This document shows, piece by piece, positions 1-64,000 of a stretch of DNA of 64,000 nucleotides. Within the stretch, counting starts at the first letter, position 1; each line of letters opens with the position of its first letter. This DNA is from Chryseobacterium suipulveris (GTDB taxonomy: Bacteria > Bacteroidota > Bacteroidia > Flavobacteriales > Weeksellaceae), in contig NZ_CP094532.1 in NCBI RefSeq assembly GCF_022811685.1, positions 1,699,501-1,763,500 on the forward strand, in the 5' to 3' direction. The translations under genes were made by a program, and so were the position numbers. A model generated the notes under the pieces. That model ran no database searches. It was not told where the DNA came from and was given only the letters and a program-made list of their open reading frames with translations.

Positions 1-103
1 TGTGACTGAGAAAGTGAATTGATTGGAATACGGCAACTTCCATTCAAGTTTTTATGAAAGAGGGATGGGTAAGAACTGCTTTCCCTTTTTAAATTATTTT
101 ATC

Positions 104-349
104 ATGGTAAAAATTTCAGATTTTATAAAAGAAGAAATCAATCATTTTACAGCCAATTTAATAATTGAAAAAGTTGATTTGGGCAAGAAATCGGGAAAAT
201 GTCAAGAGGAAATTATTTTCAATAGATATTCTTTAGAGATTTATTTTCTTAAGAATATTGTACTTATTTATGACGATATTTTTAATGAGGAAGAAGAGTT
301 AAGTTTAGACTTAGAAAAGTTCATTAAGATCATTGAATGTTATAAATAG
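104..349 (+). CDS. Small acidic protein, possible orphan immunity protein
   Basis: This encodes 81 residues when started at the ATG in position 104; an upstream in-frame ATG at 23 would add a 27-residue leader that looks like leftover sequence, so I prefer the later start. It is rich in Glu, Asp, Ile and Lys, with no signal peptide, membrane segment or family motif that I recognise. Size, acidity and position directly before a truncated toxin and its immunity gene suggest an immunity protein left from a larger polymorphic-toxin locus that began outside the window. That role is inferred from context only. It could equally be an unrelated small orphan. Confidence 0.45.
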   Translation: MVKISDFIKEEINHFTANLIIEKVDLGKKSGKCQEEIIFNRYSLEIYFLKNIVLIYDDIFNEEEELSLDLEKFIKIIECYK

Positions 350-499
350 AATCCATTTTGATAAGGTCGTCTTTTCCTAATAGAAGCATTAAGCATTGTG
401 TAGATAGTTTGTTTTTCCTCTGTTGCGCAAGGCAGAAGTGTTTGGGCTTTAAATAACACACCGAAACACATTGAGAATCCCACAACGACAATTGGGCAA

Positions 500-928
500 G
501 TGCCTAAGGTTGGGAAATTAGATGTTGGGGAAATGACAGGTGAATTTGAGAGAACTGTTGGATACAAAATAAATCCACAGACTGAACAACTTGAGCCGAT
601 TAGTTCCTTTGATTCTGGAGCTAAATCTTCATTAAATGGTTTTAGGTTAAATCAACATTATTCACAGTTAGAAAAATATGGAACAGCAGGCTATAAGGAT
701 TTACAAAACGGTAGAATAAGATATTATGGTGAATCCACAGTTAATAAATTTAATGATAATTATTTTAGAATGGTAAGAGAATGGGATCCTTCAACTAACT
801 TAAAAAGAACTTGGTTTGAAACTCTAAATTCACAAAAACAAATAATACAAGTAAGACCTGAATTTGGGAATGGAGTTAAAATACATTACCGATTTGATAA
901 TAACGGAAATTATATTGGAAAATGGTAG
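500..928 (+). CDS. Truncated polymorphic toxin, C-terminal toxin module
   Basis: The frame uses GTG at 500 and stays open upstream to a stop at 401-403, with no delivery domain (RHS, YD repeat or secretion domain) in front, so this is probably the cut-off 3' end of a longer toxin gene. Residues about 70-142 carry GRIRYYGE, then VREWDPSTNLKRTWFETLN, and end in a run of aromatic and charged residues with HYRFDNNGNYIGKW. I recall this pattern from C-terminal domains of RHS/WapA-like toxins; the enzymatic activity is unknown to me. The stop overlaps the start of the next gene by seven bases, the usual toxin-immunity arrangement. Expression as a free protein is doubtful. Confidence 0.55.
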   Translation: MPKVGKLDVGEMTGEFERTVGYKINPQTEQLEPISSFDSGAKSSLNGFRLNQHYSQLEKYGTAGYKDLQNGRIRYYGESTVNKFNDNYFRMVREWDPSTNLKRTWFETLNSQKQIIQVRPEFGNGVKIHYRFDNNGNYIGKW

Positions 929-1194
929 TAAAAATTGAAGATGTTAAAAATGTCTACAGAAATATTATTTCTGGTTTAATTACATTGGAAGAAGCTGACA
1001 GATGGGCATGGAAATTAATCACAGAAAATGATAAAAATAATTTGTTTTATGATGATTTAAATGATGAAAAAATCATATGGAAAATGGTCATTTATCTCTA
1101 TGGTATTGATATACCCGATCTTCAAACTAATATTCCACAAAGGACTAAAGAAGATATCCTGTTTTTTTTAAAATCAAATAATATTATCATTTAA
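922..1194 (+). CDS. Probable immunity protein for the upstream toxin module
   Basis: This 90-residue cytoplasmic protein starts inside the last codons of the toxin module (ATGGTAG overlap), so the two are translationally coupled. It has no signal peptide. The N-terminal helix with EEADRWAWKLI and the later IWKMVIYLYGIDI segment resemble small helical immunity proteins in which an E-A-x-x-W-A motif follows a helix; I could not assign a named Imm family. The immunity role is inferred from gene order, size and overlap. The gene looks intact, unlike its toxin, which fits the common pattern of orphan immunity genes outlasting their toxins. Confidence 0.55.
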   Translation: MVVKIEDVKNVYRNIISGLITLEEADRWAWKLITENDKNNLFYDDLNDEKIIWKMVIYLYGIDIPDLQTNIPQRTKEDILFFLKSNNIII

Positions 1195-1200
1195 CAGGTT

Positions 1201-1440
1201 AACATTCTCGCTGCTTCTTGGGGTAAATCATTTCAGTATGGATAAGATGAAATTAATCTCACATTAAAGCCAAGATCGTATATTGACCGCTTTGGATCAG
1301 AAGGTGGAAAATTCGTATCACCAGCTGCAAAGTCTCCCGACTTTTGAGCCAACAAAAAAATCTCTATCTTTGAGCAAAGCAATGCCATGAAAGAGGGATA
1401 CATTATCAGAGATCAAGAAAAACCGCACTTCATTATGTAA
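1201..1440 (+). pseudogene. Decayed TNT-like (DUF4237) toxin relic
   Basis: One frame through this stretch reads as degraded protein. A segment with SYIDRFGSEGGKFVSPAAK lies between stops at 1243-1245 and 1345-1347, and the frame continues with sense to 1438-1440. An (I/Y)DRFGs..G.F.SP core is typical of TNT/DUF4237 domains, the NAD-glycohydrolase fold of tuberculosis necrotizing toxin, in the part that lines the NAD pocket. No start codon, delivery domain or usable reading frame remains. It sits right after an immunity gene, so it is plausibly an old displaced toxin tip of the same locus. The family call rests on one short motif. Confidence 0.4.
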
Positions 1441-1534
1441 GTCTCCCTATTCGTTGGACAGGTTTATATCCTTTGTTTTTGTGAAAGAAAATATAAAATA
1501 TTTCATTGTGGTGTAAAACCAAAAAAAGAAGTCC

Positions 1535-2644
1535 CTATTTCAAAAGCTTCACAATCTTACGATAGAAATTATCCGGCAGATTGTCTTGATTTTGGTAGTT
1601 ATACGCGATCACGATTGTTGCACCAGTAGTCGGATTGTGCATCATGATGGAGCTGTAGCCGAAGAGTTCGCCGGTATGTCCCCAATATCCATCACCGAAA
1701 GTCAGCATTCCCAATCCATAAGTTGTTGCATGCTTGTCGGGAATTGGCAACCCGGTAAATCGTTGCGCTTGAATTTCACGGCTTAGAAGAGTTCCATGTA
1801 CCAGATTCTCCACCCAGGTTTTCAGGTTTCCGGCATTGGAGATTATTGCTCCAGCCGCTCCTGCGTAAGACGGATCGAAATAGGTGCTTACATCAAAATC
1901 GTAAACATTGGGGTCTTGGTCGGTTTCGTAACCGTGAATATAGCTAAACGGCATGGATGGTCCGCCGGGAAAAGCCGTATGCCTAAGACGCAGCGGAGAA
2001 AGTATTCTGGACTGGTAATTTTCCGTAATTGTTTTTCCGGTTACTTTTTCTACAATCGCCCCTAAAATAATGGTGTTGCTGTTGCTGTAATACCCTTTCG
2101 TACCGGGTGTAAATTGAAGTTCTTCATTTTTTATTAAACCGATGATTTCTTCCGAAGTCCACTTGTGGAGCGGATCGCTATTGAAGATGCTTTGGAATCC
2201 TGGAGTTGCGGTATATTCCTTGATTCCACTGGTCATGTTGGCAAGATTCCTTATGGTTATTTTGTCGCCATTATGAAATTCAGGAATGAAGAGGGAGAGC
2301 TTGTCTTCAAGCTTCAACTTATTTTCATCTACCAGCTGAAGAATCATGGTGACCGTAAACGTTTTCGTGTTGCTTCCCGCCCGAAAAACAAACTCCGGCT
2401 TCACGGGGCTTTGTGTAGAAATATCGGCAATCCCTTTTCCTTTGAGATAAGTCAACCTTTTTTGTGGAGCCCAAACTCCGACTACCATTCCCGGCAGTTT
2501 TTGGGTACTAAGGATGGAGTCAGCCATTAAATCAATCTTATTGGCAAGCTGTATGTTTTCGTAGGGTATTTCGGCGCGGTTACAAGCTGAAAGCAGCAAT
2601 ACAGTGAATGAAGCGTACAAGAGGAGTTGTTTGAGGATTTTCAT
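1535..2644 (-). CDS. Beta-lactamase-family serine hydrolase lipoprotein
   Basis: This is a class C beta-lactamase / D-alanyl-D-alanine carboxypeptidase-fold enzyme of 369 residues. The N-terminus is a lipoprotein signal ending in LLLSAC, so it should be lipid-anchored in the cell envelope. The nucleophile motif SxxK is SNTK (about residues 93-96), the YxN motif is YSN, and the third motif is HTG near the C-terminus (GHTGELFGYSS). Substrate cannot be told from sequence: peptidoglycan peptides, esters or D-amino-acid peptides are all possible, and a true beta-lactamase role is not implied. A close paralog lies directly upstream in the same orientation, so the pair looks like a tandem duplication. 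Confidence 0.85.
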   Translation of the reverse strand: MKILKQLLLYASFTVLLLSACNRAEIPYENIQLANKIDLMADSILSTQKLPGMVVGVWAPQKRLTYLKGKGIADISTQSPVKPEFVFRAGSNTKTFTVTMILQLVDENKLKLEDKLSLFIPEFHNGDKITIRNLANMTSGIKEYTATPGFQSIFNSDPLHKWTSEEIIGLIKNEELQFTPGTKGYYSNSNTIILGAIVEKVTGKTITENYQSRILSPLRLRHTAFPGGPSMPFSYIHGYETDQDPNVYDFDVSTYFDPSYAGAAGAIISNAGNLKTWVENLVHGTLLSREIQAQRFTGLPIPDKHATTYGLGMLTFGDGYWGHTGELFGYSSIMMHNPTTGATIVIAYNYQNQDNLPDNFYRKIVKLLK

Positions 2645-2713
2645 GGTTTTTAGTATTTTTTATTGAGGACTCATTGTGATTTATTTTATTGAACTGGTCA
2701 TTTGTGCAGTAGT

Positions 2714-2741
2714 GGTGATTGCTTCGGTCCTCGCAATGACA
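2714..2741. repeat. Fragment of a dispersed 'CATTGCGAGGA' type repeat
   Basis: Read on the minus strand this is TGTCATTGCGAGGACCGAAGC followed by AATCACC, which matches a short dispersed intergenic repeat that I recall from many unrelated bacterial genomes. It lies in the 225-base gap between the two serine hydrolases. Only one copy is seen in this window. Confidence 0.45.
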
Positions 2742-2869
2742 AACATGATTAATAGAGTAAATTCTTGAATCATTCTCTTTTATAAGTTTGCAAAGTTTTT
2801 TCGACTAATCCAAATTAATGAACCGTTCGCGTGATCAGTGGATTTATCCGCAATCTTTGCGTTTTTTAG

Positions 2870-4039
2870 CTATTTTAAAAGCGGGACTATCTTTTGGTAA
2901 AGCTGATCCGGAGTTGCGGCAGCATTTTGCCAATTGTAAAAAATCACCACGGTATCTCCGCTTTTCGGATTATGCATCATGATTGAGGTATATCCCGGCA
3001 AACCGCCATTGTGCCCCCAAAATCTGTCATTGTTTGTAAAGTTTCCCATCGCATACACTGCGCCTCCGTCTTCACGGGGATGACCCACAAATCTTTCCTG
3101 CTGCATTTCTTTGGAGTTGAGCTTCCCACCGATCATGCTTTCCACCCAGGTTTTGACATCAAAAATGTTGGAGACCACCGCGCCCGAAACTCCCGCCCAA
3201 GACGGATCAAGATAGCTCGTGTAATCCTCTGTCGGTTTGTGGGTGGACTCATTAAGCCAATATCCGTGAACGCTGTTTGGAGGCAGTTTTTCGTCTGTAG
3301 GATAAAAGGTATGCTTTAGTTTCAGTTTTTTGAAGAAACGGTTTTCTAGTTCCTGAGAAGCTTTATTGCCCGTCACTTTTTCGATGATTGCTCCCAAAAG
3401 AATCGTGTTGGTGTTGCAGTAAAAAAGTTTTGTTCCGGGTTCGAACATCAACGGTTGATTTTTTACATAACCGATCAGTTCTTCCGTCTTCCATTTTCTT
3501 AGCGGGGTTTTCACCATCTGGTCTTGGAAATCGTCCAACATGGTATACGACGGGATTCCACTCGTCATGTTGCCCAACATTCTAAGCGTTATTTTTTCGC
3601 CATTCGGATAATCCGGAAAATACTTTGACAGCCGGTCGTCAAGCGAAAGTTTTTTCTCGTCGCTAAGCTGCATGATCGCCGTCACCACAAAAGTCTTCGT
3701 ATTACTGCCGATGCGGAAGTATTGTTCCGGAGTCATCGGTTTCCGGTTTTCGGTGTCGCTCAGTCCCTTTCCTTTTACGTAGGTCAGCTTTTTTCGGGGA
3801 GACCAAACTCCCACCAACATTCCGGGAAGGTCGGTATTCGCGAGTACGGAATCTGCAAGTTGATCAACTTTCGCCGCAATCTGGTCGGATGAAAGTGATT
3901 TTGGAGTGTCCCTTAGTTTTTGCGAATAAATTGTGGAGGTGCTGCATCCAAGCAAAATCGAGATCGCCATGAACAGCGGTTTACTTGATTGTTGAACGCA
4001 ATTATTGATACGAACAAATTGAAGCAATTGAGTTTTCAT
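2870..4039 (-). CDS. Beta-lactamase-family serine hydrolase, tandem paralog
   Basis: At 389 residues this is the same fold and order of motifs as the downstream gene: SNTK nucleophile motif, YCN in place of YSN, and HNG (GHNGGLPGY) in place of HTG. The shared blocks LPGMxVGVWxPxKxLTYxKGKG and LxNMTSGI point to duplication rather than convergence. The N-terminus is a hydrophobic export signal with a possible lipobox (LLGC), preceded by a polar stretch of about 20 residues, so the true start could lie further in at the Met near residue 24. The motif differences from its neighbour suggest diverged substrates. Actual substrate unknown. Confidence 0.8.
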   Translation of the reverse strand: MKTQLLQFVRINNCVQQSSKPLFMAISILLGCSTSTIYSQKLRDTPKSLSSDQIAAKVDQLADSVLANTDLPGMLVGVWSPRKKLTYVKGKGLSDTENRKPMTPEQYFRIGSNTKTFVVTAIMQLSDEKKLSLDDRLSKYFPDYPNGEKITLRMLGNMTSGIPSYTMLDDFQDQMVKTPLRKWKTEELIGYVKNQPLMFEPGTKLFYCNTNTILLGAIIEKVTGNKASQELENRFFKKLKLKHTFYPTDEKLPPNSVHGYWLNESTHKPTEDYTSYLDPSWAGVSGAVVSNIFDVKTWVESMIGGKLNSKEMQQERFVGHPREDGGAVYAMGNFTNNDRFWGHNGGLPGYTSIMMHNPKSGDTVVIFYNWQNAAATPDQLYQKIVPLLK

Positions 4040-4150
4040 GAAAAAATTATTAGTGGTAACAAAGTTATGCTTTTTCAGAAAAAAGACGATTAGCCGAACA
4101 AAAAAGTTAATCTTAGATTCTATATTTGAAACAAAAGAAATACTATATCA

Positions 4151-4274
4151 GAAATTTTCTTTACCCGCCCCTAAACGGAGGAAAATTTCTCATGGAATAT
4201 ATCTATATGTACGTGCTTTCCTGCGGATAACCAGGTTTAAGGATGGTGTTATTCAAATTTAGGTTTATTTTAAA
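4151..4274. repeat. Dispersed hairpin-type repeat, copy A (interrupted)
   Basis: Positions 4151-4188 hold TTTACCCGCCCCTAAACGGA followed by GGAAAATTT. Positions 4255-4274 hold AAATTTAGGTTTATTTTAAA, identical over 20 bases to 19093-19112. In copy B near 19.1 kb the two blocks are contiguous; here about 66 bases separate them and AAATTT stands on both sides of the extra DNA. The element lies between the end of dnaE and the serine hydrolase pair. Confidence 0.65.
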
Positions 4275-4290
4275 TATCTGAAACAAACCA

Positions 4291-7200
4291 TTAATTCAAA
4301 AACACCTTATACTTCTGCAGTTCGTGGAAAATTCCCAGCAAATCACCATTGATGTCGATATGCTGCTTCATCGACATGAGTTCGAGTACCGACTGGTCTT
4401 CAGGATTTCGCACGTAGAAATTCAGCTTCTGCTCTCCCTTGTTTTTGGCGAAACTGCTGATGAAGAAATCCAGGTCTTGTTTTCGAAGATCATTAATATC
4501 AACAACCACCGTCATTTTCTTGGCAAACTTCTCGAAGGCGTCTTTCAGATCGATAATATCCGCAACATTTACGAACACTCTTCCGTCATTCGATTGGGAA
4601 AACTTGATCTTGAAAATAACGAACCGCTGCAGGTCAACCTTATCGCGAAGCCGCATATAGTCGCGGTCTCCCAAACGGAAACTATAACTGCCGCTGTAAT
4701 CTTCGAGGGTTACGAATGCGATTTTCTCGCCGCTGTTTTTGCCGTCGCGCACCGTGTATTCGGTCACCATTCCTGCGACCATATATTCGGGAGTATTATT
4801 TTTAAGCGCCTGTTTCTCCTTCCACGAAAGTTTATCGTTGTTGAAAAGGTCGGGCTGATTCGGGAAAGCGGATTCCTTGAAAGCATCCACCTCATCCAGA
4901 TTCAGAAAATTGAAAGCTCCTTTCGGCTCTGCCTTTTTAGTCGGCTCATCGATCATTGCTTCTTCCCCATCCAAATCTTCGACTGCGATATCCACTATCT
5001 CGTCGTCGGAATCAGAAACATCTACCGGGAGGACTATTTTTTCAAGCTCTTCACCGCCGTGCTTCTTCCCTTCCAGGATTTCCTTTTTGCTTAATGCACC
5101 TTCGATAAACTGGTACTGGAATTTATACTCATCCAGCGGATGTGCCGAAAGATAGAACCCGATGATTTCCTTTTCACGGTTGAGTTTGTGCATATTCTGC
5201 CATTCCGGAGCGGGGTTTATTTTGGGCTGCTCGATTTGCACTTCCTCGGCAAAATCGGCAAACAGCGAGTTTTCTATTTCATTCTTGCTGTCCTGAAAGC
5301 TTTGACCATAACGAAGGAGACGCTCGATATTGGTTCTTCCCGCATTGTCGATGTCGAAATATTGTGCGCGGTGGTATTTATCAACCTCGTCGAAAGCACC
5401 TGCAATCACCAAACTTTCGGCAACCCTTTTATTGATTTGAGAATATGGAACTTTCTCGAAGAAGTCGTAGATATTTTTGAATCTTTCCGTTTTTCGTGCC
5501 TCTACAATGGCTTCACTTGGACCTTCGCCAATTCCCTTGATGGCGCCCAATCCGAAGCGGATCTGTCCTTTATCGTTCACCGCAAATTCATACTGCGATT
5601 CGTTGACGTCGGGACCCAAAACATCCACACCAATACTTTTGCAGTCCTCCATAAACATCGTGATCTGCTTGGTATTGTTAATGTTGTTGCTCATCACACT
5701 CGCCATATATTCTGCGGGATAGTTTGCTTTAAGATAGGCAGTTTGGTAGGCGATCAGCGCGTAACAGGTGGAGTGCGATTTGTTGAAGGCGTATTCCGCA
5801 AAAGCTTCCCAGTCTTTCCAGATTTTGTTCAGCTTCTCTTCATCCAGGTTGTTGGATTTTCCACCTTCGATAAACTTCGGGTACATCTTGTCCAGCACGT
5901 CTCTCTGTTTCTTACCCATCGCCTTTCTCAGGTTGTCGGCTTCGCCTTTGGTAAAGTTGGCGAGCTTCTGCGAAAGCAGCATTACCTGCTCCTGATAAAC
6001 GGTAATTCCGTAGGTTTCGCCGAGATATTCTTCGGTTTCCGGTAGGTCAAAGAGCGTTTCTTCAATCTTATGCTTTCTGTTGATAAAGGAAGGGATATAC
6101 TTAATCGGACCTGGTCTGTACAGCGCGTTCATTGCAATTAAATCTGCGAATTCGGTCGGTTTCAGTTCCCGCATATATTTCTGCATTCCAGGACTTTCGT
6201 ACTGGAAGATTCCTACTGTTCTCCCCTCCTGAAAGAGTTGGAAGGTTTTGCTGTCGGTGAGCGGAATCTTGTCCGGGTCGATGTCGATTCCGTGTCTTTG
6301 CTTAATAAGTTTGATGGCGTGCTTGATGATGGTCAAAGTCCTTAAACCCAAGAAGTCCATTTTGAGCAATCCCGCGTTTTCCGCAACAGAGTTGTCAAAC
6401 TGCGAAACCAAAATGTCGGCATCTTTAGCAGCTGTGGTAATCGGTACCAGGTTCGAAATATCTTCTGGCGTAATGATCACTCCGCATGCGTGGATTCCGG
6501 TGTTTCTGATGCAGCCCTCCATTTTCTGTGCAGAGGAAAGCACTTCGTATCTTCCGTCGTCGGGATTGGCGAGGATGTCCTTCATTTCCTGAACAAGCAC
6601 TTTGTCTTCGGGAGCGAGTTTCTCAAACTTCGAAAATGCTTTCGCGATATTCATTCCGGGAATTGAGGGAACCAGTTTCGCGATATTGTTAGTTTCGGGA
6701 ATCGATACATCCAAAACTCTTCCTGCATCTTTAATCGCAGATTTCCCACCAAGAACTGAATACGTAATAATCTGCGCCACATTGTTTTTTCCGTATTTGT
6801 CAACCACCCATTTGATGATTTTGTCGCGGCCTTCATCGTCGAAATCGATATCGATATCGGGCATGGAAACCCTTTCCGGATTCAGGAACCTCTCAAAAAG
6901 GAGGTCGTATTTGATGGGGTCCACATTGGTAATCCCGGTACAGTACGCCACCGCAGAACCTGCAGCAGAACCACGACCCGGACCGACCCAAACCCCCATC
7001 TTTCGCGCCTCGTTGCAAAAATCCTGTACAATCAAAAAGTAACCGGGATATCCGGTATTGGCAATAACCTCCAGTTCGAAGTCGAGCCGTTCCCTGATTT
7101 CAGCGGTGATTTCGGAATATCTTCTTGCAGCGCCTTCGTAGGTCAAATGTCTCAGGTAAGCATTTTCACCGCGTTTGCCGTTGTCGGCTTCATCCTGCTC

Positions 7201-8949
7201 ATCTTTAAACTCTTCTGGAATCGCAAACTCCGGAAGCAGCACGTCACGCTTCAGCGTGTAGCGTTCAAACTTCGCCAGGAACTCGGTATATGCCTCAAAA
7301 GCGTCGGGATAATTTCTAAAGGTCTGCTTAAGCTCTTGTTCGTCTTTAATATAAAATTCGTTGGTCGGAAGTGCTCTGCGTTTTCCGAAACCTTTTCCGA
7401 CCGGGGTTGAAAGTTTCTCCCCATCCTTGATGCAATACAGGATGTCCTGAATATTGGCATCGGCTTTTTCTGTATAGAAGGTTTCGTTTTGTGCCAGAAT
7501 CTTCACTCCGTATTTGTCGGCAAACTCGAGCAGCACGTCGTTGAGGTGTTCCTCCTCTTCCACCTCGTGGTTTTGGATCTGTACGTAGAAGTCTTCGCCA
7601 AAGGTTTCTTTCCACCATTTGAACACTTCCTCCCCTTTCTGCTCACCGAATTCGAGAATCGTATTGGGTACGTCGCCCGCAGTTCCGGCCGTCAATGCGA
7701 TCAAGCCCTCCTTATATTCGGCAATCATTTTTTTAGAGATCCTGGGAACGCCGAAATAGAATCCGTTCACGAATCCAAAACTCGACAGTTTCGCCAGGTT
7801 TCTGTAGCCGTCGAAATTCTTTGCCAGTAAAACCACATTGGTTCTGCGGTCGGGATCGTCTTTGGTAAACTGCTTCTGTTCGGGGCGGTCCGAAAGATAG
7901 AACTCGCAGCCGATTACTGGGATGAAGTCGTGTTTCTTGCCGAGGAATTTTTCTTTATTTTTAAGAAAATCCTTTTCCTTGTCGGGAGTTCTTTCTACAT
8001 CTTTTTCCTGCTCATAGGTTTCGTTGAACTTCTTGCAGTCTTTGTTCCATGATTCAATTTCGGAAACAAACTTAAATGCGCCCATCATATTTCCCAGATC
8101 CACCAAACCGACGGCGGGAAAATTGTTGCGCTCCGCCTTTTCGAGCAGTTCGTGGAGGTGCGACGATGCCTGCAAAGACGAGTAAATACTGTGGTTGTGG
8201 AAATTGAAATAGTCGCCGATTTCCACCTCGTCGGTATCGCCGAAATCGACGGTCTTTTTCTCCTTCGATTCGGCAACCTGTCTTCTGATGACGATTCCGA
8301 ACGGTTTAATCGGATTCGGATGTGCTTTGATAAATTCCTGAAGCTCGCTTTCGGTGATCTTTAAGCTCGATGCAGGAATAATCCCGATTCGCATCATCTC
8401 GAAGAAAATCTGTGCGGTGGCGTTCACATCGGCGGCGGCGTTGTGTGCCTCGTCAAATTTCTCGCCATAGAGTTTTTGGTACAGTTCCTCCAGTTTTGGG
8501 GATTTGTACTTCCCTCCTTTTCCGCCGGGAAGTTGGCAGAACTCTGTCCCGAGTTCCATGGTATCGGCGGTAGGAATTGCTTCTAAAGTGTTTTCGATCT
8601 CTTTTCTAAAAAACTCTGCACCCACGATTTTGTAGTCGAAGTCGATATTGTGACCGACCACGACCTGCACTTTTTTCAGCACCTCTCTGAATTCTTCGAG
8701 CACTTCAGCCAAGTCTCGCCCTTCCTCCATCGCTATTTTGGTAGAAATTCCGTGGATTCTCGCAGCATTGAAAGGAATATCGTAACCTTCCGGTTTAATG
8801 ATATAGTCCTGGTTTTCGAGCAGGTTTCCGTCCTTATCATGGAGTTGCCAAGCGATCTGCACCATTCTTGGCCAGTTTTCGGAATCGCTCAGCGGCGCGT
8901 TAAAGTTTTTTGGTAAACCCGTGGTTTCCGTGTCGAAGATTAAAAACAT
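4291..8949 (-). CDS. dnaE: DNA polymerase III alpha subunit fused to DnaQ-type exonuclease
   Basis: This replicative polymerase has 1552 residues, some 300-400 more than a usual DnaE. Residues 1-190 are a DEDDh proofreading exonuclease (FDTETTG at 5-11, GHNIDFD near 100, HNAAADVNA near 170). A PHP domain follows (FHNHSIYSS near 250), then the polymerase core with GPGRGSAAGS near 655 and the catalytic aspartates in PDIDIDF near 697, a helix-hairpin-helix region, and an OB fold near 1385-1475. The PHP metal site looks degraded: DHGN is DLGN and the later NDxHY is NETFY. Proofreading is therefore probably done by the fused exonuclease. The polymerase needs its clamp and clamp loader, which are encoded elsewhere. 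It appears to be transcribed alone. Confidence 0.95.
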   Translation of the reverse strand: MFLIFDTETTGLPKNFNAPLSDSENWPRMVQIAWQLHDKDGNLLENQDYIIKPEGYDIPFNAARIHGISTKIAMEEGRDLAEVLEEFREVLKKVQVVVGHNIDFDYKIVGAEFFRKEIENTLEAIPTADTMELGTEFCQLPGGKGGKYKSPKLEELYQKLYGEKFDEAHNAAADVNATAQIFFEMMRIGIIPASSLKITESELQEFIKAHPNPIKPFGIVIRRQVAESKEKKTVDFGDTDEVEIGDYFNFHNHSIYSSLQASSHLHELLEKAERNNFPAVGLVDLGNMMGAFKFVSEIESWNKDCKKFNETYEQEKDVERTPDKEKDFLKNKEKFLGKKHDFIPVIGCEFYLSDRPEQKQFTKDDPDRRTNVVLLAKNFDGYRNLAKLSSFGFVNGFYFGVPRISKKMIAEYKEGLIALTAGTAGDVPNTILEFGEQKGEEVFKWWKETFGEDFYVQIQNHEVEEEEHLNDVLLEFADKYGVKILAQNETFYTEKADANIQDILYCIKDGEKLSTPVGKGFGKRRALPTNEFYIKDEQELKQTFRNYPDAFEAYTEFLAKFERYTLKRDVLLPEFAIPEEFKDEQDEADNGKRGENAYLRHLTYEGAARRYSEITAEIRERLDFELEVIANTGYPGYFLIVQDFCNEARKMGVWVGPGRGSAAGSAVAYCTGITNVDPIKYDLLFERFLNPERVSMPDIDIDFDDEGRDKIIKWVVDKYGKNNVAQIITYSVLGGKSAIKDAGRVLDVSIPETNNIAKLVPSIPGMNIAKAFSKFEKLAPEDKVLVQEMKDILANPDDGRYEVLSSAQKMEGCIRNTGIHACGVIITPEDISNLVPITTAAKDADILVSQFDNSVAENAGLLKMDFLGLRTLTIIKHAIKLIKQRHGIDIDPDKIPLTDSKTFQLFQEGRTVGIFQYESPGMQKYMRELKPTEFADLIAMNALYRPGPIKYIPSFINRKHKIEETLFDLPETEEYLGETYGITVYQEQVMLLSQKLANFTKGEADNLRKAMGKKQRDVLDKMYPKFIEGGKSNNLDEEKLNKIWKDWEAFAEYAFNKSHSTCYALIAYQTAYLKANYPAEYMASVMSNNINNTKQITMFMEDCKSIGVDVLGPDVNESQYEFAVNDKGQIRFGLGAIKGIGEGPSEAIVEARKTERFKNIYDFFEKVPYSQINKRVAESLVIAGAFDEVDKYHRAQYFDIDNAGRTNIERLLRYGQSFQDSKNEIENSLFADFAEEVQIEQPKINPAPEWQNMHKLNREKEIIGFYLSAHPLDEYKFQYQFIEGALSKKEILEGKKHGGEELEKIVLPVDVSDSDDEIVDIAVEDLDGEEAMIDEPTKKAEPKGAFNFLNLDEVDAFKESAFPNQPDLFNNDKLSWKEKQALKNNTPEYMVAGMVTEYTVRDGKNSGEKIAFVTLEDYSGSYSFRLGDRDYMRLRDKVDLQRFVIFKIKFSQSNDGRVFVNVADIIDLKDAFEKFAKKMTVVVDINDLRKQDLDFFISSFAKNKGEQKLNFYVRNPEDQSVLELMSMKQHIDINGDLLGIFHELQKYKVFLN

Positions 8950-8957
8950 AATGTGTT

Positions 8958-9004
8958 AAAAGAGCCAAGTCAAAAGAGCCAAGAGCCAAGGTGAAAGAAC
9001 CAAG
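8958..9004. repeat. Degenerate tandem repeat, AGAGCCAAG unit
   Basis: The plus strand has four imperfect copies of AAGAGCCAAG within 47 bases. It begins 9 bases upstream of the dnaE start codon, so it falls in the dnaE leader. It is followed at 9007-9026 by the near-palindrome ATTCCAATAGCTATCGGAAT. Confidence 0.7.
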
Positions 9005-9133
9005 TAATTCCAATAGCTATCGGAATAGCTAAAGCAGAAAAGGTTACGAGTTGATCGGTTCCTGTTTACTTTATTTTTTTGCTCGTGTAAAAATAGTTTA
9101 AAATATCAGGAAAAAAAAGAAATCGCGAAGGAG

Positions 9134-11863
9134 TTATCCCCAACTTTTCTGAACCTTTTCTTCAAACTCAATTTCTGGATCCAGGATTTCTTTGATAAGG
9201 TTTGAAACCGATCTCATCGGGATTTGCAGTGAATCAGTTGAAATTTCATCCGTTCCGAAAAGCTGAAGGTTCTGCACTCCTTTCCCCACTTCTGCGAAAC
9301 TCCAGATGCCGCACTGCACAAAATTGTCTGGATACATTTTCCCCTGAAGAACCGAATACGCATAAATGCTCAGCTGCATCGCCTGCTTGTAATCGTCGCG
9401 GAAGAAAAGCATTTCTAATTTTTCAACGTCCTCTTCCTTCTTGGGAACGGCGACCGAAAGGTTTTTCGTCTTGGCGGTTTTATAGTCGATGATTCTAAGA
9501 TTTCCGTTGAGGCGGTCAATTCGGTCGATGAATCCGTAAAATTTCACCGCATCAATCGTTTCTTCATTAATAATGAAAGGAATATCTTTAAAATTTCCTT
9601 CCACGCTCAGAATTTCCAGAGTGTTTCCACTTTCCACCAGTTTTCGGTCAACTTCCAAAACATTTCGTACTACTCTTTCAGCGATGGTTCGGTGAATGTA
9701 GTTCATTCCTTTTTCATAAAATTCAAGCTGGAATTTTGACTCAATTATCGCTTCATCAACATATTGACGTATCGCTTCATTTGAAAGTGATAAATCAATT
9801 ACATTCAGATTTTTACCGATGAATTTTTCATAAATAAGCTGTAACGCCAAATGGACCAAAGTTCCGTAACTGCGTTGTGAAAGTTCTTCCTCGATTTCCT
9901 TTTCTTCCCGAGTTCCCAAGATTTTCGTCATATAAAAATCAGTCGGATTATAGAGATAAGTGCTCAAATGCGAAGCCGAAACCCGCTCCTTCCATTCCTG
10001 CAGTTTTTCCAGAACGACAGGAGTTTTCTCAATCTTCATCAGTTCCTCCTGAATCGGGTCTGAAGTGTTTTCAATAATAATCTTTTCTATTTCATGGTAG
10101 GAATCCTCAATCTCAAGCTGGGTGATGAAACGGCTCTGTTCACCAGTATTTACACCGGAACTTAACACATTGAAAAGCAGATGAACCTGTTTGGAATCCT
10201 GAATCAACCGGTAAAAATGGTATGCATAAATACTGTCGTTTTCAAGGAAAGTGTGCAGTCCAAAATGCTTGCGGACATCAAAAGGAATGTAGGTATTCTG
10301 CGAATTTCCGAGCGGAAGTTTACCTTCGTTGGCGGAAAGGAGAATGATGTTCTCAAAATACAGAAGCCGAGTTTCGAGCAACCCCATTACCTGTAATCCT
10401 TGAAGTGGTTCGCCTTGAAAATCAATCGTTTCCGAATTAACGAGTTGGTTGATCAGCACCTCCAAAGTTTCCATTTTGATTGGGAATGAATACGGAGAAA
10501 TCTGATTCTTAATGATTTTAAAACTTCTCTCGAAATGTGAAATATTCTCAAAAAGAATATCGTCCAGATCCCGAAACTTCAACTGGTAACAGAAATTGGT
10601 AAGCGAATCGAGAAATGAAACGGAGTTTTCGGGTTTAATGAGAAGGTTATAGTAAGAAAGTTCCTCAAGCATTTCCGCAAACTGTTTCTTGGAGATGTAA
10701 ACAATGTTCCGCTCCTCAATTTGGGATTTGAAATGGTCAACAATTTTTCGGTCGGCTTCGTCATTCGGAAGTTCTTCCAAGATCGAAAGCAGATCATTGT
10801 AATAATAAGAGGAATCCTTTTTCTCCAACTGTTTCTGAAGATAGAAAAGCTTCTTCATCGCATTGCTGAAACTCAGATTTTTCAGCGGAAATCCCATGGT
10901 GATATTGAGATGTTTCACCGAGCTCAACGCGTCCAAACTTGCGGGAAGCAGATTTTCATCCAGCAAAACTACAGCGGTTTTGGAAAGATCTTCGTCATTG
11001 ATTTTTTCGAAAATCGTCGGTAAAACTTTTGTTTGCGTGATGTTTCCGGAAACTTCGTAAACCTTGAGTTCTTTCGGCTGCGCAAAATCATTCTCGATCC
11101 AGCGAAAACTTCGGCTGTCATTGAATTCCTTCCATTTTTTTATTCCTCTCAAGAACTTTCCTGATTCCTGTTTTTCATCATTGATGTAATATTCATCTGC
11201 CTGGAAAAAACACTGTGCTTTGTCCCATTGCAAAAGCGTTCTCACCAATTTTTCCTCAACCGGAGTAAAGGCATTGAAACCACAAAACACAAATTTTTTG
11301 TCCGTTTGAAGAGCGAAATTCTCGATTTTGTCTCTCGCAGATTCGTGGATCATTCCTGCAGTTGCCCAGTTTTTCTCATTGAGTTTCTGTTTTAGCAGCG
11401 GAAGGAACAAATTCATTTTCTGCCAGAAATTCAGGAACTTCTTTCTGGGATTATCCTCGGTTTCGCCCAAATTTTCCGACCAGTTTTTGATCCTTTCCTC
11501 GTCGAACATATATTCCAGAACGGCTTTGTCGCTTTCGGCAAACTTCAGAATATCGTCCCAATCTTTCAAAACAGTGGGAAACCATTTCAGGAAACTGGCA
11601 AAATCTTCCGACGGCTGTATTTCCCGATACACTTCAAACGCAAAAAGCCAAAGCGAAATTCCCTGTACTGCCCGTTTTCCGGAGATTTCTCGAATCAGAT
11701 CTTCTACCGTAAAAAAATCGGGAAGAAAACCCGAATACTGCTTTTCTTTCAGAATCTGCTTAATAAAGACAATCGGTCTTTTTCCCGGAAGCACAAAGGT
11801 AAATGCCGACAAATCCTGCTGATTCTGTAACAGTTCGGATATTATTTTATTTAAGAATTTCAT
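9134..11863 (-). CDS. AddB-like PD-(D/E)XK nuclease family protein
   Basis: This 909-residue cytoplasmic protein resembles the AddB/RexB subunit of helicase-nucleases, in the form common in Bacteroidota. The N-terminal part (FVLPGKRPIVFIKQIL) looks like an inactive UvrD-type helicase half. From about residue 630 a RecB-type nuclease domain begins (SASHLSTYLYNPTDFYMTK), followed by YGTLVHLALQLIYEKF and the nuclease core IDRIDRLNGNLRIIDYKTAK, where D and K of IDYKT are the catalytic pair. The expected role is processing double-strand DNA ends for recombination. The partner helicase subunit (AddA/RecB-like) is not next to it here. No iron-sulfur cysteine cluster is evident near the C-terminus. 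Confidence 0.8.
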   Translation of the reverse strand: MKFLNKIISELLQNQQDLSAFTFVLPGKRPIVFIKQILKEKQYSGFLPDFFTVEDLIREISGKRAVQGISLWLFAFEVYREIQPSEDFASFLKWFPTVLKDWDDILKFAESDKAVLEYMFDEERIKNWSENLGETEDNPRKKFLNFWQKMNLFLPLLKQKLNEKNWATAGMIHESARDKIENFALQTDKKFVFCGFNAFTPVEEKLVRTLLQWDKAQCFFQADEYYINDEKQESGKFLRGIKKWKEFNDSRSFRWIENDFAQPKELKVYEVSGNITQTKVLPTIFEKINDEDLSKTAVVLLDENLLPASLDALSSVKHLNITMGFPLKNLSFSNAMKKLFYLQKQLEKKDSSYYYNDLLSILEELPNDEADRKIVDHFKSQIEERNIVYISKKQFAEMLEELSYYNLLIKPENSVSFLDSLTNFCYQLKFRDLDDILFENISHFERSFKIIKNQISPYSFPIKMETLEVLINQLVNSETIDFQGEPLQGLQVMGLLETRLLYFENIILLSANEGKLPLGNSQNTYIPFDVRKHFGLHTFLENDSIYAYHFYRLIQDSKQVHLLFNVLSSGVNTGEQSRFITQLEIEDSYHEIEKIIIENTSDPIQEELMKIEKTPVVLEKLQEWKERVSASHLSTYLYNPTDFYMTKILGTREEKEIEEELSQRSYGTLVHLALQLIYEKFIGKNLNVIDLSLSNEAIRQYVDEAIIESKFQLEFYEKGMNYIHRTIAERVVRNVLEVDRKLVESGNTLEILSVEGNFKDIPFIINEETIDAVKFYGFIDRIDRLNGNLRIIDYKTAKTKNLSVAVPKKEEDVEKLEMLFFRDDYKQAMQLSIYAYSVLQGKMYPDNFVQCGIWSFAEVGKGVQNLQLFGTDEISTDSLQIPMRSVSNLIKEILDPEIEFEEKVQKSWG

Positions 11864-11924
11864 AGTTTAGTCGTTAAAAAAAAGCACCAATTTCTTGATG
11901 CTTCTATAAGTTTTCTTATCGGTT

Positions 11925-12341
11925 TTACTGCACCACGATATTTTTTTCTAGCCAAATATTTTGTCCGGCGCTGTCTTTACCGTTCCAGAACTTAAAGGTG
12001 AAAGTTCCCTTTTCCTGCGGACGGAAATTGATCTGTGAAGCTCTTGCAACCACATTTCCGCAAGTTGCTGATGTTTTGAATTTATAGGAAACCACCTTCC
12101 TTTCCAATAAAGCGGAATATTGATAATCATATCCGTAAAAACCTTCGCAAGCACTGCTGTAATTGGAATAAGTCTTAATCGGCAATACAGTGAGAACCGA
12201 AATGGTATCTTTTTCCACCACAATACTGTCGATTTTCACGGGATCGACGCTTTGAACTTCGTCACCGTCGTGTCGGTCATTGCAGCTCGTCAAAAACAAA
12301 AAAGGAACTGCGAGCAAAAAGATATTTATTAAATTTTTCAT
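11925..12341 (-). CDS. Small lipoprotein of unknown function
   Basis: This encodes a 138-residue protein with a clear lipoprotein signal ending FLFLTSC, so it is predicted to be lipid-anchored and envelope-located. The mature part has two cysteines about 30 residues apart (SSACEGFYG and SATCGN), possibly a disulfide in the periplasm. A beta-rich C-terminal region ends in FKFWNGKDSAGQNIWLEK, suggesting an Ig-like sandwich. I do not recognise a named family. It lies between the AddB-like gene and rsmG on the same strand, separated from each by more than 50 bases, so co-transcription is uncertain. Confidence 0.75.
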   Translation of the reverse strand: MKNLINIFLLAVPFLFLTSCNDRHDGDEVQSVDPVKIDSIVVEKDTISVLTVLPIKTYSNYSSACEGFYGYDYQYSALLERKVVSYKFKTSATCGNVVARASQINFRPQEKGTFTFKFWNGKDSAGQNIWLEKNIVVQ

Positions 12342-12395
12342 AGGAACTGCTTCTTTTTAATTGAACGTCAAACATATCTGTTTTATTCGAAAGAA

Positions 12396-13031
12396 TCAGG
12401 AATTAAAATTTCCTTTTGATAAATATACTACTTTTTTTGTTTCGAAAAACTCGCTGTCGAAATAATTTTTAAGGTCGAAAACTTCCACTTTCAGTCCTGC
12501 AAGTTCTTCCGCCAAATCGCCACCTTTCAGATAAAGTACGCCGTTGTGTTTTGGGTTGAATTGTTCTTTTTCAAACTTTCCCTTTAACCATCGCAGGAAA
12601 ACCGGCATCTGTGTTACCGCGCGACTTACCACAAAGTGGTATTTTTCGTTCAGTTTTTCAGCTCTTTCGTGAATTCCTTTGACGTTTTTCAATCCCAAAC
12701 TTTCGGAAACTGCGTTGACCACGGTTATTTTTTTTCCAATAGAGTCAACAAGCGTGAACTGAACTTCAGGGAAGAGAATCGCCAATGGAATTCCGGGGAA
12801 ACCTCCACCTGTACCGATGTCGAGCACCTTTGTTCCGGGTGCGAATTCCATCACTTTTGCAATTCCCAATGAATGCAACACGTGTTTCTCGTACAGCGAA
12901 TCCATGTCTTTCCGGGAAATGACGTTGATCTTCTCATTCCAATCTCCATAAAGTTCCTCCAATTTTGAAAACTGGGATTTCTGTTCATCACTAAGATCCG
13001 GAAAATATCTTTCGATCAGCGCTGCACTCAT
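12396..13031 (-). CDS. rsmG: 16S rRNA (guanine527-N7)-methyltransferase
   Basis: RsmG (GidB) methylates N7 of G527 in 16S rRNA using S-adenosylmethionine; loss gives low-level streptomycin resistance in other bacteria. The SAM-binding motif is VLDIGTGGGFPGIPLAILFP near residue 70, followed by LVDSIGKK. A longer frame would begin at 13073, but a promoter -7 element (TATTTTTG, minus strand, 13051-13058) lies inside that extension. I therefore start at the ATG at 13031, which gives 211 residues, the normal family length. It is divergent from the aminotransferase gene, with overlapping promoter regions between them. Confidence 0.92.
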   Translation of the reverse strand: MSAALIERYFPDLSDEQKSQFSKLEELYGDWNEKINVISRKDMDSLYEKHVLHSLGIAKVMEFAPGTKVLDIGTGGGFPGIPLAILFPEVQFTLVDSIGKKITVVNAVSESLGLKNVKGIHERAEKLNEKYHFVVSRAVTQMPVFLRWLKGKFEKEQFNPKHNGVLYLKGGDLAEELAGLKVEVFDLKNYFDSEFFETKKVVYLSKGNFNS

Positions 13032-13050
13032 TTTCGATAAAGGTTTGGCG

Positions 13051-13058
13051 CAAAAATA
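13051..13058 (-). promoter_or_regulatory. Promoter -7 element for rsmG
   Basis: Minus-strand TATTTTTG fits the Bacteroidota -7 consensus TAnnTTTG and stands 20 bases upstream of the chosen rsmG start. No -33 TTTG is found at the ideal spacing. Confidence 0.45.
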
Positions 13059-13083
13059 GAAAAATGAATCCAAAATCTTACGC

Positions 13084-13114
13084 TTTGAAAACTTAAAAAA
13101 ACCGATTACCTTTG
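13084..13114 (+). promoter_or_regulatory. Bacteroidota-type promoter for the aminotransferase gene
   Basis: TTTG at 13084-13087, a 19-base spacer and TACCTTTG at 13107-13114 match the Bacteroidota housekeeping sigma consensus. The predicted transcript starts near 13120, about 14 bases before the ATG. Confidence 0.65.
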
Positions 13115-13133
13115 ATCAATTTTAAAAATAAGA

Positions 13134-14333
13134 ATGGAAAAATTTTCAGACCGGCTGAACCGGATGAGTTTCTCGCAGACTTTTGTGATGAGCAACAAAG
13201 TGCGACAAATGAAAGCAGAAGGACTCGACGTGATCAGCTTGACTTTGGGCGAACCGGATTTCGATGTTCCCGACAATATCAAGGAAGCTGCTTTTGCGGC
13301 GATTAACAACAATTTCAGCCATTACTCCCCTGTTCCGGGGTTCCTCGATTTGAGGGAGGCGGTTTGTGAAAAACTCAAACGCGACAATAACCTCGATTAC
13401 AAACCAACGCAGATCTGTGTTTCCAACGGTGCAAAACAATCTATTCTAAACGTTCTCGCTTCAATTATTAATGACGGCGACGAGGTGATTCTTCCCGCTC
13501 CGTATTGGGTGAGCTACGACGAGATGGTGAAAATGATGGGCGGAAAATCGGTATTCGTTGAAACTTCCATTGAAACCGAATTCAAGATGACCGCCGAACA
13601 GCTTGAGAAAGCGATCACCCCGAAAACAAAAGCACTGTTATATAGTTCACCGTGTAATCCATCGGGAAGTTTCTATACCTACGATGAACTCGAAAAAATC
13701 GCCAATGTCATTGCAAGACATCCGCAAATCACAATTATTTCCGACGAGATTTATGAGAAAATCAACTACGATGGGAAACATACTTCGATTGCGGAATTTC
13801 CGCAGGTTTACGAACAAACAGCTGTGATTAACGGAATGTCGAAAGCGTTTGCGATGACCGGTTGGAGAATTGGTTATTCCGCTTGTCCGGATTGGTTGGC
13901 GAAAGCGTGTGAAAAAATCCAGGGACAGATGACGAGCGGTGCAAACACGATGGCGCAAAAAGCTTCGGTAACCGCATTAAAAGCCGATCCGACCACTTAC
14001 GATTATATGATTAATGAGTTCAGGAAACGTCGCGATATTGTTTATAACTTACTTAAAGACGTCCCCCATTTTAAAGTCAATTACCCGAAAGCGGCGTTTT
14101 ACTTTTTTCCCGATATTTCCTTTTACTGCGGGAAAACTTTGAACGGAACCTTCATCAAAGATGCCGATGATTTTGCAATGTTCCTGCTCGACCACGCACA
14201 TGTGGGAACGGTTGGCGGAACTTCGTTCGGGAATCCTGGCTGCATCCGGTTTTCGTACGCAGCATCGGAAGAAGAACTTACAGAATCGATGAGAAGGATT
14301 CGGGAATGTCTTGAAAAAGTGGAGATCAGCTAA
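13134..14333 (+). CDS. PLP-dependent aspartate-type aminotransferase (class I)
   Basis: This is a fold-type I aminotransferase of 399 residues, of the gamma group that includes thermophile-type aspartate aminotransferases. GEPDFDVPDNIK near residue 40 binds substrate, SNGAKQS holds the PLP phosphate, NPSG contributes the substrate-binding Asn, SDEIYEK carries the PLP-pyridine Asp and Tyr, and the Schiff-base lysine is in GMSKAFAMTGWRIGY (Lys237). The C-terminal Arg that binds the substrate carboxylate is in RFSYAAS. Likely reaction: aspartate plus 2-oxoglutarate to oxaloacetate plus glutamate, though prephenate or tyrosine aminotransfer cannot be excluded. It has its own promoter and a strong terminator, so it is monocistronic. 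Confidence 0.88.
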   Translation: MEKFSDRLNRMSFSQTFVMSNKVRQMKAEGLDVISLTLGEPDFDVPDNIKEAAFAAINNNFSHYSPVPGFLDLREAVCEKLKRDNNLDYKPTQICVSNGAKQSILNVLASIINDGDEVILPAPYWVSYDEMVKMMGGKSVFVETSIETEFKMTAEQLEKAITPKTKALLYSSPCNPSGSFYTYDELEKIANVIARHPQITIISDEIYEKINYDGKHTSIAEFPQVYEQTAVINGMSKAFAMTGWRIGYSACPDWLAKACEKIQGQMTSGANTMAQKASVTALKADPTTYDYMINEFRKRRDIVYNLLKDVPHFKVNYPKAAFYFFPDISFYCGKTLNGTFIKDADDFAMFLLDHAHVGTVGGTSFGNPGCIRFSYAASEEELTESMRRIRECLEKVEIS

Positions 14334-14346
14334 AACTGGGCAACAA

Positions 14347-14382
14347 AAAACCGTTTCAGAATTTTTGAAACGGTTTTTTTTT
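14347..14382. terminator. Bidirectional rho-independent terminator
   Basis: AAAACCGTTTCA and TGAAACGGTTTT form a 12-base-pair perfect stem with a 7-base loop, followed by T on the plus strand and preceded by A. It serves the convergent aminotransferase and CT398-like genes. Confidence 0.85.
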
Positions 14383-14396
14383 ATTTGCAAATGGTT

Positions 14397-15176
14397 TTAG
14401 AATTTGATCACTTCCGCCATTTTTTCGTTTTCCTCGTTTACCAGATCGTCGTCCACAAGGATTTTTCCTGAATGCTCGTCGATGATGATTTTCTTTCTCT
14501 GCGCGATTTCCATTTGTTTTTGTGGCGGAATTGTGAAGAAAGAACCTTTCGGCGCACCTCTTTCCAGACCAACTACAGCAAGTCCGTTCAGCGAGTTAGT
14601 GCGGATTCTTTGGTAAGAAGCCAGTAATCTTTCGTCGATGTTTTTAGAGAACTCTTCAGATTTTTTCAAAAGGTATTCTTCCTCTTTCTGAGTTTCTGCA
14701 ACCAATGAGTCCAGTTCCTCTTTTTTGAATTTCAGGTGCTGCTTCAAATCTTCGATTTTAGCATTCAGTTCATCAAGCGTTTCCTTCTTGTGGCTGATTC
14801 TTGCACCGAATTCTTTAATTCTTTTTTCAGCCAGCTGAATCTCAAGATCCTGAAACTCGATTTCCTTACCTAAAGCTTCGAATTCCTTATTGTTTCTTAC
14901 GTTGTCTTGTTGGGCTTTATATTTTTCGATCAAAGTTTTTGCGTGGTTGATCACCTCGTTTTTGGTATTGATCTCGTCGTTTTGCTCCTTGATTTCGCTT
15001 TGGAATTTCTCGGCTCTTTTTTCAAGTCCTTCGATTTCAATTTCCAGATCTTCCACCTCGATTGGCAATTCGCCTCTCGTATTGCGGATTTCGTCTAATC
15101 TTGAATCGATGATTTGAAGGTCGTAAAGCGCTCTTAACTTATCTTCAACAGAGATTTCTACAGTTTTTTTAGCCAT
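14397..15176 (-). CDS. CT398-like coiled-coil protein with a cysteine-free 'zinc ribbon'
   Basis: This 259-residue protein belongs to the family annotated as zinc ribbon domain / C4-type zinc ribbon (CT398, DUF164). Residues about 10-185 are a long antiparallel coiled coil with a conserved NNKEFEALGKEIEF segment. The C-terminal module keeps the family frame (IPPQKQMEIAQRKKIII, then GKILVDDDL), but the CxxC pairs expected before FxxIPPQ and before GKIL are replaced (GAPKGSF and DEHSGK), so no cysteines remain there to bind zinc. The family's role is unclear; proposed links are to nucleic acid or flagellar/sigma factor partners. It ends 3 bases from the NIF3 gene, so the two form an operon. Confidence 0.85.
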   Translation of the reverse strand: MAKKTVEISVEDKLRALYDLQIIDSRLDEIRNTRGELPIEVEDLEIEIEGLEKRAEKFQSEIKEQNDEINTKNEVINHAKTLIEKYKAQQDNVRNNKEFEALGKEIEFQDLEIQLAEKRIKEFGARISHKKETLDELNAKIEDLKQHLKFKKEELDSLVAETQKEEEYLLKKSEEFSKNIDERLLASYQRIRTNSLNGLAVVGLERGAPKGSFFTIPPQKQMEIAQRKKIIIDEHSGKILVDDDLVNEENEKMAEVIKF

Positions 15177-15179
15177 ATT

Positions 15180-16277
15180 TTACAGAAAATAATTTACAGG
15201 GTTGGTTTTCTCAATGGATTTTGAGACTGCAAAGTTAGTAAATTTTTGCGACAAAATATCCACCAGTTGCTGAGCGACAAATTGTTCCGATTCGAAGTGG
15301 CCGATATCGCAGATCAGCATTTTGCCCTCGCTTTGGAAGAAGTCGTGGTATTTCACATCTCCCGTAAGATAAGCATCACAACGATTCGCAATTGCGGCTT
15401 TAATTCCGCTTGCTCCGCTTCCGCCCAAAACGCCTACTCTCTTGATTTTTTTTGAGTTGAGGTTGGAATGTCGAATTACTTTCAGATCAAATTTCTCTTT
15501 TACCATTTTCAGAAATTCCTGTTCATCCATTTCATTTTCCAGATCGCCGAACCTTCCCAATCCAGCATATTGGTTTTCATTGTCGAGGGAAATGATTTGA
15601 TAGGCAACCTCTTCGTAAGGATGTGAAGCTTTCATTGCGGAAACAATTCCGTTTTGTTTAAAGTTTTCAAAAATCACGGAAATAACTTGTTCATCACTGT
15701 TTTCACGGATCCCTGTTTCACCTTTAAAAGGATCGGAACCATCGAGCGGACGAAAAGTTCCTTTACCCGAAACCGAAAAACTGCATTCGTCGTAAAAACC
15801 GATATTTCCGGCTCCTGCATCAAAAAGGGCTTCTTTTACTTCTTCCACATTTTCGTTGGGAATATATACTTCCAATTTTTTTAGATTCGAAGTTTTGGGC
15901 ATCAGTATTTTTTGGTTCTTCAATCCGAGTTTCCCGCATATACCAAAGTTTACCCCGAAATAATCGTTGTCAAAAGCCGTGTGTACCGCATAAATTGCGA
16001 TTTTGTTTTCGATGGCTTTGATGACAGCTTTTTCAACATAATTTTTTCCTGTCAAGGATTTTAACCCAGAAAAAATAATAGGATGGAAAGTGAAGATCAG
16101 GTTTTGTTTATTGTTAATGGCTTCATCGACCACATTTTCCAACGCATCGTGACAAACCAAAACACCTGTAATTTCACGCTCTGGATTTCCGCACAGCAAA
16201 CCGACATTGTCGAAATCTTCTGCCTGTTTTGCGGGAATTAATTTTTCAAATTCGGAGATAAATTCACTGATCTTCAT
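15180..16277 (-). CDS. NIF3-like dinuclear metal centre protein
   Basis: This 365-residue member of the YbgI/NIF3 family is often annotated as GTP cyclohydrolase I type 2. The metal-binding parts are visible as LVCHDALENVVDEA, FTFHPIIFSGLKSL and the C-terminal GHFESEQFVAQQL. The middle segment (about 130-230, YIPNENVEEVKEALFDAGAGNIGFYD) is the PII/CutA-like insertion found in longer members, which form hexamers with an internal cavity. The biochemical role is not settled, and hydrolase activity has been shown only for some relatives. The ATG at 16277 is the only sensible start. It is transcribed just before the CT398-like gene, a pairing that I recall in other Bacteroidota. Confidence 0.88.
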   Translation of the reverse strand: MKISEFISEFEKLIPAKQAEDFDNVGLLCGNPEREITGVLVCHDALENVVDEAINNKQNLIFTFHPIIFSGLKSLTGKNYVEKAVIKAIENKIAIYAVHTAFDNDYFGVNFGICGKLGLKNQKILMPKTSNLKKLEVYIPNENVEEVKEALFDAGAGNIGFYDECSFSVSGKGTFRPLDGSDPFKGETGIRENSDEQVISVIFENFKQNGIVSAMKASHPYEEVAYQIISLDNENQYAGLGRFGDLENEMDEQEFLKMVKEKFDLKVIRHSNLNSKKIKRVGVLGGSGASGIKAAIANRCDAYLTGDVKYHDFFQSEGKMLICDIGHFESEQFVAQQLVDILSQKFTNFAVSKSIEKTNPVNYFL

Positions 16278-16376
16278 CTTTCAAAAATATTTGAACGAAG
16301 ATAAAACAATAATCTCTGATGATAAAGCCAGCGCAAAAAATCGCGGTTTTTCTTTCTGCATTCATTTCAGTTTTAA

Positions 16377-16384
16377 TAAGTTTG
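16377..16384 (+). promoter_or_regulatory. Promoter -7 element for the potassium channel gene
   Basis: TAAGTTTG matches TAnnTTTG, 22 bases upstream of the channel ATG. A clear -33 TTTG is lacking. Confidence 0.35.
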
Positions 16385-16405
16385 TAGTTTATTTCTGAAT
16401 CACAA

Positions 16406-17245
16406 ATGGAACAGCACAACGAAGAGGAACATAATTATATATCGGAACGCACAAAGTGGAAACGGCAGCTTTACCGGATTATCTTCAAATCCGACACGAA
16501 GCTCGGGAAGCTTTTCGACATCATCCTGCTTGTACTTATTTTGCTGAGTACCTTTATCGTCATGATGGAAAGTGTGAAGGTGATCGATGCCAAACTACAC
16601 ATTCTTTTCATCGTTTTGGAGGTGATCATCACGATGTTCTTTACTATAGAATATATTCTGAGAATTCTGGTGATCCGCAACAAGCGGAACTATATTTTCA
16701 GTTTCTTTGGGATCATCGATTTCTTGGCGATTCTTCCGTTTTATCTGAGTTTGTTCTTCCCGATTACCAAATATTTCCTGATTATCAGGATGCTGAGAAT
16801 GTTGAGGATTTTCAGGATTCTTAACCTGATGGACTTCATGAACGACGGTTACCTGATTGTTCGAGCACTGAAAAACAGTTCCAGAAAAATCTATATCTTC
16901 CTTCTGTTTCTGATCATTTTTTCGGTAATTGTGGGCTCGATGATGTTAATGGTTGAAGGTCACCGGGAAGGTTTTGAAAGTATTCCGCAAAGTATTTACT
17001 GGGCAGTCGTTACGGTTACTACGGTTGGTTACGGTGATGTTTCGCCGGGAACTCCGCTCGGGAAGTTTCTTTCGGTACTGCTGATGCTTGCGGGTTACTC
17101 GATTATCGCAGTCCCGACAGGAATTGTAACGGCTGAGATGCGCAACAAGCGGCAAAATTTCGAACTGGTTTGCCCGCGCTGCGGAAACGACGATGTGGAT
17201 GACGACGCGCGCTACTGCAAAAAATGTGGCGAAAAAATTCTGTAA
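16406..17245 (+). CDS. Voltage-gated potassium channel with C-terminal zinc ribbon
   Basis: This 279-residue inner-membrane channel has six membrane segments. The voltage-sensor S4 reads RMLRMLRIFRIL (about 130-142), with arginines every third residue. The pore loop carries the K+ selectivity filter TTVGYGD near residue 208, followed by S6 (LLMLAGYSIIAVPTGIVTAE). After a short cytoplasmic helix the protein ends in CPRCGNDDVDDDARYCKKCG, a rubredoxin-like double CxxC zinc ribbon. A tail of this type is known in some prokaryotic Kv channels and could be a tetramerising or redox/zinc-sensing element; that is inference. It is monocistronic, convergent with the immunophilin gene. Confidence 0.92.
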   Translation: MEQHNEEEHNYISERTKWKRQLYRIIFKSDTKLGKLFDIILLVLILLSTFIVMMESVKVIDAKLHILFIVLEVIITMFFTIEYILRILVIRNKRNYIFSFFGIIDFLAILPFYLSLFFPITKYFLIIRMLRMLRIFRILNLMDFMNDGYLIVRALKNSSRKIYIFLLFLIIFSVIVGSMMLMVEGHREGFESIPQSIYWAVVTVTTVGYGDVSPGTPLGKFLSVLLMLAGYSIIAVPTGIVTAEMRNKRQNFELVCPRCGNDDVDDDARYCKKCGEKIL

Positions 17246-17268
17246 TAGAGAGAGAGATTAAAAAAATA

Positions 17269-17292
17269 AAGCACTTCATTCCAGAAGTGCTT
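17269..17292. terminator. Terminator hairpin between channel and immunophilin genes
   Basis: AAGCACTTC pairs with GAAGTGCTT around a six-base loop. On the minus strand it is followed by TTATTTTTTT, so it mainly ends the immunophilin transcript; the plus-strand tail is weaker. Confidence 0.7.
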
Positions 17293-17311
17293 CATTCTTA
17301 TTTCGAATTGA

Positions 17312-18436
17312 TTATTTCACTGCGTTGCCGCTTACTTTCACCAGCTCCACATCGAAAACCAACCATGCATTTGGCGGGATCACTCCTCCAGCTCCTCTTG
17401 CTCCGTAACCCAATTCAGATGGAATCAGGAGTGTTGCAGCTTCGCCTTCTTTCAAAAGCATGATTCCTTCGTCCCAACCTTTGATTACCTGTCCCTTTCC
17501 GATTGGGATTTCGATCGGCTGGTTTCTTTTGAATGAAGAGTCGAACTCACTTCCGTCAACCAATTTTCCTGCGTAATGTACTGAAACCATATCGCCTGCT
17601 TTTGGAGCGGCGCCGTTGGTTGTCTTGGTGATTTTGTAGAAAAGTCCGCTCGGAGTTGATTGCATTCCCTGTTTCAAAGCGTCCACCAACTTTTGCTGGT
17701 TTGCTGCGAATTCCTCTTCTTTTCTCTTTTTCTCAGCTTCCATTTTTTCAATGATTGCTTTGTTGTTCTCCTGGATTTTCGATTTTCCTTCAGTGAAAAC
17801 TTTTGCAGCGTCGTAGTTTTTGTATTCGTCACCTTTGCTGAAAATGGAAACTTTTTCAAGGACTACATCGGTTTTCGGTTTGTCCTGTGCTCCTTTTTCA
17901 ACGGTTGCAATCTCGTCGATCACGTTTTGTCCTTTCACAACTTCACCGAAAATGGTGTGTCTTCCGTCCAACCAAGGTGTTGCAACTTCGGTAATGAAAA
18001 ACTGTGAACCGTTCGTATTCGGACCGGAATTCGCCATAGAAAGAATTCCTTTTCCTGTGTGGTGAAGGTCGTTCTTTTCATCATCAAATTTATATCCTGG
18101 ATCTCCCATTCCTGTTCCTTTCGGATCACCGCCCTGAATCATGAAATCCTTGATCACTCTGTGGAAAATGGTTCCGTCATAGAAAGGAACGCCTTTCGCT
18201 TTTGCGGTGTTGTCGATTTTTCCTTCCGCTAATCCGACGAAGTTGGCAACGGTAACCGGCGCTTTTTTGTCCTCGAATTTCACGATCATGTTTCCTTTGG
18301 AAGTTTGCAGATTTGCATAAAGACCGTCTTTCAGCCCTTCATAAGTTTCTTTGTCTACGTTCATTTTTTTATAGATTGGGGTACAACTTGTTAAGGTGAT
18401 TGCCGCGACTGCAGCTAAAAAACTCTTTTTTATCAT
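17312..18436 (-). CDS. Cyclophilin-FKBP double peptidyl-prolyl isomerase lipoprotein
   Basis: This 374-residue protein carries both classes of peptidyl-prolyl cis-trans isomerase. A lipoprotein signal ends in LTSC. Residues about 40-215 are a cyclophilin (FHRVIKDFMIQGGDP, NGSQFFIT, WLDGRHTIFGEV); the catalytic Arg is in FHRV. A charged helical linker follows, and residues about 265-370 are an FKBP (VSVHYAGKLVDGSEFDSS, GKGQVIKGWDEGI, GYGARGAGGVIPPNAWLVFDVEL). Dual-family immunophilins are known from Flavobacterium johnsoniae and apicomplexans. It presumably assists folding of exported proteins at the membrane face. It lies 12 bases downstream of the GldI-like gene, so the two isomerases are likely co-transcribed. 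Confidence 0.93.
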   Translation of the reverse strand: MIKKSFLAAVAAITLTSCTPIYKKMNVDKETYEGLKDGLYANLQTSKGNMIVKFEDKKAPVTVANFVGLAEGKIDNTAKAKGVPFYDGTIFHRVIKDFMIQGGDPKGTGMGDPGYKFDDEKNDLHHTGKGILSMANSGPNTNGSQFFITEVATPWLDGRHTIFGEVVKGQNVIDEIATVEKGAQDKPKTDVVLEKVSIFSKGDEYKNYDAAKVFTEGKSKIQENNKAIIEKMEAEKKRKEEEFAANQQKLVDALKQGMQSTPSGLFYKITKTTNGAAPKAGDMVSVHYAGKLVDGSEFDSSFKRNQPIEIPIGKGQVIKGWDEGIMLLKEGEAATLLIPSELGYGARGAGGVIPPNAWLVFDVELVKVSGNAVK

Positions 18437-18448
18437 GGATATAAATTA

Positions 18449-18958
18449 TTATTGAACTTTAATTTTAATGATTAAAGGCATATCGTTCGGTATTTTGTCA
18501 TTGTCGCCATAAGTTCCGAAAGCGAGAACGGAAGGCACTAAAAGTGTTGCTTCCTGATTTTTGTCGAGATATCTCAGCACATCTTCCACCGCTTTGATGT
18601 CTTCGAACTTTCCAAACTCTACGTCGACTTTTTTCGTGGGTTCATCATATAGTTTAACCTGGTCAAAATCGTAGAGGTCGTATTGATAAGAAATCTTTTC
18701 ACCGTTTTTCTTTTTTCTCTTGGAATTCAGTTTTTCAATATTTACCCAATAGTTTAAACTCATCGGATAAAATTTTTCGTTTTGGTTCCTGATCCAGTCC
18801 TCGATTTGGTTTCTTTCTGTTTGGTTCAGATTTTTCGCCCTGTTTTTTGAGATATTCAGATCCTGCTCGCTCAGAATTCCTCCAACGGGAGGATGAACCG
18901 GAGCTGGCTGCTTACAGCCGACTAACATTAAGACCGATAAAATTGCAATTTTTTTCAT
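18449..18958 (-). CDS. gldI: GldI-like FKBP-type lipoprotein
   Basis: This encodes a 169-residue lipoprotein (signal ending LMLVGC). The C-terminal half has the reduced FKBP fold of GldI: DLYDF near the first strand, ATLLVPSVLAFGTYGD (the counterpart of the canonical TLLIPSxLAYG) and MPLIIKIKV as the last strand. In F. johnsoniae, GldI is a periplasmic peptidyl-prolyl isomerase homolog needed for gliding and for type IX secretion to work properly. The match is by layout and motifs, and sequence similarity looks weak, so the symbol is tentative. The organism need not glide, since such genes persist in non-gliding relatives. It heads an operon with the cyclophilin-FKBP gene. Confidence 0.65.
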   Translation of the reverse strand: MKKIAILSVLMLVGCKQPAPVHPPVGGILSEQDLNISKNRAKNLNQTERNQIEDWIRNQNEKFYPMSLNYWVNIEKLNSKRKKKNGEKISYQYDLYDFDQVKLYDEPTKKVDVEFGKFEDIKAVEDVLRYLDKNQEATLLVPSVLAFGTYGDNDKIPNDMPLIIKIKVQ

Positions 18959-19005
18959 AAAAAACTTCTGCGAAAATAAGCATTTCCGATTATATTGGAA
19001 AACGA

Positions 19006-19035
19006 AAAATCCAGCAAAAGATTCTGCTGGATTTT
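19006..19035. terminator. Terminator hairpin downstream of ilvE
   Basis: AAAATCCAGCA and TGCTGGATTTT form an 11-base-pair stem with an 8-base loop. On the minus strand it is followed by T residues. It separates the ilvE transcript from gldI. Confidence 0.75.
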
Positions 19036-19070
19036 CATAATTTTTATTGTTAATGAAAATCTAAATTTGA

Positions 19071-19156
19071 TTACCCCGTCCCTAAAAGGAGGAAATTTAG
19101 GTTTATTTTAAAGGAAATTTTCCTCCCTTTAGGGTTTTGGGGTAAAGAAAATTTCC
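19071..19156. repeat. Dispersed hairpin-type repeat, copy B (complete)
   Basis: The left arm has TTACCCCGTCCCTAAAAGGA then GGAAATTT (19071-19098). The right arm, 19115-19156, is its imperfect inverse, including TTTTCCTCCCTTTAGGG and GGGGTAAAGAAAATTTC. The middle is AGGTTTATTTTAAAGG. The reverse complement of the right arm closely matches 4151-4188. It lies between ilvE and its terminator. Confidence 0.75.
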
Positions 19157-19177
19157 GATAATATTATCTCTTATTCG

Positions 19178-20251
19178 TTAAACCGTTTCCAAAATATTAT
19201 TTTCTACCAGAACTCTCCATCCGAAAGGATCTTCAGCTTGGTTCGTTTGGATGTCGACCAAATCTTTCTGCAAGGTCAAGGCAAAGCTTTCTTCCTGTGA
19301 AAGTTTCGGAAGCTCCAGTTTTTCACCGTTATATCCGATTGCCTGGAAAACGCTGGTCACCACTGCAGTTCCTACTCCCCAAACTTCTTTCAGTGTTCCG
19401 TTCTTCTGCGCCTCAACTACTGCTTTTACGGAAACGGGCTCTACATTTACTTCGATTCCTCTTCTTTTTGCCAATTGGATGAAGCTATCTCTGGTTACTC
19501 CATCGAGAATTTTCTCAGAAGTCGGCGGTGTGTAAATCGTATCGTTAATTCTTACAAAAACGTTCATCGTTCCACTTTCCTCGAAATATTCATGGGTAGA
19601 ATCGTCGGTCCAAATGATCTGCTCGTATCCTTCTTCAATTGCTTGCTGCGTCGGATAAAACGACGCCGCATAATTTCCTGCCGCTTTCGCAAATCCAACT
19701 CCACCGTTTGCAGCTCTGGAATAATAGTCAGAAATTTTCACAGAAACCGGCGCAGTGTAGTAGCTTTTCGCGGGAGTTGCGACAATGGCGAACATATATT
19801 TATTGGCAATTCTTGCCTTCAACGCTTCTTCGGTCGCGAAAATCAGCGGACGGATGTAAAGCGACATCCCCTCTCCTTCAGGAATCCATGCACGGTCAAG
19901 ATCAACCAGCGCCTTCAATCCGTCAATGAACATTTCCTTGGTTACTTCAGGCATTGCAAGTCGTGTTGCAGATTTGTTGATTCTCGAAAAATTCTTTTCG
20001 GGTCTGAAAAGAAAAACCTGTCCGTCTTTATCTTTATATGCCTTCATTCCCTCGAAACATGCCTGTCCGTAATTCACGCCCATCATTGCAGGGGTAAAAG
20101 GAAGCGGGCCGTATGGAACCAGTTTCACATCGCCCCATTTTCCGTTTTCGTATTCGCAAATTATCATATGGTCAATAAAGGTGTTTCCGAACGAAAAGTT
20201 GTTGGGATCGAACTGTGAAATTCTTGGATTGGTAGATTTCTGAATTATCAT
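19178..20251 (-). CDS. ilvE: Branched-chain-amino-acid aminotransferase
   Basis: This fold-type IV PLP enzyme of 357 residues makes leucine, isoleucine and valine from their keto acids with glutamate as donor (or the reverse in catabolism). Family features include GQACFEGMKAYKDKDGQVFLFRP near residue 80, the Schiff-base lysine in GFAKAAGNYAAS (Lys189), EESGTMNVFVRI, GVTRDSFIQLAK and the closing GTAVVTSVFQAIGYNGE. The length fits the larger BCAT subclass rather than the short bacterial IlvE. The first ATG is used; an AT-rich leader precedes it. It is monocistronic, divergent from mnmD with 69 bases between. Confidence 0.93.
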   Translation of the reverse strand: MIIQKSTNPRISQFDPNNFSFGNTFIDHMIICEYENGKWGDVKLVPYGPLPFTPAMMGVNYGQACFEGMKAYKDKDGQVFLFRPEKNFSRINKSATRLAMPEVTKEMFIDGLKALVDLDRAWIPEGEGMSLYIRPLIFATEEALKARIANKYMFAIVATPAKSYYTAPVSVKISDYYSRAANGGVGFAKAAGNYAASFYPTQQAIEEGYEQIIWTDDSTHEYFEESGTMNVFVRINDTIYTPPTSEKILDGVTRDSFIQLAKRRGIEVNVEPVSVKAVVEAQKNGTLKEVWGVGTAVVTSVFQAIGYNGEKLELPKLSQEESFALTLQKDLVDIQTNQAEDPFGWRVLVENNILETV

Positions 20252-20320
20252 TTTTAAAATTTTTTTTGGTCTTCCACAAATTTAATATAATTTTTCTAAT
20301 ATTAAAATTTTAAATTAATT

Positions 20321-21013
20321 TTGAAAAAAATTATCGTGAAAAGGGAGATCAGAACCACTTCGGACGGAAGCAAGACTTTATATATCAATGATTTAAATGA
20401 AAACTATCATTCACACCACGGTGCATTGCAGGAAGCGAAACACGTATTTATCGATAATGGACTAAAACTGAAAAATGATTGCGAAATCAATATTTTAGAA
20501 CTCGGTTTTGGAACAGGTCTTAATGTTTTGGTAACAATTGATGAATTTTTGAAAACTGACAAAAATCATGTCATCCATTATTTTACACTTGAGAAATATC
20601 CCGTAAATGAACCCGAAGTTAAGGAATTGGCATACGACTCGTTTTTTGATGAACCCGATATTAAGGAATATTATCAAAAGTTACATCAATGTGAATGGAA
20701 CAAAACTACCGAGATTTTTCCCAATTTTTTCTTCACCAAGTTTGAATGCGATTTCTTTGAATTAAAAAACCTGAATTTGCCAGAAATTGACCTTGTTTAT
20801 TACGACTGTTTTGGAGCCAGGGTTCAACCCGATTTGTGGGAAAAACCCCTTTTCGAACTCGTCGCTGAAAAAATGAAGCGTGGAGCGCTTCTCACCACCT
20901 ATTCTTCCAAAGGTAGCGTGAGAAGGATTTTGGAGGAGCTGAATTTCACCGTCACCAAGAAACCTGGACCACCGGGAAAAAGGGAGATGATTAATGCTAT
21001 GAAGAATGAATAG
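20321..21013 (+). CDS. mnmD: tRNA 5-methylaminomethyl-2-thiouridine methyltransferase
   Basis: This 230-residue enzyme corresponds to the methyltransferase half of MnmC (DUF752/MnmD), without the FAD oxidase half. It would convert nm5(s2)U to mnm5(s2)U at the tRNA wobble position. Motifs include NENYHSHHGALQEAKHVFIDNGL (first 20: NENYHSHHGALQEAKHVFID), the SAM loop ILELGFGTGLN, and YYDCFGARVQPDLW, where the family usually has a DAFxPxxNPxxW pattern. The C-terminal LLTTYSSKGSVRRIL and PGPPGKREM are conserved. The longest frame starts with TTG at 20321; GTG at 20336 is an alternative. Standalone MnmD occurs in Gram-positives and Bacteroidota. Confidence 0.85.
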   Translation: MKKIIVKREIRTTSDGSKTLYINDLNENYHSHHGALQEAKHVFIDNGLKLKNDCEINILELGFGTGLNVLVTIDEFLKTDKNHVIHYFTLEKYPVNEPEVKELAYDSFFDEPDIKEYYQKLHQCEWNKTTEIFPNFFFTKFECDFFELKNLNLPEIDLVYYDCFGARVQPDLWEKPLFELVAEKMKRGALLTTYSSKGSVRRILEELNFTVTKKPGPPGKREMINAMKNE

Positions 21014-21113
21014 GGAATAATTAAGAATTAATAATTGCTGGTGAATAGTGAATTAGCTGCGCTGTGAATGGAGAATTCTTGAAACTTGGAACCTGGAACT
21101 TGAAACTTTAAAC
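21003..21113. repeat. Degenerate tandem repeats, GAATTAATAA and AACTTGGAACC units
   Basis: The first half is made of GAAT/TAATAATT words, the second (21077-21113) of GAAACTTGGAACCTGG-type words with a period near 7-8 bases. It occupies most of the gap between mnmD and the NUDIX gene. Confidence 0.6.
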
Positions 21114-21155
21114 CCACTTGATTTTTTTCTTACATTTGATTTTTAAATTTTTGTG

Positions 21156-21572
21156 ATGATCGACAAAATAAATGTCAGAGTTTATGCGGCTGCAATCCGA
21201 GACGGGAAAGTTCTCGCGCTGCACGAGGAATATGCAGGTGAACAGCTGATGAAACTTCCCGGAGGCGGTTTGGAATTGGGGGAAGGTTTACTCGACTGTC
21301 TCCATCGAGAATTCGAAGAAGAACTCAACTGCAAAATCAAAATCCTTGGACACCTTTATACTCAGGAAGATTTCTTGGTTTCCCGCTTCCGCGAAAACGA
21401 GCAGTTGCTCACCATTTATTATATGGTCGAAATTTTAGACAACGATGAATTCCTGATCCTTGATCCCTGCATCGAGAAAATTGAATGGATCCCGATCAAT
21501 ACCGCAGAAAACCCTTTTCAGCTGCCGATCGATAGGATTGCGTTTGAGAAGTTGAGGGAGCGGTTTTTGTAA
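21156..21572 (+). CDS. NUDIX hydrolase
   Basis: This 138-residue pyrophosphohydrolase cleaves nucleoside-diphosphate-linked compounds. The Nudix box is GGGLELGEGLLDCLHREFEEEL (first 20: GGGLELGEGLLDCLHREFEE), near residues 36-57, and all acidic metal ligands are present. The substrate cannot be predicted; 8-oxo-dGTP, ADP-ribose or another NDP-X are all possible. A GTG three bases upstream is in frame, but the ATG at 21156 is preferred. It lies between mnmD and a toxin-antitoxin pair on the same strand, without tight spacing to either. Confidence 0.88.
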   Translation: MIDKINVRVYAAAIRDGKVLALHEEYAGEQLMKLPGGGLELGEGLLDCLHREFEEELNCKIKILGHLYTQEDFLVSRFRENEQLLTIYYMVEILDNDEFLILDPCIEKIEWIPINTAENPFQLPIDRIAFEKLRERFL

Positions 21573-21624
21573 GCGTGGAACAATTGCAAGTGGTTTTTAT
21601 AAATTTGAAAAAGTATTTTTGAAA

Positions 21625-21879
21625 ATGGAAATTACAATTAGGGATATTGAAAACAATTCGAAGACGCTGCCGAAAAGTTTATTTCAAAGCGTCAATGACT
21701 ATATCGAGTTTTTAAAACTCAAATATCGTGAAGACAACGTTGATTGGGCAGATCAACTTTCAGAATCACAGCTGCGTTCGATTGAGAATGGAATTTCTGA
21801 TATTAAGAATGGAAACACCCTCACTCACGAAGAAGCCAAACAGAAAATCAGAGACTATCTGAAATCTAAAACCTTATGA
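21625..21879 (+). CDS. Antitoxin of a ParDE/RelBE-type module
   Basis: This encodes 84 residues. The N-terminal half (PKSLFQSVNDYIEFLKLKY) matches the short DUF2281-like antitoxin pattern. The C-terminal half has LSESQLRSIENGISDIKNGN, an addiction-module segment seen in antitoxins paired with ParE toxins, in which the tail wraps the toxin. The ATG at 21625 is chosen over TTG at 21619. Its TGA stop is contained in an ATGA overlap with the ATG that must once have started the toxin. Antitoxins of this type usually repress their own operon. The module is probably no longer toxic, because the toxin start is frameshifted. Confidence 0.75.
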   Translation: MEITIRDIENNSKTLPKSLFQSVNDYIEFLKLKYREDNVDWADQLSESQLRSIENGISDIKNGNTLTHEEAKQKIRDYLKSKTL

Positions 21880-22156
21880 AATAGAAGTTGTTTGGTCTCA
21901 GCAAACCTTGGAAAGCTACCTGAAAGTTTTAGATTATCTTTTGCAAAACTGGTCGATCAAAGAAATCGAATCTTTTGAGAACAGATTCGACACTTTACTA
22001 GAAAGACTGAAAGACCATACCTTAATTTGCCCCAAGTCGAGACTGCTCAATTACCGAAAGTGCCTTATTGACAGGAATAATTCTTTGATTTATCAGGAAG
22101 TTAACAACAAGATTTTTCTGATCACAATTGTTGATAACAGAAGTAGGCACATCTAA
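21876..22156 (+). pseudogene. ParE/RelE-type toxin with frameshifted start
   Basis: From 21881 the frame reads (I)EVVWSQQTLESYLKVLDYLLQNWS, the classic first strand and helices of a ParE toxin, and runs to a normal C-terminus (IDRNNSLIYQEVNNKIFLITIVDNR). No ATG, GTG or TTG precedes EVVW in this frame. The ATG that overlaps the antitoxin stop (21876) reads ATG AAA TAG. One additional A in the AAA run would give ATG AAA ATA GAA GTT GTT TGG (M-K-I-E-V-V-W), the expected family start. A single-base deletion is therefore the simplest explanation. Starting at TTG 21908 would remove the first strand. A sequencing error cannot be excluded. Confidence 0.75.
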
Positions 22157-22160
22157 TTAA

Positions 22161-22190
22161 AAAATCCACTCATGCTTGTGAGTAGATTTT
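22161..22190 (+). terminator. Terminator of the toxin-antitoxin module
   Basis: AAAATCCACTCA and TGAGTAGATTTT pair with one mismatch around a six-base loop, followed by a T run. Confidence 0.7.
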
Positions 22191-22279
22191 TTTATAAAGT
22201 TTTGAAAGCATTTTTTGGTCTTATCATTTTTTAACTAAATCCTAGAAGCAATTGTGCAGTATCTGGAAAATTAATCTAA

Positions 22280-22981
22280 CTATTTCTTCACTTTAAAATC
22301 TCGATAACCTGGATATGGAGTCAGGTAACCCGCATTCCAGTTGCTTTGCAGAAGTGATTCTACGAACTGGTCGGTTCTGTCGCGATGCGGATCATAAGGA
22401 TCTTTAATACTCACATCGGCAATATTTCCTTTCACATTCCACCAGAAAGCGCTCCAACCACCCCGAAGTTCTCGGATGATTTCGTAAACCGTTTTTCCTG
22501 TGGCGCGGTTCATCAGCTTTGCAAAAACACGTCCCTCGGAAGTGGTTAAATCCCTAATCTGAGCTTCGTATTGCGCGGCAAGCTCTTTCTGTCTTTCGTT
22601 GATTAATTTTTTCTGGGCAGAACGGTCGAGGTTTTCGGTATCTTTCTGGATATCACGATATTGCTGTAACGCGGTCAGGAAAAGCGGATAAACCCGGTTC
22701 AGCTTTTTATTAAGGAAATAATAGTAATTGTGGTCCAGCTGGTTATTGAATCTTGGTTTGTTCAAAAGCACCAATTCATCCATTACCACAACATTTTCGC
22801 CGTTGATCTCGTAGATTTTGGCTTTCTGCATTTCGTCGTAGTAATATTTGTTCCCAAACTCGTCTGTTTTCAGGAGTTCGGGAGGATATTCACTGAGTGG
22901 TTTCATCTGCCTTATTTCCTGCGCATTCAGAGAAAATGCCGTAAATAAAAGAAAAATGACAACCGATATGTTAAATTTCAT
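22280..22981 (-). CDS. DUF4294 domain-containing exported protein
   Basis: This 233-residue protein has a Sec signal peptide (cleavage after SLNAQ). The body matches DUF4294, a Bacteroidota-only family of unknown function. Landmarks are YYYDEMQKAKIYEINGE, RVYPLFLTALQQYRDIQ with a long charged helix (about 105-150), and GRVFAKLMNRATGKTVYEII followed by LRGGWSAFWWN. Predicted location is the periplasm. It is divergent from the M42 peptidase gene with 57 bases between the starts, so the two share a promoter region. No enzymatic motif is evident. Confidence 0.82.
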   Translation of the reverse strand: MKFNISVVIFLLFTAFSLNAQEIRQMKPLSEYPPELLKTDEFGNKYYYDEMQKAKIYEINGENVVVMDELVLLNKPRFNNQLDHNYYYFLNKKLNRVYPLFLTALQQYRDIQKDTENLDRSAQKKLINERQKELAAQYEAQIRDLTTSEGRVFAKLMNRATGKTVYEIIRELRGGWSAFWWNVKGNIADVSIKDPYDPHRDRTDQFVESLLQSNWNAGYLTPYPGYRDFKVKK

Positions 22982-23038
22982 TATTTTTACTTCGAATTAA
23001 ATCAAACTTTTTTCCAACAAAATCCGTTCCTTTCTTAT

Positions 23039-24115
23039 ATGAAATTCGAAAAAAAATCAATTAAATTTTTAGAAGAATATTTAAATACTGCTTCACCCAC
23101 CGGTTACGAACACAACGGCCAGAAAGTGTGGATGAACTACATCAAACCTTATGTCGATAAAATCGAGTTCGACCATTACGGAACCTGCTATGGAATCATC
23201 AATCCCGAAGCAGATTTCAAAGTGGTTATCGAAGCTCACGCCGATGAAATCTCATGGTACGTGAATTATATTACCGATGACGGTTTAATCTATGTCATCA
23301 GAAACGGCGGTTCCGACCAGATGATCGCTCCATCGAAAATTGTCAATATTCATGGTGAAAAAGGAATTGTGAGAGGAGTTTTTGGTTGGCCTGCAATCCA
23401 CACTAGAATCGGTGCCGAAAAAGAAACTACGCCAAAAATCGAGAATATCTTCATCGACTGTGGTGCGAAATCCAAAAAAGAAGTTGAAGATTTGGGGATT
23501 TTTGTGGGAACGATGATCACCTATCCCGACGAATTTTTCGAGCTTAACGATCGATATTTGGTTTGCCGAGCTTTAGACAATCGCATCGGTGGATTTATGA
23601 TTGCAGAAGTTGCCCGACTTCTAAAAGAAAACAAAAAGAAAATTCCGTTTGGTCTGTATGTGACCAATTCGGTGCAGGAAGAGGTCGGACTTTACGGCGC
23701 CGATATGATTGCAGATACCATCAAACCGAATATCGCGATTATTACCGATGTGACGCACGATACTTCCACGCCGATGATTGAGAAGAAAAAGGAAGGCGAC
23801 CAAAAATGTGGCGACGGTCCCGTAATTTTCTACGCACCAAGCATTCACCACAATCTGCGCGAATTGATTGTAGATACTGCAAAATCCAAAAAAATTCCTT
23901 TCCAGAGAGCAGCTGCAAGCAGAGCGACAGGAACCGATACCGACGCTTTCGCCCATGCCAACGGCGGAACTCCTTCAGCTTTGATCTCACTTCCGTTAAG
24001 ATATATGCACACCACCGTAGAAATGGTCGATAAACAGGACGTTGCAAATGTAATCCAACTGATTTACGAAACGCTCCTGAAGATTAAACCTGATATGAAT
24101 TTGAAATACCATTAA
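23039..24115 (+). CDS. M42-family metallo-aminopeptidase
   Basis: This 358-residue cytoplasmic enzyme of the FrvX/PepA/TET peptidase family forms large oligomeric aminopeptidases with two metal ions per site. Metal ligands and catalytic residues are visible in EAHADEISW (His and Asp), CRALDNRIGG (bridging Asp), SVQEEVGLYGAD (catalytic Glu pair), ITDVTHD and YMHTTVEMVDK near the C-terminus. There is no signal peptide, so the likely role is intracellular peptide turnover. The first ATG is the natural start. The transcript continues toward rpe through a repeat-rich gap of 151 bases. Confidence 0.9.
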   Translation: MKFEKKSIKFLEEYLNTASPTGYEHNGQKVWMNYIKPYVDKIEFDHYGTCYGIINPEADFKVVIEAHADEISWYVNYITDDGLIYVIRNGGSDQMIAPSKIVNIHGEKGIVRGVFGWPAIHTRIGAEKETTPKIENIFIDCGAKSKKEVEDLGIFVGTMITYPDEFFELNDRYLVCRALDNRIGGFMIAEVARLLKENKKKIPFGLYVTNSVQEEVGLYGADMIADTIKPNIAIITDVTHDTSTPMIEKKKEGDQKCGDGPVIFYAPSIHHNLRELIVDTAKSKKIPFQRAAASRATGTDTDAFAHANGGTPSALISLPLRYMHTTVEMVDKQDVANVIQLIYETLLKIKPDMNLKYH

Positions 24116-24118
24116 GGA

Positions 24119-24238
24119 AGTACGAAATACGAAATACGAAATACAAAGTACGAAATACAAAGTACGAAATACGAATTACGAAACACGAAATACGAACAAC
24201 GAAATCTGAAATCTGATGTCTGAAATCTGATATCTGTT
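24119..24238. repeat. Degenerate tandem repeats, TACGAAA and ATCTGAA units
   Basis: About twelve imperfect copies of a seven-base unit (ACGAAAT / ACAAAGT / ACGAATT) run to about 24208. They are followed by ATCTGAAATCTGATGTCTGA-type words to 24238. The block sits just upstream of rpe. The sense-strand word AATCTGATATCTG recurs in the leader of atpC. Confidence 0.8.
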
Positions 24239-24266
24239 TCAAAGTTCAAATCTCAAATACTTTTTA

Positions 24267-24917
24267 ATGAAAACAAAACTCATCGCTCCTTCCCTGCTTT
24301 CCGCAGACTTTGGCAATCTTGAGAGAGATATCGAAATGCTCAACCGTTCACAAGCAGACTGGCTCCACGTCGATGTGATGGACGGAAGGTTTGTCCCCAA
24401 TATTTCCTTTGGTTTTCCTGTGATGAAAGCGATTCAGAAACATTCAAAAAAGTTTGTTGATGTCCATTTGATGATCGTTGAACCAGAAAAATACGTGGAG
24501 GAATTTATCAATCAGGGAGCAGATTTGGTTTCAGTACATTACGAAGCGTGTGTTCATTTACACAGAACCATTAATCTGATTCAGGATAAAGGCGCAAAAG
24601 CAGGTGTCGTTTTAAATCCCGCAACTCCCGTTTTAATGCTGGAAGATATTATTGCTGAAGTGGATTTGGTATTATTAATGAGTGTAAACCCAGGTTTTGG
24701 CGGACAGAAATTCATCGAAAACACCTACAAAAAAATCGCAGAAACCAAAGATTTGATTATTTCCAACAATTCCACAGCTTTAATTCAAGTCGATGGAGGT
24801 GTGAATTTGGAAAACGCCGGAAAACTTTTCGAAGCAGGAGCCGATGTGTTGGTTGCAGGAAACGCAGTCTTTTCAACCGAAAATCCTGAAAGGACGATTG
24901 AGCTGCTGAAGGTGTGA
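24267..24917 (+). CDS. rpe: Ribulose-phosphate 3-epimerase
   Basis: This 216-residue TIM-barrel enzyme interconverts ribulose 5-phosphate and xylulose 5-phosphate in the pentose phosphate pathway. Signature segments are APSLLSADFGNLERDIEML at the N-terminus, LHVDVMDGRFVPNISFG (metal-binding His and Asp), DVHLMI with the second His, LLMSVNPGFGGQKF (phosphate loop and Asp region) and VDGGVNLENAG with the catalytic Asp, ending in ADVLVAGNAVF. Length is typical. The leader is formed almost entirely by degenerate tandem repeats, which may affect translation or transcript level. There is no other pentose phosphate gene nearby. Confidence 0.95.
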   Translation: MKTKLIAPSLLSADFGNLERDIEMLNRSQADWLHVDVMDGRFVPNISFGFPVMKAIQKHSKKFVDVHLMIVEPEKYVEEFINQGADLVSVHYEACVHLHRTINLIQDKGAKAGVVLNPATPVLMLEDIIAEVDLVLLMSVNPGFGGQKFIENTYKKIAETKDLIISNNSTALIQVDGGVNLENAGKLFEAGADVLVAGNAVFSTENPERTIELLKV

Positions 24918-24962
24918 GGTAGATGTTGGATTTCAGATAGATTAATTTTGCTAGTAATGTTA

Positions 24963-25040
24963 CCAAGTTGCTCATAATTGTATTCGATTGGTAATCAATA
25001 CAATATACCATTTTTTAGTGGTTTGGGCAACTTTTTTTAT
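24963..25040 (+). terminator. Structured RNA element / possible rpe terminator
   Basis: Inner stem ATTGTATT / AATACAAT (24978-24985 with 24999-25006 approximately) lies inside a longer-range pairing AAGTTGC / GCAACTT that ends in a run of T. The long loop makes a simple terminator doubtful. Confidence 0.3.
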
Positions 25041-25134
25041 AATGCACTACGCGTTAAAGAAAACTTTAGACAAAATCCACAAATAGCTACTTCACAAAAA
25101 AAAATATTATCTTCAACCACCAAATTGAAAATAC

Positions 25135-26685
25135 ATGAATAATTACGCGAAGTTACTATTGGTTTCCACTTTCTGTGCGGTTGGAATCAATGCACAGACG
25201 AAAGACCAAACCGTAAAATCCATTATGGATGAAACCTACAAAAATTCGAAGCTGGAACAGCTTGCCTATGAGTTAATCGACGGAATCGGTCCGAGATTGG
25301 TTGGAAGTCCGAAAATGCAGCAAGCACACGATTGGGCAGTGAAGAGCTTCCAAAACTGGGGAATCGATGCCAGAAACGAGAAATGGGGGGAATGGAAATC
25401 GTGGGAACGAGGCACGTCAACTATCGAAATGGTTCTTCCCTACCCGAAATCACTTGAAGGGATGCAGCTCGCTTTCAGTCCTGCAACTGGCGCAAAAGGT
25501 TTGACTGCCGATGTCGTGATGCTTCCGAATTTTGCAAGCAAAGAAGAATTCAACAGATGGCTACCTTCCGTAAAAGGTAAATTCGTGATGGTTTCCCAAT
25601 ACCAACCAAGCGGAAGACCCGAATACAACTGGAAAGAATTCGCAACCACGGAATCTTTTGAAAAGATGAAAAAGGAATCCGCGGAAGCTTCTGAAAACTG
25701 GAGGAAATCCATTCAGAACACAGGAGAAACAAGCAGAACGCTCAACTCAAAACTGGAATCTGCGGGAGCTGCAGGAATCGTATCCTCGAACTGGTCGAGA
25801 GGATTTGGGGTAAACAAAATTTTCTCTGCAGGGACAAAGAAAATCCCTGTTGTCGATATTTCCCTGGAAGACTACGGCCAGCTTTACCGAATGCTTCAAA
25901 ACGGAACTACACCCAAACTGAAAATCACAGCCAATTCCAAAGACCACGGAAAAGCTCCCACTTTTAATACCGTTGCTGAAATCAAAGGAACTGAAAAACC
26001 CGATGAATACATTATTCTTTCTGCCCATCTCGACTCATGGGACGGCGGAACCGGAGCAACCGATAACGGCACCGGAACCATCACCATGATGGAAGTCGCA
26101 AGAATCCTGAAAAAGCATTACCCAAATCCGAAAAGAACAATCGTGGTCGGACTTTGGGGAAGTGAGGAACAGGGACTGAATGGTTCACGTGCATACGTTT
26201 CCGCACATAAAGATCAAATGCCAAAAGTGCAGGCAGTTTTTAACCAAGATAATGGCACCGGAAGAATTGCCAACATCAGCGGACAGGGATTCCTGAACTC
26301 CTACGACTATTTGGGAAGATGGCTGAATGCCGCTCCTAAAGAGCTCACGAAAGACATCAAAACCACATTTCCAGGATTTCCGGGAGGTGGCGGTTCTGAT
26401 CACGCTCCGTTCGTCGCGGCGGGTGTTCCTGCGTTTATGCTTGGCTCTCTCAACTGGGGATACGGAAATTACACTTGGCATACGCAGAGAGATACCTATG
26501 ACAAAATCGTTTTTGATGATGTGAAAAATAATGTCGCACTCATCGCAATATTGACTTATATGGCAAGTGAAGATCCAGAAAGAGCTTCCAACGAACAAAT
26601 CAAAATGCCAATGGACAGCAAATCAGGAGAACCTGCAAAATGGCCGGAAGTGAAGGAACCAACCCGACTTGGTGGATTCGACTGA
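25135..26685 (+). CDS. Exported M28-family zinc aminopeptidase
   Basis: This 516-residue secreted peptidase has a signal peptide ending GINAQ. A PA-like insert lies between about 110 and 255. The catalytic domain has the M28 metal ligands in order: SAHLDSWDGGTGATDNGTG (His, Asp and the bridging Asp), WGSEEQGLNGS (catalytic and ligand Glu), FNQDNGTGRI (Asp) and NYTWHTQRDTYDKI (His). It probably removes N-terminal residues from peptides in the periplasm or outside the cell. No type IX sorting domain is present. It is monocistronic with a strong terminator. Substrate preference is unknown. Confidence 0.9.
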   Translation: MNNYAKLLLVSTFCAVGINAQTKDQTVKSIMDETYKNSKLEQLAYELIDGIGPRLVGSPKMQQAHDWAVKSFQNWGIDARNEKWGEWKSWERGTSTIEMVLPYPKSLEGMQLAFSPATGAKGLTADVVMLPNFASKEEFNRWLPSVKGKFVMVSQYQPSGRPEYNWKEFATTESFEKMKKESAEASENWRKSIQNTGETSRTLNSKLESAGAAGIVSSNWSRGFGVNKIFSAGTKKIPVVDISLEDYGQLYRMLQNGTTPKLKITANSKDHGKAPTFNTVAEIKGTEKPDEYIILSAHLDSWDGGTGATDNGTGTITMMEVARILKKHYPNPKRTIVVGLWGSEEQGLNGSRAYVSAHKDQMPKVQAVFNQDNGTGRIANISGQGFLNSYDYLGRWLNAAPKELTKDIKTTFPGFPGGGGSDHAPFVAAGVPAFMLGSLNWGYGNYTWHTQRDTYDKIVFDDVKNNVALIAILTYMASEDPERASNEQIKMPMDSKSGEPAKWPEVKEPTRLGGFD

Positions 26686-26700
26686 TTGCCTACCAAAAAA

Positions 26701-26728
26701 AACGTTCCATTCGGGAACGTTTTTTTTG
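26701..26728. terminator. Bidirectional terminator, M28 peptidase / DUF1697
   Basis: AACGTTCC and GGAACGTT form an 8-base-pair stem with a 5-base loop, flanked by A on the left and eight T on the right. It sits between convergent genes. Confidence 0.85.
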
Positions 26729-26740
26729 ATTTCTGTGTAA

Positions 26741-27277
26741 TTATAGTTTCTTCACAATCTTTTCTAAAGTATTGATGTTGCGGGAAGTCATTTGGTCTTT
26801 CAGAGACTTTCTGCCAAGGATTTTCCCGAAAGCGGAGTCTAAGGTGTTTCCTTTAGGAATTTGCCAGTAGAAAGTATTCCCACTGATTTCAGCTTTCTCA
26901 TTATCCTGTGGATTGGATTTTATGAATTCTTCCATTAAAGTATTTTCAACGCTGCTTGTTCCAACAAAAACATAGATATGGTTTTCTCGTGAACTTTCGA
27001 AAGGAACTTTCTCAAAAATTTCAAGGACTTCTGATCTCTCTTTAATGAAAAGGAATGCTTCATAATTGAAATGTTGCGACATTGCCTTTTCAAGCATTGG
27101 TTTCAAATCCGAAACTTTCCTGTCGGAAGTAAACAGGATATTTCCTGTCGCCAAAACTGAAGAGACCTCCTCCATTCCCGCATCAGAAAAAACTTTGCAG
27201 ACTTCAGCCATCTTCATCGCAGTTCCGTTCACATTAACGCCACGAAGAAAAGCACAGAAACGGGATTTGTTTTTCAT
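26741..27277 (-). CDS. DUF1697 domain-containing protein
   Basis: This 178-residue cytoplasmic protein has the DUF1697 start CAFLRGVNVNGTAMKMAEV, followed by VLATGNILFTSDRK and the C-terminal GRKSLKDQMTSRNINTLEKI, all hallmarks of the family. The family occurs widely in bacteria and has no established function; solved members show two ferredoxin-like domains. The leader region upstream of the start is made of TACCAAT-type tandem repeats. There is no operon partner. Confidence 0.85.
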   Translation of the reverse strand: MKNKSRFCAFLRGVNVNGTAMKMAEVCKVFSDAGMEEVSSVLATGNILFTSDRKVSDLKPMLEKAMSQHFNYEAFLFIKERSEVLEIFEKVPFESSRENHIYVFVGTSSVENTLMEEFIKSNPQDNEKAEISGNTFYWQIPKGNTLDSAFGKILGRKSLKDQMTSRNINTLEKIVKKL

Positions 27278-27290
27278 TGATTTAATTTAA

Positions 27291-27562
27291 CAATATATCA
27301 ATTTACCAATGTAGCAATATAACAATGGAACAATCTACCAATCTACCAATCTACCAATGTAGCAATTTAACAGTGGTTGCAGTTGTTGCAATAGTTGCAG
27401 TTGTTGTCGCTACTAAGTTTTGACCGGCGATTCAGGGTGACAAATTCACTCTAAGAAATTCACCGCAAAGCAAATTCACTATTGACTTTCGCTCACCTAT
27501 CACTTATCACTTATCACCCATCAACTCTCCAACTCTCCCACTCTCCAACTCTCCAACTCAAA
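27291..27562. repeat. Repeat-rich intergenic stretch (TACCAATC, TTGCAGTTG, TATCAC, CAACTCTC units)
   Basis: Four different short-period arrays lie side by side: TACCAATCTACCAATGTAGC words (27291-27372), GTTGCAGTTG words (27373-27412), CACTTATCACTTATCACCCA words (27498-27525) and CAACTCTCCAACTCTCC words (27525-27560). No gene or terminator is seen here. Confidence 0.75.
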
Positions 27563-30500
27563 CTATTGCGTTGCCTTGATAATCGCATTCGTAATCTGCT
27601 CCTCTTTTTCCTTAGCGTACGTGGAATCGTAAGGAGTCATCACATCAAAAAGATAAGTGTAAAACGGTGTAATCTTCTGTACATTCTCAACCTCGTTGTA
27701 TGCTTTCTCTTTGCCCATCGTTTGGAGTGCCTTTATGAAATTATTGAAGCGCGAGTCGATCGGCTGCAACGATTTTACAAGATAGTCGTATCCTTTGTCT
27801 TTCTGCCCGATTTTGTCGTAAGCATCGGAAACTGCGGCAGTAACTAACGAATATTCAACAGGTTTTTTGCGCATCTGTCTTCCAACAAACCGCTGCTCAT
27901 TAGGAGAAAGTGAAGTGTAATAATCGTATTCTTCGAAGATTCCTTTTTTCAGTTCTTCAGCAAGTTTCAACCCTTTCTCTTCCTGACCGGAAACGATGTA
28001 GCCGTAAACAATCGAGCTCAGTGAACGCGGATCGTTGTATTTCTGAACCGGAATTTCTCTGGAAGCCAAATCCAATACTTCAATCGCTTTGGCTTTTTGC
28101 CCTGCAAGCGAAAGCGCTTCTGCAGCGCGACTTGCCGAACTTCTGTAGCTCACAATGTTTTGGGTGCAGGTTTCGTCGAAGTGTACATTCAAATCTTTGA
28201 AATTACCCCATTTGAAATTTTTCACAATATTATAAAGCGATTCCGCATCTACCCTTCCCATTTCGCCGTCTTCACATTCCGGAGTCTTAATCGGCACCAA
28301 TCGGTAACTGAACCCGTCGTACTGAAGATAATCCCCCAAAAAGAAAATATTCTCCTCATCATAAATTCCTCCAGATGAAAAATTAATTGGCCGCTTCCAA
28401 TCGAAGTTTGCCAATATATCGAGCAACATCATATTGTTTTTGAACATGCTGTTGCTTTTGTATCTAATAAGAATTTGATCCACGGTTTGCGAAAGATCTT
28501 TTGCATCGATAATTCCAGCTTTCACCGCATTTTCTTTGTTTACTGGAAGAATGAAATTAGAAACCGGCAAGAAATTGAATTTTTCATATTTCGCCTCTCC
28601 GAAAAGCATTTTCAGGATTTCGTCTTTTCCGGCAGATTTATGTTTCAGGAAGTTCACCGCCTCCTTCATCGTCATCGAATCCTGTGTGAGGAATTTTCTG
28701 AACTCGGCAAATTCAGTATCAGGCGCTCCTGCATCTTTCAGGTTTGCAAAAATATTTTGCCAGTCGTCCTTGCTCATCATGTAGATCTGGTCATTGCTTC
28801 CATCACGATATTCTTCATGCACCAAAGTGGAAGGAACCGGCATTGCGTCGTAGGTTCTTCGCTTCACTTGGTCAATATTCCAAGGTGTGGAAAGCAAGGT
28901 AAAGTTGACCACTTTTACATCAGGACGCATTCCGGAAGTTTCCTGCATTCCCCAAATCGGATAGGTGTCGTTATCGCCATAAACGAAAAGGATGTCGTTT
29001 TTCGGTAAAGACTTTAGCGTTGAATATGCGTAATCGTAAGCTGCATACCGGTTACTTCTATCGTGCGGATTATAGTTCTGGAATCCCATCATTAAAGGAA
29101 TTCCGAGGAGTACGATTCCCGCCACGATAGTGACGGCGTTCGATTTTACTTTATCCTGAAGAAACCACAGCAAAGCTCCCGCTCCCAAACCAATCCATAT
29201 CGCAAAAGCGTAGAAGGAACCGACCATGGCGTAGTCTCGTTCACGAACTTCAAAAGGTTTTACTCCGGTATAGAAAATAATTCCGACACTGGTAAGAATG
29301 AAAAGTGAGAGTATCGCATAGAATCTTCCGAAATCTCGGTTAATCTGGAAGAAGAAACCGATCAACCCAAGAATCAGAGGCAGGAAGAAGAATTTCACTG
29401 TCGATTCATTTTTGAAAGCTCCCGGCATTTTACTTTGATCGCCCCACAATGCATTGTCGATGAACGAAATCCCTGAAATCCAGTTTCCACGGTTGTTTTC
29501 CATATTTCCTTCCAGATCGTTCTGTCTTCCGACAAAGTTCCACATCAGGTAACGCACGAAGTAATACCCGTTCTGAAAAGTGAAGAAATAATCCAAATTC
29601 TGCGCGAGCGAAGGTCTTTGCACATTAATTAAATTATAAGGTTTTACCTTGAGGTAATCTGCGGCTTTGATGGTTCCGTCCTCATATTTCTTGCGGAGGT
29701 CATCGAAAATCTTCTTTGCTTCCGGATTATCGGCGACATCCTCATTTGCATAATTAAAGGAGAAATCCGGCGCTCCGTACATGGAGATATAGTTTTCCAT
29801 TACGGTTTTATCTTCATTAAACATTCTCGGCAAGAAGCTCACGTGATCTTTGCTGAACACATAATTAAAACGTTCACCCACTTTTCTGTAGGTTCCGGTT
29901 TGATCGTCTTTTTCGTAAACATCACCAGTTTTTTCACTCTTGTAGCTTCCGTCATCATTTTTCTGAATTCCGTTCGCATCGAGGTATGCGGTGTAATTTT
30001 GTCCGTAAGAAGTCGGCCAGTCTCCGTATTGTTCCCGATTGTAGTAATCGAGCATTCCGATCGCGTTGTCGGGATTGTTAAGGTTCATCGGCGGATTCGC
30101 AGTTGCACGAATAGGAATCACCATCCAGCAAGAAAATCCGATAATCATATAGATTGCAGAAAGAACAATCGTCTGGTAAATACTCTTTCCGCTTCTTCTG
30201 GCATATTTAAGGGCAAAATAGCATAAAGCAATCATCACGATAAAAGCAATCACCGTTCCCGAATGGAAAGGAAGACCGAGTCCGTTTACCGCAAAGATTT
30301 CCATTCTGCCGAACAAAGTCATTATTAAAGGGAAAATCCCTTTGAAGACAATTCCTAAAATTACTAATGTAATTAAGTTAGCCCACAGAAAACTTTTCCA
30401 GGAGAACTCATAATTTCTTGCATAGTACATCAAGCAAACTGCCGGAATTGCGAGCATACACATCATATGAACTCCCACAGAAAGTCCGGTTACAAAGAAG

Positions 30501-31048
30501 ATAAGGATGATCCATCTTTCGTTGTCAGAATCGTGGTATTCGTTTTCCCATTTAGTAATCAACCAAACCAAAAGTGCGATAAACATTGACGCCATCGAGT
30601 AAACTTCACCCTCAACCGCGGAAAACCAAAACGTATCTGAAAAAGTGAAACACAAAGCACCGATCGCTCCCGCAAACAAAATTGAAATTTCCTGATGTTT
30701 GGTGATTTCCTCAAAATCTTTATTTAAAAGCCGTCTCAACAAATGGGTGATCGTCCAAAAGAGAAACAGGATGGTAAAAGCACTGAACAACGCAGACATT
30801 GCATTAATAACGACGGAATAATTCTCGCCATTTCCAAAAGCAAATATCCCTGCAACCGCACCAACCAACTGAAAAAGAGCTGCTCCTGGAGCGTGCGTAA
30901 CCTCCAATTTTACTGCGGAAGCAATGTATTCTCCAGTGTCCCAGAAACTGAAATTCGGCTCTATCGTCGATAAATAGGTAAGAAATGCGATGCCAAAAAT
31001 AATCCAACCAAGAACGGTGTTCCACTGCTTAAATGTCCAGTTTTTCAT
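27563..31048 (-). CDS. DUF2723 / GT117-family membrane glycosyltransferase-like protein
   Basis: This is a large inner-membrane protein of 1161 residues. The N-terminal DUF2723 region has the conserved EPNFSFWDTGEYIASAVKLEVTHAPG pattern (key residues WDTGEYI and HAPG), the acidic loop typical of GT-C transferases. About a dozen hydrophobic segments follow up to residue ~650. A long soluble region then contains GDNDTYPIW and helical TPR-like repeats to the end. The family is assigned to GT117 and occurs in Bacteroidota, where a protein O-glycosylation role has been proposed. Donor and acceptor are unknown for this protein. It is transcribed alone. Full length, no break seen. Confidence 0.88.
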   Translation of the reverse strand: MKNWTFKQWNTVLGWIIFGIAFLTYLSTIEPNFSFWDTGEYIASAVKLEVTHAPGAALFQLVGAVAGIFAFGNGENYSVVINAMSALFSAFTILFLFWTITHLLRRLLNKDFEEITKHQEISILFAGAIGALCFTFSDTFWFSAVEGEVYSMASMFIALLVWLITKWENEYHDSDNERWIILIFFVTGLSVGVHMMCMLAIPAVCLMYYARNYEFSWKSFLWANLITLVILGIVFKGIFPLIMTLFGRMEIFAVNGLGLPFHSGTVIAFIVMIALCYFALKYARRSGKSIYQTIVLSAIYMIIGFSCWMVIPIRATANPPMNLNNPDNAIGMLDYYNREQYGDWPTSYGQNYTAYLDANGIQKNDDGSYKSEKTGDVYEKDDQTGTYRKVGERFNYVFSKDHVSFLPRMFNEDKTVMENYISMYGAPDFSFNYANEDVADNPEAKKIFDDLRKKYEDGTIKAADYLKVKPYNLINVQRPSLAQNLDYFFTFQNGYYFVRYLMWNFVGRQNDLEGNMENNRGNWISGISFIDNALWGDQSKMPGAFKNESTVKFFFLPLILGLIGFFFQINRDFGRFYAILSLFILTSVGIIFYTGVKPFEVRERDYAMVGSFYAFAIWIGLGAGALLWFLQDKVKSNAVTIVAGIVLLGIPLMMGFQNYNPHDRSNRYAAYDYAYSTLKSLPKNDILFVYGDNDTYPIWGMQETSGMRPDVKVVNFTLLSTPWNIDQVKRRTYDAMPVPSTLVHEEYRDGSNDQIYMMSKDDWQNIFANLKDAGAPDTEFAEFRKFLTQDSMTMKEAVNFLKHKSAGKDEILKMLFGEAKYEKFNFLPVSNFILPVNKENAVKAGIIDAKDLSQTVDQILIRYKSNSMFKNNMMLLDILANFDWKRPINFSSGGIYDEENIFFLGDYLQYDGFSYRLVPIKTPECEDGEMGRVDAESLYNIVKNFKWGNFKDLNVHFDETCTQNIVSYRSSASRAAEALSLAGQKAKAIEVLDLASREIPVQKYNDPRSLSSIVYGYIVSGQEEKGLKLAEELKKGIFEEYDYYTSLSPNEQRFVGRQMRKKPVEYSLVTAAVSDAYDKIGQKDKGYDYLVKSLQPIDSRFNNFIKALQTMGKEKAYNEVENVQKITPFYTYLFDVMTPYDSTYAKEKEEQITNAIIKATQ

Positions 31049-31200
31049 AGATAAATTTCAATGTTGCGAAAATAAGGTTTTTGAATTGTTTTCCGAGGGT
31101 TTTAACAAAAATTAAGCATTGGCGTGATTTTTGAAGGAAAAAACAGGGAACTTGAGGAAAGTATCTATAATTTTTTATATGCACAAACCAACAGATAATT

Positions 31201-31230
31201 TTTGAGCTGTTTATAATTTTAGTACTTTTG
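31201..31230 (+). promoter_or_regulatory. Bacteroidota-type promoter for the cysteine-synthase-like gene
   Basis: TTTG at 31201-31204, an 18-base spacer and TACTTTTG at 31223-31230 are a near-ideal match to TTTG-N19-TAnnTTTG. The predicted start of transcription is near 31237. Confidence 0.7.
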
Positions 31231-31252
31231 CAGATAGTTTTATAGCGAAAAA

Positions 31253-32299
31253 ATGATAAAAATGACTAATGTTCACGAAAACATTCTTGGCTTAATTGGC
31301 AATACGCCGATGGTAAAACTGAATACAGTTACACAAAATATTCCTGGAACGGTTTACGCAAAATTAGAGTCTTACAACCCAGGACATTCTACCAAAGATA
31401 GAATCGCAATCCATATTATAGAAGCTGCGGAAGAAAAAGGTTTATTGAAACCGGGTTCTACCGTAGTAGAAACAACCTCTGGAAATACCGGATTCTCCAT
31501 TGCTATGGTTTGCATCATCAAAGGTTACAAATGTATTCTCGCAGTAAGCGACAAGACTAAACCTGAGAAGATTGCCTATTTAAAAGCATTAGGAGCAACA
31601 GTTTATATTTGTCCGGCGAATGTTCCGGCAAACGATCCTAAATCATATTACGAAGTTGCGAAAAGAATCGCTGCTGAAACGCCAGGTTCAATCTATATCA
31701 ACCAATATTTCAACGAACTGAATATCGATGCGCATTACCGTACAACTGGTCCCGAAATCTGGGAGCAAACTGGCGGAAAAATCACGCATCTTATCGCCTG
31801 TACCGGAACTGGTGGAACTTTATCTGGTTCCGCAAAATTCCTCAAAGAAAAAAATCCGGATATTAAAGTAATCGGTGTTGATGCGGATGGTTCTATTTTG
31901 AAAACTTTCCACGAAACCGGGCAAGTCAATAAAGACGATGTTCATCCTTACCAAATCGAGGGAATGGGGAAAAACTTAATTCCTTCTGCCCTGCTTTTCG
32001 ATCAGGTTGACGAATTTGTGAGAGTTAATGATGAAATGTCTGCATACAGAACCCGGGAAATCGCTTTGAAAGAAGCCATAATGGGTGGTTACACAACTGG
32101 TGCCGTAATTCAAGGACTTTTGCAGTATGCAAATTCGCATGAGATTAAGAAGGATGATGTAGTGGTTGCTATTTTTCCAGACCACGGTTCAAGATACATC
32201 ACCAAAGTGTACAGCGACAAGTGGATGGCTGAACAGGGATTCATCAACAACTGCGTACACAATTACGACGAGGTTTTCAAAACCGAATTGATTAAATAG
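31253..32299 (+). CDS. PLP-dependent cysteine synthase / CBS-like enzyme, possible cysteate synthase
   Basis: This 348-residue fold-type II PLP enzyme is like O-acetylserine sulfhydrylase and the catalytic core of cystathionine beta-synthase. It has IGNTPMVKLN at the start, the Schiff-base lysine in NPGHSTKDRIA (Lys48; NPGGSVKDR is usual), the substrate loop ETTSGNTGFS, and GTGGTLSGSAK for the PLP phosphate. An ATG at 31262 is an alternative start. It is followed 108 bases later by an alpha-oxoamine-synthase-like gene. That pairing, known or proposed for sulfonolipid synthesis in flavobacteria, suggests that it makes L-cysteate from a serine derivative and sulfite. Plain cysteine or cystathionine synthesis remains possible. 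Confidence 0.8.
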   Translation: MIKMTNVHENILGLIGNTPMVKLNTVTQNIPGTVYAKLESYNPGHSTKDRIAIHIIEAAEEKGLLKPGSTVVETTSGNTGFSIAMVCIIKGYKCILAVSDKTKPEKIAYLKALGATVYICPANVPANDPKSYYEVAKRIAAETPGSIYINQYFNELNIDAHYRTTGPEIWEQTGGKITHLIACTGTGGTLSGSAKFLKEKNPDIKVIGVDADGSILKTFHETGQVNKDDVHPYQIEGMGKNLIPSALLFDQVDEFVRVNDEMSAYRTREIALKEAIMGGYTTGAVIQGLLQYANSHEIKKDDVVVAIFPDHGSRYITKVYSDKWMAEQGFINNCVHNYDEVFKTELIK

Positions 32300-32324
32300 A
32301 ACAGATTCAACAAAACTTTGATAC

Positions 32325-32355
32325 AACCTTTTGTTCCGATACAAAAGGTTTTTTT
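32325..32355 (+). terminator. Terminator or attenuator between the two PLP-enzyme genes
   Basis: AACCTTTTGT and ACAAAAGGTT form a perfect 10-base-pair stem with loop TCCGAT and a T5 tail. It partly separates transcription of the cysteine-synthase-like gene from the next gene, which has its own -7 element. Confidence 0.8.
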
Positions 32356-32367
32356 AGGAATTTTCGT

Positions 32368-32375
32368 TAACTTTG
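32368..32375 (+). promoter_or_regulatory. Promoter -7 element for the alpha-oxoamine-synthase-like gene
   Basis: TAACTTTG matches TAnnTTTG directly after the terminator and 32 bases before the ATG. No clear -33 TTTG at the best spacing. Confidence 0.4.
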
Positions 32376-32407
32376 TTACTTAGTTTTTAATTAAAATTAC
32401 TACAATA

Positions 32408-33682
32408 ATGACAGATATTTTTGACCGGTTGAGACAAAATCCGGGACCTTTGGGACAGTTTGCAGATTATGGAGAAGGATATTTTGTGTTCCCAAAGCTT
32501 GAGGGCAAAATCGGTCCGCGTATGAAATTCCAGGGTAAGGAAGTGGTGTTTTGGAGTGCCAATGACTATCTTGGATTGTGCAACCACCCAGAAGTTTTGG
32601 AAACCGACGCAAAAGCTGCCGCAGAATACGGAATGTTTTATCCGATGGGAGCACGAGCAATGTCGGGCGAAACCGAGCAACACCAGCAATTAGAAAGAGA
32701 GTTGGCCGAATTCGTTGGAAAAGAATCAGCATACCTCCTTAATTTCGGTTACCAGGGAATGGTTTCCACTATCGACGCATTGGTTTCAAGACACGACGTG
32801 ATCGTGTACGATTCCGATTCGCACGCATGTATTGTGGACGGTGTTCGTCTGCACATGGGAAAGAGCTTTACCTTCAAACATAACGATATTGAGAGTTTAG
32901 AAAAAAACCTTGCACGTGCCTCAAAAGTTGCCGAAGAAAACGGCGGCGGAATTTTGGTCGTTACAGAAGGTGTTTTCGGGATGAGAGGTTTACAGGGAAA
33001 ACTGAAAGAAATCTGTGCCTTGAAATCCAAATTCAATTTCCGTTTACTCGTTGACGATGCACACGGTTTCGGAACTTTAGGAAAAACCGGAGCTGGAGCA
33101 GGCGAAGAACAGGGATGTCAGGACCAGATTGATGTTTACTTCTCTACTTTCGCTAAATCAATGGCAGGATTCGGAGCATTTATCGCAGGTGACAAAGACA
33201 TTATCAGGATTTTAAAATATAATTTACGTTCACAGATTTTTGCTAAATCTTTAACAATGCCAATGGTTATTGGTGGTTTAAAACGTTTGGAATTACTCCG
33301 TTCAAGACCGGAGATTAAAGCAAAACTTTGGGAAAACGTACATAAACTGCAGAACGGACTTAAAGAAAGAGGATTCAACTTAGGAAATACCAACACTTGC
33401 GTAACTCCTGTGATGATGGAAGGAACACCAGTTGAAGCCACCTTGCTCTCCAAAGATTTAAGAGAGAATTACGGAATCTTCACCTCAGTTGTGGTTTATC
33501 CGGTAATCCCGAAAGGAATGATTTTACTACGGCTGATTCCTACTGCATCACACACTGATTCAGAAATCAATGAAACTTTGGCAGCATTTGAAGCCATTCA
33601 CGAAAAACTGGTTTCAGGTCACTACAAAGAACAGGCACAGAAACTTTTGGAAGAACAGAATCTGCATTTTAAAGAAATATAG
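32408..33682 (+). CDS. Alpha-oxoamine-synthase-family acyltransferase, possible cysteate fatty acyltransferase
   Basis: This 424-residue fold-type I PLP enzyme is related to serine palmitoyltransferase, 2-amino-3-ketobutyrate CoA ligase and cysteate fatty acyltransferase. Motifs are SANDYLGLCNHPEVL near 50, GARAMSGETEQHQQLE, DSDSHACIVDG, LLVDDAHGFGTLG with the PLP Asp, and the Schiff-base lysine in STFAKSMAGFGAF (Lys250). In F. johnsoniae an enzyme of this group condenses cysteate with a fatty acyl thioester to make the sulfonolipid capnine. The neighbouring cysteine-synthase-like gene favours this reading over sphingolipid or threonine metabolism. The amino acid substrate cannot be proven from sequence. 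Probably cytoplasmic or membrane-associated. Confidence 0.8.
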   Translation: MTDIFDRLRQNPGPLGQFADYGEGYFVFPKLEGKIGPRMKFQGKEVVFWSANDYLGLCNHPEVLETDAKAAAEYGMFYPMGARAMSGETEQHQQLERELAEFVGKESAYLLNFGYQGMVSTIDALVSRHDVIVYDSDSHACIVDGVRLHMGKSFTFKHNDIESLEKNLARASKVAEENGGGILVVTEGVFGMRGLQGKLKEICALKSKFNFRLLVDDAHGFGTLGKTGAGAGEEQGCQDQIDVYFSTFAKSMAGFGAFIAGDKDIIRILKYNLRSQIFAKSLTMPMVIGGLKRLELLRSRPEIKAKLWENVHKLQNGLKERGFNLGNTNTCVTPVMMEGTPVEATLLSKDLRENYGIFTSVVVYPVIPKGMILLRLIPTASHTDSEINETLAAFEAIHEKLVSGHYKEQAQKLLEEQNLHFKEI

Positions 33683-33714
33683 AATTGTTTTAGAATATAT
33701 AATTTTAATCAAAT

Positions 33715-35409
33715 ATGACGAATAAAAAATATCTTTTTCATGTTTTCTCTCTTATGCTTGTTGTAAATTTTGGATACTTAAAATCAGCCCAAAATTCAAA
33801 TACAAAAGTTATTAAAGAAAATAGTGCAACTACAGTTTTGTATGTAAAATCAGTTGGTTCAGGAACACAAGACGGTAGTAGTTGGGAAAATGCATCCTCC
33901 GATATACAACAGATGATTAACATGGCTTCGGCAAATACGGAGATATGGATAGCAACTGGAACTTATAAACCAATTAGACCTGCGAATAATCTTAACGTTA
34001 TTGATATTAAGAACCGCGATAACGCTTTTGTAATGAAAGATAACGTTTCTCTATATGGAGGTTTTTCAGGTAGTGAAACATCTATAAATCAACGTGATAT
34101 TATAGCGAATCCAACAACTTTAAGTGGCGATTTTAATGATGATGATGTTACTATCGGTAGCGGCAAGACTTTAGAAATCTTGAATTTCATGGAAAACGCT
34201 CATCATTTAATTATCAATAGAGGTAAAACAACGGTAGATGGATTTAGGATCGTTGGTGGATCTGCAATTGGAGGAATCAGCACCATTCAAATCGGTAGCA
34301 CAAGTATCAATCGAAGTTATGGGGGCGGAATCTATAATGTAAATGGAGAACTTTCATTAATTAATAACGTTTTGATAGGGAATGTAGCAGAAACCTATGG
34401 CGGAGGAATTTATACCGCTAACGGTACAACAACAATACTAAACTGCAAAATAAACCAGAACTTGAATGTCATGTTGAATGGTGGAGCAATTTATCAACAA
34501 TCTGGAAATATGAACATGGCTCAAACTGAAGTTTTGGGAAATCATGCAAGAAATTTCGGTGGTGGTGGTGTATATTTGTACGCAGGAACAGCAAATGTAA
34601 AAAATAGTAATATTAGTAACAACGCTGCAAACATAAATGGTGGAGGAATTCACCTATTTATGGGAAATCTAAATATCCTCAACTCATCGATATCTGATAA
34701 TTCCGCAAATTCCTTCGGTGGTGGAATAATGATTCAACCAACCACAGGTACAACTGCAAAAATCATTAACTGTACCCTTGGAGGCAATATTGCAACATCC
34801 GGCGGTGGTGGAGTTTTCGGGGTAGCAGAATTTCACAACAGTATCGTTTGGAAAAACGTTTCAGATTCCCCAGAGGTAAGCGGCACAAATTATGAACCCA
34901 TTAACATTTTTAACAGTATCATTCAAGAAAGAAATTTGGTAGACAACGGAAATTTTGATGGTACAAATTCTTCGCTTTTAGTGTTCAAGGACCAGCAGAA
35001 TGGTGATTACTCATTAGCGACAGGAAGCCCACTCATCAATGCAGGCAGTAACGCTCTCTATGAAAATGCAGGTGGAAATCTTACCATTGATAAAGATTTG
35101 TCTGGAAATTCCAGAGTAATCAATAATATTATTGATCTCGGTGCATTCGAATTTATTGGAGAAATGAATATTTCTAACGTAAACAAAGAAAAGATAATTA
35201 TTTATCCCAATCCGTTTACCAACGTGGTGAAAATATTGGAGATGAAAGACGTACAGTCAATTTTCGTTGTTGACGCTTCTGGCAAAATAATCAAGGAATT
35301 AAGACCAAAAAAGGAAATCGATCTATCGTTGCTAAAAGAGGGACTCTATTTTATTAACTTCCAGATGAATGACGGATCTATAAAAACATTCAAAGCAATC
35401 AAAAAATAA
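33715..35409 (+). CDS. Type IX-exported right-handed beta-helix protein
   Basis: This 564-residue secreted protein begins with a signal peptide (roughly residues 1-25). YVKSVGSGTQDGSSWENAS is the usual opening of bacterial beta-helix (choice-of-anchor Q / PMP-like) proteins. From about 200 to 390 there are repeats centred on GGGI(Y/H) or GGGGV, each one turn of a parallel beta-helix. The last 80 residues (IIIYPNPFTNVVKI ... GLYFINFQMNDGSIKTFKAIKK, key words YPNP and GLYFI) form a type A type IX sorting domain, so the protein should be surface-attached or released. Role unknown, perhaps adhesion. It starts 33 bases after the acyltransferase gene and may be co-transcribed. Confidence 0.85.
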   Translation: MTNKKYLFHVFSLMLVVNFGYLKSAQNSNTKVIKENSATTVLYVKSVGSGTQDGSSWENASSDIQQMINMASANTEIWIATGTYKPIRPANNLNVIDIKNRDNAFVMKDNVSLYGGFSGSETSINQRDIIANPTTLSGDFNDDDVTIGSGKTLEILNFMENAHHLIINRGKTTVDGFRIVGGSAIGGISTIQIGSTSINRSYGGGIYNVNGELSLINNVLIGNVAETYGGGIYTANGTTTILNCKINQNLNVMLNGGAIYQQSGNMNMAQTEVLGNHARNFGGGGVYLYAGTANVKNSNISNNAANINGGGIHLFMGNLNILNSSISDNSANSFGGGIMIQPTTGTTAKIINCTLGGNIATSGGGGVFGVAEFHNSIVWKNVSDSPEVSGTNYEPINIFNSIIQERNLVDNGNFDGTNSSLLVFKDQQNGDYSLATGSPLINAGSNALYENAGGNLTIDKDLSGNSRVINNIIDLGAFEFIGEMNISNVNKEKIIIYPNPFTNVVKILEMKDVQSIFVVDASGKIIKELRPKKEIDLSLLKEGLYFINFQMNDGSIKTFKAIKK

Positions 35410-35480
35410 AATATGATTAATTTATTTACAACCAGAATTTTCAAACTTTTTTAAGATTTTTCAGAACTTATTTTCATATA

Positions 35481-35510
35481 AACCGTTTGAAAAATTCAGA
35501 CGGTTTTTTT
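35481..35510 (+). terminator. Terminator after the beta-helix gene
   Basis: AACCGTTTGAA and TTCAGACGGTT pair over 11 positions with one G-U and an AAA loop, followed by a T run. It lies inside a spurious upstream extension of the rnk reading frame, which supports the later rnk start. Confidence 0.8.
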
Positions 35511-35528
35511 ATTATTAAACCAAACATC

Positions 35529-35939
35529 ATGAAACAAATATTAATTACAAAACAAGATTATACAAGGATTCATCAAGCGATAAACAACGCCAAACAGAGC
35601 AATTCCATTAAAAAAGATGAAGCCGAAAAGTTGTTGGCAGAGCTACATTCCGCAAAAATTGTAAAGTCGGAAGAAATTCCCGCAGATGTGGTGACAATGA
35701 ATTCTATCGTGAAATTTCATTTTGAAAATAATAAAAAGGAAATGCAGTTTCAAATTGTATATCCCAATCAGGCAGATTTTAAGAACGGGAAAGTTTCCAT
35801 TTTTTCTCCTGTCGCAGCCGCCTTAATCGGTTACGGTGTAAATGATGAAATCGACTGGATTGTACCATCCGGAACCACCAAAATCATCATAGATGAAATT
35901 CTGTATCAACCTGAAGCAGCAGGTGATCTGGACTTGTAA
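35529..35939 (+). CDS. rnk: Rnk / GreA-GreB C-terminal domain protein
   Basis: This 136-residue protein has a short N-terminal coiled coil (TRIHQAINNAKQSNSIKKDEAEKLLAEL, key part DEAEKLLAEL). A GreA/GreB C-terminal FKBP-like domain follows: VVTMNSIVKFHF, FQIVYPNQAD, ISIFSPVAAALIGYGVNDEIDW, with SPVAAALIG conserved. In E. coli, Rnk binds RNA polymerase but lacks the long cleavage-promoting coiled coil of Gre factors. The ATG at 35529 is used; a longer frame from 35487 runs through a terminator hairpin. Monocistronic; its own terminator is shared with atpC. Confidence 0.85.
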   Translation: MKQILITKQDYTRIHQAINNAKQSNSIKKDEAEKLLAELHSAKIVKSEEIPADVVTMNSIVKFHFENNKKEMQFQIVYPNQADFKNGKVSIFSPVAAALIGYGVNDEIDWIVPSGTTKIIIDEILYQPEAAGDLDL

Positions 35940-35941
35940 TA

Positions 35942-35976
35942 AAAAATCCCGTTCTAATTGAGAACGGGATTTTTAT
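35942..35976. terminator. Bidirectional terminator, rnk / atpC
   Basis: AAAATCCCGTTCT and AGAACGGGATTTT form a 13-base-pair stem with a short loop and T/A tails on both sides, between convergent genes. Confidence 0.85.
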
Positions 35977-35992
35977 TGTATCTATCAGGAAA

Positions 35993-36274
35993 TTATTCAG
36001 CGAGGATAATTCCTTTGTTGTGATTAAACTCTATCACTCCACTTTTTACCGGAAAAGAAAAAACACTTTCTTTTTCATTTTCTTTAGTAAAATGTTTGGC
36101 GTAGTTTTCAGCAATTTCATTGGTATACACTTTTACTTTTCCACCAACCAAAGAAGCCACAATCGCCGCGTGATCTTTCATGATATGGAAATCGCCGTTT
36201 TTTCCCGGAAGCAGAACTGAATTCACTTCACCTTCAAAAACAACAAATTCCGGAGTTAAAATTTTTATGTTCAT
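35993..36274 (-). CDS. atpC: F0F1 ATP synthase subunit epsilon
   Basis: This encodes 93 residues, only the N-terminal beta-sandwich of subunit epsilon (MNIKILTPEFVVFEGEVNSV, LLPGKNGDFHIMKDHAAIV, and a last strand VIEFNHNKGIILAE). The regulatory C-terminal helical hairpin of longer homologs is absent, as is usual in Bacteroidota. It couples the central stalk of the synthase to the rotor. It follows atpD on the same strand with an 85-base gap made of ATCTGA-type repeats. The two genes form an operon separate from the other synthase genes. Confidence 0.93.
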   Translation of the reverse strand: MNIKILTPEFVVFEGEVNSVLLPGKNGDFHIMKDHAAIVASLVGGKVKVYTNEIAENYAKHFTKENEKESVFSFPVKSGVIEFNHNKGIILAE

Positions 36275-36286
36275 TTTCTATTTTTT

Positions 36287-36357
36287 AGATGTCAGATATC
36301 AGATGTCAGATATCAGATTCGAATGTCTCGTGTCTAAAATCTGAAATCTGTAGTCTA
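36287..36357. repeat. Degenerate tandem repeats, TCAGATATCAGATG unit
   Basis: On the plus strand, AGATGTCAGATATC occurs twice in a row, then diverged words to 36357. On the minus (sense) strand it contains AATCTGATATCTG, identical to a word in the array before rpe. It lies between atpD and atpC, 12 bases before the atpC start. Confidence 0.75.
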
Positions 36358-36359
36358 AA

Positions 36360-37973
<1,614 letters not shown>

Positions 37974-38030
37974 TTACAGAATATTACTGCGAATCTCATG
38001 TTTAGATCAAGCTAAAAAGAACAAGCGGAA

Positions 38031-38357
38031 ATGTCATCACAAATTGTGATGACCTTCGTTGGAAGTCGACCAAAATCAGCAGTACCTTATGCCTTTACTG
38101 AACATGGAGTTACCATGCTTGCCAATGTTTTGAAGAGTAAAAAGGCAAGACAAACAAGTATTTCAATAGTGCGAGCTTTCATTAGCTTAAAGCAGTTTGC
38201 ATTGAATTACACGGAGATATCAAAAAAACTGAAAGAAATCGAAGACAAATATGACCAAAGATTCAAAGATGTTTATGAGGCAATTAACTACCTTTTGAAT
38301 AAGGAAAAAGAAGAAACAGAGCAGAGAGAACGAACAAAAATTGGCTTCAAAAAATAA
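38031..38357 (+). pseudogene. ORF6N/KilA-N-type protein remnant, 5'-truncated
   Basis: The first 45 residues (SSQIVMTFVGSRPKSAVPYAFTEHGVTMLANVL; key part PYAFTEHGVTML) are the second half of an ORF6N domain, a DNA-binding domain of phage and mobile-element proteins. A coiled-coil tail follows (LKEIEDKYDQRFKDVYEAINYL). The first half of the domain is missing and a stop lies in frame just upstream (38013-38015). It is therefore a truncated relic rather than a functional regulator. Nothing else phage-like remains nearby; it lies between atpD and a type IX-secreted pair. Confidence 0.7.
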
Positions 38358-38448
38358 ACTATTTTGAAAATCATCAAAGACTTTCACAACTATTCTTCAT
38401 CCACTCCTTTTCGCTTTCTATTGGAATATTTTATGGCGTTCAAAAAAA

Positions 38449-39096
38449 TTATTCTTTCAAAATTTTCTTTGAAACAACTTCTCCCGATTTTTTGACTGCT
38501 GTAACGAGGTAAACTCCTTTTGGAAGCTCTGAAACAGAAACTGACTTGATGTTTCCATGAAATGCTTTTACTGTTTTTCCTGAAAGATCGGTAATTCTTA
38601 TGTTGGAAACTTCATCTGAAAAACTGAGCATTTCTTTTACCGGATTCGGGTATAACTTCAAATCTTTTTTCGCTTCTAAATCTTTTGCACCAAGTGAAAT
38701 CGTCCCTGTAAAAGGAGTGGTAAAATTAATCGTCGCGGAATCTTGTAAATAAGGTGGCAGATAATTACAACCGTTTGAGCCACTGCTATAAATCTCTACT
38801 TTTAATATGTAGTTTCCGGTTGGAGAAGGGATATCTATCAAAAAATCATTGTTGGGCTGTGTTCCACCATCAAAAATATAGTAATCATAACATACCTTTA
38901 AAGTTATAGTGGTTCCTGCTATTTCTACCATATAAGAGTTATAAACTTGAGATCCTCCACCATCAATTATCAAATTTGCCTTTATTTGGTTTTCATTTAC
39001 TTGCGTTATATTTAATCCTGAAATAAAGAAAAATTGCTCTGCAGATAGTTTTCCATTCATGAAAGTGAACAATAGAATTAAAAAAATATTTTTCAT
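38449..39096 (-). CDS. Small type IX-exported protein
   Basis: This 215-residue protein has a signal peptide (MKNIFLILLFTFMNGKLSA). A beta-rich middle contains three cysteines, two of them in CYDYYIF and SNGCNYLPPYLQ. A classic type A sorting domain ends it: KLYPNPVKEMLSF, IRITDLSGKTVKAF, LPKGVYLVTAV and a basic tail. It should be exported by the type IX system. Middle domain function not recognised. It starts 18 bases downstream of the subtilisin gene, so it is likely co-expressed and may act as that protease's partner, substrate or surface companion. Confidence 0.78.
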   Translation of the reverse strand: MKNIFLILLFTFMNGKLSAEQFFFISGLNITQVNENQIKANLIIDGGGSQVYNSYMVEIAGTTITLKVCYDYYIFDGGTQPNNDFLIDIPSPTGNYILKVEIYSSGSNGCNYLPPYLQDSATINFTTPFTGTISLGAKDLEAKKDLKLYPNPVKEMLSFSDEVSNIRITDLSGKTVKAFHGNIKSVSVSELPKGVYLVTAVKKSGEVVSKKILKE

Positions 39097-39114
39097 AATA
39101 AGAAGATTTTGTGA

Positions 39115-41049
39115 TTATTGTTTGATTAATGTTTTTGAATCTACAATATTACCATTAACAACTAATGCAACCGTATAGAAACCAGCAGGATAATTACTTA
39201 TATGGATATCGATTTGTGTCTTGTTGACATCTAAATTTTGAGTAAATGAAGAACTATTATTGGCTTGATTTACAAATATAAGATAAGCAGCATTAGCTTC
39301 ATTAAGAGTATAATTAATAATAACATTACTGCTTGAAGGATTTGGAGCTATGTTTTCAAGACTGCCTAATTGCTGTGTTTCTTGAAATCCTTCAGGACAC
39401 GGTTCAGTTGATAACATATTTTTAGCCATCAAAACTGCTGCATGTGCATCGGCTAAACCATAACCCATTTCATTATTCCAGGTTCCGTTTGGTCTTCCTG
39501 TAGTTACAGAGTAGGAATATCCTCCGACTTTTTGAGAAGTCAGTTCAATAATATCTCGGACTTGCTGACCTGATAAACAAGGATTAACTGACAAAATCAA
39601 AGCAGCGATACCGGAAATATGAGGGGCAGCCATAGATGTAGCACCAGTTTCAATAATGCCGGAAGGTGGATTCGTTGTCCAAATTTGATCCCCAGGAGCT
39701 ATCACATCTAATTTAGTTCCATATCCAGATTTAAACCATCTTAATCCTCCTTTTGTCATAGCCCCTACAGTTAAAATCCGATCATCAAAATTTCCTGGAT
39801 AGGTTACCGAAGGCCCATACTGCCCAAAATTACCTGACGCAAATACTACAACACAACCTTTGCCATCTCTACCATATTCCAGCGCATTGACAATTGCTTC
39901 TTCTAATAATTGGCTATCCAACCATCCTGCACTTGAATACCATGAATTATTAATAATATCTGCTAGTTCATTTTGCCAAGCCCACGTGATTCCACTTGCC
40001 AGTTGCGCTGAAATGGTAGTATAAACTAATGCTTCGTTAGTATCTTTTTTTAAATCATGACTAATCGGAATTATCTTAGACTTAGGAGCCACTCCAACAA
40101 TATCTTTAGAGTTATTTCTAACCGCCGCTATTACTCCGGCAACATTTGTCCCATGTATATTTCCAGGAATATAAACACTACCACTAGTTCCCGATTGAGC
40201 ATCATAACCAGGACTACCAATATTTGCATTCAAATCTAAATGTGGAATATAAATACCTTGGTCAACAACCGCAACATAAATATTTTGCCCTTGCGAAATT
40301 GACCAAGCTTGACAAGCATTAATATCAAGATTGGAGTTTGAATCGTTCTTTAATCCCCATAAAAGACTAAAGTTAGGGTCATAAGAACAGGTTGCATCAT
40401 TTTGCCAACCACCTCCTGGTATTGCTTTATTTAAATTCTCTTGCTCAACCTCAATACCGTTAGAAAAGTTAAACACAAAAGCCGGATCAACTGCCTCAAA
40501 TAATCCTGTTTCATAAAACTGGTTACCTGTTTCCAATGAAGTATTGGAATTCCCGACAGACACTGCCATAATATACCAATTTGGCATTTGAGGAACTTGC
40601 TTAATGATTTCAGCGTTCAGTTGTAAAGCTGTTTGCTGTAAAATGTTGTAATCATTAATATTTTTCAGTTTAACATAAAAATACTTGGTTATTCCTACAG
40701 GTTCCGAGGTTCCATTTTCAAAAAATAAACCAACATGATCTATATTGGGTACTTGTTTAATTTCGTTAAGTTTTTGTTCATACTGTGCAAAAGTACTTGG
40801 TTCCGTTATTAATTTAATGAGAGCAACTTTGGTGTTTTCAGAACTATTATCACCCATCATAGAATAATCTTCAACTCCAATACTCGCGGTAGAAGAAGTT
40901 TCAAAATTACTGTTAGTAAAAATGTAAAATGAACTTTTATTAGGAGTGAGATATTTCTTTTGTCCTTTGTAATAATAGTAATAATCGTTTTGCGCATTCA
41001 AACAACCAAATGTTATAAATAACAATAAGAAGAAGTAATTTTTTTTCAT
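39115..41049 (-). CDS. Secreted subtilisin-family serine protease with type IX sorting domain
   Basis: This 644-residue S8 peptidase has a signal peptide ending LNAQ and then a propeptide-like region to about 215. The catalytic Asp is in VAVVDQGIYIPH, the His in IHGTNVAGVIAA and the Ser in GATSMAAPHISGIAAL, all intact; the oxyanion Asn is in VVFASGNFG. The C-terminal 80 residues (NIAPNPSSSNVIINY ... YPAGFYTVALVVNG; key words APNP and PAGFYTV) resemble a type A sorting domain, so export should be by type IX secretion. Likely an extracellular or surface protease. Base composition is AT-richer than the neighbours. It forms an operon with the small exported protein. Confidence 0.88.
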   Translation of the reverse strand: MKKNYFFLLLFITFGCLNAQNDYYYYYKGQKKYLTPNKSSFYIFTNSNFETSSTASIGVEDYSMMGDNSSENTKVALIKLITEPSTFAQYEQKLNEIKQVPNIDHVGLFFENGTSEPVGITKYFYVKLKNINDYNILQQTALQLNAEIIKQVPQMPNWYIMAVSVGNSNTSLETGNQFYETGLFEAVDPAFVFNFSNGIEVEQENLNKAIPGGGWQNDATCSYDPNFSLLWGLKNDSNSNLDINACQAWSISQGQNIYVAVVDQGIYIPHLDLNANIGSPGYDAQSGTSGSVYIPGNIHGTNVAGVIAAVRNNSKDIVGVAPKSKIIPISHDLKKDTNEALVYTTISAQLASGITWAWQNELADIINNSWYSSAGWLDSQLLEEAIVNALEYGRDGKGCVVVFASGNFGQYGPSVTYPGNFDDRILTVGAMTKGGLRWFKSGYGTKLDVIAPGDQIWTTNPPSGIIETGATSMAAPHISGIAALILSVNPCLSGQQVRDIIELTSQKVGGYSYSVTTGRPNGTWNNEMGYGLADAHAAVLMAKNMLSTEPCPEGFQETQQLGSLENIAPNPSSSNVIINYTLNEANAAYLIFVNQANNSSSFTQNLDVNKTQIDIHISNYPAGFYTVALVVNGNIVDSKTLIKQ

Positions 41050-41121
41050 GATTTTAATTTTTTTTTAATATTTTTTAAAAATAATGATAAAATTTTTAAC
41101 ATCCAAATCTTATTTGTATTT

Positions 41122-41152
41122 TTTGGTCTATACTTAAAAAAAGATATTTTTG
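41122..41152 (+). promoter_or_regulatory. Bacteroidota-type promoter for ribF
   Basis: TTTG at 41122-41125, a 19-base spacer and TATTTTTG at 41145-41152 match the consensus. The predicted start is near 41159, about 13 bases before the TTG start codon of ribF. Confidence 0.7.
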
Positions 41153-41171
41153 CAAATCAAAATTTCTTGGT

Positions 41172-42092
41172 TTGAACATCATTAAAAGCTTAAGCACCTA
41201 TACTTCAACTACTCCGCTTTCTCTTTCCATCGGGATGTTCGACGGCGTTCATAAAGGCCATCAAAGCATTATCAAGAAACTGAACGTCATTGCAGAAAAG
41301 AAAAATCTGGAATCGGCGGTGTTTACTTTCTGGCCGCATCCGAGAAAGGTTTTCAATCCCGACGAGGAGCTTCACCTGTTGAATACCATCGACGAAAAAA
41401 CTTATCTTTTAGAAAAAAATGGTGTTCAAAATTTATTTTTAAAGGAATTCGACGAACCGTTCCGAAACTTGACAGGAGAAGAATTTGTGAAGGAGATTTT
41501 AGTTGAAAAACTCAACGTCAAACATCTGATCATCGGTTACGACCACACTTTCGGGAAAAACAAAAGCGGCGATTTCCAGCTGTTGAAAAAAATGGCACCC
41601 GAATTTGGTTTCGAGGTGGAACAGGTTGAAGCAGTGGATTTTCATGACAGACACATCAGTTCAACGCAAATCAGAAATGCACTTTTGGATGGAAATGTGA
41701 AGGAAGCCGCAGAAATGTTGGGTTACGTTTACTCCGTTTCGGGAACGGTGATTCACGGCAAAAAAATCGGAAGGACAATCGGTTACCCTACCGCAAATAT
41801 CGAAGTAAACCCCTTGAAACTTTTACCTAAAAAAGGTGCCTATATTGTGGATGTCTTTGTGAAAAATGCTCAATTCAAAGGAATGTTGAGCATTGGAACA
41901 AATCCGACCATCGGTGAAAACAGCGTTTCGACGGAAGTCTATATCCTAAACTTTAGTGAAGATATCTATGGCGAAGAAATCTCGGTGAACTTCCGGGAAT
42001 TCCTGCACGACGAGATCAAGTTCGAAAGTATGGAAAAACTCATCGAGCGACTGGATGAGGACAAGCGAATCACAGAAAATTTTAAGTTTTAA
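41172..42092 (+). CDS. ribF: Bifunctional riboflavin kinase / FMN adenylyltransferase
   Basis: This 306-residue enzyme makes FMN and FAD. The N-terminal adenylyltransferase domain has SIGMFDGVHKGHQSII near 20, FTFWPHPRKVF, and HLIIGYDHTFGKNKSG with ISSTQIRNAL (an ISSTxIR-type motif). The C-terminal kinase domain has GTVIHGKKIGRTIGYPTANIE (key GRTIGYPTAN), the later TEVYILNF and the closing helix segment. No ATG precedes the domain in frame; the TTG at 41172 fits the length and the mapped promoter. It is monocistronic, with no riboflavin operon nearby. Confidence 0.93.
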   Translation: MNIIKSLSTYTSTTPLSLSIGMFDGVHKGHQSIIKKLNVIAEKKNLESAVFTFWPHPRKVFNPDEELHLLNTIDEKTYLLEKNGVQNLFLKEFDEPFRNLTGEEFVKEILVEKLNVKHLIIGYDHTFGKNKSGDFQLLKKMAPEFGFEVEQVEAVDFHDRHISSTQIRNALLDGNVKEAAEMLGYVYSVSGTVIHGKKIGRTIGYPTANIEVNPLKLLPKKGAYIVDVFVKNAQFKGMLSIGTNPTIGENSVSTEVYILNFSEDIYGEEISVNFREFLHDEIKFESMEKLIERLDEDKRITENFKF

Positions 42093-42200
42093 ATGCTTAA
42101 TTTCTTGCCACGAAATCGAAGATTAGACGGAGTCAATGCACGAAAAATCCTTTCAACCTGAAAAATTCTTGTATTTTTAGCAAACAAAAAAATCACGAAC

Positions 42201-42545
42201 TCAGCACTTCTTCCCTTTTTTTTTGGTCAGCGACGAGAAGATCAAATCGTAAGAAGAATCGATCAACTTTAGAATTAGGTCACGTTTCAATCCTTCACAA
42301 ACTACTGAATTCCAATGCGTCTTGTTCATGTGGTACGCTCCCGTAATTTGCGGGTGTTGCTCGCGAAGTTCCTCACTCCACTCAGGATCGGTTTTCACCG
42401 AAATCGTAAGCGGCTGTTTTTCTAAGGGAATCAGCATAAACATTTTTCCGCCCACCTTAAAAACAAGCGTTTCCTGATCAAACGGGAACGTTTCTTCCAC
42501 TCCCTTTTTGGCGTTGCAGTAATCGAGGATTTCAGTGATGTCCAT
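42201..42545 (-). CDS. MmcQ/YjbR family protein
   Basis: This 114-residue member of the YjbR/MmcQ family is a cystatin-like fold protein often annotated as DNA-binding. Landmarks are CNAKKGVEETFPFD, LVFKVGGKMFMLI, ISVKTDPEWSEELREQHPQI and HMNKTHWNSV. There is a short basic tail (KKKGKKC). Biochemical function is not established for the family. It is divergent from the NAD(P)-binding protein gene; the gap contains AATGAA-type repeats. Start and length agree with the family. Confidence 0.88.
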   Translation of the reverse strand: MDITEILDYCNAKKGVEETFPFDQETLVFKVGGKMFMLIPLEKQPLTISVKTDPEWSEELREQHPQITGAYHMNKTHWNSVVCEGLKRDLILKLIDSSYDLIFSSLTKKKGKKC

Positions 42546-42549
42546 TTTG

Positions 42550-42655
42550 GTAATGAATAATTAATAATGAAAAATGAAGAATTAGGAATTTCCAGTTCGA
42601 ACAAATTTAGTAATTTTAATACATCAATTATCACTCATCACCTATCACTAATAAG
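42550..42655. repeat. Degenerate tandem repeats, AATGAA and TATCAC units
   Basis: TAATGAATAATTAATAATGA-type words (42550-42590) and TTATCACTCATCACCTATCA words (42626-42655). The TATCAC words recur near 27.5 kb. The block ends just before the next start codon. Confidence 0.65.
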
Positions 42656-42662
42656 AAAAAAA

Positions 42663-43319
42663 ATGAAGGCACTCGTCATCGGCGCAACTGGCGCTACAGG
42701 AAAAGATTTGGTGAATAAGCTCCTCGACGACAAAGATTTCAGCAAGGTTGATGTCTTTGTAAGAAAACCTCTGAATATCGACAATCCCAAACTCAATACC
42801 CATATCGTGGATTTTGAAAAACCCGAGGAATGGAAGGATTTGGTAAAAGGCGACGTGGCTTTCTCCTGTCTCGGAACAACGCTGAAAACCGCCGGAAGCA
42901 AGGAAGCACAGCGAAAAGTGGATTTCGACTATCAGTACAATTTTGCGAAAACCGCGAAAGAAAACGAGGTGGACGACTATATTCTGGTTTCGTCCTACGG
43001 CGCAAATCCGAATTCAAAAATTTTCTATTCGAAGATGAAGGGCGAACTGGAACAGGAAGTGAAAAATTTGCACTTCAATAAGATCACCATTTTCCAGCCA
43101 GGAATGTTGGATCGAAAGGATTCAGAAAGACCTGCAGAAGTTTTGGGCGGAAAAATCATCAAATTCGCCAACAAACTCGGCGCACTGAAAAGCCAAAAAC
43201 CTTTACCCACCGATGTTTTGGCACAGGCAATGATCAACTCCTCAAAAATAAAATCCTACGGTTACTCCAAAATCAAACTGGGAAGTATTTTCAGTTTTGC
43301 GGAAAAGAACCACGATTAA
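42663..43319 (+). CDS. NAD(P)-binding SDR/NmrA-like protein (HTATIP2-type)
   Basis: This 218-residue atypical short-chain dehydrogenase-like protein has the nucleotide-binding motif ALVIGATGATGKDLV at the N-terminus, then VDFEKPEEWKDLVKGDVAFSCLGTT, DYQYNFAKTAKENEVDDYILVSSYGA and FYSKMKGELEQEV. The latter has Y-x-x-x-K geometry like active SDRs. It resembles the HTATIP2/TIP30-like group common in Bacteroidota. Substrate unknown. A longer frame from 42567 crosses repeat DNA, so the start is the ATG at 42663. Confidence 0.85.
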   Translation: MKALVIGATGATGKDLVNKLLDDKDFSKVDVFVRKPLNIDNPKLNTHIVDFEKPEEWKDLVKGDVAFSCLGTTLKTAGSKEAQRKVDFDYQYNFAKTAKENEVDDYILVSSYGANPNSKIFYSKMKGELEQEVKNLHFNKITIFQPGMLDRKDSERPAEVLGGKIIKFANKLGALKSQKPLPTDVLAQAMINSSKIKSYGYSKIKLGSIFSFAEKNHD

Positions 43320-43325
43320 AAAACG

Positions 43326-43350
43326 AAAGCCCCAAAATTCGGGGCTTTTT
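43326..43350 (+). terminator. Terminator of the NAD(P)-binding protein gene
   Basis: AAAGCCCC and GGGGCTTT form an 8-base-pair stem with a 7-base loop and a T5 tail. Confidence 0.85.
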
Positions 43351-43412
43351 CTATTTCTGCTGAAAAGTTTTGACTTTGCTGCGATAATTGGGTTTTTATT
43401 CTCACATCAAAG

Positions 43413-43492
43413 TCTTTTTTCTTTTTTCTTTTTTCTTTTTCTTTTTTCTTTTCTCCTTTTTCGTACCTCAAAATTCGTAATTCGTACTTCCA
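43413..43492. repeat. Polypyrimidine (C)TTTTTT tract and TTCGTA words
   Basis: Six to seven units of CTTTTTT-like sequence (43413-43462) are followed by TTCGTACCTC and ATTCGTAATTCGTACTTCC. The latter is the reverse complement of the TACGAA family. It lies between convergent genes, downstream of frr. Confidence 0.7.
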
Positions 43493-43494
43493 AA

Positions 43495-44049
43495 TCAGAC
43501 TTTCATTATTTCCGCCTCTTTTACTTTCAGGTGGTCGTCACAAAGTTTCACGTATTTATCGGTAATTTCCTGAATTCTTCCTTCGGCATCTTTGATCAGG
43601 TCTTCAGAAACTCCTTCGATTTTTTTCAGTTCCTTCATACCGTCCTGTCTTGCATTTCTCACGGTAATCTTAGTGGACTCCGCTTCAGCTTTGGCAGATT
43701 TTGCAAGCTCGCGTCTTCTTTCTTCAGTTAATGGCGGCACATTCAAAATAATACTTTCACCGTTGTTAGAAGGTGCAAATCCTAAGTTGGAGTTGATAAT
43801 TGCCTTTTCGATTGCGCCGATTGCAGTTTTATCCCACGGTTGGATGGAGATCGTCATCGCATCGGGAACCATCACATTTGCAACCTGGTTAATTGGCGTT
43901 GGAGCTCCGTAATATTCCACCATCACATCCTGAACCATTGTTGTAGATGCTCTACCTGCACGGATTTTCTGGAAAGCGTGGTCAAGGTGCCGCATTGCCG
44001 CCTCCATTTCCTGCTTTACCATTTCAATTGCTAAATTTATTTCTTCCAT
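43495..44049 (-). CDS. frr: Ribosome recycling factor
   Basis: This 184-residue factor, together with EF-G, splits the post-termination ribosome. Family segments are MEAAMRHLDHAFQKIRAGRA with the invariant IRAGRAS, MVEYYGAPTPINQVANV in the small domain, MTISIQPWDKTAIGAIEKAI, and PPLTEERRRELAK followed by AEAESTKITVRNARQD. Length is normal. It follows pyrH with a 29-base gap, the widely conserved pyrH-frr order, so the two are co-transcribed. Confidence 0.97.
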   Translation of the reverse strand: MEEINLAIEMVKQEMEAAMRHLDHAFQKIRAGRASTTMVQDVMVEYYGAPTPINQVANVMVPDAMTISIQPWDKTAIGAIEKAIINSNLGFAPSNNGESIILNVPPLTEERRRELAKSAKAEAESTKITVRNARQDGMKELKKIEGVSEDLIKDAEGRIQEITDKYVKLCDDHLKVKEAEIMKV

Positions 44050-44078
44050 AAGAGTTTTGTTTTAGATTCCTTAAACTT

Positions 44079-44786
44079 TTACAAATTAACCAAAGTTCCA
44101 ATTTCTTTTCCTTCAACAATTTTCAAAAGGTTCCCCTCTTTATTCATATCGAAAACGATGATCGGAAGTTTGTTCTCGTGGCTCAGTGTGAAAGCAGTCA
44201 TATCCATCACTTTAAGTCCCTTCTCGAAAACCTCCTCGAAAGTAAGGGAATTGAATTTCACGGCGTTTTCATTTTTTTCGGGATCCATATCGTAAATTCC
44301 GTCCACTCTGGTTCCTTTCAAAATAACGTCGGCTCCGATTTCAATTGCTCTCAAAGTTGCCGCTGTATCGGTTGTGAAATATGGGTTTCCTGTTCCTGCC
44401 CCGAAGATGACTACTCTACCTTTTTCCAGGTGACGAACCGCTTTCCTTTTAATGAAAGGTTCTGCAACTTTGTCCATCTCGATTGCTGACTGAAGCCGTG
44501 TGTAAATCCCCGCATCTTCCATCGCTCCCTGCAAAGCCATTCCGTTGATGACAGTTGCAAGCATTCCCATATAATCCCCCTGAACTCTGTCCATCCCTTT
44601 CGCAGCGCCGGCTAAACCACGGAAAATGTTTCCACCTCCGATTACAATCGCCACTTCACAACCTTTGTCAACCACTTTTTTGATTTCGAGAGCGTATTCT
44701 TTCAGCCGTTCGTTGTCGATTCCGTACTGCCTGTTTCCCATCAATGCTTCACCGCTTAATTTCAGGAGAATTCTTTTGTATTTCAT
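44079..44786 (-). CDS. pyrH: UMP kinase
   Basis: This 235-residue hexameric amino-acid-kinase-fold enzyme makes UDP from UMP and ATP. Motifs are [13 protein letters not shown] at the start, [20 protein letters not shown] for phosphate and UMP binding, [33 protein letters not shown] and [15 protein letters not shown] for ATP. An upstream in-frame ATG would add 16 residues, but a -7 promoter element lies just before, and the family start is [10 protein letters not shown]. It is the first gene of the pyrH-frr operon and is divergent from porQ. Confidence 0.97.
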
Positions 44787-44815
44787 TTCTAATTTATTAC
44801 GATTTTTTTGTATTG

Positions 44816-44823
44816 CAAATATA
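44816..44823 (-). promoter_or_regulatory. Promoter -7 element for pyrH-frr
   Basis: Minus-strand TATATTTG fits TAnnTTTG, 29 bases upstream of the chosen pyrH start. Confidence 0.45.
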
Positions 44824-44895
44824 AGGAAACGCAAATAATTCCGTTAATAGATTTGTATTTCCGCCAAATTATTTTCCGAAAATACTTAAAAAATC

Positions 44896-44903
44896 TATTT
44901 TTG
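44896..44903 (+). promoter_or_regulatory. Promoter -7 element for porQ
   Basis: TATTTTTG fits TAnnTTTG and ends 17 bases before the TTG start of porQ. No strong -33 TTTG is seen. Confidence 0.45.
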
Positions 44904-44920
44904 CAAACATAATTTCCCAA

Positions 44921-45922
44921 TTGAAAAAATATTCGGTTTTTTACTTTCTAATTTTCAGTTCTATTTTCTTGCAAGCTCAGGAAGGCACCAATGTCTTCCC
45001 GTTTCTGAACACGCCTTTTTCTGCAAGACAGGCAGCTTTGGGAAGTGATGCAGTTTCGGTAAGGGATTACGACGTTTCTTTCGCAGGTGTAAATCCCGGA
45101 TTGATGAATTTGGAACAGGATAAGATGATTTCCATCAATTACGCATCGTATCTCGCCGGAACCAATTATGGAACACTGAGTTATGTAAAAGATCTGGAAC
45201 ACGGTCATTTGGTCGGATTCAATGCACGGTATATGGACTATGGGAAAATGCCGAGAACCGACGAAGCAGCCAATATCAGCGGAAATTTCGGAGCTATGGA
45301 TGCTTCTTTAGGATTAAGTTACGCCTACCAATTTGAAGATGACTGGACGATTGCAGGCGGAGCAAATTTCGTGACCTCGAAAATCGACAACTATACTTCG
45401 ATGGCAGTTGTGGGTACCGCAGGAGTTACCTACCATAACGAGAAAACTAATGAAACGGTAGCGCTTGTTTTAAGAAATTTTGGGTATCAGTTCAAGACTT
45501 TTGACGGAACGCGGGAAAAAGTAGCATTCCGGGTAGATTTGGGCTATACCAGAATTCTGGACGATTTTCCATTAGCTTTTACCATTACCGCACACGATTT
45601 GCAGAAATATGACATTTCACAAAACTACAATAACAACGGCCAGGAAATCCGGTGGACACGAAAACTAATGGATCATCTTTCCGGCGGGATCGAAATTTTT
45701 CCGGGACAGGCGTTCAACGTTCGGTTTGGTTATAACGTGAAGCGCGGGAACGAACTCGCTGTCCTGGATCAGAGGAGTTTTGCGGGACTTTCGGCGGGTT
45801 TTGGAATCAAGATTTCCTCTTTCAAGTTCGACTATGCGCACGTTCGATACCACAATTCCTCCAACCTCAATATGTTCGGACTTACCTTGGATTTGATCGA
45901 AGTCGCAGGAAACCGAAGATAA
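44921..45922 (+). CDS. porQ: Type IX secretion system protein PorQ
   Basis: This 333-residue outer-membrane beta-barrel protein is needed with PorU/PorV-type proteins for type IX secretion in Porphyromonas. A signal peptide ends FLQAQ, followed by the PorQ-type opening FPFLNTPFSARQAALGSDAVSV with GVNPGLMN (key ARQAALG). The remainder is alternating aromatic beta strands ending in FDYAHVRYHNSSNLNMFGLTL. PorQ belongs to the PorV/FadL-like barrel group. No ATG is available at the signal peptide; TTG at 44921 is used. The gene explains how the sorting-domain proteins of this window are handled, though core motor genes are elsewhere. Confidence 0.88.
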   Translation: MKKYSVFYFLIFSSIFLQAQEGTNVFPFLNTPFSARQAALGSDAVSVRDYDVSFAGVNPGLMNLEQDKMISINYASYLAGTNYGTLSYVKDLEHGHLVGFNARYMDYGKMPRTDEAANISGNFGAMDASLGLSYAYQFEDDWTIAGGANFVTSKIDNYTSMAVVGTAGVTYHNEKTNETVALVLRNFGYQFKTFDGTREKVAFRVDLGYTRILDDFPLAFTITAHDLQKYDISQNYNNNGQEIRWTRKLMDHLSGGIEIFPGQAFNVRFGYNVKRGNELAVLDQRSFAGLSAGFGIKISSFKFDYAHVRYHNSSNLNMFGLTLDLIEVAGNRR

Positions 45923-45925
45923 TTT

Positions 45926-46162
45926 TCAATTAAAATTATCGTCCTCGTCCAGTTCTTCAATTTCCTGAAGGATTTGTAATGCATCTTCATAATCTCTTTC
46001 GTTCACGACCAAAACATAGTTCTGCGAGATTGGGAAAACCGCCACATTATTCACAAATTCATTCCGCACATAACTCGGGATATCTCTTGATGCAAGTTTC
46101 GATTTTGCGAGCTCCACTTCATAAAGATAAGATGATTGAAGCAAGGGGACTAAATCTGACAT
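45926..46162 (-). CDS. DUF2007 domain-containing protein
   Basis: This is a 78-residue cytoplasmic protein. The pattern LYEVELAKSKLASRDIPSYV ... VLVVNERDYEDALQIL matches DUF2007 (putative prokaryotic signal-transducing protein), a small ferredoxin-like fold. No partner domain is attached. The C-terminal tail is very acidic (EEIEELDEDDNFN). Function unknown for the family. It ends 3 bases after the convergent porQ stop, with no room for a terminator between them. Confidence 0.82.
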   Translation of the reverse strand: MSDLVPLLQSSYLYEVELAKSKLASRDIPSYVRNEFVNNVAVFPISQNYVLVVNERDYEDALQILQEIEELDEDDNFN

Positions 46163-46199
46163 TCTAACTTTTTGATAAAGATAAAACTTTTGAAACAGA

Positions 46200-46228
46200 A
46201 AAAAGCGATTCGTATTGAACCGCTTTTT
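46200..46228. terminator. Terminator of the APC permease gene
   Basis: AAAAAGCG and CGCTTTTT pair, with a further short inner stem. On the minus strand it ends in a T run, placing it after the permease gene. Confidence 0.65.
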
Positions 46229-46259
46229 ATTATTTTAAAGAGCATTTTTTTTGAAGGAA

Positions 46260-47678
46260 CTACTCTCCCGAGATTTTGTTCTTTTTGTTAATGAACCAAT
46301 AAACAGGAAGCCCAAGTAAAATAAGGATAAATCCAGGCCAAGTATATTGTGGTTTGAACCAGATCAGAAGTACGCAGAACGCGGTGCCAATCAACAAATA
46401 TAAAATCGGCGTAATCGGATACAACCAAGTTTTGTATGGTCTTGCCAGTTCAGGTTTCTTGATTCTTAAATAAATCACACCGAAAACAGTAATCATATAG
46501 AACAATACGATGACGAACGAAATCATATCCAACAAATCGCCGTACTGACCGCTCAATGCGAGAAGTGACGCCCAAATTCCCTGCATCCACAGAGATTTTT
46601 CAGGAACATTGTGTTCGTTGTTTTCGATGGCTGATTTAAAGAAAAGTCCATCTTTCGCCATCGACTGGTAAACTCTTGCTCCCGCCAAAACCAATCCATT
46701 GATGCACCCGAATGTGGAAATCATCACCAAAATCGCCATAATGATCGTCCCGAAACTTCCAAAAATAACTTCCGATGCGGCAACTGCAGGACGGTTCTTG
46801 TCGGCAAATGCAATCCCGTCTCGGTCAAGCGCATTCAGGTAAACAAAATTCACCAAAAGATAAAGAATCATCACAATCGTGGTTCCGAAAACCATCGACT
46901 TCACCACATTTCTCTGGGGATTTTCAATTTCACCCGACATGAATGTTACATTTTCCCAGGCAACAGAACTGAAGATCGATCCTACCAAAGCTGCGGCAAT
47001 TCCACCTAAAAGTGTGACACCTCCAATCGACTTCCATTCGGTCGAAACCAGGTCGTTGCCTATTTCTCTCCCAAAATTCTGGAATCCTTCCCAACCAAAA
47101 CTCATATTTGATGCCCAATGCGAATCTTTAATCAATAAAAAACCGAAAACGATAATTCCGAGTAATGCCAAAATTTTCGAAGAGGTGAAAACATCCTGAA
47201 GGATTTTTCCGTTTTTAAGACCTTTGGTATTGATAAAAGTGAGCAAAATGATCACGACAATCGCCAAAATCTGTACCCACGTAATCCTGAATGTCCCACT
47301 CTGAAAAATAGGTTGTGAATTATTAAGCGCAGGAATCAGATAGGCGGTAAATTTCCCAAAAGCCATTGCTACAGCAGCAATCGTGCCGGTTTGAATCACC
47401 GTAAACAAACCCCATCCGTACAGAAATCCCGACATTTTCCCGAAAATTTCTGTAATGTAGGTATATTGTCCACCGGCTTTTGGAAACATCGACGAAAGTT
47501 CGCCATACGAAATTGCAGCAGCCACCGTCATTATTCCTGTAATAATCCACACGGCAATCAACCAATAACCGGAGCCGAGATTCCGCATCATATCGGAACT
47601 TACGATAAAAATTCCGCTCCCGATCATCGATCCCATCACGAGCATCGTGGCATCCCAAAGTTTGAGTTTTTTCTGCAT
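46260..47678 (-). CDS. APC-family amino acid permease
   Basis: This 472-residue inner-membrane transporter has twelve predicted helices. The first helix has the substrate-binding break MGSMIGSGIFIVSS, followed by ELSSMFPKAGGQYTYI, the LAT/APC consensus. Helix six has AFFSS-like IFSSVAWENVTFMSGEIENPQRNV. It most resembles the LAT-type subgroup of exchangers and symporters. Substrate is not predictable from sequence. It carries its own terminator and faces away from the DUF4920 gene. Confidence 0.9.
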   Translation of the reverse strand: MQKKLKLWDATMLVMGSMIGSGIFIVSSDMMRNLGSGYWLIAVWIITGIMTVAAAISYGELSSMFPKAGGQYTYITEIFGKMSGFLYGWGLFTVIQTGTIAAVAMAFGKFTAYLIPALNNSQPIFQSGTFRITWVQILAIVVIILLTFINTKGLKNGKILQDVFTSSKILALLGIIVFGFLLIKDSHWASNMSFGWEGFQNFGREIGNDLVSTEWKSIGGVTLLGGIAAALVGSIFSSVAWENVTFMSGEIENPQRNVVKSMVFGTTIVMILYLLVNFVYLNALDRDGIAFADKNRPAVAASEVIFGSFGTIIMAILVMISTFGCINGLVLAGARVYQSMAKDGLFFKSAIENNEHNVPEKSLWMQGIWASLLALSGQYGDLLDMISFVIVLFYMITVFGVIYLRIKKPELARPYKTWLYPITPILYLLIGTAFCVLLIWFKPQYTWPGFILILLGLPVYWFINKKNKISGE

Positions 47679-47864
47679 AAAGTTCTCAGTTTATTATTCT
47701 AAAGCAACAGATTTCATCAATGGAGTTCCGTTTCCTCAGTTCATTATTTTTTATTTAAATAAAAACGGATAAATATAGAGATTTTTACAAAACACGAATA
47801 AAAAGATTATCATTATTAATGAATTTTCGCACATTGTTCACTCAAACTATTCAGTTAAATTCGC

Positions 47865-47872
47865 TATTTTTG
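47865..47872 (+). promoter_or_regulatory. Promoter -7 element for the DUF4920-tpiA operon
   Basis: TATTTTTG fits TAnnTTTG, 14 bases before the ATG. The -33 region is not well matched. Confidence 0.45.
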
Positions 47873-47886
47873 TAAAAATTATAATA

Positions 47887-48390
47887 ATGAAAAAGTTAGC
47901 ACTGTTATTTGCAATTGTGGTTTCTATCGCCACATTCTCACAGGAAACAGCCAAGAAAGTGGCACCACCTGAAGGAAAAGCACTTATAGGGGATTCCTAT
48001 GGCGCCAAACTTTCCGAGAAATCTGAAAAGAAAGCCATCACAACGGCAAAACTTGAAAAGAAACTCAGAAAAGCAAAAAAAGTTGAAAACGTTGCCATCA
48101 AAGGAAAAGTAACCGAAGTTTGTGACAAAAAAGGATGCTGGTTCACCGTAGAAACCGACAATAACGAAAAATTCTTCGTTAAAATGAAAGATTATGGATT
48201 CTTCGTTCCTACCGCATTGAAAGGAAAAAACATCGTGATGGAAGGGTATGCGGAAACCAAGGTAATCTCCGTTGACGAGCAGAAACATTATGCGGAAGAC
48301 GCCAAAAAATCCCAACAGGAAATTGACGCCATTACGCAACCGAAAGAAGAAATCCGTTTCGTAGCAAACGGAATCAAGGTGGTGAAATAA
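47887..48390 (+). CDS. DUF4920 domain-containing exported protein
   Basis: This 167-residue protein has a signal peptide ending ATFSQE. The mature part has GKVTEVCDKKGCWFTVETDN, an OB-like strand set with a CxxxxC pair that is typical of DUF4920, then FVKMKDYGFFVPTALKGKNIV. The family occurs in marine and soil Bacteroidota and may bind metals, but its function is not established. Lys and Glu rich. It lies 30 bases upstream of tpiA, so it is probably co-transcribed; a functional link with glycolysis is not implied. Confidence 0.82.
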   Translation: MKKLALLFAIVVSIATFSQETAKKVAPPEGKALIGDSYGAKLSEKSEKKAITTAKLEKKLRKAKKVENVAIKGKVTEVCDKKGCWFTVETDNNEKFFVKMKDYGFFVPTALKGKNIVMEGYAETKVISVDEQKHYAEDAKKSQQEIDAITQPKEEIRFVANGIKVVK

Positions 48391-48420
48391 AAACAAATAT
48401 TAAATCAAATAGAAAGCTCC

Positions 48421-49179
48421 ATGAGAAAAAACATTGTAGCCGGGAACTGGAAAATGAACAAGAACGTAATTGAGGCACAACAGCTGATGTTTCAGTTATT
48501 GGAATACAAAAAAAACAATGCGACCAACTGCGAAGTTTGGATCGCCCCTCCTTCACTGTACCTTCTGATGGCAAAAGACCTTTACGAGCAAGATGAAGTA
48601 GGCGTTTTCGCGCAGGACTTGAGCGAACACGAAAGCGGCGCATATACCGGAGAAATCTCTGCAGATATGCTGGAATCGATTGATGCAACCGGTTCTATCA
48701 TTGGCCATTCTGAAAGAAGACAGTACCACGGTGAAACAGATTCGCACTGCAACAGGAAAATCAAGCTTGCTCTTGACAAAGGTTTGACACCGATTTACTG
48801 TAACGGCGAAACTTTGGATCAAAGAAAATCCGGACAACATCTGGAAGTGGTGAAAAACCAAACGGAAGTTGCTCTTTTTACACTTTCTGCCGAGGAAATC
48901 AAAAAAGTGGTGATCGCTTACGAACCAGTTTGGGCAATCGGAACGGGTGAAACTGCGACTCCTGAACAGGCACAGGAAATCCACGCACACATCAGAAACT
49001 TAATCGCGGGCAAATACGGAAAAGAGGTTGCAGATGAAATTTCAATTCTTTACGGCGGTTCGGTAAAACCCGACAATGCTAAAGAAATTTTCTCACAACC
49101 CGATATCGACGGTGGACTGATTGGTGGTGCAGCCTTGAAAATTGACGATTTCTCAAAAATAATAGAAGCTTTTAATTAA
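48421..49179 (+). CDS. tpiA: Triosephosphate isomerase
   Basis: This 252-residue TIM-barrel enzyme interconverts dihydroxyacetone phosphate and glyceraldehyde 3-phosphate. Catalytic residues are present: Asn and Lys in VAGNWKMNKN, the electrophilic His in IGHSERRQ, the base Glu in VIAYEPVWAIGTGE, and the phosphate loops LYGGSVKPDNA and GGLIGGAALK. Length is typical. It ends in a strong bidirectional terminator shared with the serine dehydratase gene. Confidence 0.97.
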   Translation: MRKNIVAGNWKMNKNVIEAQQLMFQLLEYKKNNATNCEVWIAPPSLYLLMAKDLYEQDEVGVFAQDLSEHESGAYTGEISADMLESIDATGSIIGHSERRQYHGETDSHCNRKIKLALDKGLTPIYCNGETLDQRKSGQHLEVVKNQTEVALFTLSAEEIKKVVIAYEPVWAIGTGETATPEQAQEIHAHIRNLIAGKYGKEVADEISILYGGSVKPDNAKEIFSQPDIDGGLIGGAALKIDDFSKIIEAFN

Positions 49180-49196
49180 TGCTCCTACGAAAACAA

Positions 49197-49230
49197 AAAA
49201 ATGCGCCCCAAATTTCTGAGGCGCATTTTT
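49197..49230. terminator. Bidirectional terminator, tpiA / L-serine dehydratase
   Basis: AAAAATGCGCC and GGCGCATTTTT form an 11-base-pair stem with a 12-base loop, with A and T tails for both directions. Confidence 0.85.
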
Positions 49231-49243
49231 GATTCTGTATTTC

Positions 49244-50662
49244 CTAACATTCAGCGACGTTTACCGCAATTGCCAAACCGCCTTCCGAAGTTTCCTTAAA
49301 ACGGTCATTCATACTTTGTGCGGTTTCCCACATGCTTTCAATCACTTCGTCTAAAGTTACCCTCGCTTTGGTCGGATCACTTTCAATGGCAATATTTGCC
49401 GCGGTGATTGCCTTCATTGCGCCCATCGAATTTCGCTCGATACAGGGAATCTGTACCAAACCCGCAATTGGGTCACAAGTCATTCCCAGATGGTGCTCCA
49501 TAGCGATTTCTGCCGCCATCAAAACCTGTCCCGGATTTCCTCCCATAATTTCGGTCAAACCTGCAGCTGCCATTGCGGACGAAACTCCGATTTCTGCTTG
49601 ACAACCGCCCATCGCAGCAGAAATGGTCGCATTTTTTTTGAACAGCGTGCCGATTTCTCCAGCAACCAAAAGAAAGCGGATAATATCTTCATCGGTCTGG
49701 AATTCTGTAAATGCCTGTGAATACATTAGTACCGCAGGAATAACTCCACTCGCTCCGTTTGTTGGAGCAGTGATGATTCTGCCAAAACTTGCATTTTCCT
49801 CGTTCACCGCCAATGCGAAACAGGAAACCCATTTGTTGATATTGGTAAATGTTTCTTCAGCATCCACAACCAACTGGAACCACTCCTCCATATTGGAATA
49901 GGTTTTCCCGCCCAGAAGTTTTCTGTTTAATCCTGCTGCGCGTCGACTTACATTCAGACCACCGGGAAGTATGCCTTCTTTGCTGATTCCCTTATAGATA
50001 CATTCCTTGATTTGCTGCCAGATATAGAGTGCTTCGTTTTCCGTTTCTTCCCTGGTTCTCCATGACTCCTCATTTAGAAAGATAAGGTCTGATATTTTGT
50101 CGAATCCGAGTTTTTCTACATTTCTGATGAGAGCTTCACCGTTGTGACAAGGATAAAGTGTTCGGACACAGTGCTTTTCCATTGAATTTTCATTCTGAGT
50201 TGCAATAAAACCACCTCCAATCGAATAATAATCCTGAACCAGTTCTTCTCCATTTTCGAAAACTGCCCGGAAAATCATCCCGTTCGGATGATAATCAAGC
50301 GTTTTGGACTTATTTAGAATTAAATTCTTCCCATAAACAAAAGCAATTACTTTTTCCCCACCGAGATTAATTTGGTTGGAACTTTTAATTGCATTGATTT
50401 TCTCATCAATTTTTGTAGTGTCTATCGTTTTGAAATTTTCTCCGGAAAGACCGAGCATTCCGGCAATATCAGTTCCGTGACCGATTCCAGTTTTTGCGAG
50501 TGAACCGAAAAACTCAACATACACCTCTTTAACTTCCTGAATATTAAAATCTGTCCTGATTTGTTTCAGAAAATTTTCTGCGGCGTTCCACGGTCCCATG
50601 GTATGTGAACTCGAAGGTCCGATTCCCACTTTTATAATATCAAATACACTGATCGATTCCAT
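49244..50662 (-). CDS. sdaA: L-serine ammonia-lyase, iron-sulfur type
   Basis: This 472-residue single-chain enzyme deaminates L-serine to pyruvate using a 4Fe-4S cluster. The beta-type N-terminal domain has KVGIGPSSSHTMGPW. The catalytic domain has the cluster cysteines in MTCDPIAGLVQIPCIERNSMG (key residues TCDPI and PCIERN), with GGCQAEIGVSSAMAAAG nearby. Cluster and geometry are complete. A longer frame to 50704 adds a leader that is poorly conserved, so the ATG at 50662 is chosen. It is co-directional with the M14 peptidase gene upstream, with about 80 bases between. Confidence 0.95.
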   Translation of the reverse strand: MESISVFDIIKVGIGPSSSHTMGPWNAAENFLKQIRTDFNIQEVKEVYVEFFGSLAKTGIGHGTDIAGMLGLSGENFKTIDTTKIDEKINAIKSSNQINLGGEKVIAFVYGKNLILNKSKTLDYHPNGMIFRAVFENGEELVQDYYSIGGGFIATQNENSMEKHCVRTLYPCHNGEALIRNVEKLGFDKISDLIFLNEESWRTREETENEALYIWQQIKECIYKGISKEGILPGGLNVSRRAAGLNRKLLGGKTYSNMEEWFQLVVDAEETFTNINKWVSCFALAVNEENASFGRIITAPTNGASGVIPAVLMYSQAFTEFQTDEDIIRFLLVAGEIGTLFKKNATISAAMGGCQAEIGVSSAMAAAGLTEIMGGNPGQVLMAAEIAMEHHLGMTCDPIAGLVQIPCIERNSMGAMKAITAANIAIESDPTKARVTLDEVIESMWETAQSMNDRFKETSEGGLAIAVNVAEC

Positions 50663-50745
50663 TGCAATAAAATTTCCGTCCGAAGGTTCAGACGGGATTA
50701 TCAATACAAAGGTAATTTTATTTTGGAGATTTTGACATTGAGTGA

Positions 50746-51852
50746 TTATTCGATCGTGAAATCAACTTCAGCATCTAATTTCGGAAATTTCCTTTCGGAG
50801 ATGAATTTCTTTCCGCGGCAGTCGATTTCTTTCCAGCCCTTTTTCTTGCCGACATCGCCCACTTCCACGACGATTGGCGTAAACGAGATTTCATCATCTC
50901 CCTCAAAATATTCCTCTTTATACTGAACGGCGATATCTAAAACACACTCGAAATCGGTGTTCAGTTTTACGTTCCTGTAGATCATGTCGTAATGTGTTTC
51001 CTTATTTTCAGGAATTTTCTGGTATTCTTCCCAGTTTTCGGTACTTCCTTTCAATTCACCGATCGCCTTTAAACCCTCATAAAGAGCGATGGTATAGAAC
51101 TTTCTGGTGTTTTCTCTTTTATAGTCATCGGGAAAATGTCCTCCTTCATACAAGATCGAGGGGATTCCCATTTTCATAAAGTTATCTCCGGTCGAGGTCG
51201 GATAAAACTCGTCTGAATATCGCGCAATCTGGTTGGGAATCATTTCTTTGAGGGTGTCATTAATTCTTACAATCACCGCCATTGCTTTTTTTCTGTTCTC
51301 CGTAATTTCTCTTTCGAAATTTTCAGAAGGTGCCAAGAACGAAAGTGTTGCAGGATTTTCTCCATCAGTTGTAAAAATGGTTCGCTGCTCGTGGAGGTTT
51401 AGTGCGTAATCGTAATTTCCGTTTTCTGCGATTTTCTTCAGAATAGGGAATTCCTTGCTCGACATTTTCAGGTAATCTCTGTTCATATCGATATCTAAAG
51501 CGTTCCTTCGTGTCCATTTTTCTGAACCATCGGGATTCAGCATGAAGATAAAATCGAGGGTGATCTTACCGTAAATCTCTTTTTCTAATTCAGGTTGTGA
51601 TTTGAAGTATTCAAGCAAATCGAGCATCGCGTGTGTTGCGTTCGCTTCGTTTCCGTGCATTTGCGACCAAGCGAGAACTTTTGTCGGACCATTTCCAACG
51701 GTCATTTTGAAGATCGGTTTCCCAAGATAGGATTTCCCAACCTCTGAAATGTAATCGCTGTAATTCGTCTGTAGGTAAGAAAATAATTTTTCTGGAGAAA
51801 TATAGCGGTTTGGGAAATCAGGATTTTTTCGATAATCAAAAATGGTATGCAT
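50746..51852 (-). CDS. M14-family zinc carboxypeptidase
   Basis: This 368-residue enzyme has no signal peptide, so it is probably cytoplasmic. The zinc-binding HxxE is in WSQMHGNEANATHAML; the C-terminal zinc His is in YALNLHEQRTIF. NPDGSEKWTRRNALDIDMNRDYL holds the substrate-binding Arg/Asn and the conserved NPDG and NRD. The catalytic Glu is expected in GIPSILYEGGHFPDDY. The remaining C-terminal part is a beta-domain (about 280-368) of unclear role. Such M14 relatives cleave C-terminal residues or peptidoglycan peptides; substrate unknown. Confidence 0.85.
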   Translation of the reverse strand: MHTIFDYRKNPDFPNRYISPEKLFSYLQTNYSDYISEVGKSYLGKPIFKMTVGNGPTKVLAWSQMHGNEANATHAMLDLLEYFKSQPELEKEIYGKITLDFIFMLNPDGSEKWTRRNALDIDMNRDYLKMSSKEFPILKKIAENGNYDYALNLHEQRTIFTTDGENPATLSFLAPSENFEREITENRKKAMAVIVRINDTLKEMIPNQIARYSDEFYPTSTGDNFMKMGIPSILYEGGHFPDDYKRENTRKFYTIALYEGLKAIGELKGSTENWEEYQKIPENKETHYDMIYRNVKLNTDFECVLDIAVQYKEEYFEGDDEISFTPIVVEVGDVGKKKGWKEIDCRGKKFISERKFPKLDAEVDFTIE

Positions 51853-52191
51853 TGACTACAATTTTACATTTTTCAAATTTAACTTTTTTTAATGATATGG
51901 CGATAATTAACTTTTGTAAATTATTTAAACACGCCGAAATGCCAGTTTGACTGTGGATAAAATTGTGGATTGAATTATCAACAAATATAAAATATGAGAT
52001 ACTACAAATCAATATTTTATAATATCCAGTTAAATTATTTTTATAACAGTGCTTTAAGCATGTAACATTGTGGAAAACTCCATTTGAGCGAAACTTTTCT
52101 AAACGCGCAAACAGTTCAAAAGTTATGTTTTTTTACACTTGTAAATTATTAAAAATTTATTAAAATCCCTATCTTTGCGCTTATTTTTATT
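51853..52191. other. AT-rich non-coding gap with DnaA-box-like cluster
   Basis: This 339-base gap lies between divergent genes and holds no credible reading frame. TGTGGATAA at 51952-51960 is a perfect inverse DnaA box. TGTGGATTG (51964-51972, 7 of 9), TTATCAACA (51975-51983, 8 of 9) and TGTGGAAAA (52069-52077, 8 of 9) are near matches. The rest is AT-rich with runs such as TAAATTATTTTTATAACA. It could be a replication origin, a DnaA-regulated promoter region or a titration site. No dnaA gene is present in the window, so the call stays tentative. Confidence 0.35.
52170..52177 (+). promoter_or_regulatory. Promoter -7 element for terC
   Basis: TATCTTTG fits TAnnTTTG and ends 14 bases before the ATG, implying a very short leader. 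Confidence 0.45.
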
Positions 52192-53283
52192 ATGTCAAAC
52201 GAAAGCATTTTCTTACTGAGTTTTATTCTCTTTATTGTTTTTATTCTCGCCCTAGATTTGGGTTTGTTCGGAAAGAAATCCGAAACCGTCTCTATGAAGC
52301 AGGCGGGATTGATGAGTTTCTTTGTTGTAGCACTGTCCGTATGTTTCTATTTTGTGCTGATTAAGTTTGGGCACTACCTCCACGGAATCGACAGTATCGA
52401 TAAACTGCAGCAGGTGATCCAAAAACACCACCATCCCGTAAAGATTATTCCCAATGATTTGGAAAGCAGTATTCAGCTCTATAACCAGAACCTCGGCTTG
52501 GAATATCTCACCGGTTACGTCGTGGAATACGCGCTCTCGGTTGACAATATTTTCGTTATCGTATTGGTATTCACCGCGTTTGGAGTTGCTCCTAAGAATT
52601 ATCACCGTGTACTTTTCTGGGGAATTCTTGGAGCGATCGTGATGCGATTCATCTTCATTTTTGTCGGTGCCGCATTGATCCAGAAGTTCGATTGGATAAT
52701 GTACGTTTTCGGAGCTTTCTTGGTTTTCACCGGAGTTAAGATGTTTTTTGACCGCAACAGTGAGGAAAAGATCGATACCCAGAATCACCCTGTAGTGAAG
52801 TTTGCCAACCGATATTTTAAGGTTCACAACCATTTTGTAGGCAATAAGTTCTTCGTAACCATCGATGGTGTGAAGAAGATGACTCCCCTGTTCCTCGTTT
52901 TATTAATCATTGAAGGAACCGATTTGATCTTCGCGGTTGACAGTATCCCTGCAATTTTTTCGGTGACTAAAGATCCGTATGTGGTGTTCTTTTCCAACAT
53001 TTTTGCCATTATCGGTTTGAGGTCGATGTTCTTTCTACTGGCAGGAATTCTCGACAAGTTCAGGTTCCTTAAAGTTGGTTTGGCGGCGCTCCTCACTTTT
53101 ATTGGACTGAAGATGCTGTTTCATCATTATTTGGATGATTGGGGATTCTCTACCACCGATTCTCTCTTTATTATCGTCGGAATCTTAGGATTGAGTATTG
53201 GGCTTTCTCTCGCATTCCCTGAAAAGAAAAAAGACCGCAAATTGAGATTCGATCCTGAAAATGATGATAATATACGACATTAA
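52192..53283 (+). CDS. TerC-family integral membrane protein
   Basis: This 363-residue membrane protein has about eight to nine helices. The TerC signature is clear: LEYLTGYVVEYALSVDNIFVIVLVF with conserved acidic residues inside the membrane, RVLFWGILGAIVMRFIFIF, and IEGTDLIFAVDSIPAIFSVT with FFSNIFAIIGLRSMFF. Relatives are linked to tellurite resistance and, more recently, to manganese export that supplies metal to secreted proteins. A soluble loop of about 45 residues near 70-115 carries HHHP and acidic residues. Metal export is the best guess. It ends at its own terminator. Confidence 0.9.
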   Translation: MSNESIFLLSFILFIVFILALDLGLFGKKSETVSMKQAGLMSFFVVALSVCFYFVLIKFGHYLHGIDSIDKLQQVIQKHHHPVKIIPNDLESSIQLYNQNLGLEYLTGYVVEYALSVDNIFVIVLVFTAFGVAPKNYHRVLFWGILGAIVMRFIFIFVGAALIQKFDWIMYVFGAFLVFTGVKMFFDRNSEEKIDTQNHPVVKFANRYFKVHNHFVGNKFFVTIDGVKKMTPLFLVLLIIEGTDLIFAVDSIPAIFSVTKDPYVVFFSNIFAIIGLRSMFFLLAGILDKFRFLKVGLAALLTFIGLKMLFHHYLDDWGFSTTDSLFIIVGILGLSIGLSLAFPEKKKDRKLRFDPENDDNIRH

Positions 53284-53313
53284 TTTAATTTTGTAAATTC
53301 CTCAATTTATTAC

Positions 53314-53341
53314 AAACCAATACCTTATGTATTGGTTTTTA
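53314..53341 (+). terminator. Terminator of terC
   Basis: AAACCAATAC and GTATTGGTTT form a perfect 10-base-pair stem with loop CTTAT, followed by T residues. Confidence 0.8.
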
Positions 53342-53370
53342 CTTTTGTAAAATCTTTGTCTCGATATTTG

Positions 53371-53416
53371 TTTACATTTGTATTTTATTTTTGTAAACTT
53401 ATTATTTACATTTGTA
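53371..53416. promoter_or_regulatory. Repeated operator-like sites around the XRE-gene promoter
   Basis: TTTACATTTGTA occurs exactly twice (53371-53382 and 53405-53416), with an inverse half TTGTAAAC at 53391-53398. They flank a -7 element TATTTTTG at 53386-53393. The second copy ends 4 bases before the start codon of the XRE-type regulator. This is what an autorepressor site would look like. Confidence 0.5.
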
Positions 53417-53419
53417 ATT

Positions 53420-53932
53420 ATGAATTTGAACGAGAGAATTACAAAAGTTATCGAATACTCTGCACTTTCACTGTCTGAATTTGCAGATGAGATTGAGGTG
53501 CAGCGTTCCAATATATCGCATATCACTTCTGGGAGAAATAAACCCTCACTCGACTTCCTGATCAAGATCAAGGAGCGATTCCCCGAATTACAATGGGATT
53601 GGCTGATCAAAGGTGACGGCGAAATGCTTAAGAACGTAGAGCCAGAACCGGTTCCGCAAAAACCGAAACCTACTTCACTCCCCGATTTATTCTCCTTAAT
53701 CGATGATGATAATTTTGGAATTACCGAAAGCGAAGACAAAGTGATGAAGGAAAACTGGCGAGAATCCGTTATTCCCGGACCAATACCCAAGAAAGTTGAA
53801 ACAGCCGATTCTCAGCGATTAGAAATTCAGGAAAATCCACTTCCCATTCAACCAACTGAAAATCAATCAAATAAAATAAAAAGAATCGTACTCTTCTACG
53901 AAAACGGCAAATTCGAAAGTTTCGAACCTTAA
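53420..53932 (+). CDS. XRE-family helix-turn-helix regulator
   Basis: This encodes 170 residues. The N-terminal 65 residues form an XRE/Cro-type domain: LNERITKVIEYSALSLSEFADEIEVQRSNISHITSGRNKPSLDFL (recognition helix around QRSNISHITSGR), followed by WDWLIKGDGEML, a pattern common in Bacteroidota regulators. The rest is low-complexity, Pro/Glu-rich and probably disordered, ending in a short strand RIVLFYENGKFESF. A longer frame from 53378 runs through the operator sites, so the ATG at 53420 is chosen. It probably binds the TTTACATTTGTA repeats upstream. It precedes the AAA+ gene by 136 bases and may control it. Confidence 0.85.
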   Translation: MNLNERITKVIEYSALSLSEFADEIEVQRSNISHITSGRNKPSLDFLIKIKERFPELQWDWLIKGDGEMLKNVEPEPVPQKPKPTSLPDLFSLIDDDNFGITESEDKVMKENWRESVIPGPIPKKVETADSQRLEIQENPLPIQPTENQSNKIKRIVLFYENGKFESFEP

Positions 53933-53969
53933 GTAAAGATGAATTTCTATCTTTTCTGTTGTTTCTTTT

Positions 53970-54021
53970 CAAAAACTCAAAACTTCAAATCTAAAACCTC
54001 AAACTTCAAACCTCTTACATT
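53970..54021. repeat. Degenerate tandem repeats, CAAACTTCAAACCTC unit
   Basis: Words such as AAAACTTCAAATCTAAAACC and TCAAACTTCAAACCTC repeat with a period of 7-9 bases, upstream of the AAA+ gene. The word TCAAACTTCAAACCTC also occurs on the minus strand directly upstream of radC. Confidence 0.7.
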
Positions 54022-54068
54022 TTTTCTTTTTTTCGTAATTTTGAATTTAGCCCTAAAATTTTCAGATC

Positions 54069-55421
54069 ATGAAGCTCGCCGATTTAGCAAAGGAACTCAA
54101 CATCTCTACCGAAAGTTTCATCAAGTTTATTACCGATTTCGACCTTGAACTTTCGGAGTGCATCAACACTAACTTTGATGTAAAAGACGACTTTGTAAAG
54201 TTTGCGAGGGAAAATGTCGCATTCCTTAGAAAATACGAGAAAGATCTGGAGGTTGATAAATCTGTAGAAGATATCGCTGAAAACATTAATCAGCCCACCG
54301 AAAAAGTAGCCGAAATCATCAAACAGGAAAAGCCGCGACTCTTCGACAACGGCATCTATAAATCATCTGTTTCCAGTTTCGGGATCGACAATAAACTCGG
54401 CGGAAACTATCAGTTTGTATATGACTATTTCGGCCGAAAAACCAGTCTGAAAGAAAGAGACTTCATCGGTTACAGAGATTTGTTTTTCTATATTTCGCAG
54501 GAACTCGAGCCGTTTATCAACAACGTTCCGTTAAGCGATTGGGGACTTCATAAACCGGCGGGAATTATTCTCTACGGTCCACCGGGAAGCGGAAAGATTT
54601 TTTGGGCAAATAAAATTGCAGAAATTACCGGTTACCTGTTTAAAGAAATCAAAAAACATTATCTCGGTACTTCCTTTGTCGATGGGAATAAGACGACGTT
54701 CAACGACTTCTTGGTGATGATGATGAAAGAGGAAAAAGTGCTTCTTTTTATGGAGGATTTCGATACGATTATGGGAATTCGAACCGAAGAAAAATCAATC
54801 GATTCCTGCGACGAGGAAACCAAGGAAATCGTGATGCACTACATCGGTCATTTCGAGGAAGAAGAGCTTCTGATGGTCGGTTCCGCAAACTCTGTCGTTG
54901 ATATTGACCGCGAAGTTCTGGCACCCGGAAGATTCGATGTGCTGATCCCGATTTTCCCACCCAATTTTCAGGAAAGATGCGAGATGATTCTTTTCCATAT
55001 GACCGAGAATTTGGTGGAAAATTCGTTGCTCATGAGAATTCTGGTCAACAATCATGCTGATCACCTCCCATTTTGGAAGAAAGTTGCCGAAAAAATGAAG
55101 ACCTTTTCAAATACGATGATCATCGATTTTACGCAGAGTTTGAAAAAGAGAATCAGAAACCTTTACCTGAACGACCATTCCGAAAACATCGTAATAGACG
55201 ATCATTTGCTGGATTCTGCTTTACGCGATGCATCGGCAAAACTCACCGAAGAATATCTAACACAGGTCGATCAGTTTATCATCGATGTGACCATTCACAA
55301 TTACGACGATTTCCCTCAACGAATTGAGGAATTAAAGCGCGAGCTGCAAATCTACAAAGTCGTGGAAGCACCGCGAAAATCAATTGGATTCACGCATAAC
55401 GAAGAATCAACAAAGAAATAG
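54069..55421 (+). CDS. AAA+ ATPase with altered Walker motifs and IF2N-like N-terminus
   Basis: This 450-residue cytoplasmic protein has residues 1-90 resembling the helical N-terminal module of IF-2 (KLADLAKELNISTESFIKFI), possibly for protein or nucleic acid binding. The AAA+ domain has Walker A GPPGSGKI near 170-177, where the usual Thr/Ser after Lys is Ile; Walker B LLFMEDFD, where Asp-Glu appears as Glu-Asp; sensor 1 as SANS; and APGRFDVLIP retaining the arginine of the FtsH-like group. Length and layout resemble FtsH/proteasomal AAA modules without protease. Whether it hydrolyses ATP is open. No protease or partner gene is adjacent; the XRE gene precedes it. Confidence 0.7.
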   Translation: MKLADLAKELNISTESFIKFITDFDLELSECINTNFDVKDDFVKFARENVAFLRKYEKDLEVDKSVEDIAENINQPTEKVAEIIKQEKPRLFDNGIYKSSVSSFGIDNKLGGNYQFVYDYFGRKTSLKERDFIGYRDLFFYISQELEPFINNVPLSDWGLHKPAGIILYGPPGSGKIFWANKIAEITGYLFKEIKKHYLGTSFVDGNKTTFNDFLVMMMKEEKVLLFMEDFDTIMGIRTEEKSIDSCDEETKEIVMHYIGHFEEEELLMVGSANSVVDIDREVLAPGRFDVLIPIFPPNFQERCEMILFHMTENLVENSLLMRILVNNHADHLPFWKKVAEKMKTFSNTMIIDFTQSLKKRIRNLYLNDHSENIVIDDHLLDSALRDASAKLTEEYLTQVDQFIIDVTIHNYDDFPQRIEELKRELQIYKVVEAPRKSIGFTHNEESTKK

Positions 55422-55447
55422 ACCCCAGTTGAACCTGTTCCTTTCTT

Positions 55448-55645
55448 TTATTTCTTCTTTTTTGCGTCTGGTTTTTTCGGGACTTTCAATCCCTCCTGTT
55501 CCGCTTCCGAAATTCCGATTGCGATTGCCTGTTTGCGGTCGGTAACTTTCTGTTCTGATGACGATTTCAGTGTACCTTCCTTGAATTCGTGCATCACTTC
55601 CCCAATTTTTTCCTGGGCTTTTTTGGAATATTTTCTCGTTGCCAT
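55448..55645 (-). CDS. DUF6496-like small basic protein
   Basis: This 65-residue lysine-rich protein begins ATRKYSKKAQEKIGEVMHEF and continues with VTDRKQAIAIGISEAEQEG, a conserved short family in Proteobacteria and Bacteroidota that is annotated with DUF6496. The N-terminal KKAQEKIGEVMHEFKEG and the basic C-terminus PKKPDAKKKK suggest nucleic acid contact, but this is unproven. A larger overlapping frame (to 55817) in another register does not look like protein. It is convergent with the AAA+ gene, 26 bases apart. Confidence 0.75.
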   Translation of the reverse strand: MATRKYSKKAQEKIGEVMHEFKEGTLKSSSEQKVTDRKQAIAIGISEAEQEGLKVPKKPDAKKKK

Positions 55646-55831
55646 TTTTACTAAGATTTTGATTGTTAAATAATTTGCAGCAATTGATTTGCCAACTTTG
55701 TATCACAAGAAACTCCAAGAATTCACAAAGCTTCCGAAGAATTGTTGCTGAGAAAGGGGCGCTTCGCTTTATGAAGGTTTGCAGAAAATTAGCTTTGCTT
55801 AAAACCATGATGCACATCCTATGAAAATCAT

Positions 55832-55839
55832 TATCTTTG
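55832..55839 (+). promoter_or_regulatory. Promoter -7 element for the DPP IV-like gene
   Basis: TATCTTTG fits TAnnTTTG. It lies within a spurious upstream frame extension and 20 bases before the chosen ATG at 55860, which it supports. Confidence 0.45.
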
Positions 55840-55859
55840 AATCCTTATCATTATTTTTT

Positions 55860-57986
55860 ATGAAAAAAATCTTTTTATCAGCTGCCATCGTTGTTTCAGC
55901 TGCTCTTTTCTCGCAGCAAATTACTTTAGAAAAAATCTATTCTGGTTATTACCGTGGAAAAAATATCGCAGGAATTGCTTCTCTGAAAAACGGTGAAAAC
56001 TACGCCGTAATCGAACCGGGCGGAATTGCAAAATATTCCTATAAAACCGCTCAGAAAGAGGGAAATATTGTTGACGGCAAGTTCAGTTCCTATATTTTTA
56101 ATGAAGACGAATCCAAAATATTATTATTAAAGGAAAGCGAGCCGATTTACCGACACTCATTCTTAGGGAAATTTGATGTGAAAGATTTGAAATCTGGAAA
56201 AGTTCTGTCATTGAATAATGGAAATTATGTGCAGGAACCAACTTTCTCTCCAGATGGAACCAAGGTCGCTTTCATCGCGGATAACAATCTTTTTTACCAG
56301 GATTTGGGTACTGAAAAGATTACCCAAATCACTACCGATGGAAAGAAGAATTCGATCTTGAACGGTCTTGCAGACTGGGTTTATGAGGAAGAATTCGGAC
56401 ACGCGAAATTGTACGAATGGACCAAGAATTCTGACGCGATTGTTTACGTAAAGTCTGATGAATCGGAAGTTCCTGAAATGTATATCCCGATTTACAACAA
56501 GCAGCTATACCCTTCCGAAATGCGTTTCAAATACCCGAAAGCAGGTGAAAAAAACTCTGTCGTTTCAGCGCATCTTTACCGATTGGATTCTGGGAAATCA
56601 ATGGCACTCAATTTATCTTCTTTCAAGAATTACTATATCCCAAATGTCATTCAAACCAAGAAAGCGGATGAAATGATCCTCATTACTTCAGAAAGGATTC
56701 AGAATGCTTCCGATATTTTGAAAATCAATACCAAAAACGGTTCAGTAACCAAACTCTTTACCGAATCGGACGATAAATGGGTCGATACCGAAAATGTAAC
56801 CATGGAATTTCTGGACGATAATTCCTTTATCTGGGGAAGCGAGCGCGACGGAAACCGCCACCTTTACTGGTATGACCAAAACGGGAAACTGAAAAAACAG
56901 ATCACCAAAGGAAATTGGGAAGTTGTTGATTATTACGGGTTTAACCCAAAAACGAATGAAGTTCTGATAAGGACTACAGAAAAAGGCAGCATCAACAAAG
57001 TGGTTTCGAAGGTGAACATCAACACCGGAAAATCTGTTCTGATTTCTAATGGCGAAGGAAATAATTCTGCCGATTTCAGCAAGAATTACAATTATTTTAT
57101 CGAGACCTCTTCATCAGCGAAAAAACCCTACACTTTTGTTTTGAAAGACGGCAACGGCAAAGTAGTGAGAGAACTTCAAAACAATGACGAACAGCTGAAA
57201 AAACTACAGCAGGACAACTTCATTATCAAAGAATACTTCACTGTTCCCAATGAAGCGGGAGATCAGATGAATGCGTGGATCATGAAGCCGAAAAATTTTG
57301 ATCCGAACAAGAAATATCCGCTGTTTATGTACCAATATTCAGGACCCGGTTCTCAGCAGGTAACCAATTCTTGGGATACAGGAAACGGATTGTGGTTCAG
57401 TCATTTGGTGCAACAAGGATATATTGTTGCCTGTGTTGACGGACGAGGAACTGGAGGAAAAGGCACGAAATTTAAGAAAGTGACCTACATGCAACTCGGC
57501 AAATACGAGATTGAAGACCAGATTGCGGCTGCAAAATGGTTCGGCAAACAGTCATACATTGATAAAGACAGAATCGGAATTTTTGGATGGAGTTTTGGCG
57601 GTTATATGGCGAGTTTGGCCTTGACAAAAGGAGCTGATGTTTTTAAGACAGGAATCGCAGTTGCGCCCGTTACAAACTGGAGATACTACGACACCGTTTA
57701 CACCGAAAGATTTATGAGAACGCCACAGGAAAATCCTTCTGGTTATGATGACAATTCACCGACAACGTACGCCAAACTCTTGAAAGGAAAATTTCTGATG
57801 ATCCACGGAACTGCCGATGACAATGTACATTATCAAAATGCACTGGAGTTTGCTGAAGGTTTAATCCAAAACAAGAAACAGTTTGAGTTTATGACCTATC
57901 CCGACAAAAACCACGGAATCTACGGCGGAAACACGCGACCGCAACTTTATCAGATGATGACGGATTTTCTATTGAAAAACCTGTAA
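55860..57986 (+). CDS. Dipeptidyl peptidase IV-family serine peptidase
   Basis: This 708-residue S9B peptidase has a signal peptide (MKKIFLSAAIVVSAALFSQQ). The eight-bladed beta-propeller spans about 25-470 and carries the EE motif (WVYEEEFGH) that binds the substrate N-terminus. The alpha/beta hydrolase domain has the nucleophile Ser in GWSFGGYMA, the Asp in HGTADDNVHYQN and the His in DKNHGIYGG. It should release X-Pro or X-Ala dipeptides from peptides in the periplasm. Start at 55860 is supported by a promoter element upstream. Monocistronic, with a shared terminator. Related enzymes in Elizabethkingia and Porphyromonas have been studied. Confidence 0.93.
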   Translation: MKKIFLSAAIVVSAALFSQQITLEKIYSGYYRGKNIAGIASLKNGENYAVIEPGGIAKYSYKTAQKEGNIVDGKFSSYIFNEDESKILLLKESEPIYRHSFLGKFDVKDLKSGKVLSLNNGNYVQEPTFSPDGTKVAFIADNNLFYQDLGTEKITQITTDGKKNSILNGLADWVYEEEFGHAKLYEWTKNSDAIVYVKSDESEVPEMYIPIYNKQLYPSEMRFKYPKAGEKNSVVSAHLYRLDSGKSMALNLSSFKNYYIPNVIQTKKADEMILITSERIQNASDILKINTKNGSVTKLFTESDDKWVDTENVTMEFLDDNSFIWGSERDGNRHLYWYDQNGKLKKQITKGNWEVVDYYGFNPKTNEVLIRTTEKGSINKVVSKVNINTGKSVLISNGEGNNSADFSKNYNYFIETSSSAKKPYTFVLKDGNGKVVRELQNNDEQLKKLQQDNFIIKEYFTVPNEAGDQMNAWIMKPKNFDPNKKYPLFMYQYSGPGSQQVTNSWDTGNGLWFSHLVQQGYIVACVDGRGTGGKGTKFKKVTYMQLGKYEIEDQIAAAKWFGKQSYIDKDRIGIFGWSFGGYMASLALTKGADVFKTGIAVAPVTNWRYYDTVYTERFMRTPQENPSGYDDNSPTTYAKLLKGKFLMIHGTADDNVHYQNALEFAEGLIQNKKQFEFMTYPDKNHGIYGGNTRPQLYQMMTDFLLKNL

Positions 57987-57988
57987 TA

Positions 57989-58018
57989 AAGTACGAAGTA
58001 CAAATTACGAAGTACGGA
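57989..58018. repeat. Degenerate tandem repeat, TACGAAGTACAAAT unit
   Basis: Four TACGAAG/TACAAAT words lie just after the DPP IV-like gene. Same family as the arrays at 24.1 and 63.8 kb. Confidence 0.6.
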
Positions 58019-58055
58019 AAACCAAAAAATATCGACGGACAGCTAACTTGCAAAC

Positions 58056-58089
58056 AAAAAAATCCCGATTTTAAGATCGGGATTTTTTG
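58056..58089. terminator. Bidirectional terminator, DPP IV-like gene / membrane pyrophosphatase
   Basis: AAAAAATCCCGAT and ATCGGGATTTTTT form a 13-base-pair stem around TTTAAG, between convergent genes. Confidence 0.85.
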
Positions 58090-58109
58090 GTCTTTTATTG
58101 TTGTAAATT

Positions 58110-60851
58110 CTACATTCCGAGAACTCTTACATCAATTCTTCTGTTCTGCGCCTTACACTCGTCGGTGTCGTTTGCAGGGCACACTGGGAACTGTGAACCG
58201 TAACCTTCAGCTTCTACCCTGTCTGCAGCGATTCCGAGATTCATCAGATATAGTTTTGCACTTTGGGCACGAAGATTAGACAGCGTTTTGTTGCTCTCCT
58301 CGTTTCCGGTATTGTCGGTATAGCCACCTAATTTTACCTTAAGATTTGGATAGGCAGTCAAAAGTTTCGCGATATTGTCGAGTTCCTTTTCGGCACCGGC
58401 TTTCAATTTTTCGCTATTCGTTTCGAAATAAAGATTTTCGATGGTGAACCATTTTTCTTTTTCAAGCAGGGTTTGATCTTTCATTTCAATTCCTTTTGCA
58501 AGAAAGCCGATCTGGCTCATTTCGCCAAGAGTCAGCGCTTCACCGTTTGGAAGTTTAATGGCAGTCGGATTTCCGGTGTTGTACACATAATCTCCGCTTT
58601 CATTTAAAGTTCCGGTTGGCTTCACAATATCGTATTCCATTGAATCCTGAGCAGCAGCAGAAGTTGAGTGAGCTGCACCTGTACTTTTCAGCTGCATTGC
58701 TTCCATTTTTGCCTTTCTGTTTTCTTCGATTTTATCTTTATGTAAAATGGCTAAAGTCGGCGCGATTACCAGCGAAACGATGGACATCAACTTGATCAAT
58801 ATATTCATCGACGGACCGGAAGTATCTTTGAAAGGATCACCCACAGTATCTCCTGTTACCGAAGCTTTGTGTGGTTCAGAACCTTTGTAGAAAGTTTTTC
58901 CGTTAATATCAACTCCTTTTTCGAAAGATTTCTTGGCATTATCCCAAGCTCCTCCTGCATTGTTTTGGAACATTCCCATCAATACTCCGGAAACGGTTGC
59001 TCCGGCAAGGAAACCTCCCAAAACTTCAGGCCCGAAAATGAAGCCCACCAAGATTGGTGAAATCAAAGCGATTGCACCCGGTAAAAGCATTTTCTTGATC
59101 GATGCATCGGTAGAGATTGCCACACATTTTTCATACTCTGGAACTGCTTTTCCTTCGAGGATTCCAGGGATCTCGCGGAACTGTCTTCTTACTTCTTCCA
59201 CCATCGCCATCGCCGCTTTTCCTACTGCGGTAATTGCCAGTGACGAGAAGATGAACGGAATCATACCTCCAATGAAGAGACCCGCCAAAACATCTGCTCT
59301 GTAAATATCGATGCCATCGATTCCCGCAATTCCAACGAATGCCGCGAAAAGCGCCAAAGCCGTCAAAGCAGCGGAAGCGATTGCGAAACCTTTTCCTGTT
59401 GCGGCGGTGGTATTTCCTACCGCATCGAGAATATCGGTTTTTTCACGAACCTCTTTCGGTAATTCACTCATTTCAGCGATTCCTCCCGCGTTGTCTGCGA
59501 TCGGTCCGAATGCGTCAATTGCCAACTGCATCGCGGTTGTCGCCATCATTCCGGCAGCAGCGATTGCAACTCCGTACAATCCTGCGCAAAGGTAGGAACC
59601 GTAGATTCCACCCGCTAAAACAATAATTGGCAAAAGTGTAGATTCCATCCCGACAGAAAGTCCGCCGATAATGTTTGTCGCGTGTCCTGTTGATGATTGT
59701 CTCACGATACTTTTCACCGGTCTTTTTCCCATTGCTGTGTAATATTCGGTGATGATACTCATTAAAGTTCCCACGATCAAGCCCACGATAATCGCTCCAA
59801 AAACTCCCATTTTGGTGAATTCGTGACCTCTTAAAGTCATTGTTTCAGGCATTAAATAATTAACCAGGAAATAAGATGCGATCGCGGTGAGAATGATACT
59901 TCCCCAGTTACCGAAGTTCAGCGCATTCTGTACAGGTGCGGTATCGAGTTCGGTGTGTTCACCAATTTTCACGAACAAAGTTCCTATGATGGAGAAAATA
60001 ATTCCGATTCCCGCAATCATCATTGGTAAAAGGATTGGCGCATAACCACCGAAAGTGTCATTAGATAAAGTTTCTCTTCCTAAAACCATGGTCGCCAAAA
60101 CGGTCGCAACATAAGATCCGAATAAGTCGGCTCCCATTCCGGCAACATCTCCTACGTTGTCTCCTACGTTATCTGCGATGGTTGCAGGGTTTCTTGGATC
60201 ATCTTCAGGAATTCCTGCTTCTACTTTTCCAACAAGGTCGGCTCCAACGTCTGCAGCTTTGGTGTAAATTCCACCACCAACTCTCGCGAAAAGTGCGATG
60301 GATTCCGCACCAAGAGAGAATCCGGTTATGATTTCTATTGCTCTTTCCATTTCGTGGGTATCCACAGCTGCGTCCGGAGCAAAGATTTGTTTTACGATAA
60401 GGAATGTCGCACCTAATCCTAAAACAGCCAAACCGGCAACTCCCATTCCCATCACGGAACCTCCTGTGAAGGAAACTTTAAGTGCTTTTGCTAAAGAGGT
60501 TTTTGCCGCTTCCGCAGTTCTGACGTTTGATTTTGTGGCGATCTTCATCCCGATAAATCCTGCGAGAGCCGAAAGGATTGCCCCGAAAATAAAGGCAAAA
60601 CCGATACTCCAGTGCGAATTGGCGTTGGATGCTCCCATAATTCCGAGGAGTACCGCAACAACGATGACAAAATACAGCAGGATCTTGTATTCCGCCTTTA
60701 AGAAAGCCATTGCTCCATCGGCAATGTGCCCGCTGATTTCCTTCATCCTGTCGTTTCCGGCATCCTGTTTCCCTACCCACGAACTTTGAACGAAAGTGTA
60801 AATCAACGCAATGATACCAAAAATCGGCACCAAATAAAATAAGAAATTCAT
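58110..60851 (-). CDS. hppA: Membrane pyrophosphatase fused to an OmpA-type domain
   Basis: This 913-residue ion pump has about 16 helices in residues 1-705. The pyrophosphate site appears as [20 protein letters not shown] and [20 protein letters not shown], and the third conserved segment as [19 protein letters not shown] has Ala where K+-independent enzymes have Lys, so it should be K+-dependent, likely pumping Na+ (or H+). Unusually, a linker (about 705-795) is followed by an OmpA-like domain: [30 protein letters not shown] and [13 protein letters not shown] near 860, with the peptidoglycan-contacting Asp and Arg conserved, ending [12 protein letters not shown]. Both termini of this pump family face outward, so the domain would be periplasmic and may tie the pump to the wall. 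Confidence 0.93.
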
Positions 60852-60944
60852 AGATTATTATTTAATGTTAAATTTTGTTAATGAAAAGAATGTCCGAAAA
60901 TACACATTTATTTTAAATTCTCAATGGATTTCGGGGAAAAAATA

Positions 60945-60968
60945 AAGGCAGATGAATCCACCTGCCTT
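60945..60968 (-). terminator. Terminator of the radC-ppa cluster
   Basis: On the minus strand AAGGCAG and CTGCCTT pair, with TTTATTTTTT after the stem. It lies between ppa and the pyrophosphatase pump gene, so the pump is transcribed separately. Confidence 0.7.
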
Positions 60969-60988
60969 CAATTTTTCAACTACTTGAT

Positions 60989-61600
60989 CTACCCTCCAAA
61001 TTTGTTTGCGTAATCATTTTGCGACGAAACGATCACCTGTTTTGCGTGCTCTGCTCCATAAATCTCCTGAATTCTACATTTTGCCGGCTCATCCGGTAGG
61101 TTTTTATAGGTAAGGAAATAGTGCATTAACCGCTTTACTTCTGCTATCGGTAGTTCCGAGATGTCTCTGAAATGTCCGAAAGCGTGGTCGCCCTTCATCA
61201 CTGCAACGATTTTGTCGTCGGCTTCTCCCTTGTCGATCATCTTGAATCCGCCGATTGGTATTGCTTCCATCAACATTCCGCCTGAGTGGATATTGTGTGA
61301 ACTGAGAACACAAATATCGAGCGGGTCCAAGTCGCCTGTTGTTACGTCATTCGCACCACTTGCAATGGCAAGATCTCTCACTTCGTCGTGACAATAAGTT
61401 CTTGGGATAAAACCGTACAATGCGGGAATAATATTGGAGAATTGTTGCGGACGGTCCACTTTCAGGTATCCGCTCGCTTTATCAACTTCGTATTTAATCG
61501 TGTCTGAAGGTACGATTTCGATAAAAACGTTTACAACATTGGGAGCATCAGCTCCTGCATTGATTCCGTGCCATGGATGCGCTTTAAAATTCGGTATCAT
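60989..61600 (-). CDS. ppa: Soluble inorganic pyrophosphatase, family I
   Basis: This 203-residue enzyme hydrolyses pyrophosphate to two phosphates. Family I motifs are VFIEIVPSDTIKYEVDKASG for the N-terminal Glu and Lys contacts, YGFIPRTYCHDE, the DxDPxD metal-binding motif as GDLDPLDICVLS, MIDKGEADDKIVAV and the Lys/Tyr pair near RLMHYFLTYKNL. The length, about 30 residues over E. coli, is normal in Bacteroidota. It lies right before the membrane pyrophosphatase gene, so both ways of using pyrophosphate, heat or ion pumping, are encoded side by side. It is last in the minus-strand radC-ppa cluster. Confidence 0.93.
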   Translation of the reverse strand: MIPNFKAHPWHGINAGADAPNVVNVFIEIVPSDTIKYEVDKASGYLKVDRPQQFSNIIPALYGFIPRTYCHDEVRDLAIASGANDVTTGDLDPLDICVLSSHNIHSGGMLMEAIPIGGFKMIDKGEADDKIVAVMKGDHAFGHFRDISELPIAEVKRLMHYFLTYKNLPDEPAKCRIQEIYGAEHAKQVIVSSQNDYANKFGG

Positions 61601-61618
61601 TATATATTTTAATAATTT

Positions 61619-62128
61619 TTAGTTAGCAATTAGGTTCTCTTTCCTCAAATCCTCCAACGTGCTCGAAATGTAATCTTCCCCGTTCATGTAGTTCATCAGA
61701 AAAACTGTTTTGAAATCCTGCAAAGTAGCATTCTCATTCAGATTTTCATAAGTTTTATGAAGCAGATGGATCACGTTGTTCTTAGAGTTTACCACATTCG
61801 ACCAGGTATTTTTTGGCAGGTAAAGCTGTTGCGAGGCGTTATAGTCGAACTCCTCGTTCACCGCTTTTTCGGTTAGGAAAACAAATTCATGCACTGCAAG
61901 ATTTGGGTCGAATTTCGTAACGAGATTCGACGGTTTCAATCTCTCTAAAAGCAGCGTAAGTCTTTCATACGCATGGATGCGCTGCTCCGAACTTCCCTTG
62001 ATGGTCAAGAGTTTCATCTCCTGATTTTTTAATTTAATGTAGGTATAGACAAATTGCCTGAGCAAAATCAGAAAGGGAATCGCGATCAGGAGCGCAAACG
62101 CATAGGGCATGTAAGGAGAGTCAATCAT
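61619..62128 (-). CDS. Single-pass membrane protein of unknown function
   Basis: This encodes 169 residues. One N-terminal helix (YAFALLIAIPFLILLRQFVY) anchors it, followed by a soluble region that begins YIKLKNQEMKLLTIKGSSEQ. The segment QRIHAYERLTLLLERLKPSNL and the later SQQLYLPKNTWSNVVNSKNN (first word QQLY) are conserved in Bacteroidota homologs as I recall, without a functional name. Predicted topology puts the bulk in the cytoplasm. It lies 18 bases upstream of ppa and is probably co-transcribed. No enzymatic motif found. Confidence 0.75.
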   Translation of the reverse strand: MIDSPYMPYAFALLIAIPFLILLRQFVYTYIKLKNQEMKLLTIKGSSEQRIHAYERLTLLLERLKPSNLVTKFDPNLAVHEFVFLTEKAVNEEFDYNASQQLYLPKNTWSNVVNSKNNVIHLLHKTYENLNENATLQDFKTVFLMNYMNGEDYISSTLEDLRKENLIAN

Positions 62129-62166
62129 CCGGGGAGTTTAGAGGTTGCAAAATTACTGATAATTTG

Positions 62167-63042
62167 CTACTTTATGAAGAAGTTTCGCAACAAATCGGTT
62201 TTGGAATTTTCGATGATGGGATATTCCTGACGTTCGGCGCCAAAACTTTTGAAGAATACTTCGATGCCGCGAATGGTTCCGCCCATAAAGTCAAATGATT
62301 TGCTTTGGATGTTTTCCTGAAGAATCCTGTCGATGAGGAATGAGGCGCCATTGTCGAGGCGGTATTTTTCATCATTAACCAAACCCAAAAGTGAAAGACT
62401 GTTATCATGATCGATAACGATTGCCGAATTGGTAATCTGCTCATCTTTAAACGAGCCAAAAACCCTGAGCTTTTTCTGACGATCCAGAAAATTCATATAG
62501 CCAAAAAGTTTTTCGACATCACTTTTTTTGTCGAGTCCTTTAAAATTATTTCTGATAAAGTCTAAATTTTCTGCAAGGTTCAGTTCTTTGAAATTAAGAT
62601 ACTGTGCAGTTTTGACGGTTGATTTCCTACCTTTAAAATAATGCTTACGCAACAGTTTATATTCGGTAGTTTCGATGAAGTAGTTCTTTTTATGCTTAAA
62701 GTTTGAACTAATTTTATTTTGAAAATTAAAGTAATAGTTGACAATTTTGTAGTTCTTCTTCAAAAAATCAACAAAAAGACCTTCCATTTTTTCGTCAGTT
62801 TCTTTTCCAAAAATTCCAAGTTGTTGACAAAAAAGTGGCATCAGCACAAAATGAAAACCGAATTTCTTCTTTATGGGAACCGGCATCACAAAATCGTAAT
62901 CTCCCGAAACGAGCAGTTCCCAGCTCTCACAAACCTCGTCGAGGATTTCCCTTTGCGCATAAAAGTTTTTCTGAACCGACTGATCGATACATTTACCATA
63001 CTTCACAAAATCTATTTCACTGTATTTCAGCTTTTTAATCAT
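62167..63042 (-). CDS. GNAT/FemAB-like acyltransferase of unknown substrate
   Basis: This 291-residue cytoplasmic protein has two related halves. The N-terminal half (YGKCIDQSVQKNFYAQREILDE, then FVMPVPIKKKFGFHFVLMPLF) and the C-terminal half (SAIVIDHDNSLSLLGLVNDEKYRLDNGASFLIDRIL with FDFMGGTIRGIEVFFKSFGA) are the pattern of FemAB-type double GNAT folds, as in peptidoglycan or lipid amino-acyl transferases. The last part (GGTIRGIEVFFKSFGAER) corresponds to the acyl-donor site. Reaction unknown. It overlaps radC by 4 bases (ATGA), which shows that it is translated from the same transcript; a functional link to RadC is not evident. Confidence 0.75.
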   Translation of the reverse strand: MIKKLKYSEIDFVKYGKCIDQSVQKNFYAQREILDEVCESWELLVSGDYDFVMPVPIKKKFGFHFVLMPLFCQQLGIFGKETDEKMEGLFVDFLKKNYKIVNYYFNFQNKISSNFKHKKNYFIETTEYKLLRKHYFKGRKSTVKTAQYLNFKELNLAENLDFIRNNFKGLDKKSDVEKLFGYMNFLDRQKKLRVFGSFKDEQITNSAIVIDHDNSLSLLGLVNDEKYRLDNGASFLIDRILQENIQSKSFDFMGGTIRGIEVFFKSFGAERQEYPIIENSKTDLLRNFFIK

Positions 63043-63716
63043 ACTAAACCTTCTTCGGCGAAACTGAGATAAGAATTTTGGGTAATGATGAGATGATCCA
63101 GTAATTTCACCTGGAGCAGTTTTCCCGCATCGGCAATTTGACGGGTGATATGAAGGTCGTGCTGACTCGGATTCAGATTTCCTGAGGGATGGTTGTGTGC
63201 GATAATCACTCCTGTTGCAAAGTTATCCAAAGCTTCCTTGAAAAGAATCCTGATATCGACCATCGATTGGTTGATTCCGCCTGTTGAAAGCTTGCTTTTG
63301 GCGAGTACCCGATTGTTTTGGTTTACATAAACCGCCCAAAACTCCTCGGTCTGCAAATCTGCGAGAAATGGATGGAGGATAGAAAAAGTGTCTTTGCTGC
63401 TGTTGATCTGAAATTTTTCGGGGACCTCCTGTGAAGCTCTCCTTCTGCCGATTTCGAGTGCGGTAAGAATCTCAACAGCTTTTACCGGACCGATTCCTTT
63501 GAATTTCGTGAGGTCTTTCACCGATAATTTTGCCAGATTATTCCAGTTGTGCTCAACCGATTTTAGGATTGTTCTCGCGAGTTCCACCGCCGATTCCTCA
63601 TTGTGGCCGATCTTGATGATGATCGCCAACAATTCCGCATCAGAAAGTGAATTCTTGCCTTTCAGCAAAAATTTTTCTCTGGGTCGGTCGTCTTCAGCAA
63701 GGAATTTTATGGACAT
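63039..63716 (-). CDS. radC: RadC-family JAB domain protein
   Basis: This 225-residue protein has an N-terminal helix-hairpin-helix region (LTKFKGIGPVKAVEILTALEIGRR; key FKGIGPVKA) and a C-terminal JAB/MPN domain with the zinc motif HNHPSGNLNPSQHD (HxH...S...D). RadC was once linked to DNA repair, but that evidence was withdrawn and its true role is uncertain. Length is typical. It appears to follow the LolD-type gene, and its stop overlaps the start of the acyltransferase gene. The 4-132 bases upstream of its start are filled with degenerate repeats. Confidence 0.93.
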   Translation of the reverse strand: MSIKFLAEDDRPREKFLLKGKNSLSDAELLAIIIKIGHNEESAVELARTILKSVEHNWNNLAKLSVKDLTKFKGIGPVKAVEILTALEIGRRRASQEVPEKFQINSSKDTFSILHPFLADLQTEEFWAVYVNQNNRVLAKSKLSTGGINQSMVDIRILFKEALDNFATGVIIAHNHPSGNLNPSQHDLHITRQIADAGKLLQVKLLDHLIITQNSYLSFAEEGLV

Positions 63717-63720
63717 GAGA

Positions 63721-63845
63721 AAGGTTTGAGGTTTGAAGTTTGATGTTTCAGGTTCCCGGTTTCAAGTTTCTAGATATTTGTTGATTCTTAATTGTTATTT
63801 CGTAATTCGTATTTCGTATTTCGTATTTCGTATTTCGTAATTTGT
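63721..63845. repeat. Degenerate tandem repeats, TTTGAAG and TTTCGTA units
   Basis: On the minus (sense) strand: TACGAAATACGAAATACGAA first (63797-63845), then AACTTGAAACC and TCAAACTTCAAACCTC words, ending 4 bases before the radC start codon. It shares words with the arrays at 24.1 and 54.0 kb in the same orientation relative to the downstream gene. Confidence 0.8.
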
Positions 63846-63847
63846 AC

Positions 63848-64000
63848 TTACAAAATAAGTCCATCCTTCATCACCAACTTTCTGTCGGTCGTATCTGCAA
63901 GATAAGTGTTGTGGGTCACGATCACGAAAGTCTGGTTGTACTTGTCCCTCAAATCGAAGAACAACTGGTGCAGATCATCTGCATTTTTGGAGTCGAGGTT
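63848..64000 (-). CDS. LolD-type ABC transporter ATP-binding protein, C-terminal part
   Basis: Only the last 50 codons lie in the window. The sequence reads [20 protein letters not shown], then the H-loop [20 protein letters not shown] and the end KDGLIL. NLDS follows the Walker B / D-loop of LolD/MacB-type ATPases, and the switch His is in VTHN. This is the minus-strand 3' end, with the gene entering from the right edge. The likely role is ATP-driven lipoprotein release or a related export process. The gene name cannot be settled from this fragment. Confidence 0.8.

Follow-up and report, generated by a model that had tools for sequence, protein, structure and literature searches.

A predicted K+-dependent H+-pyrophosphatase with a C-terminal OmpA-like domain in Chryseobacterium suipulveris, and the exchange of domains at the same site in Bacteroidota pumps

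Membrane pyrophosphatases have, to our knowledge, been studied mostly as bare pumps. The sole report of an OmpA tail on such a pump that we found, in a literature search mostly outside subscription journals, concerns an OmpA-like tail of about 110 residues on the K+-insensitive pumps of Paucibacter sp. KCTC 42545 and its relatives, the role of which, according to the available part of that paper, remains to be elucidated (PMC11210485, 2024). In the accessible portion of PMC4602150, OmpA and the pump are on different clones. Pump classes are told apart by signature residues (PMC6882861, Table 1): as given in the accessible parts of these sources, Glu5.43 marks the K+-dependent H+ pump of Flavobacterium johnsoniae (PMC10897367, PMC6882861) and Lys12.46 is the rule for K+-insensitive pumps (PMC5150537). 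The first-pass annotation of the present locus knew of no function described for a wall-anchored pyrophosphatase; the basic architecture is already in print, but the wider pattern of domain exchange in Bacteroidota was not found in print. OmpA-fused pumps of Bacteroidota and their link to Glu5.43 were not met in the literature searched, in which subscription journals are thinly covered, nor was an interchange of YceI and FKBP domains at the pump tail, YceI having been squarely searched and FKBP barely.

The window, a stretch of 64,000 nucleotides of the C. suipulveris genome, contains a gene in which a pump and an OmpA-like domain are read as 913 residues in a single frame with zero internal stops (Table 1). 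The pump part matches the whole Pfam H_PPase profile (positions 1-645 of 645, E 2.5e-271), and residues 808-896 of the tail match positions 1-91 of the 98 of Pfam OmpA (PF00691; E 9e-19), with a score of 68.1 bits against a gathering cut-off of 27.2. By Pfam and the structure model, a full H_PPase domain and the 16-helix fold are present; the model of the 913-residue protein supports both folds, pump and OmpA, and the modelled tail domain matches OmpA-family structures well. The complete OmpA-like domain first noticed on the pump is borne out by open frame, Pfam and model; that observation is confirmed, and its interpretation as a whole is partly supported.

Table 1. Positions, strand and basis of the features of the fusion gene and its upstream neighbours in the window.
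Feature	Position	Strand	Basis
hppA-ompA fusion gene, 913 aa, start ATG, stop TAG	58110..60851	-	ORF and Pfam
Membrane pyrophosphatase domain, Pfam H_PPase, aa 13-696	58764..60815	-	
Codon of Glu183 (5.43), the glutamate of the ion gate in H+ pumps of the F. johnsoniae type	60303..60305	-	
Transmembrane helix 16, aa 659-703, C-terminal end periplasmic	58743..58877	-	model; homology
Linker, aa 704-744	58620..58742	-	structure model
Small beta-rich stretch ahead of the OmpA domain, aa 745-801	58449..58619	-	
OmpA-like (peptidoglycan-binding type) domain, aa 802-912 (start approximate)	58116..58448	-	
Codon of Asp846, expected diaminopimelate contact	58314..58316	-	Asp in 55/56 fused tails
Codon of Arg861, expected diaminopimelate contact	58269..58271	-	Arg in 55/56 fused tails
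Terminator-like hairpin separating ppa from the pump gene	60943..60970	-	consensus match
ppa, soluble inorganic pyrophosphatase, 203 aa, PF00719 E 1e-41	60989..61600	-	Pfam, NCBIfam
DUF7935 protein, upstream of ppa in most close relatives examined	61619..62128	-	

The signature positions, counted from Arg190 (5.50) and Lys487 (12.50) with an alignment to VrPPase as anchor, read Glu183 at 5.43, Gly245 at 6.53, Ala at both 6.57 and 12.46, and Gly at 12.49. The Glu5.43 class of K+-dependent H+-PPases is defined by a glutamate at 5.43 but at neither 6.53 nor 6.57, together with Ala at 12.46; at 6.53 the pump has Gly245 and not the Glu of Na+-PPases, and at 12.46 it has Ala and not the Lys of the Paucibacter-type, K+-insensitive pumps. 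The combination of Glu at 5.43 with Gly and Ala at 6.53 and 6.57 predicts H+ as the pumped ion, and from these residues the protein would be a K+-dependent H+ pump of the F. johnsoniae type, not a Na+ pump. The earlier description as a 'Na+/H+ pump' is accordingly not borne out. The prediction also goes against the name of the NCBIfam model NF001955, 'sodium-translocating pyrophosphatase', which covers residues 2-723.

Given the orientation of even-numbered helices in membrane pyrophosphatases, taken from the accessible part of PMC8657866, the C-terminal end of helix 16 (numbered by reading the helix list of the model) should be periplasmic, and by homology with known structures so should the C-terminus of the pump. 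A cytoplasmic C-terminus reached through an extra helix was considered and rejected, the tail in the window holding no such stretch: its maximum KD is 0.71, compared with 2.31 for helix 16 as control, and of 199 tails only that of L050 comes up to 1.82, the stretch being an Ala/Val-rich linker. Homology and the absence of an added hydrophobic stretch in this tail both support the periplasmic placement that had been assumed for it. About 100 residues separate helix 16 from the OmpA domain in the model; here a predicted helix (705-727) is followed by disorder, with pLDDT under 50 at 726-739, and then by the beta-rich stretch (745-801), which free-standing OmpA proteins in related genomes have as well.

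Within the domain, the Asp of GYTDNTG and the Arg of LSNLRAQ pointed out earlier are both in place, Asp846 and Arg861 lying 15 residues apart, and we take it that their equivalents bind diaminopimelate in OmpA structures. Both residues are retained in 55 of 56 fused tails, a set made up of 52 tails (about 19 near-copies among them) and four more from named organisms; the exception, L087, is a degenerate module that lacks the Asp and the Arg. At the level of sequence and modelled fold, the peptidoglycan-type pocket of this tail is intact.

The reading we favour, with moderate confidence, is that of a K+-dependent Glu5.43 H+ pump bearing a Pal/OmpA-type module that holds it to peptidoglycan through diaminopimelate. 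Peptidoglycan anchoring would be the likeliest function of the tail, the module binding peptidoglycan in the cell and fixing the pump under the wall. The pump would split PPi at its cytoplasmic face and release H+ on the periplasmic side, at the end of helix 16; the module, apparently grafted on the periplasmic end of this last helix, could be reached through the following hundred residues or so, and would probably grip diaminopimelate, a grip that would in turn hold the pump to the wall. In this picture the anatomy has good support, while the grip and the use made of it are inferred.

The fusion is widely conserved. All 36 genomes of the genus have one pump in an open frame of 910-926 residues. 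Among the 197 genomes of the family, tallied by hand over alignment rows, the fusion is uninterrupted and free of internal stops in 110; a pump without the OmpA module occurs in 12 (including G440, which may end at a contig edge), pump fragments only in two (G431, G498), and no pump match in 73. The clade of the window accounts for 100 of the 110 fusions, 99 of them aligned at full length with 77-100% identity and the hundredth (G439) aligned as two pieces in one frame. The other 10 form a second clade, with eight full-length alignments at 60-61% identity and two (G445, G490) in two pieces, again in one frame. Among the best 80 of 584 relatives, at least Chryseobacterium sp. Leaf180 (L235), Taibaiella helva (L237), Bacteroidetes UBA2364 (L238) and, under the title Phycisphaerales, a MAG (L236) carry the fusion too. 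The pump of this MAG clusters with Bacteroidota pumps in the tree, and for this reason the MAG may be mis-binned. Since the module is missing from several close relatives (L060 and L061, of the same genus as the fused L059; L068-L072; L076; L083), it is dispensable, a point that weighs against the anchoring reading, as do the degenerate module of L087 and the weaker constraint on the module than on the pump (below). The genus of L068-L072 is sister to the fused clade; its pumps have no OmpA and close with a short tail, 57-73 residues in length, that contains Cys. L067 and L236 have a Cys-bearing stretch in addition to OmpA, and at L090 the pump gene is split, its two ORFs having 419 and 402 residues.

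In order to place the tail in a wider context, we surveyed the sequence beyond helix 16 in 228 unique Bacteroidota pumps, many from loci picked for long frames and many for closeness to the window, so that the following counts are not frequencies. By iterated profiles, the tails fall into OmpA (52), YceI (27), FKBP (5), Cys-rich (32), others with 50 or more residues (56), short (33) and none (23). Once near-copies had been dropped, 153 tails had 50 or more residues, and 150 of these, leaving aside three near-duplicates of the 'other' class, were checked independently with Pfam; it found OmpA in 32, YceI in 26, FKBP_N with FKBP_C in 5 and BON in one, together with DUF748 in 22, which overlaps the OmpA match in the one full table viewed (Ail_Lom, Gag_p24 and similar matches fell below the cut-off and were disregarded). 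The YceI class thus comprises 27 rows by our own profile, 26 of them confirmed by Pfam (L154 fails), and the OmpA class 33 of the 208 rows of the tree described below, with 32 confirmed at E 0.001 and L087 falling short at E 0.0017. Representatives of the Cys-rich tails match no Pfam family; such tails are found in all six Flavobacterium-titled loci (L275, L285, L290, L295, L296, L298) among the best 80 of 584 relatives.

At the site occupied by OmpA, isoprenoid-binding YceI domains are seen for example in L100, L101 and L254, and FKBP prolyl isomerase domains in L122 and L164; the tail of L254 matches solved polyisoprenoid-binding YceI proteins (5w2x, E 8e-22). The Cys-rich repeat tails (such as L096, L121, L166, L199, L275 and L285) are possibly metal-binding or disulfide-bonded. 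Nine loci from other families of the same order (L136, L139, L142, L145, L149, L157, L160, L162, L163) have tails of 125-138 residues with no Pfam match at E 0.001, which may represent one or more undescribed domains. L130, a 981-residue pump with the Na+-type Glu6.53 signature, carries a BON and then an OmpA domain, which looks like an independent fusion.

In Bacteroidota pumps, helix 16 ends at a hot spot for fusions, and the tail at this point of Glu5.43 pumps seems to have acquired domains (OmpA, YceI, FKBP, Cys-rich) repeatedly. On a FastTree phylogeny of 208 of the 228 pump cores, from which near-copies and genes that were split or truncated had been removed, at least 57 changes are required among the seven classes of tail (OmpA 13, YceI 13, Cys-rich 16, FKBP 2), in a tree where gains are indistinguishable from losses and where, by the program's own warning, long branches meet among the outer rows. 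Domain swapping can be recent in some cases: L101 (YceI) groups with L199 and L205 (Cys), the end branches measuring 0.015-0.020, and L059 (OmpA) joins L060 and L061, short-tailed pumps of the same genus. A single origin of the OmpA-fused pumps is rejected: forcing the 18 fused rows of a hand-picked set of 56 into one clade, under a better model and with a quick tree, gives p-AU 9.8e-5. The mapping of pyrophosphatases with C-terminal OmpA on a phylogeny, proposed in the first-pass annotation, leads to more than one origin in this Bacteroidota sample. A tree of the module alone (59 rows, excluding L087, near-copies and, from the window's genome, six OmpA proteins that are more distant) has many weak branches and forces at least two changes between fused and stand-alone forms, five by parsimony, the number of fusion events being uncertain. 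Fused modules of the second clade nest among OmpA proteins that stand alone in the same genera, either lipoprotein-like (open frames of 216-256 residues) or larger (465-522 residues), and the window's genome encodes two looser relatives of the module, of 253 and 431 residues.

Since other domains occupy the same site, anchoring cannot be the general reason for a tail, and wall-binding, OmpA being one of several exchangeable domains, is unlikely to be its whole explanation. The repeated exchange suggests instead a more general attachment site, of which wall-binding would be one use, and keeps alive the alternative of a generic periplasmic extension at the proton exit mouth, whose exact domain matters little: the tail would shield or tune proton release, stabilise the dimer or aid folding, and OmpA would merely serve. 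In line with this notion, all 192 Glu5.43 pumps of the survey have at least 15 residues past helix 16 (161 have at least 50), while 23 of the 35 Glu6.53 pumps have fewer than 15, namely 19 of 31 with Ala12.46 and all four with Lys12.46; among 71 pumps of a named set, the corresponding figures are 50 of 50 with at least 15 residues and 12 of 21 with fewer. Moreover, near-identical cores swap domains, as in L101 compared with L199 and L205, and helix 16 supplies residues to the ion gate, according to the accessible part of PMC6882861. However, strong as the link between tail and pump type is in this sample, the Glu5.43 pumps may be one clade and the association possibly one event, shared descent perhaps lying behind much of it; the tails vary greatly in length and sequence, and the retained pocket residues would be superfluous in a mere spacer. 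We consider this explanation possible, if rather unlikely. It is also conceivable, although we advance it tentatively and hold it doubtful, that helix 16 ends, at the proton exit, in a general socket for exchangeable envelope domains, coupling proton release to an envelope process. OmpA would then serve the wall, YceI isoprenoid lipids, FKBP folding and the Cys-rich tails metals or redox, a PPi-driven proton source being placed beside the chosen process, with the OmpA version as its wall-tethered form.

A neutral origin, in which loss of a stop codon fused a spare OmpA lipoprotein-type module that is folded but idle for the pump, is improbable in our view. The 13 changes of the OmpA label among the 208 cores, be they gains or losses, would fit it, as would a fast-evolving linker, losses within genera and the one degenerate copy (L087). 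In this regard, we compared pN/pS (median pN over median pS) in 18 loci of the window's genus (36 genomes), dS being close to saturation (finite in 76-141 of 153 pairs) and the ratios therefore rough: 0.072 for the pump, 0.181 for the OmpA domain, 0.333 for the stretch preceding it and 0.435 for residues 701-737 of the linker, the fastest-evolving part measured. By this rough gauge, constraint on the module is about 2.5 times weaker than on the pump and stronger than on the linker. That constraint speaks against an idle passenger, and so do the near-invariance of the pocket residues across separate fusions and the persistence of the fusion in more than half of the family genomes.

The disordered, fast-evolving linker could also be cleaved, freeing the OmpA module as a separate periplasmic peptidoglycan-binding protein, and close homologues of the module do occur as stand-alone lipoprotein-like proteins; a freed module would, however, be left without an anchor, unlike those homologues, and we judge cleavage very unlikely. 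That the fusion is an artefact, an assembly join or frameshift between two genes, can be dismissed, there being no point in its favour and the open frame being unbroken in 110 of 197 family genomes as well as in Chryseobacterium sp. Leaf180 and Taibaiella helva.

The ppa gene does adjoin the pump gene as first remarked, 137 bp upstream on the same strand, but it has no special link to the fusion: ppa also lies beside unfused pumps, is not seen in this form at the second fused clade and is separated from the pump gene by a terminator-like hairpin. In the clade of the window, ppa is upstream at 20 of 23 loci examined, five of them without OmpA (L068-L072); at L060, the available upstream sequence is just 304 bases and the missing ppa uninformative. 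No ppa adjoins the 11 loci of the second clade (L073-L083), apart from a distant 29% match near L083, and none is found in the neighbourhoods examined beside the pumps at L084-L087. A partnership of ppa with the fusion was accordingly rejected; its proximity looks like inherited gene order, outside the fusion. Terminator-like sites number 9 within 57950-61700, compared with 3.7 in shuffles. On the other side, a palindromic terminator-like hairpin (58057-58088) lies between the pump gene and a convergent peptidase gene (55821-57986). Elsewhere in the window, a 450-residue AAA ATPase (54069-55421, + strand) has an N-terminus resembling, by eye, the small N-terminal domain of IF-2, and in a DNA polymerase III alpha subunit (4291-8949, - strand) an N-terminal RNase_T exonuclease domain precedes the PHP domain.

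If many pumps bear swappable periplasmic domains, their location in the envelope or their partners would matter, and near-identical pumps with an OmpA, YceI or Cys-rich domain, or with none, would be ready-made natural experiments. If the OmpA form is wall-bound, a primary pump would be fixed in place like the flagellar stator. The stator proteins MotB and MotS are subunits of the motor channel, not pumps, and their match to the window protein is confined to the OmpA part. With Pal and the stand-alone OmpA-family lipoproteins, the tail shares the fold and the Asp/Arg pocket, and, in the stand-alone proteins of related genomes, also the small beta stretch preceding the domain; those proteins, however, probably have a lipid anchor, to judge from their lipobox-like N-termini, where the window protein has a 16-helix pump. 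The H+-pyrophosphatase of F. johnsoniae resembles the window pump in the position of the ion-gate glutamate and in K+ dependence, predicted in our case, and differs in that a C-terminal domain goes unmentioned in the accessible parts of PMC10897367 and PMC6882861. The Paucibacter-type pumps, set against the window pump by description and not by sequence, share with it the architecture of a membrane pyrophosphatase with a C-terminal OmpA-like domain. According to the available part of PMC11210485, they differ from it in being K+-insensitive and 810 residues long, the window pump having 913 residues and the Ala12.46/Glu5.43 pair of the K+-dependent H+ type, and a figure legend there puts the TM-score against E. 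coli OmpA at 0.052, whereas the tail of the window pump matches OmpA-family folds well.
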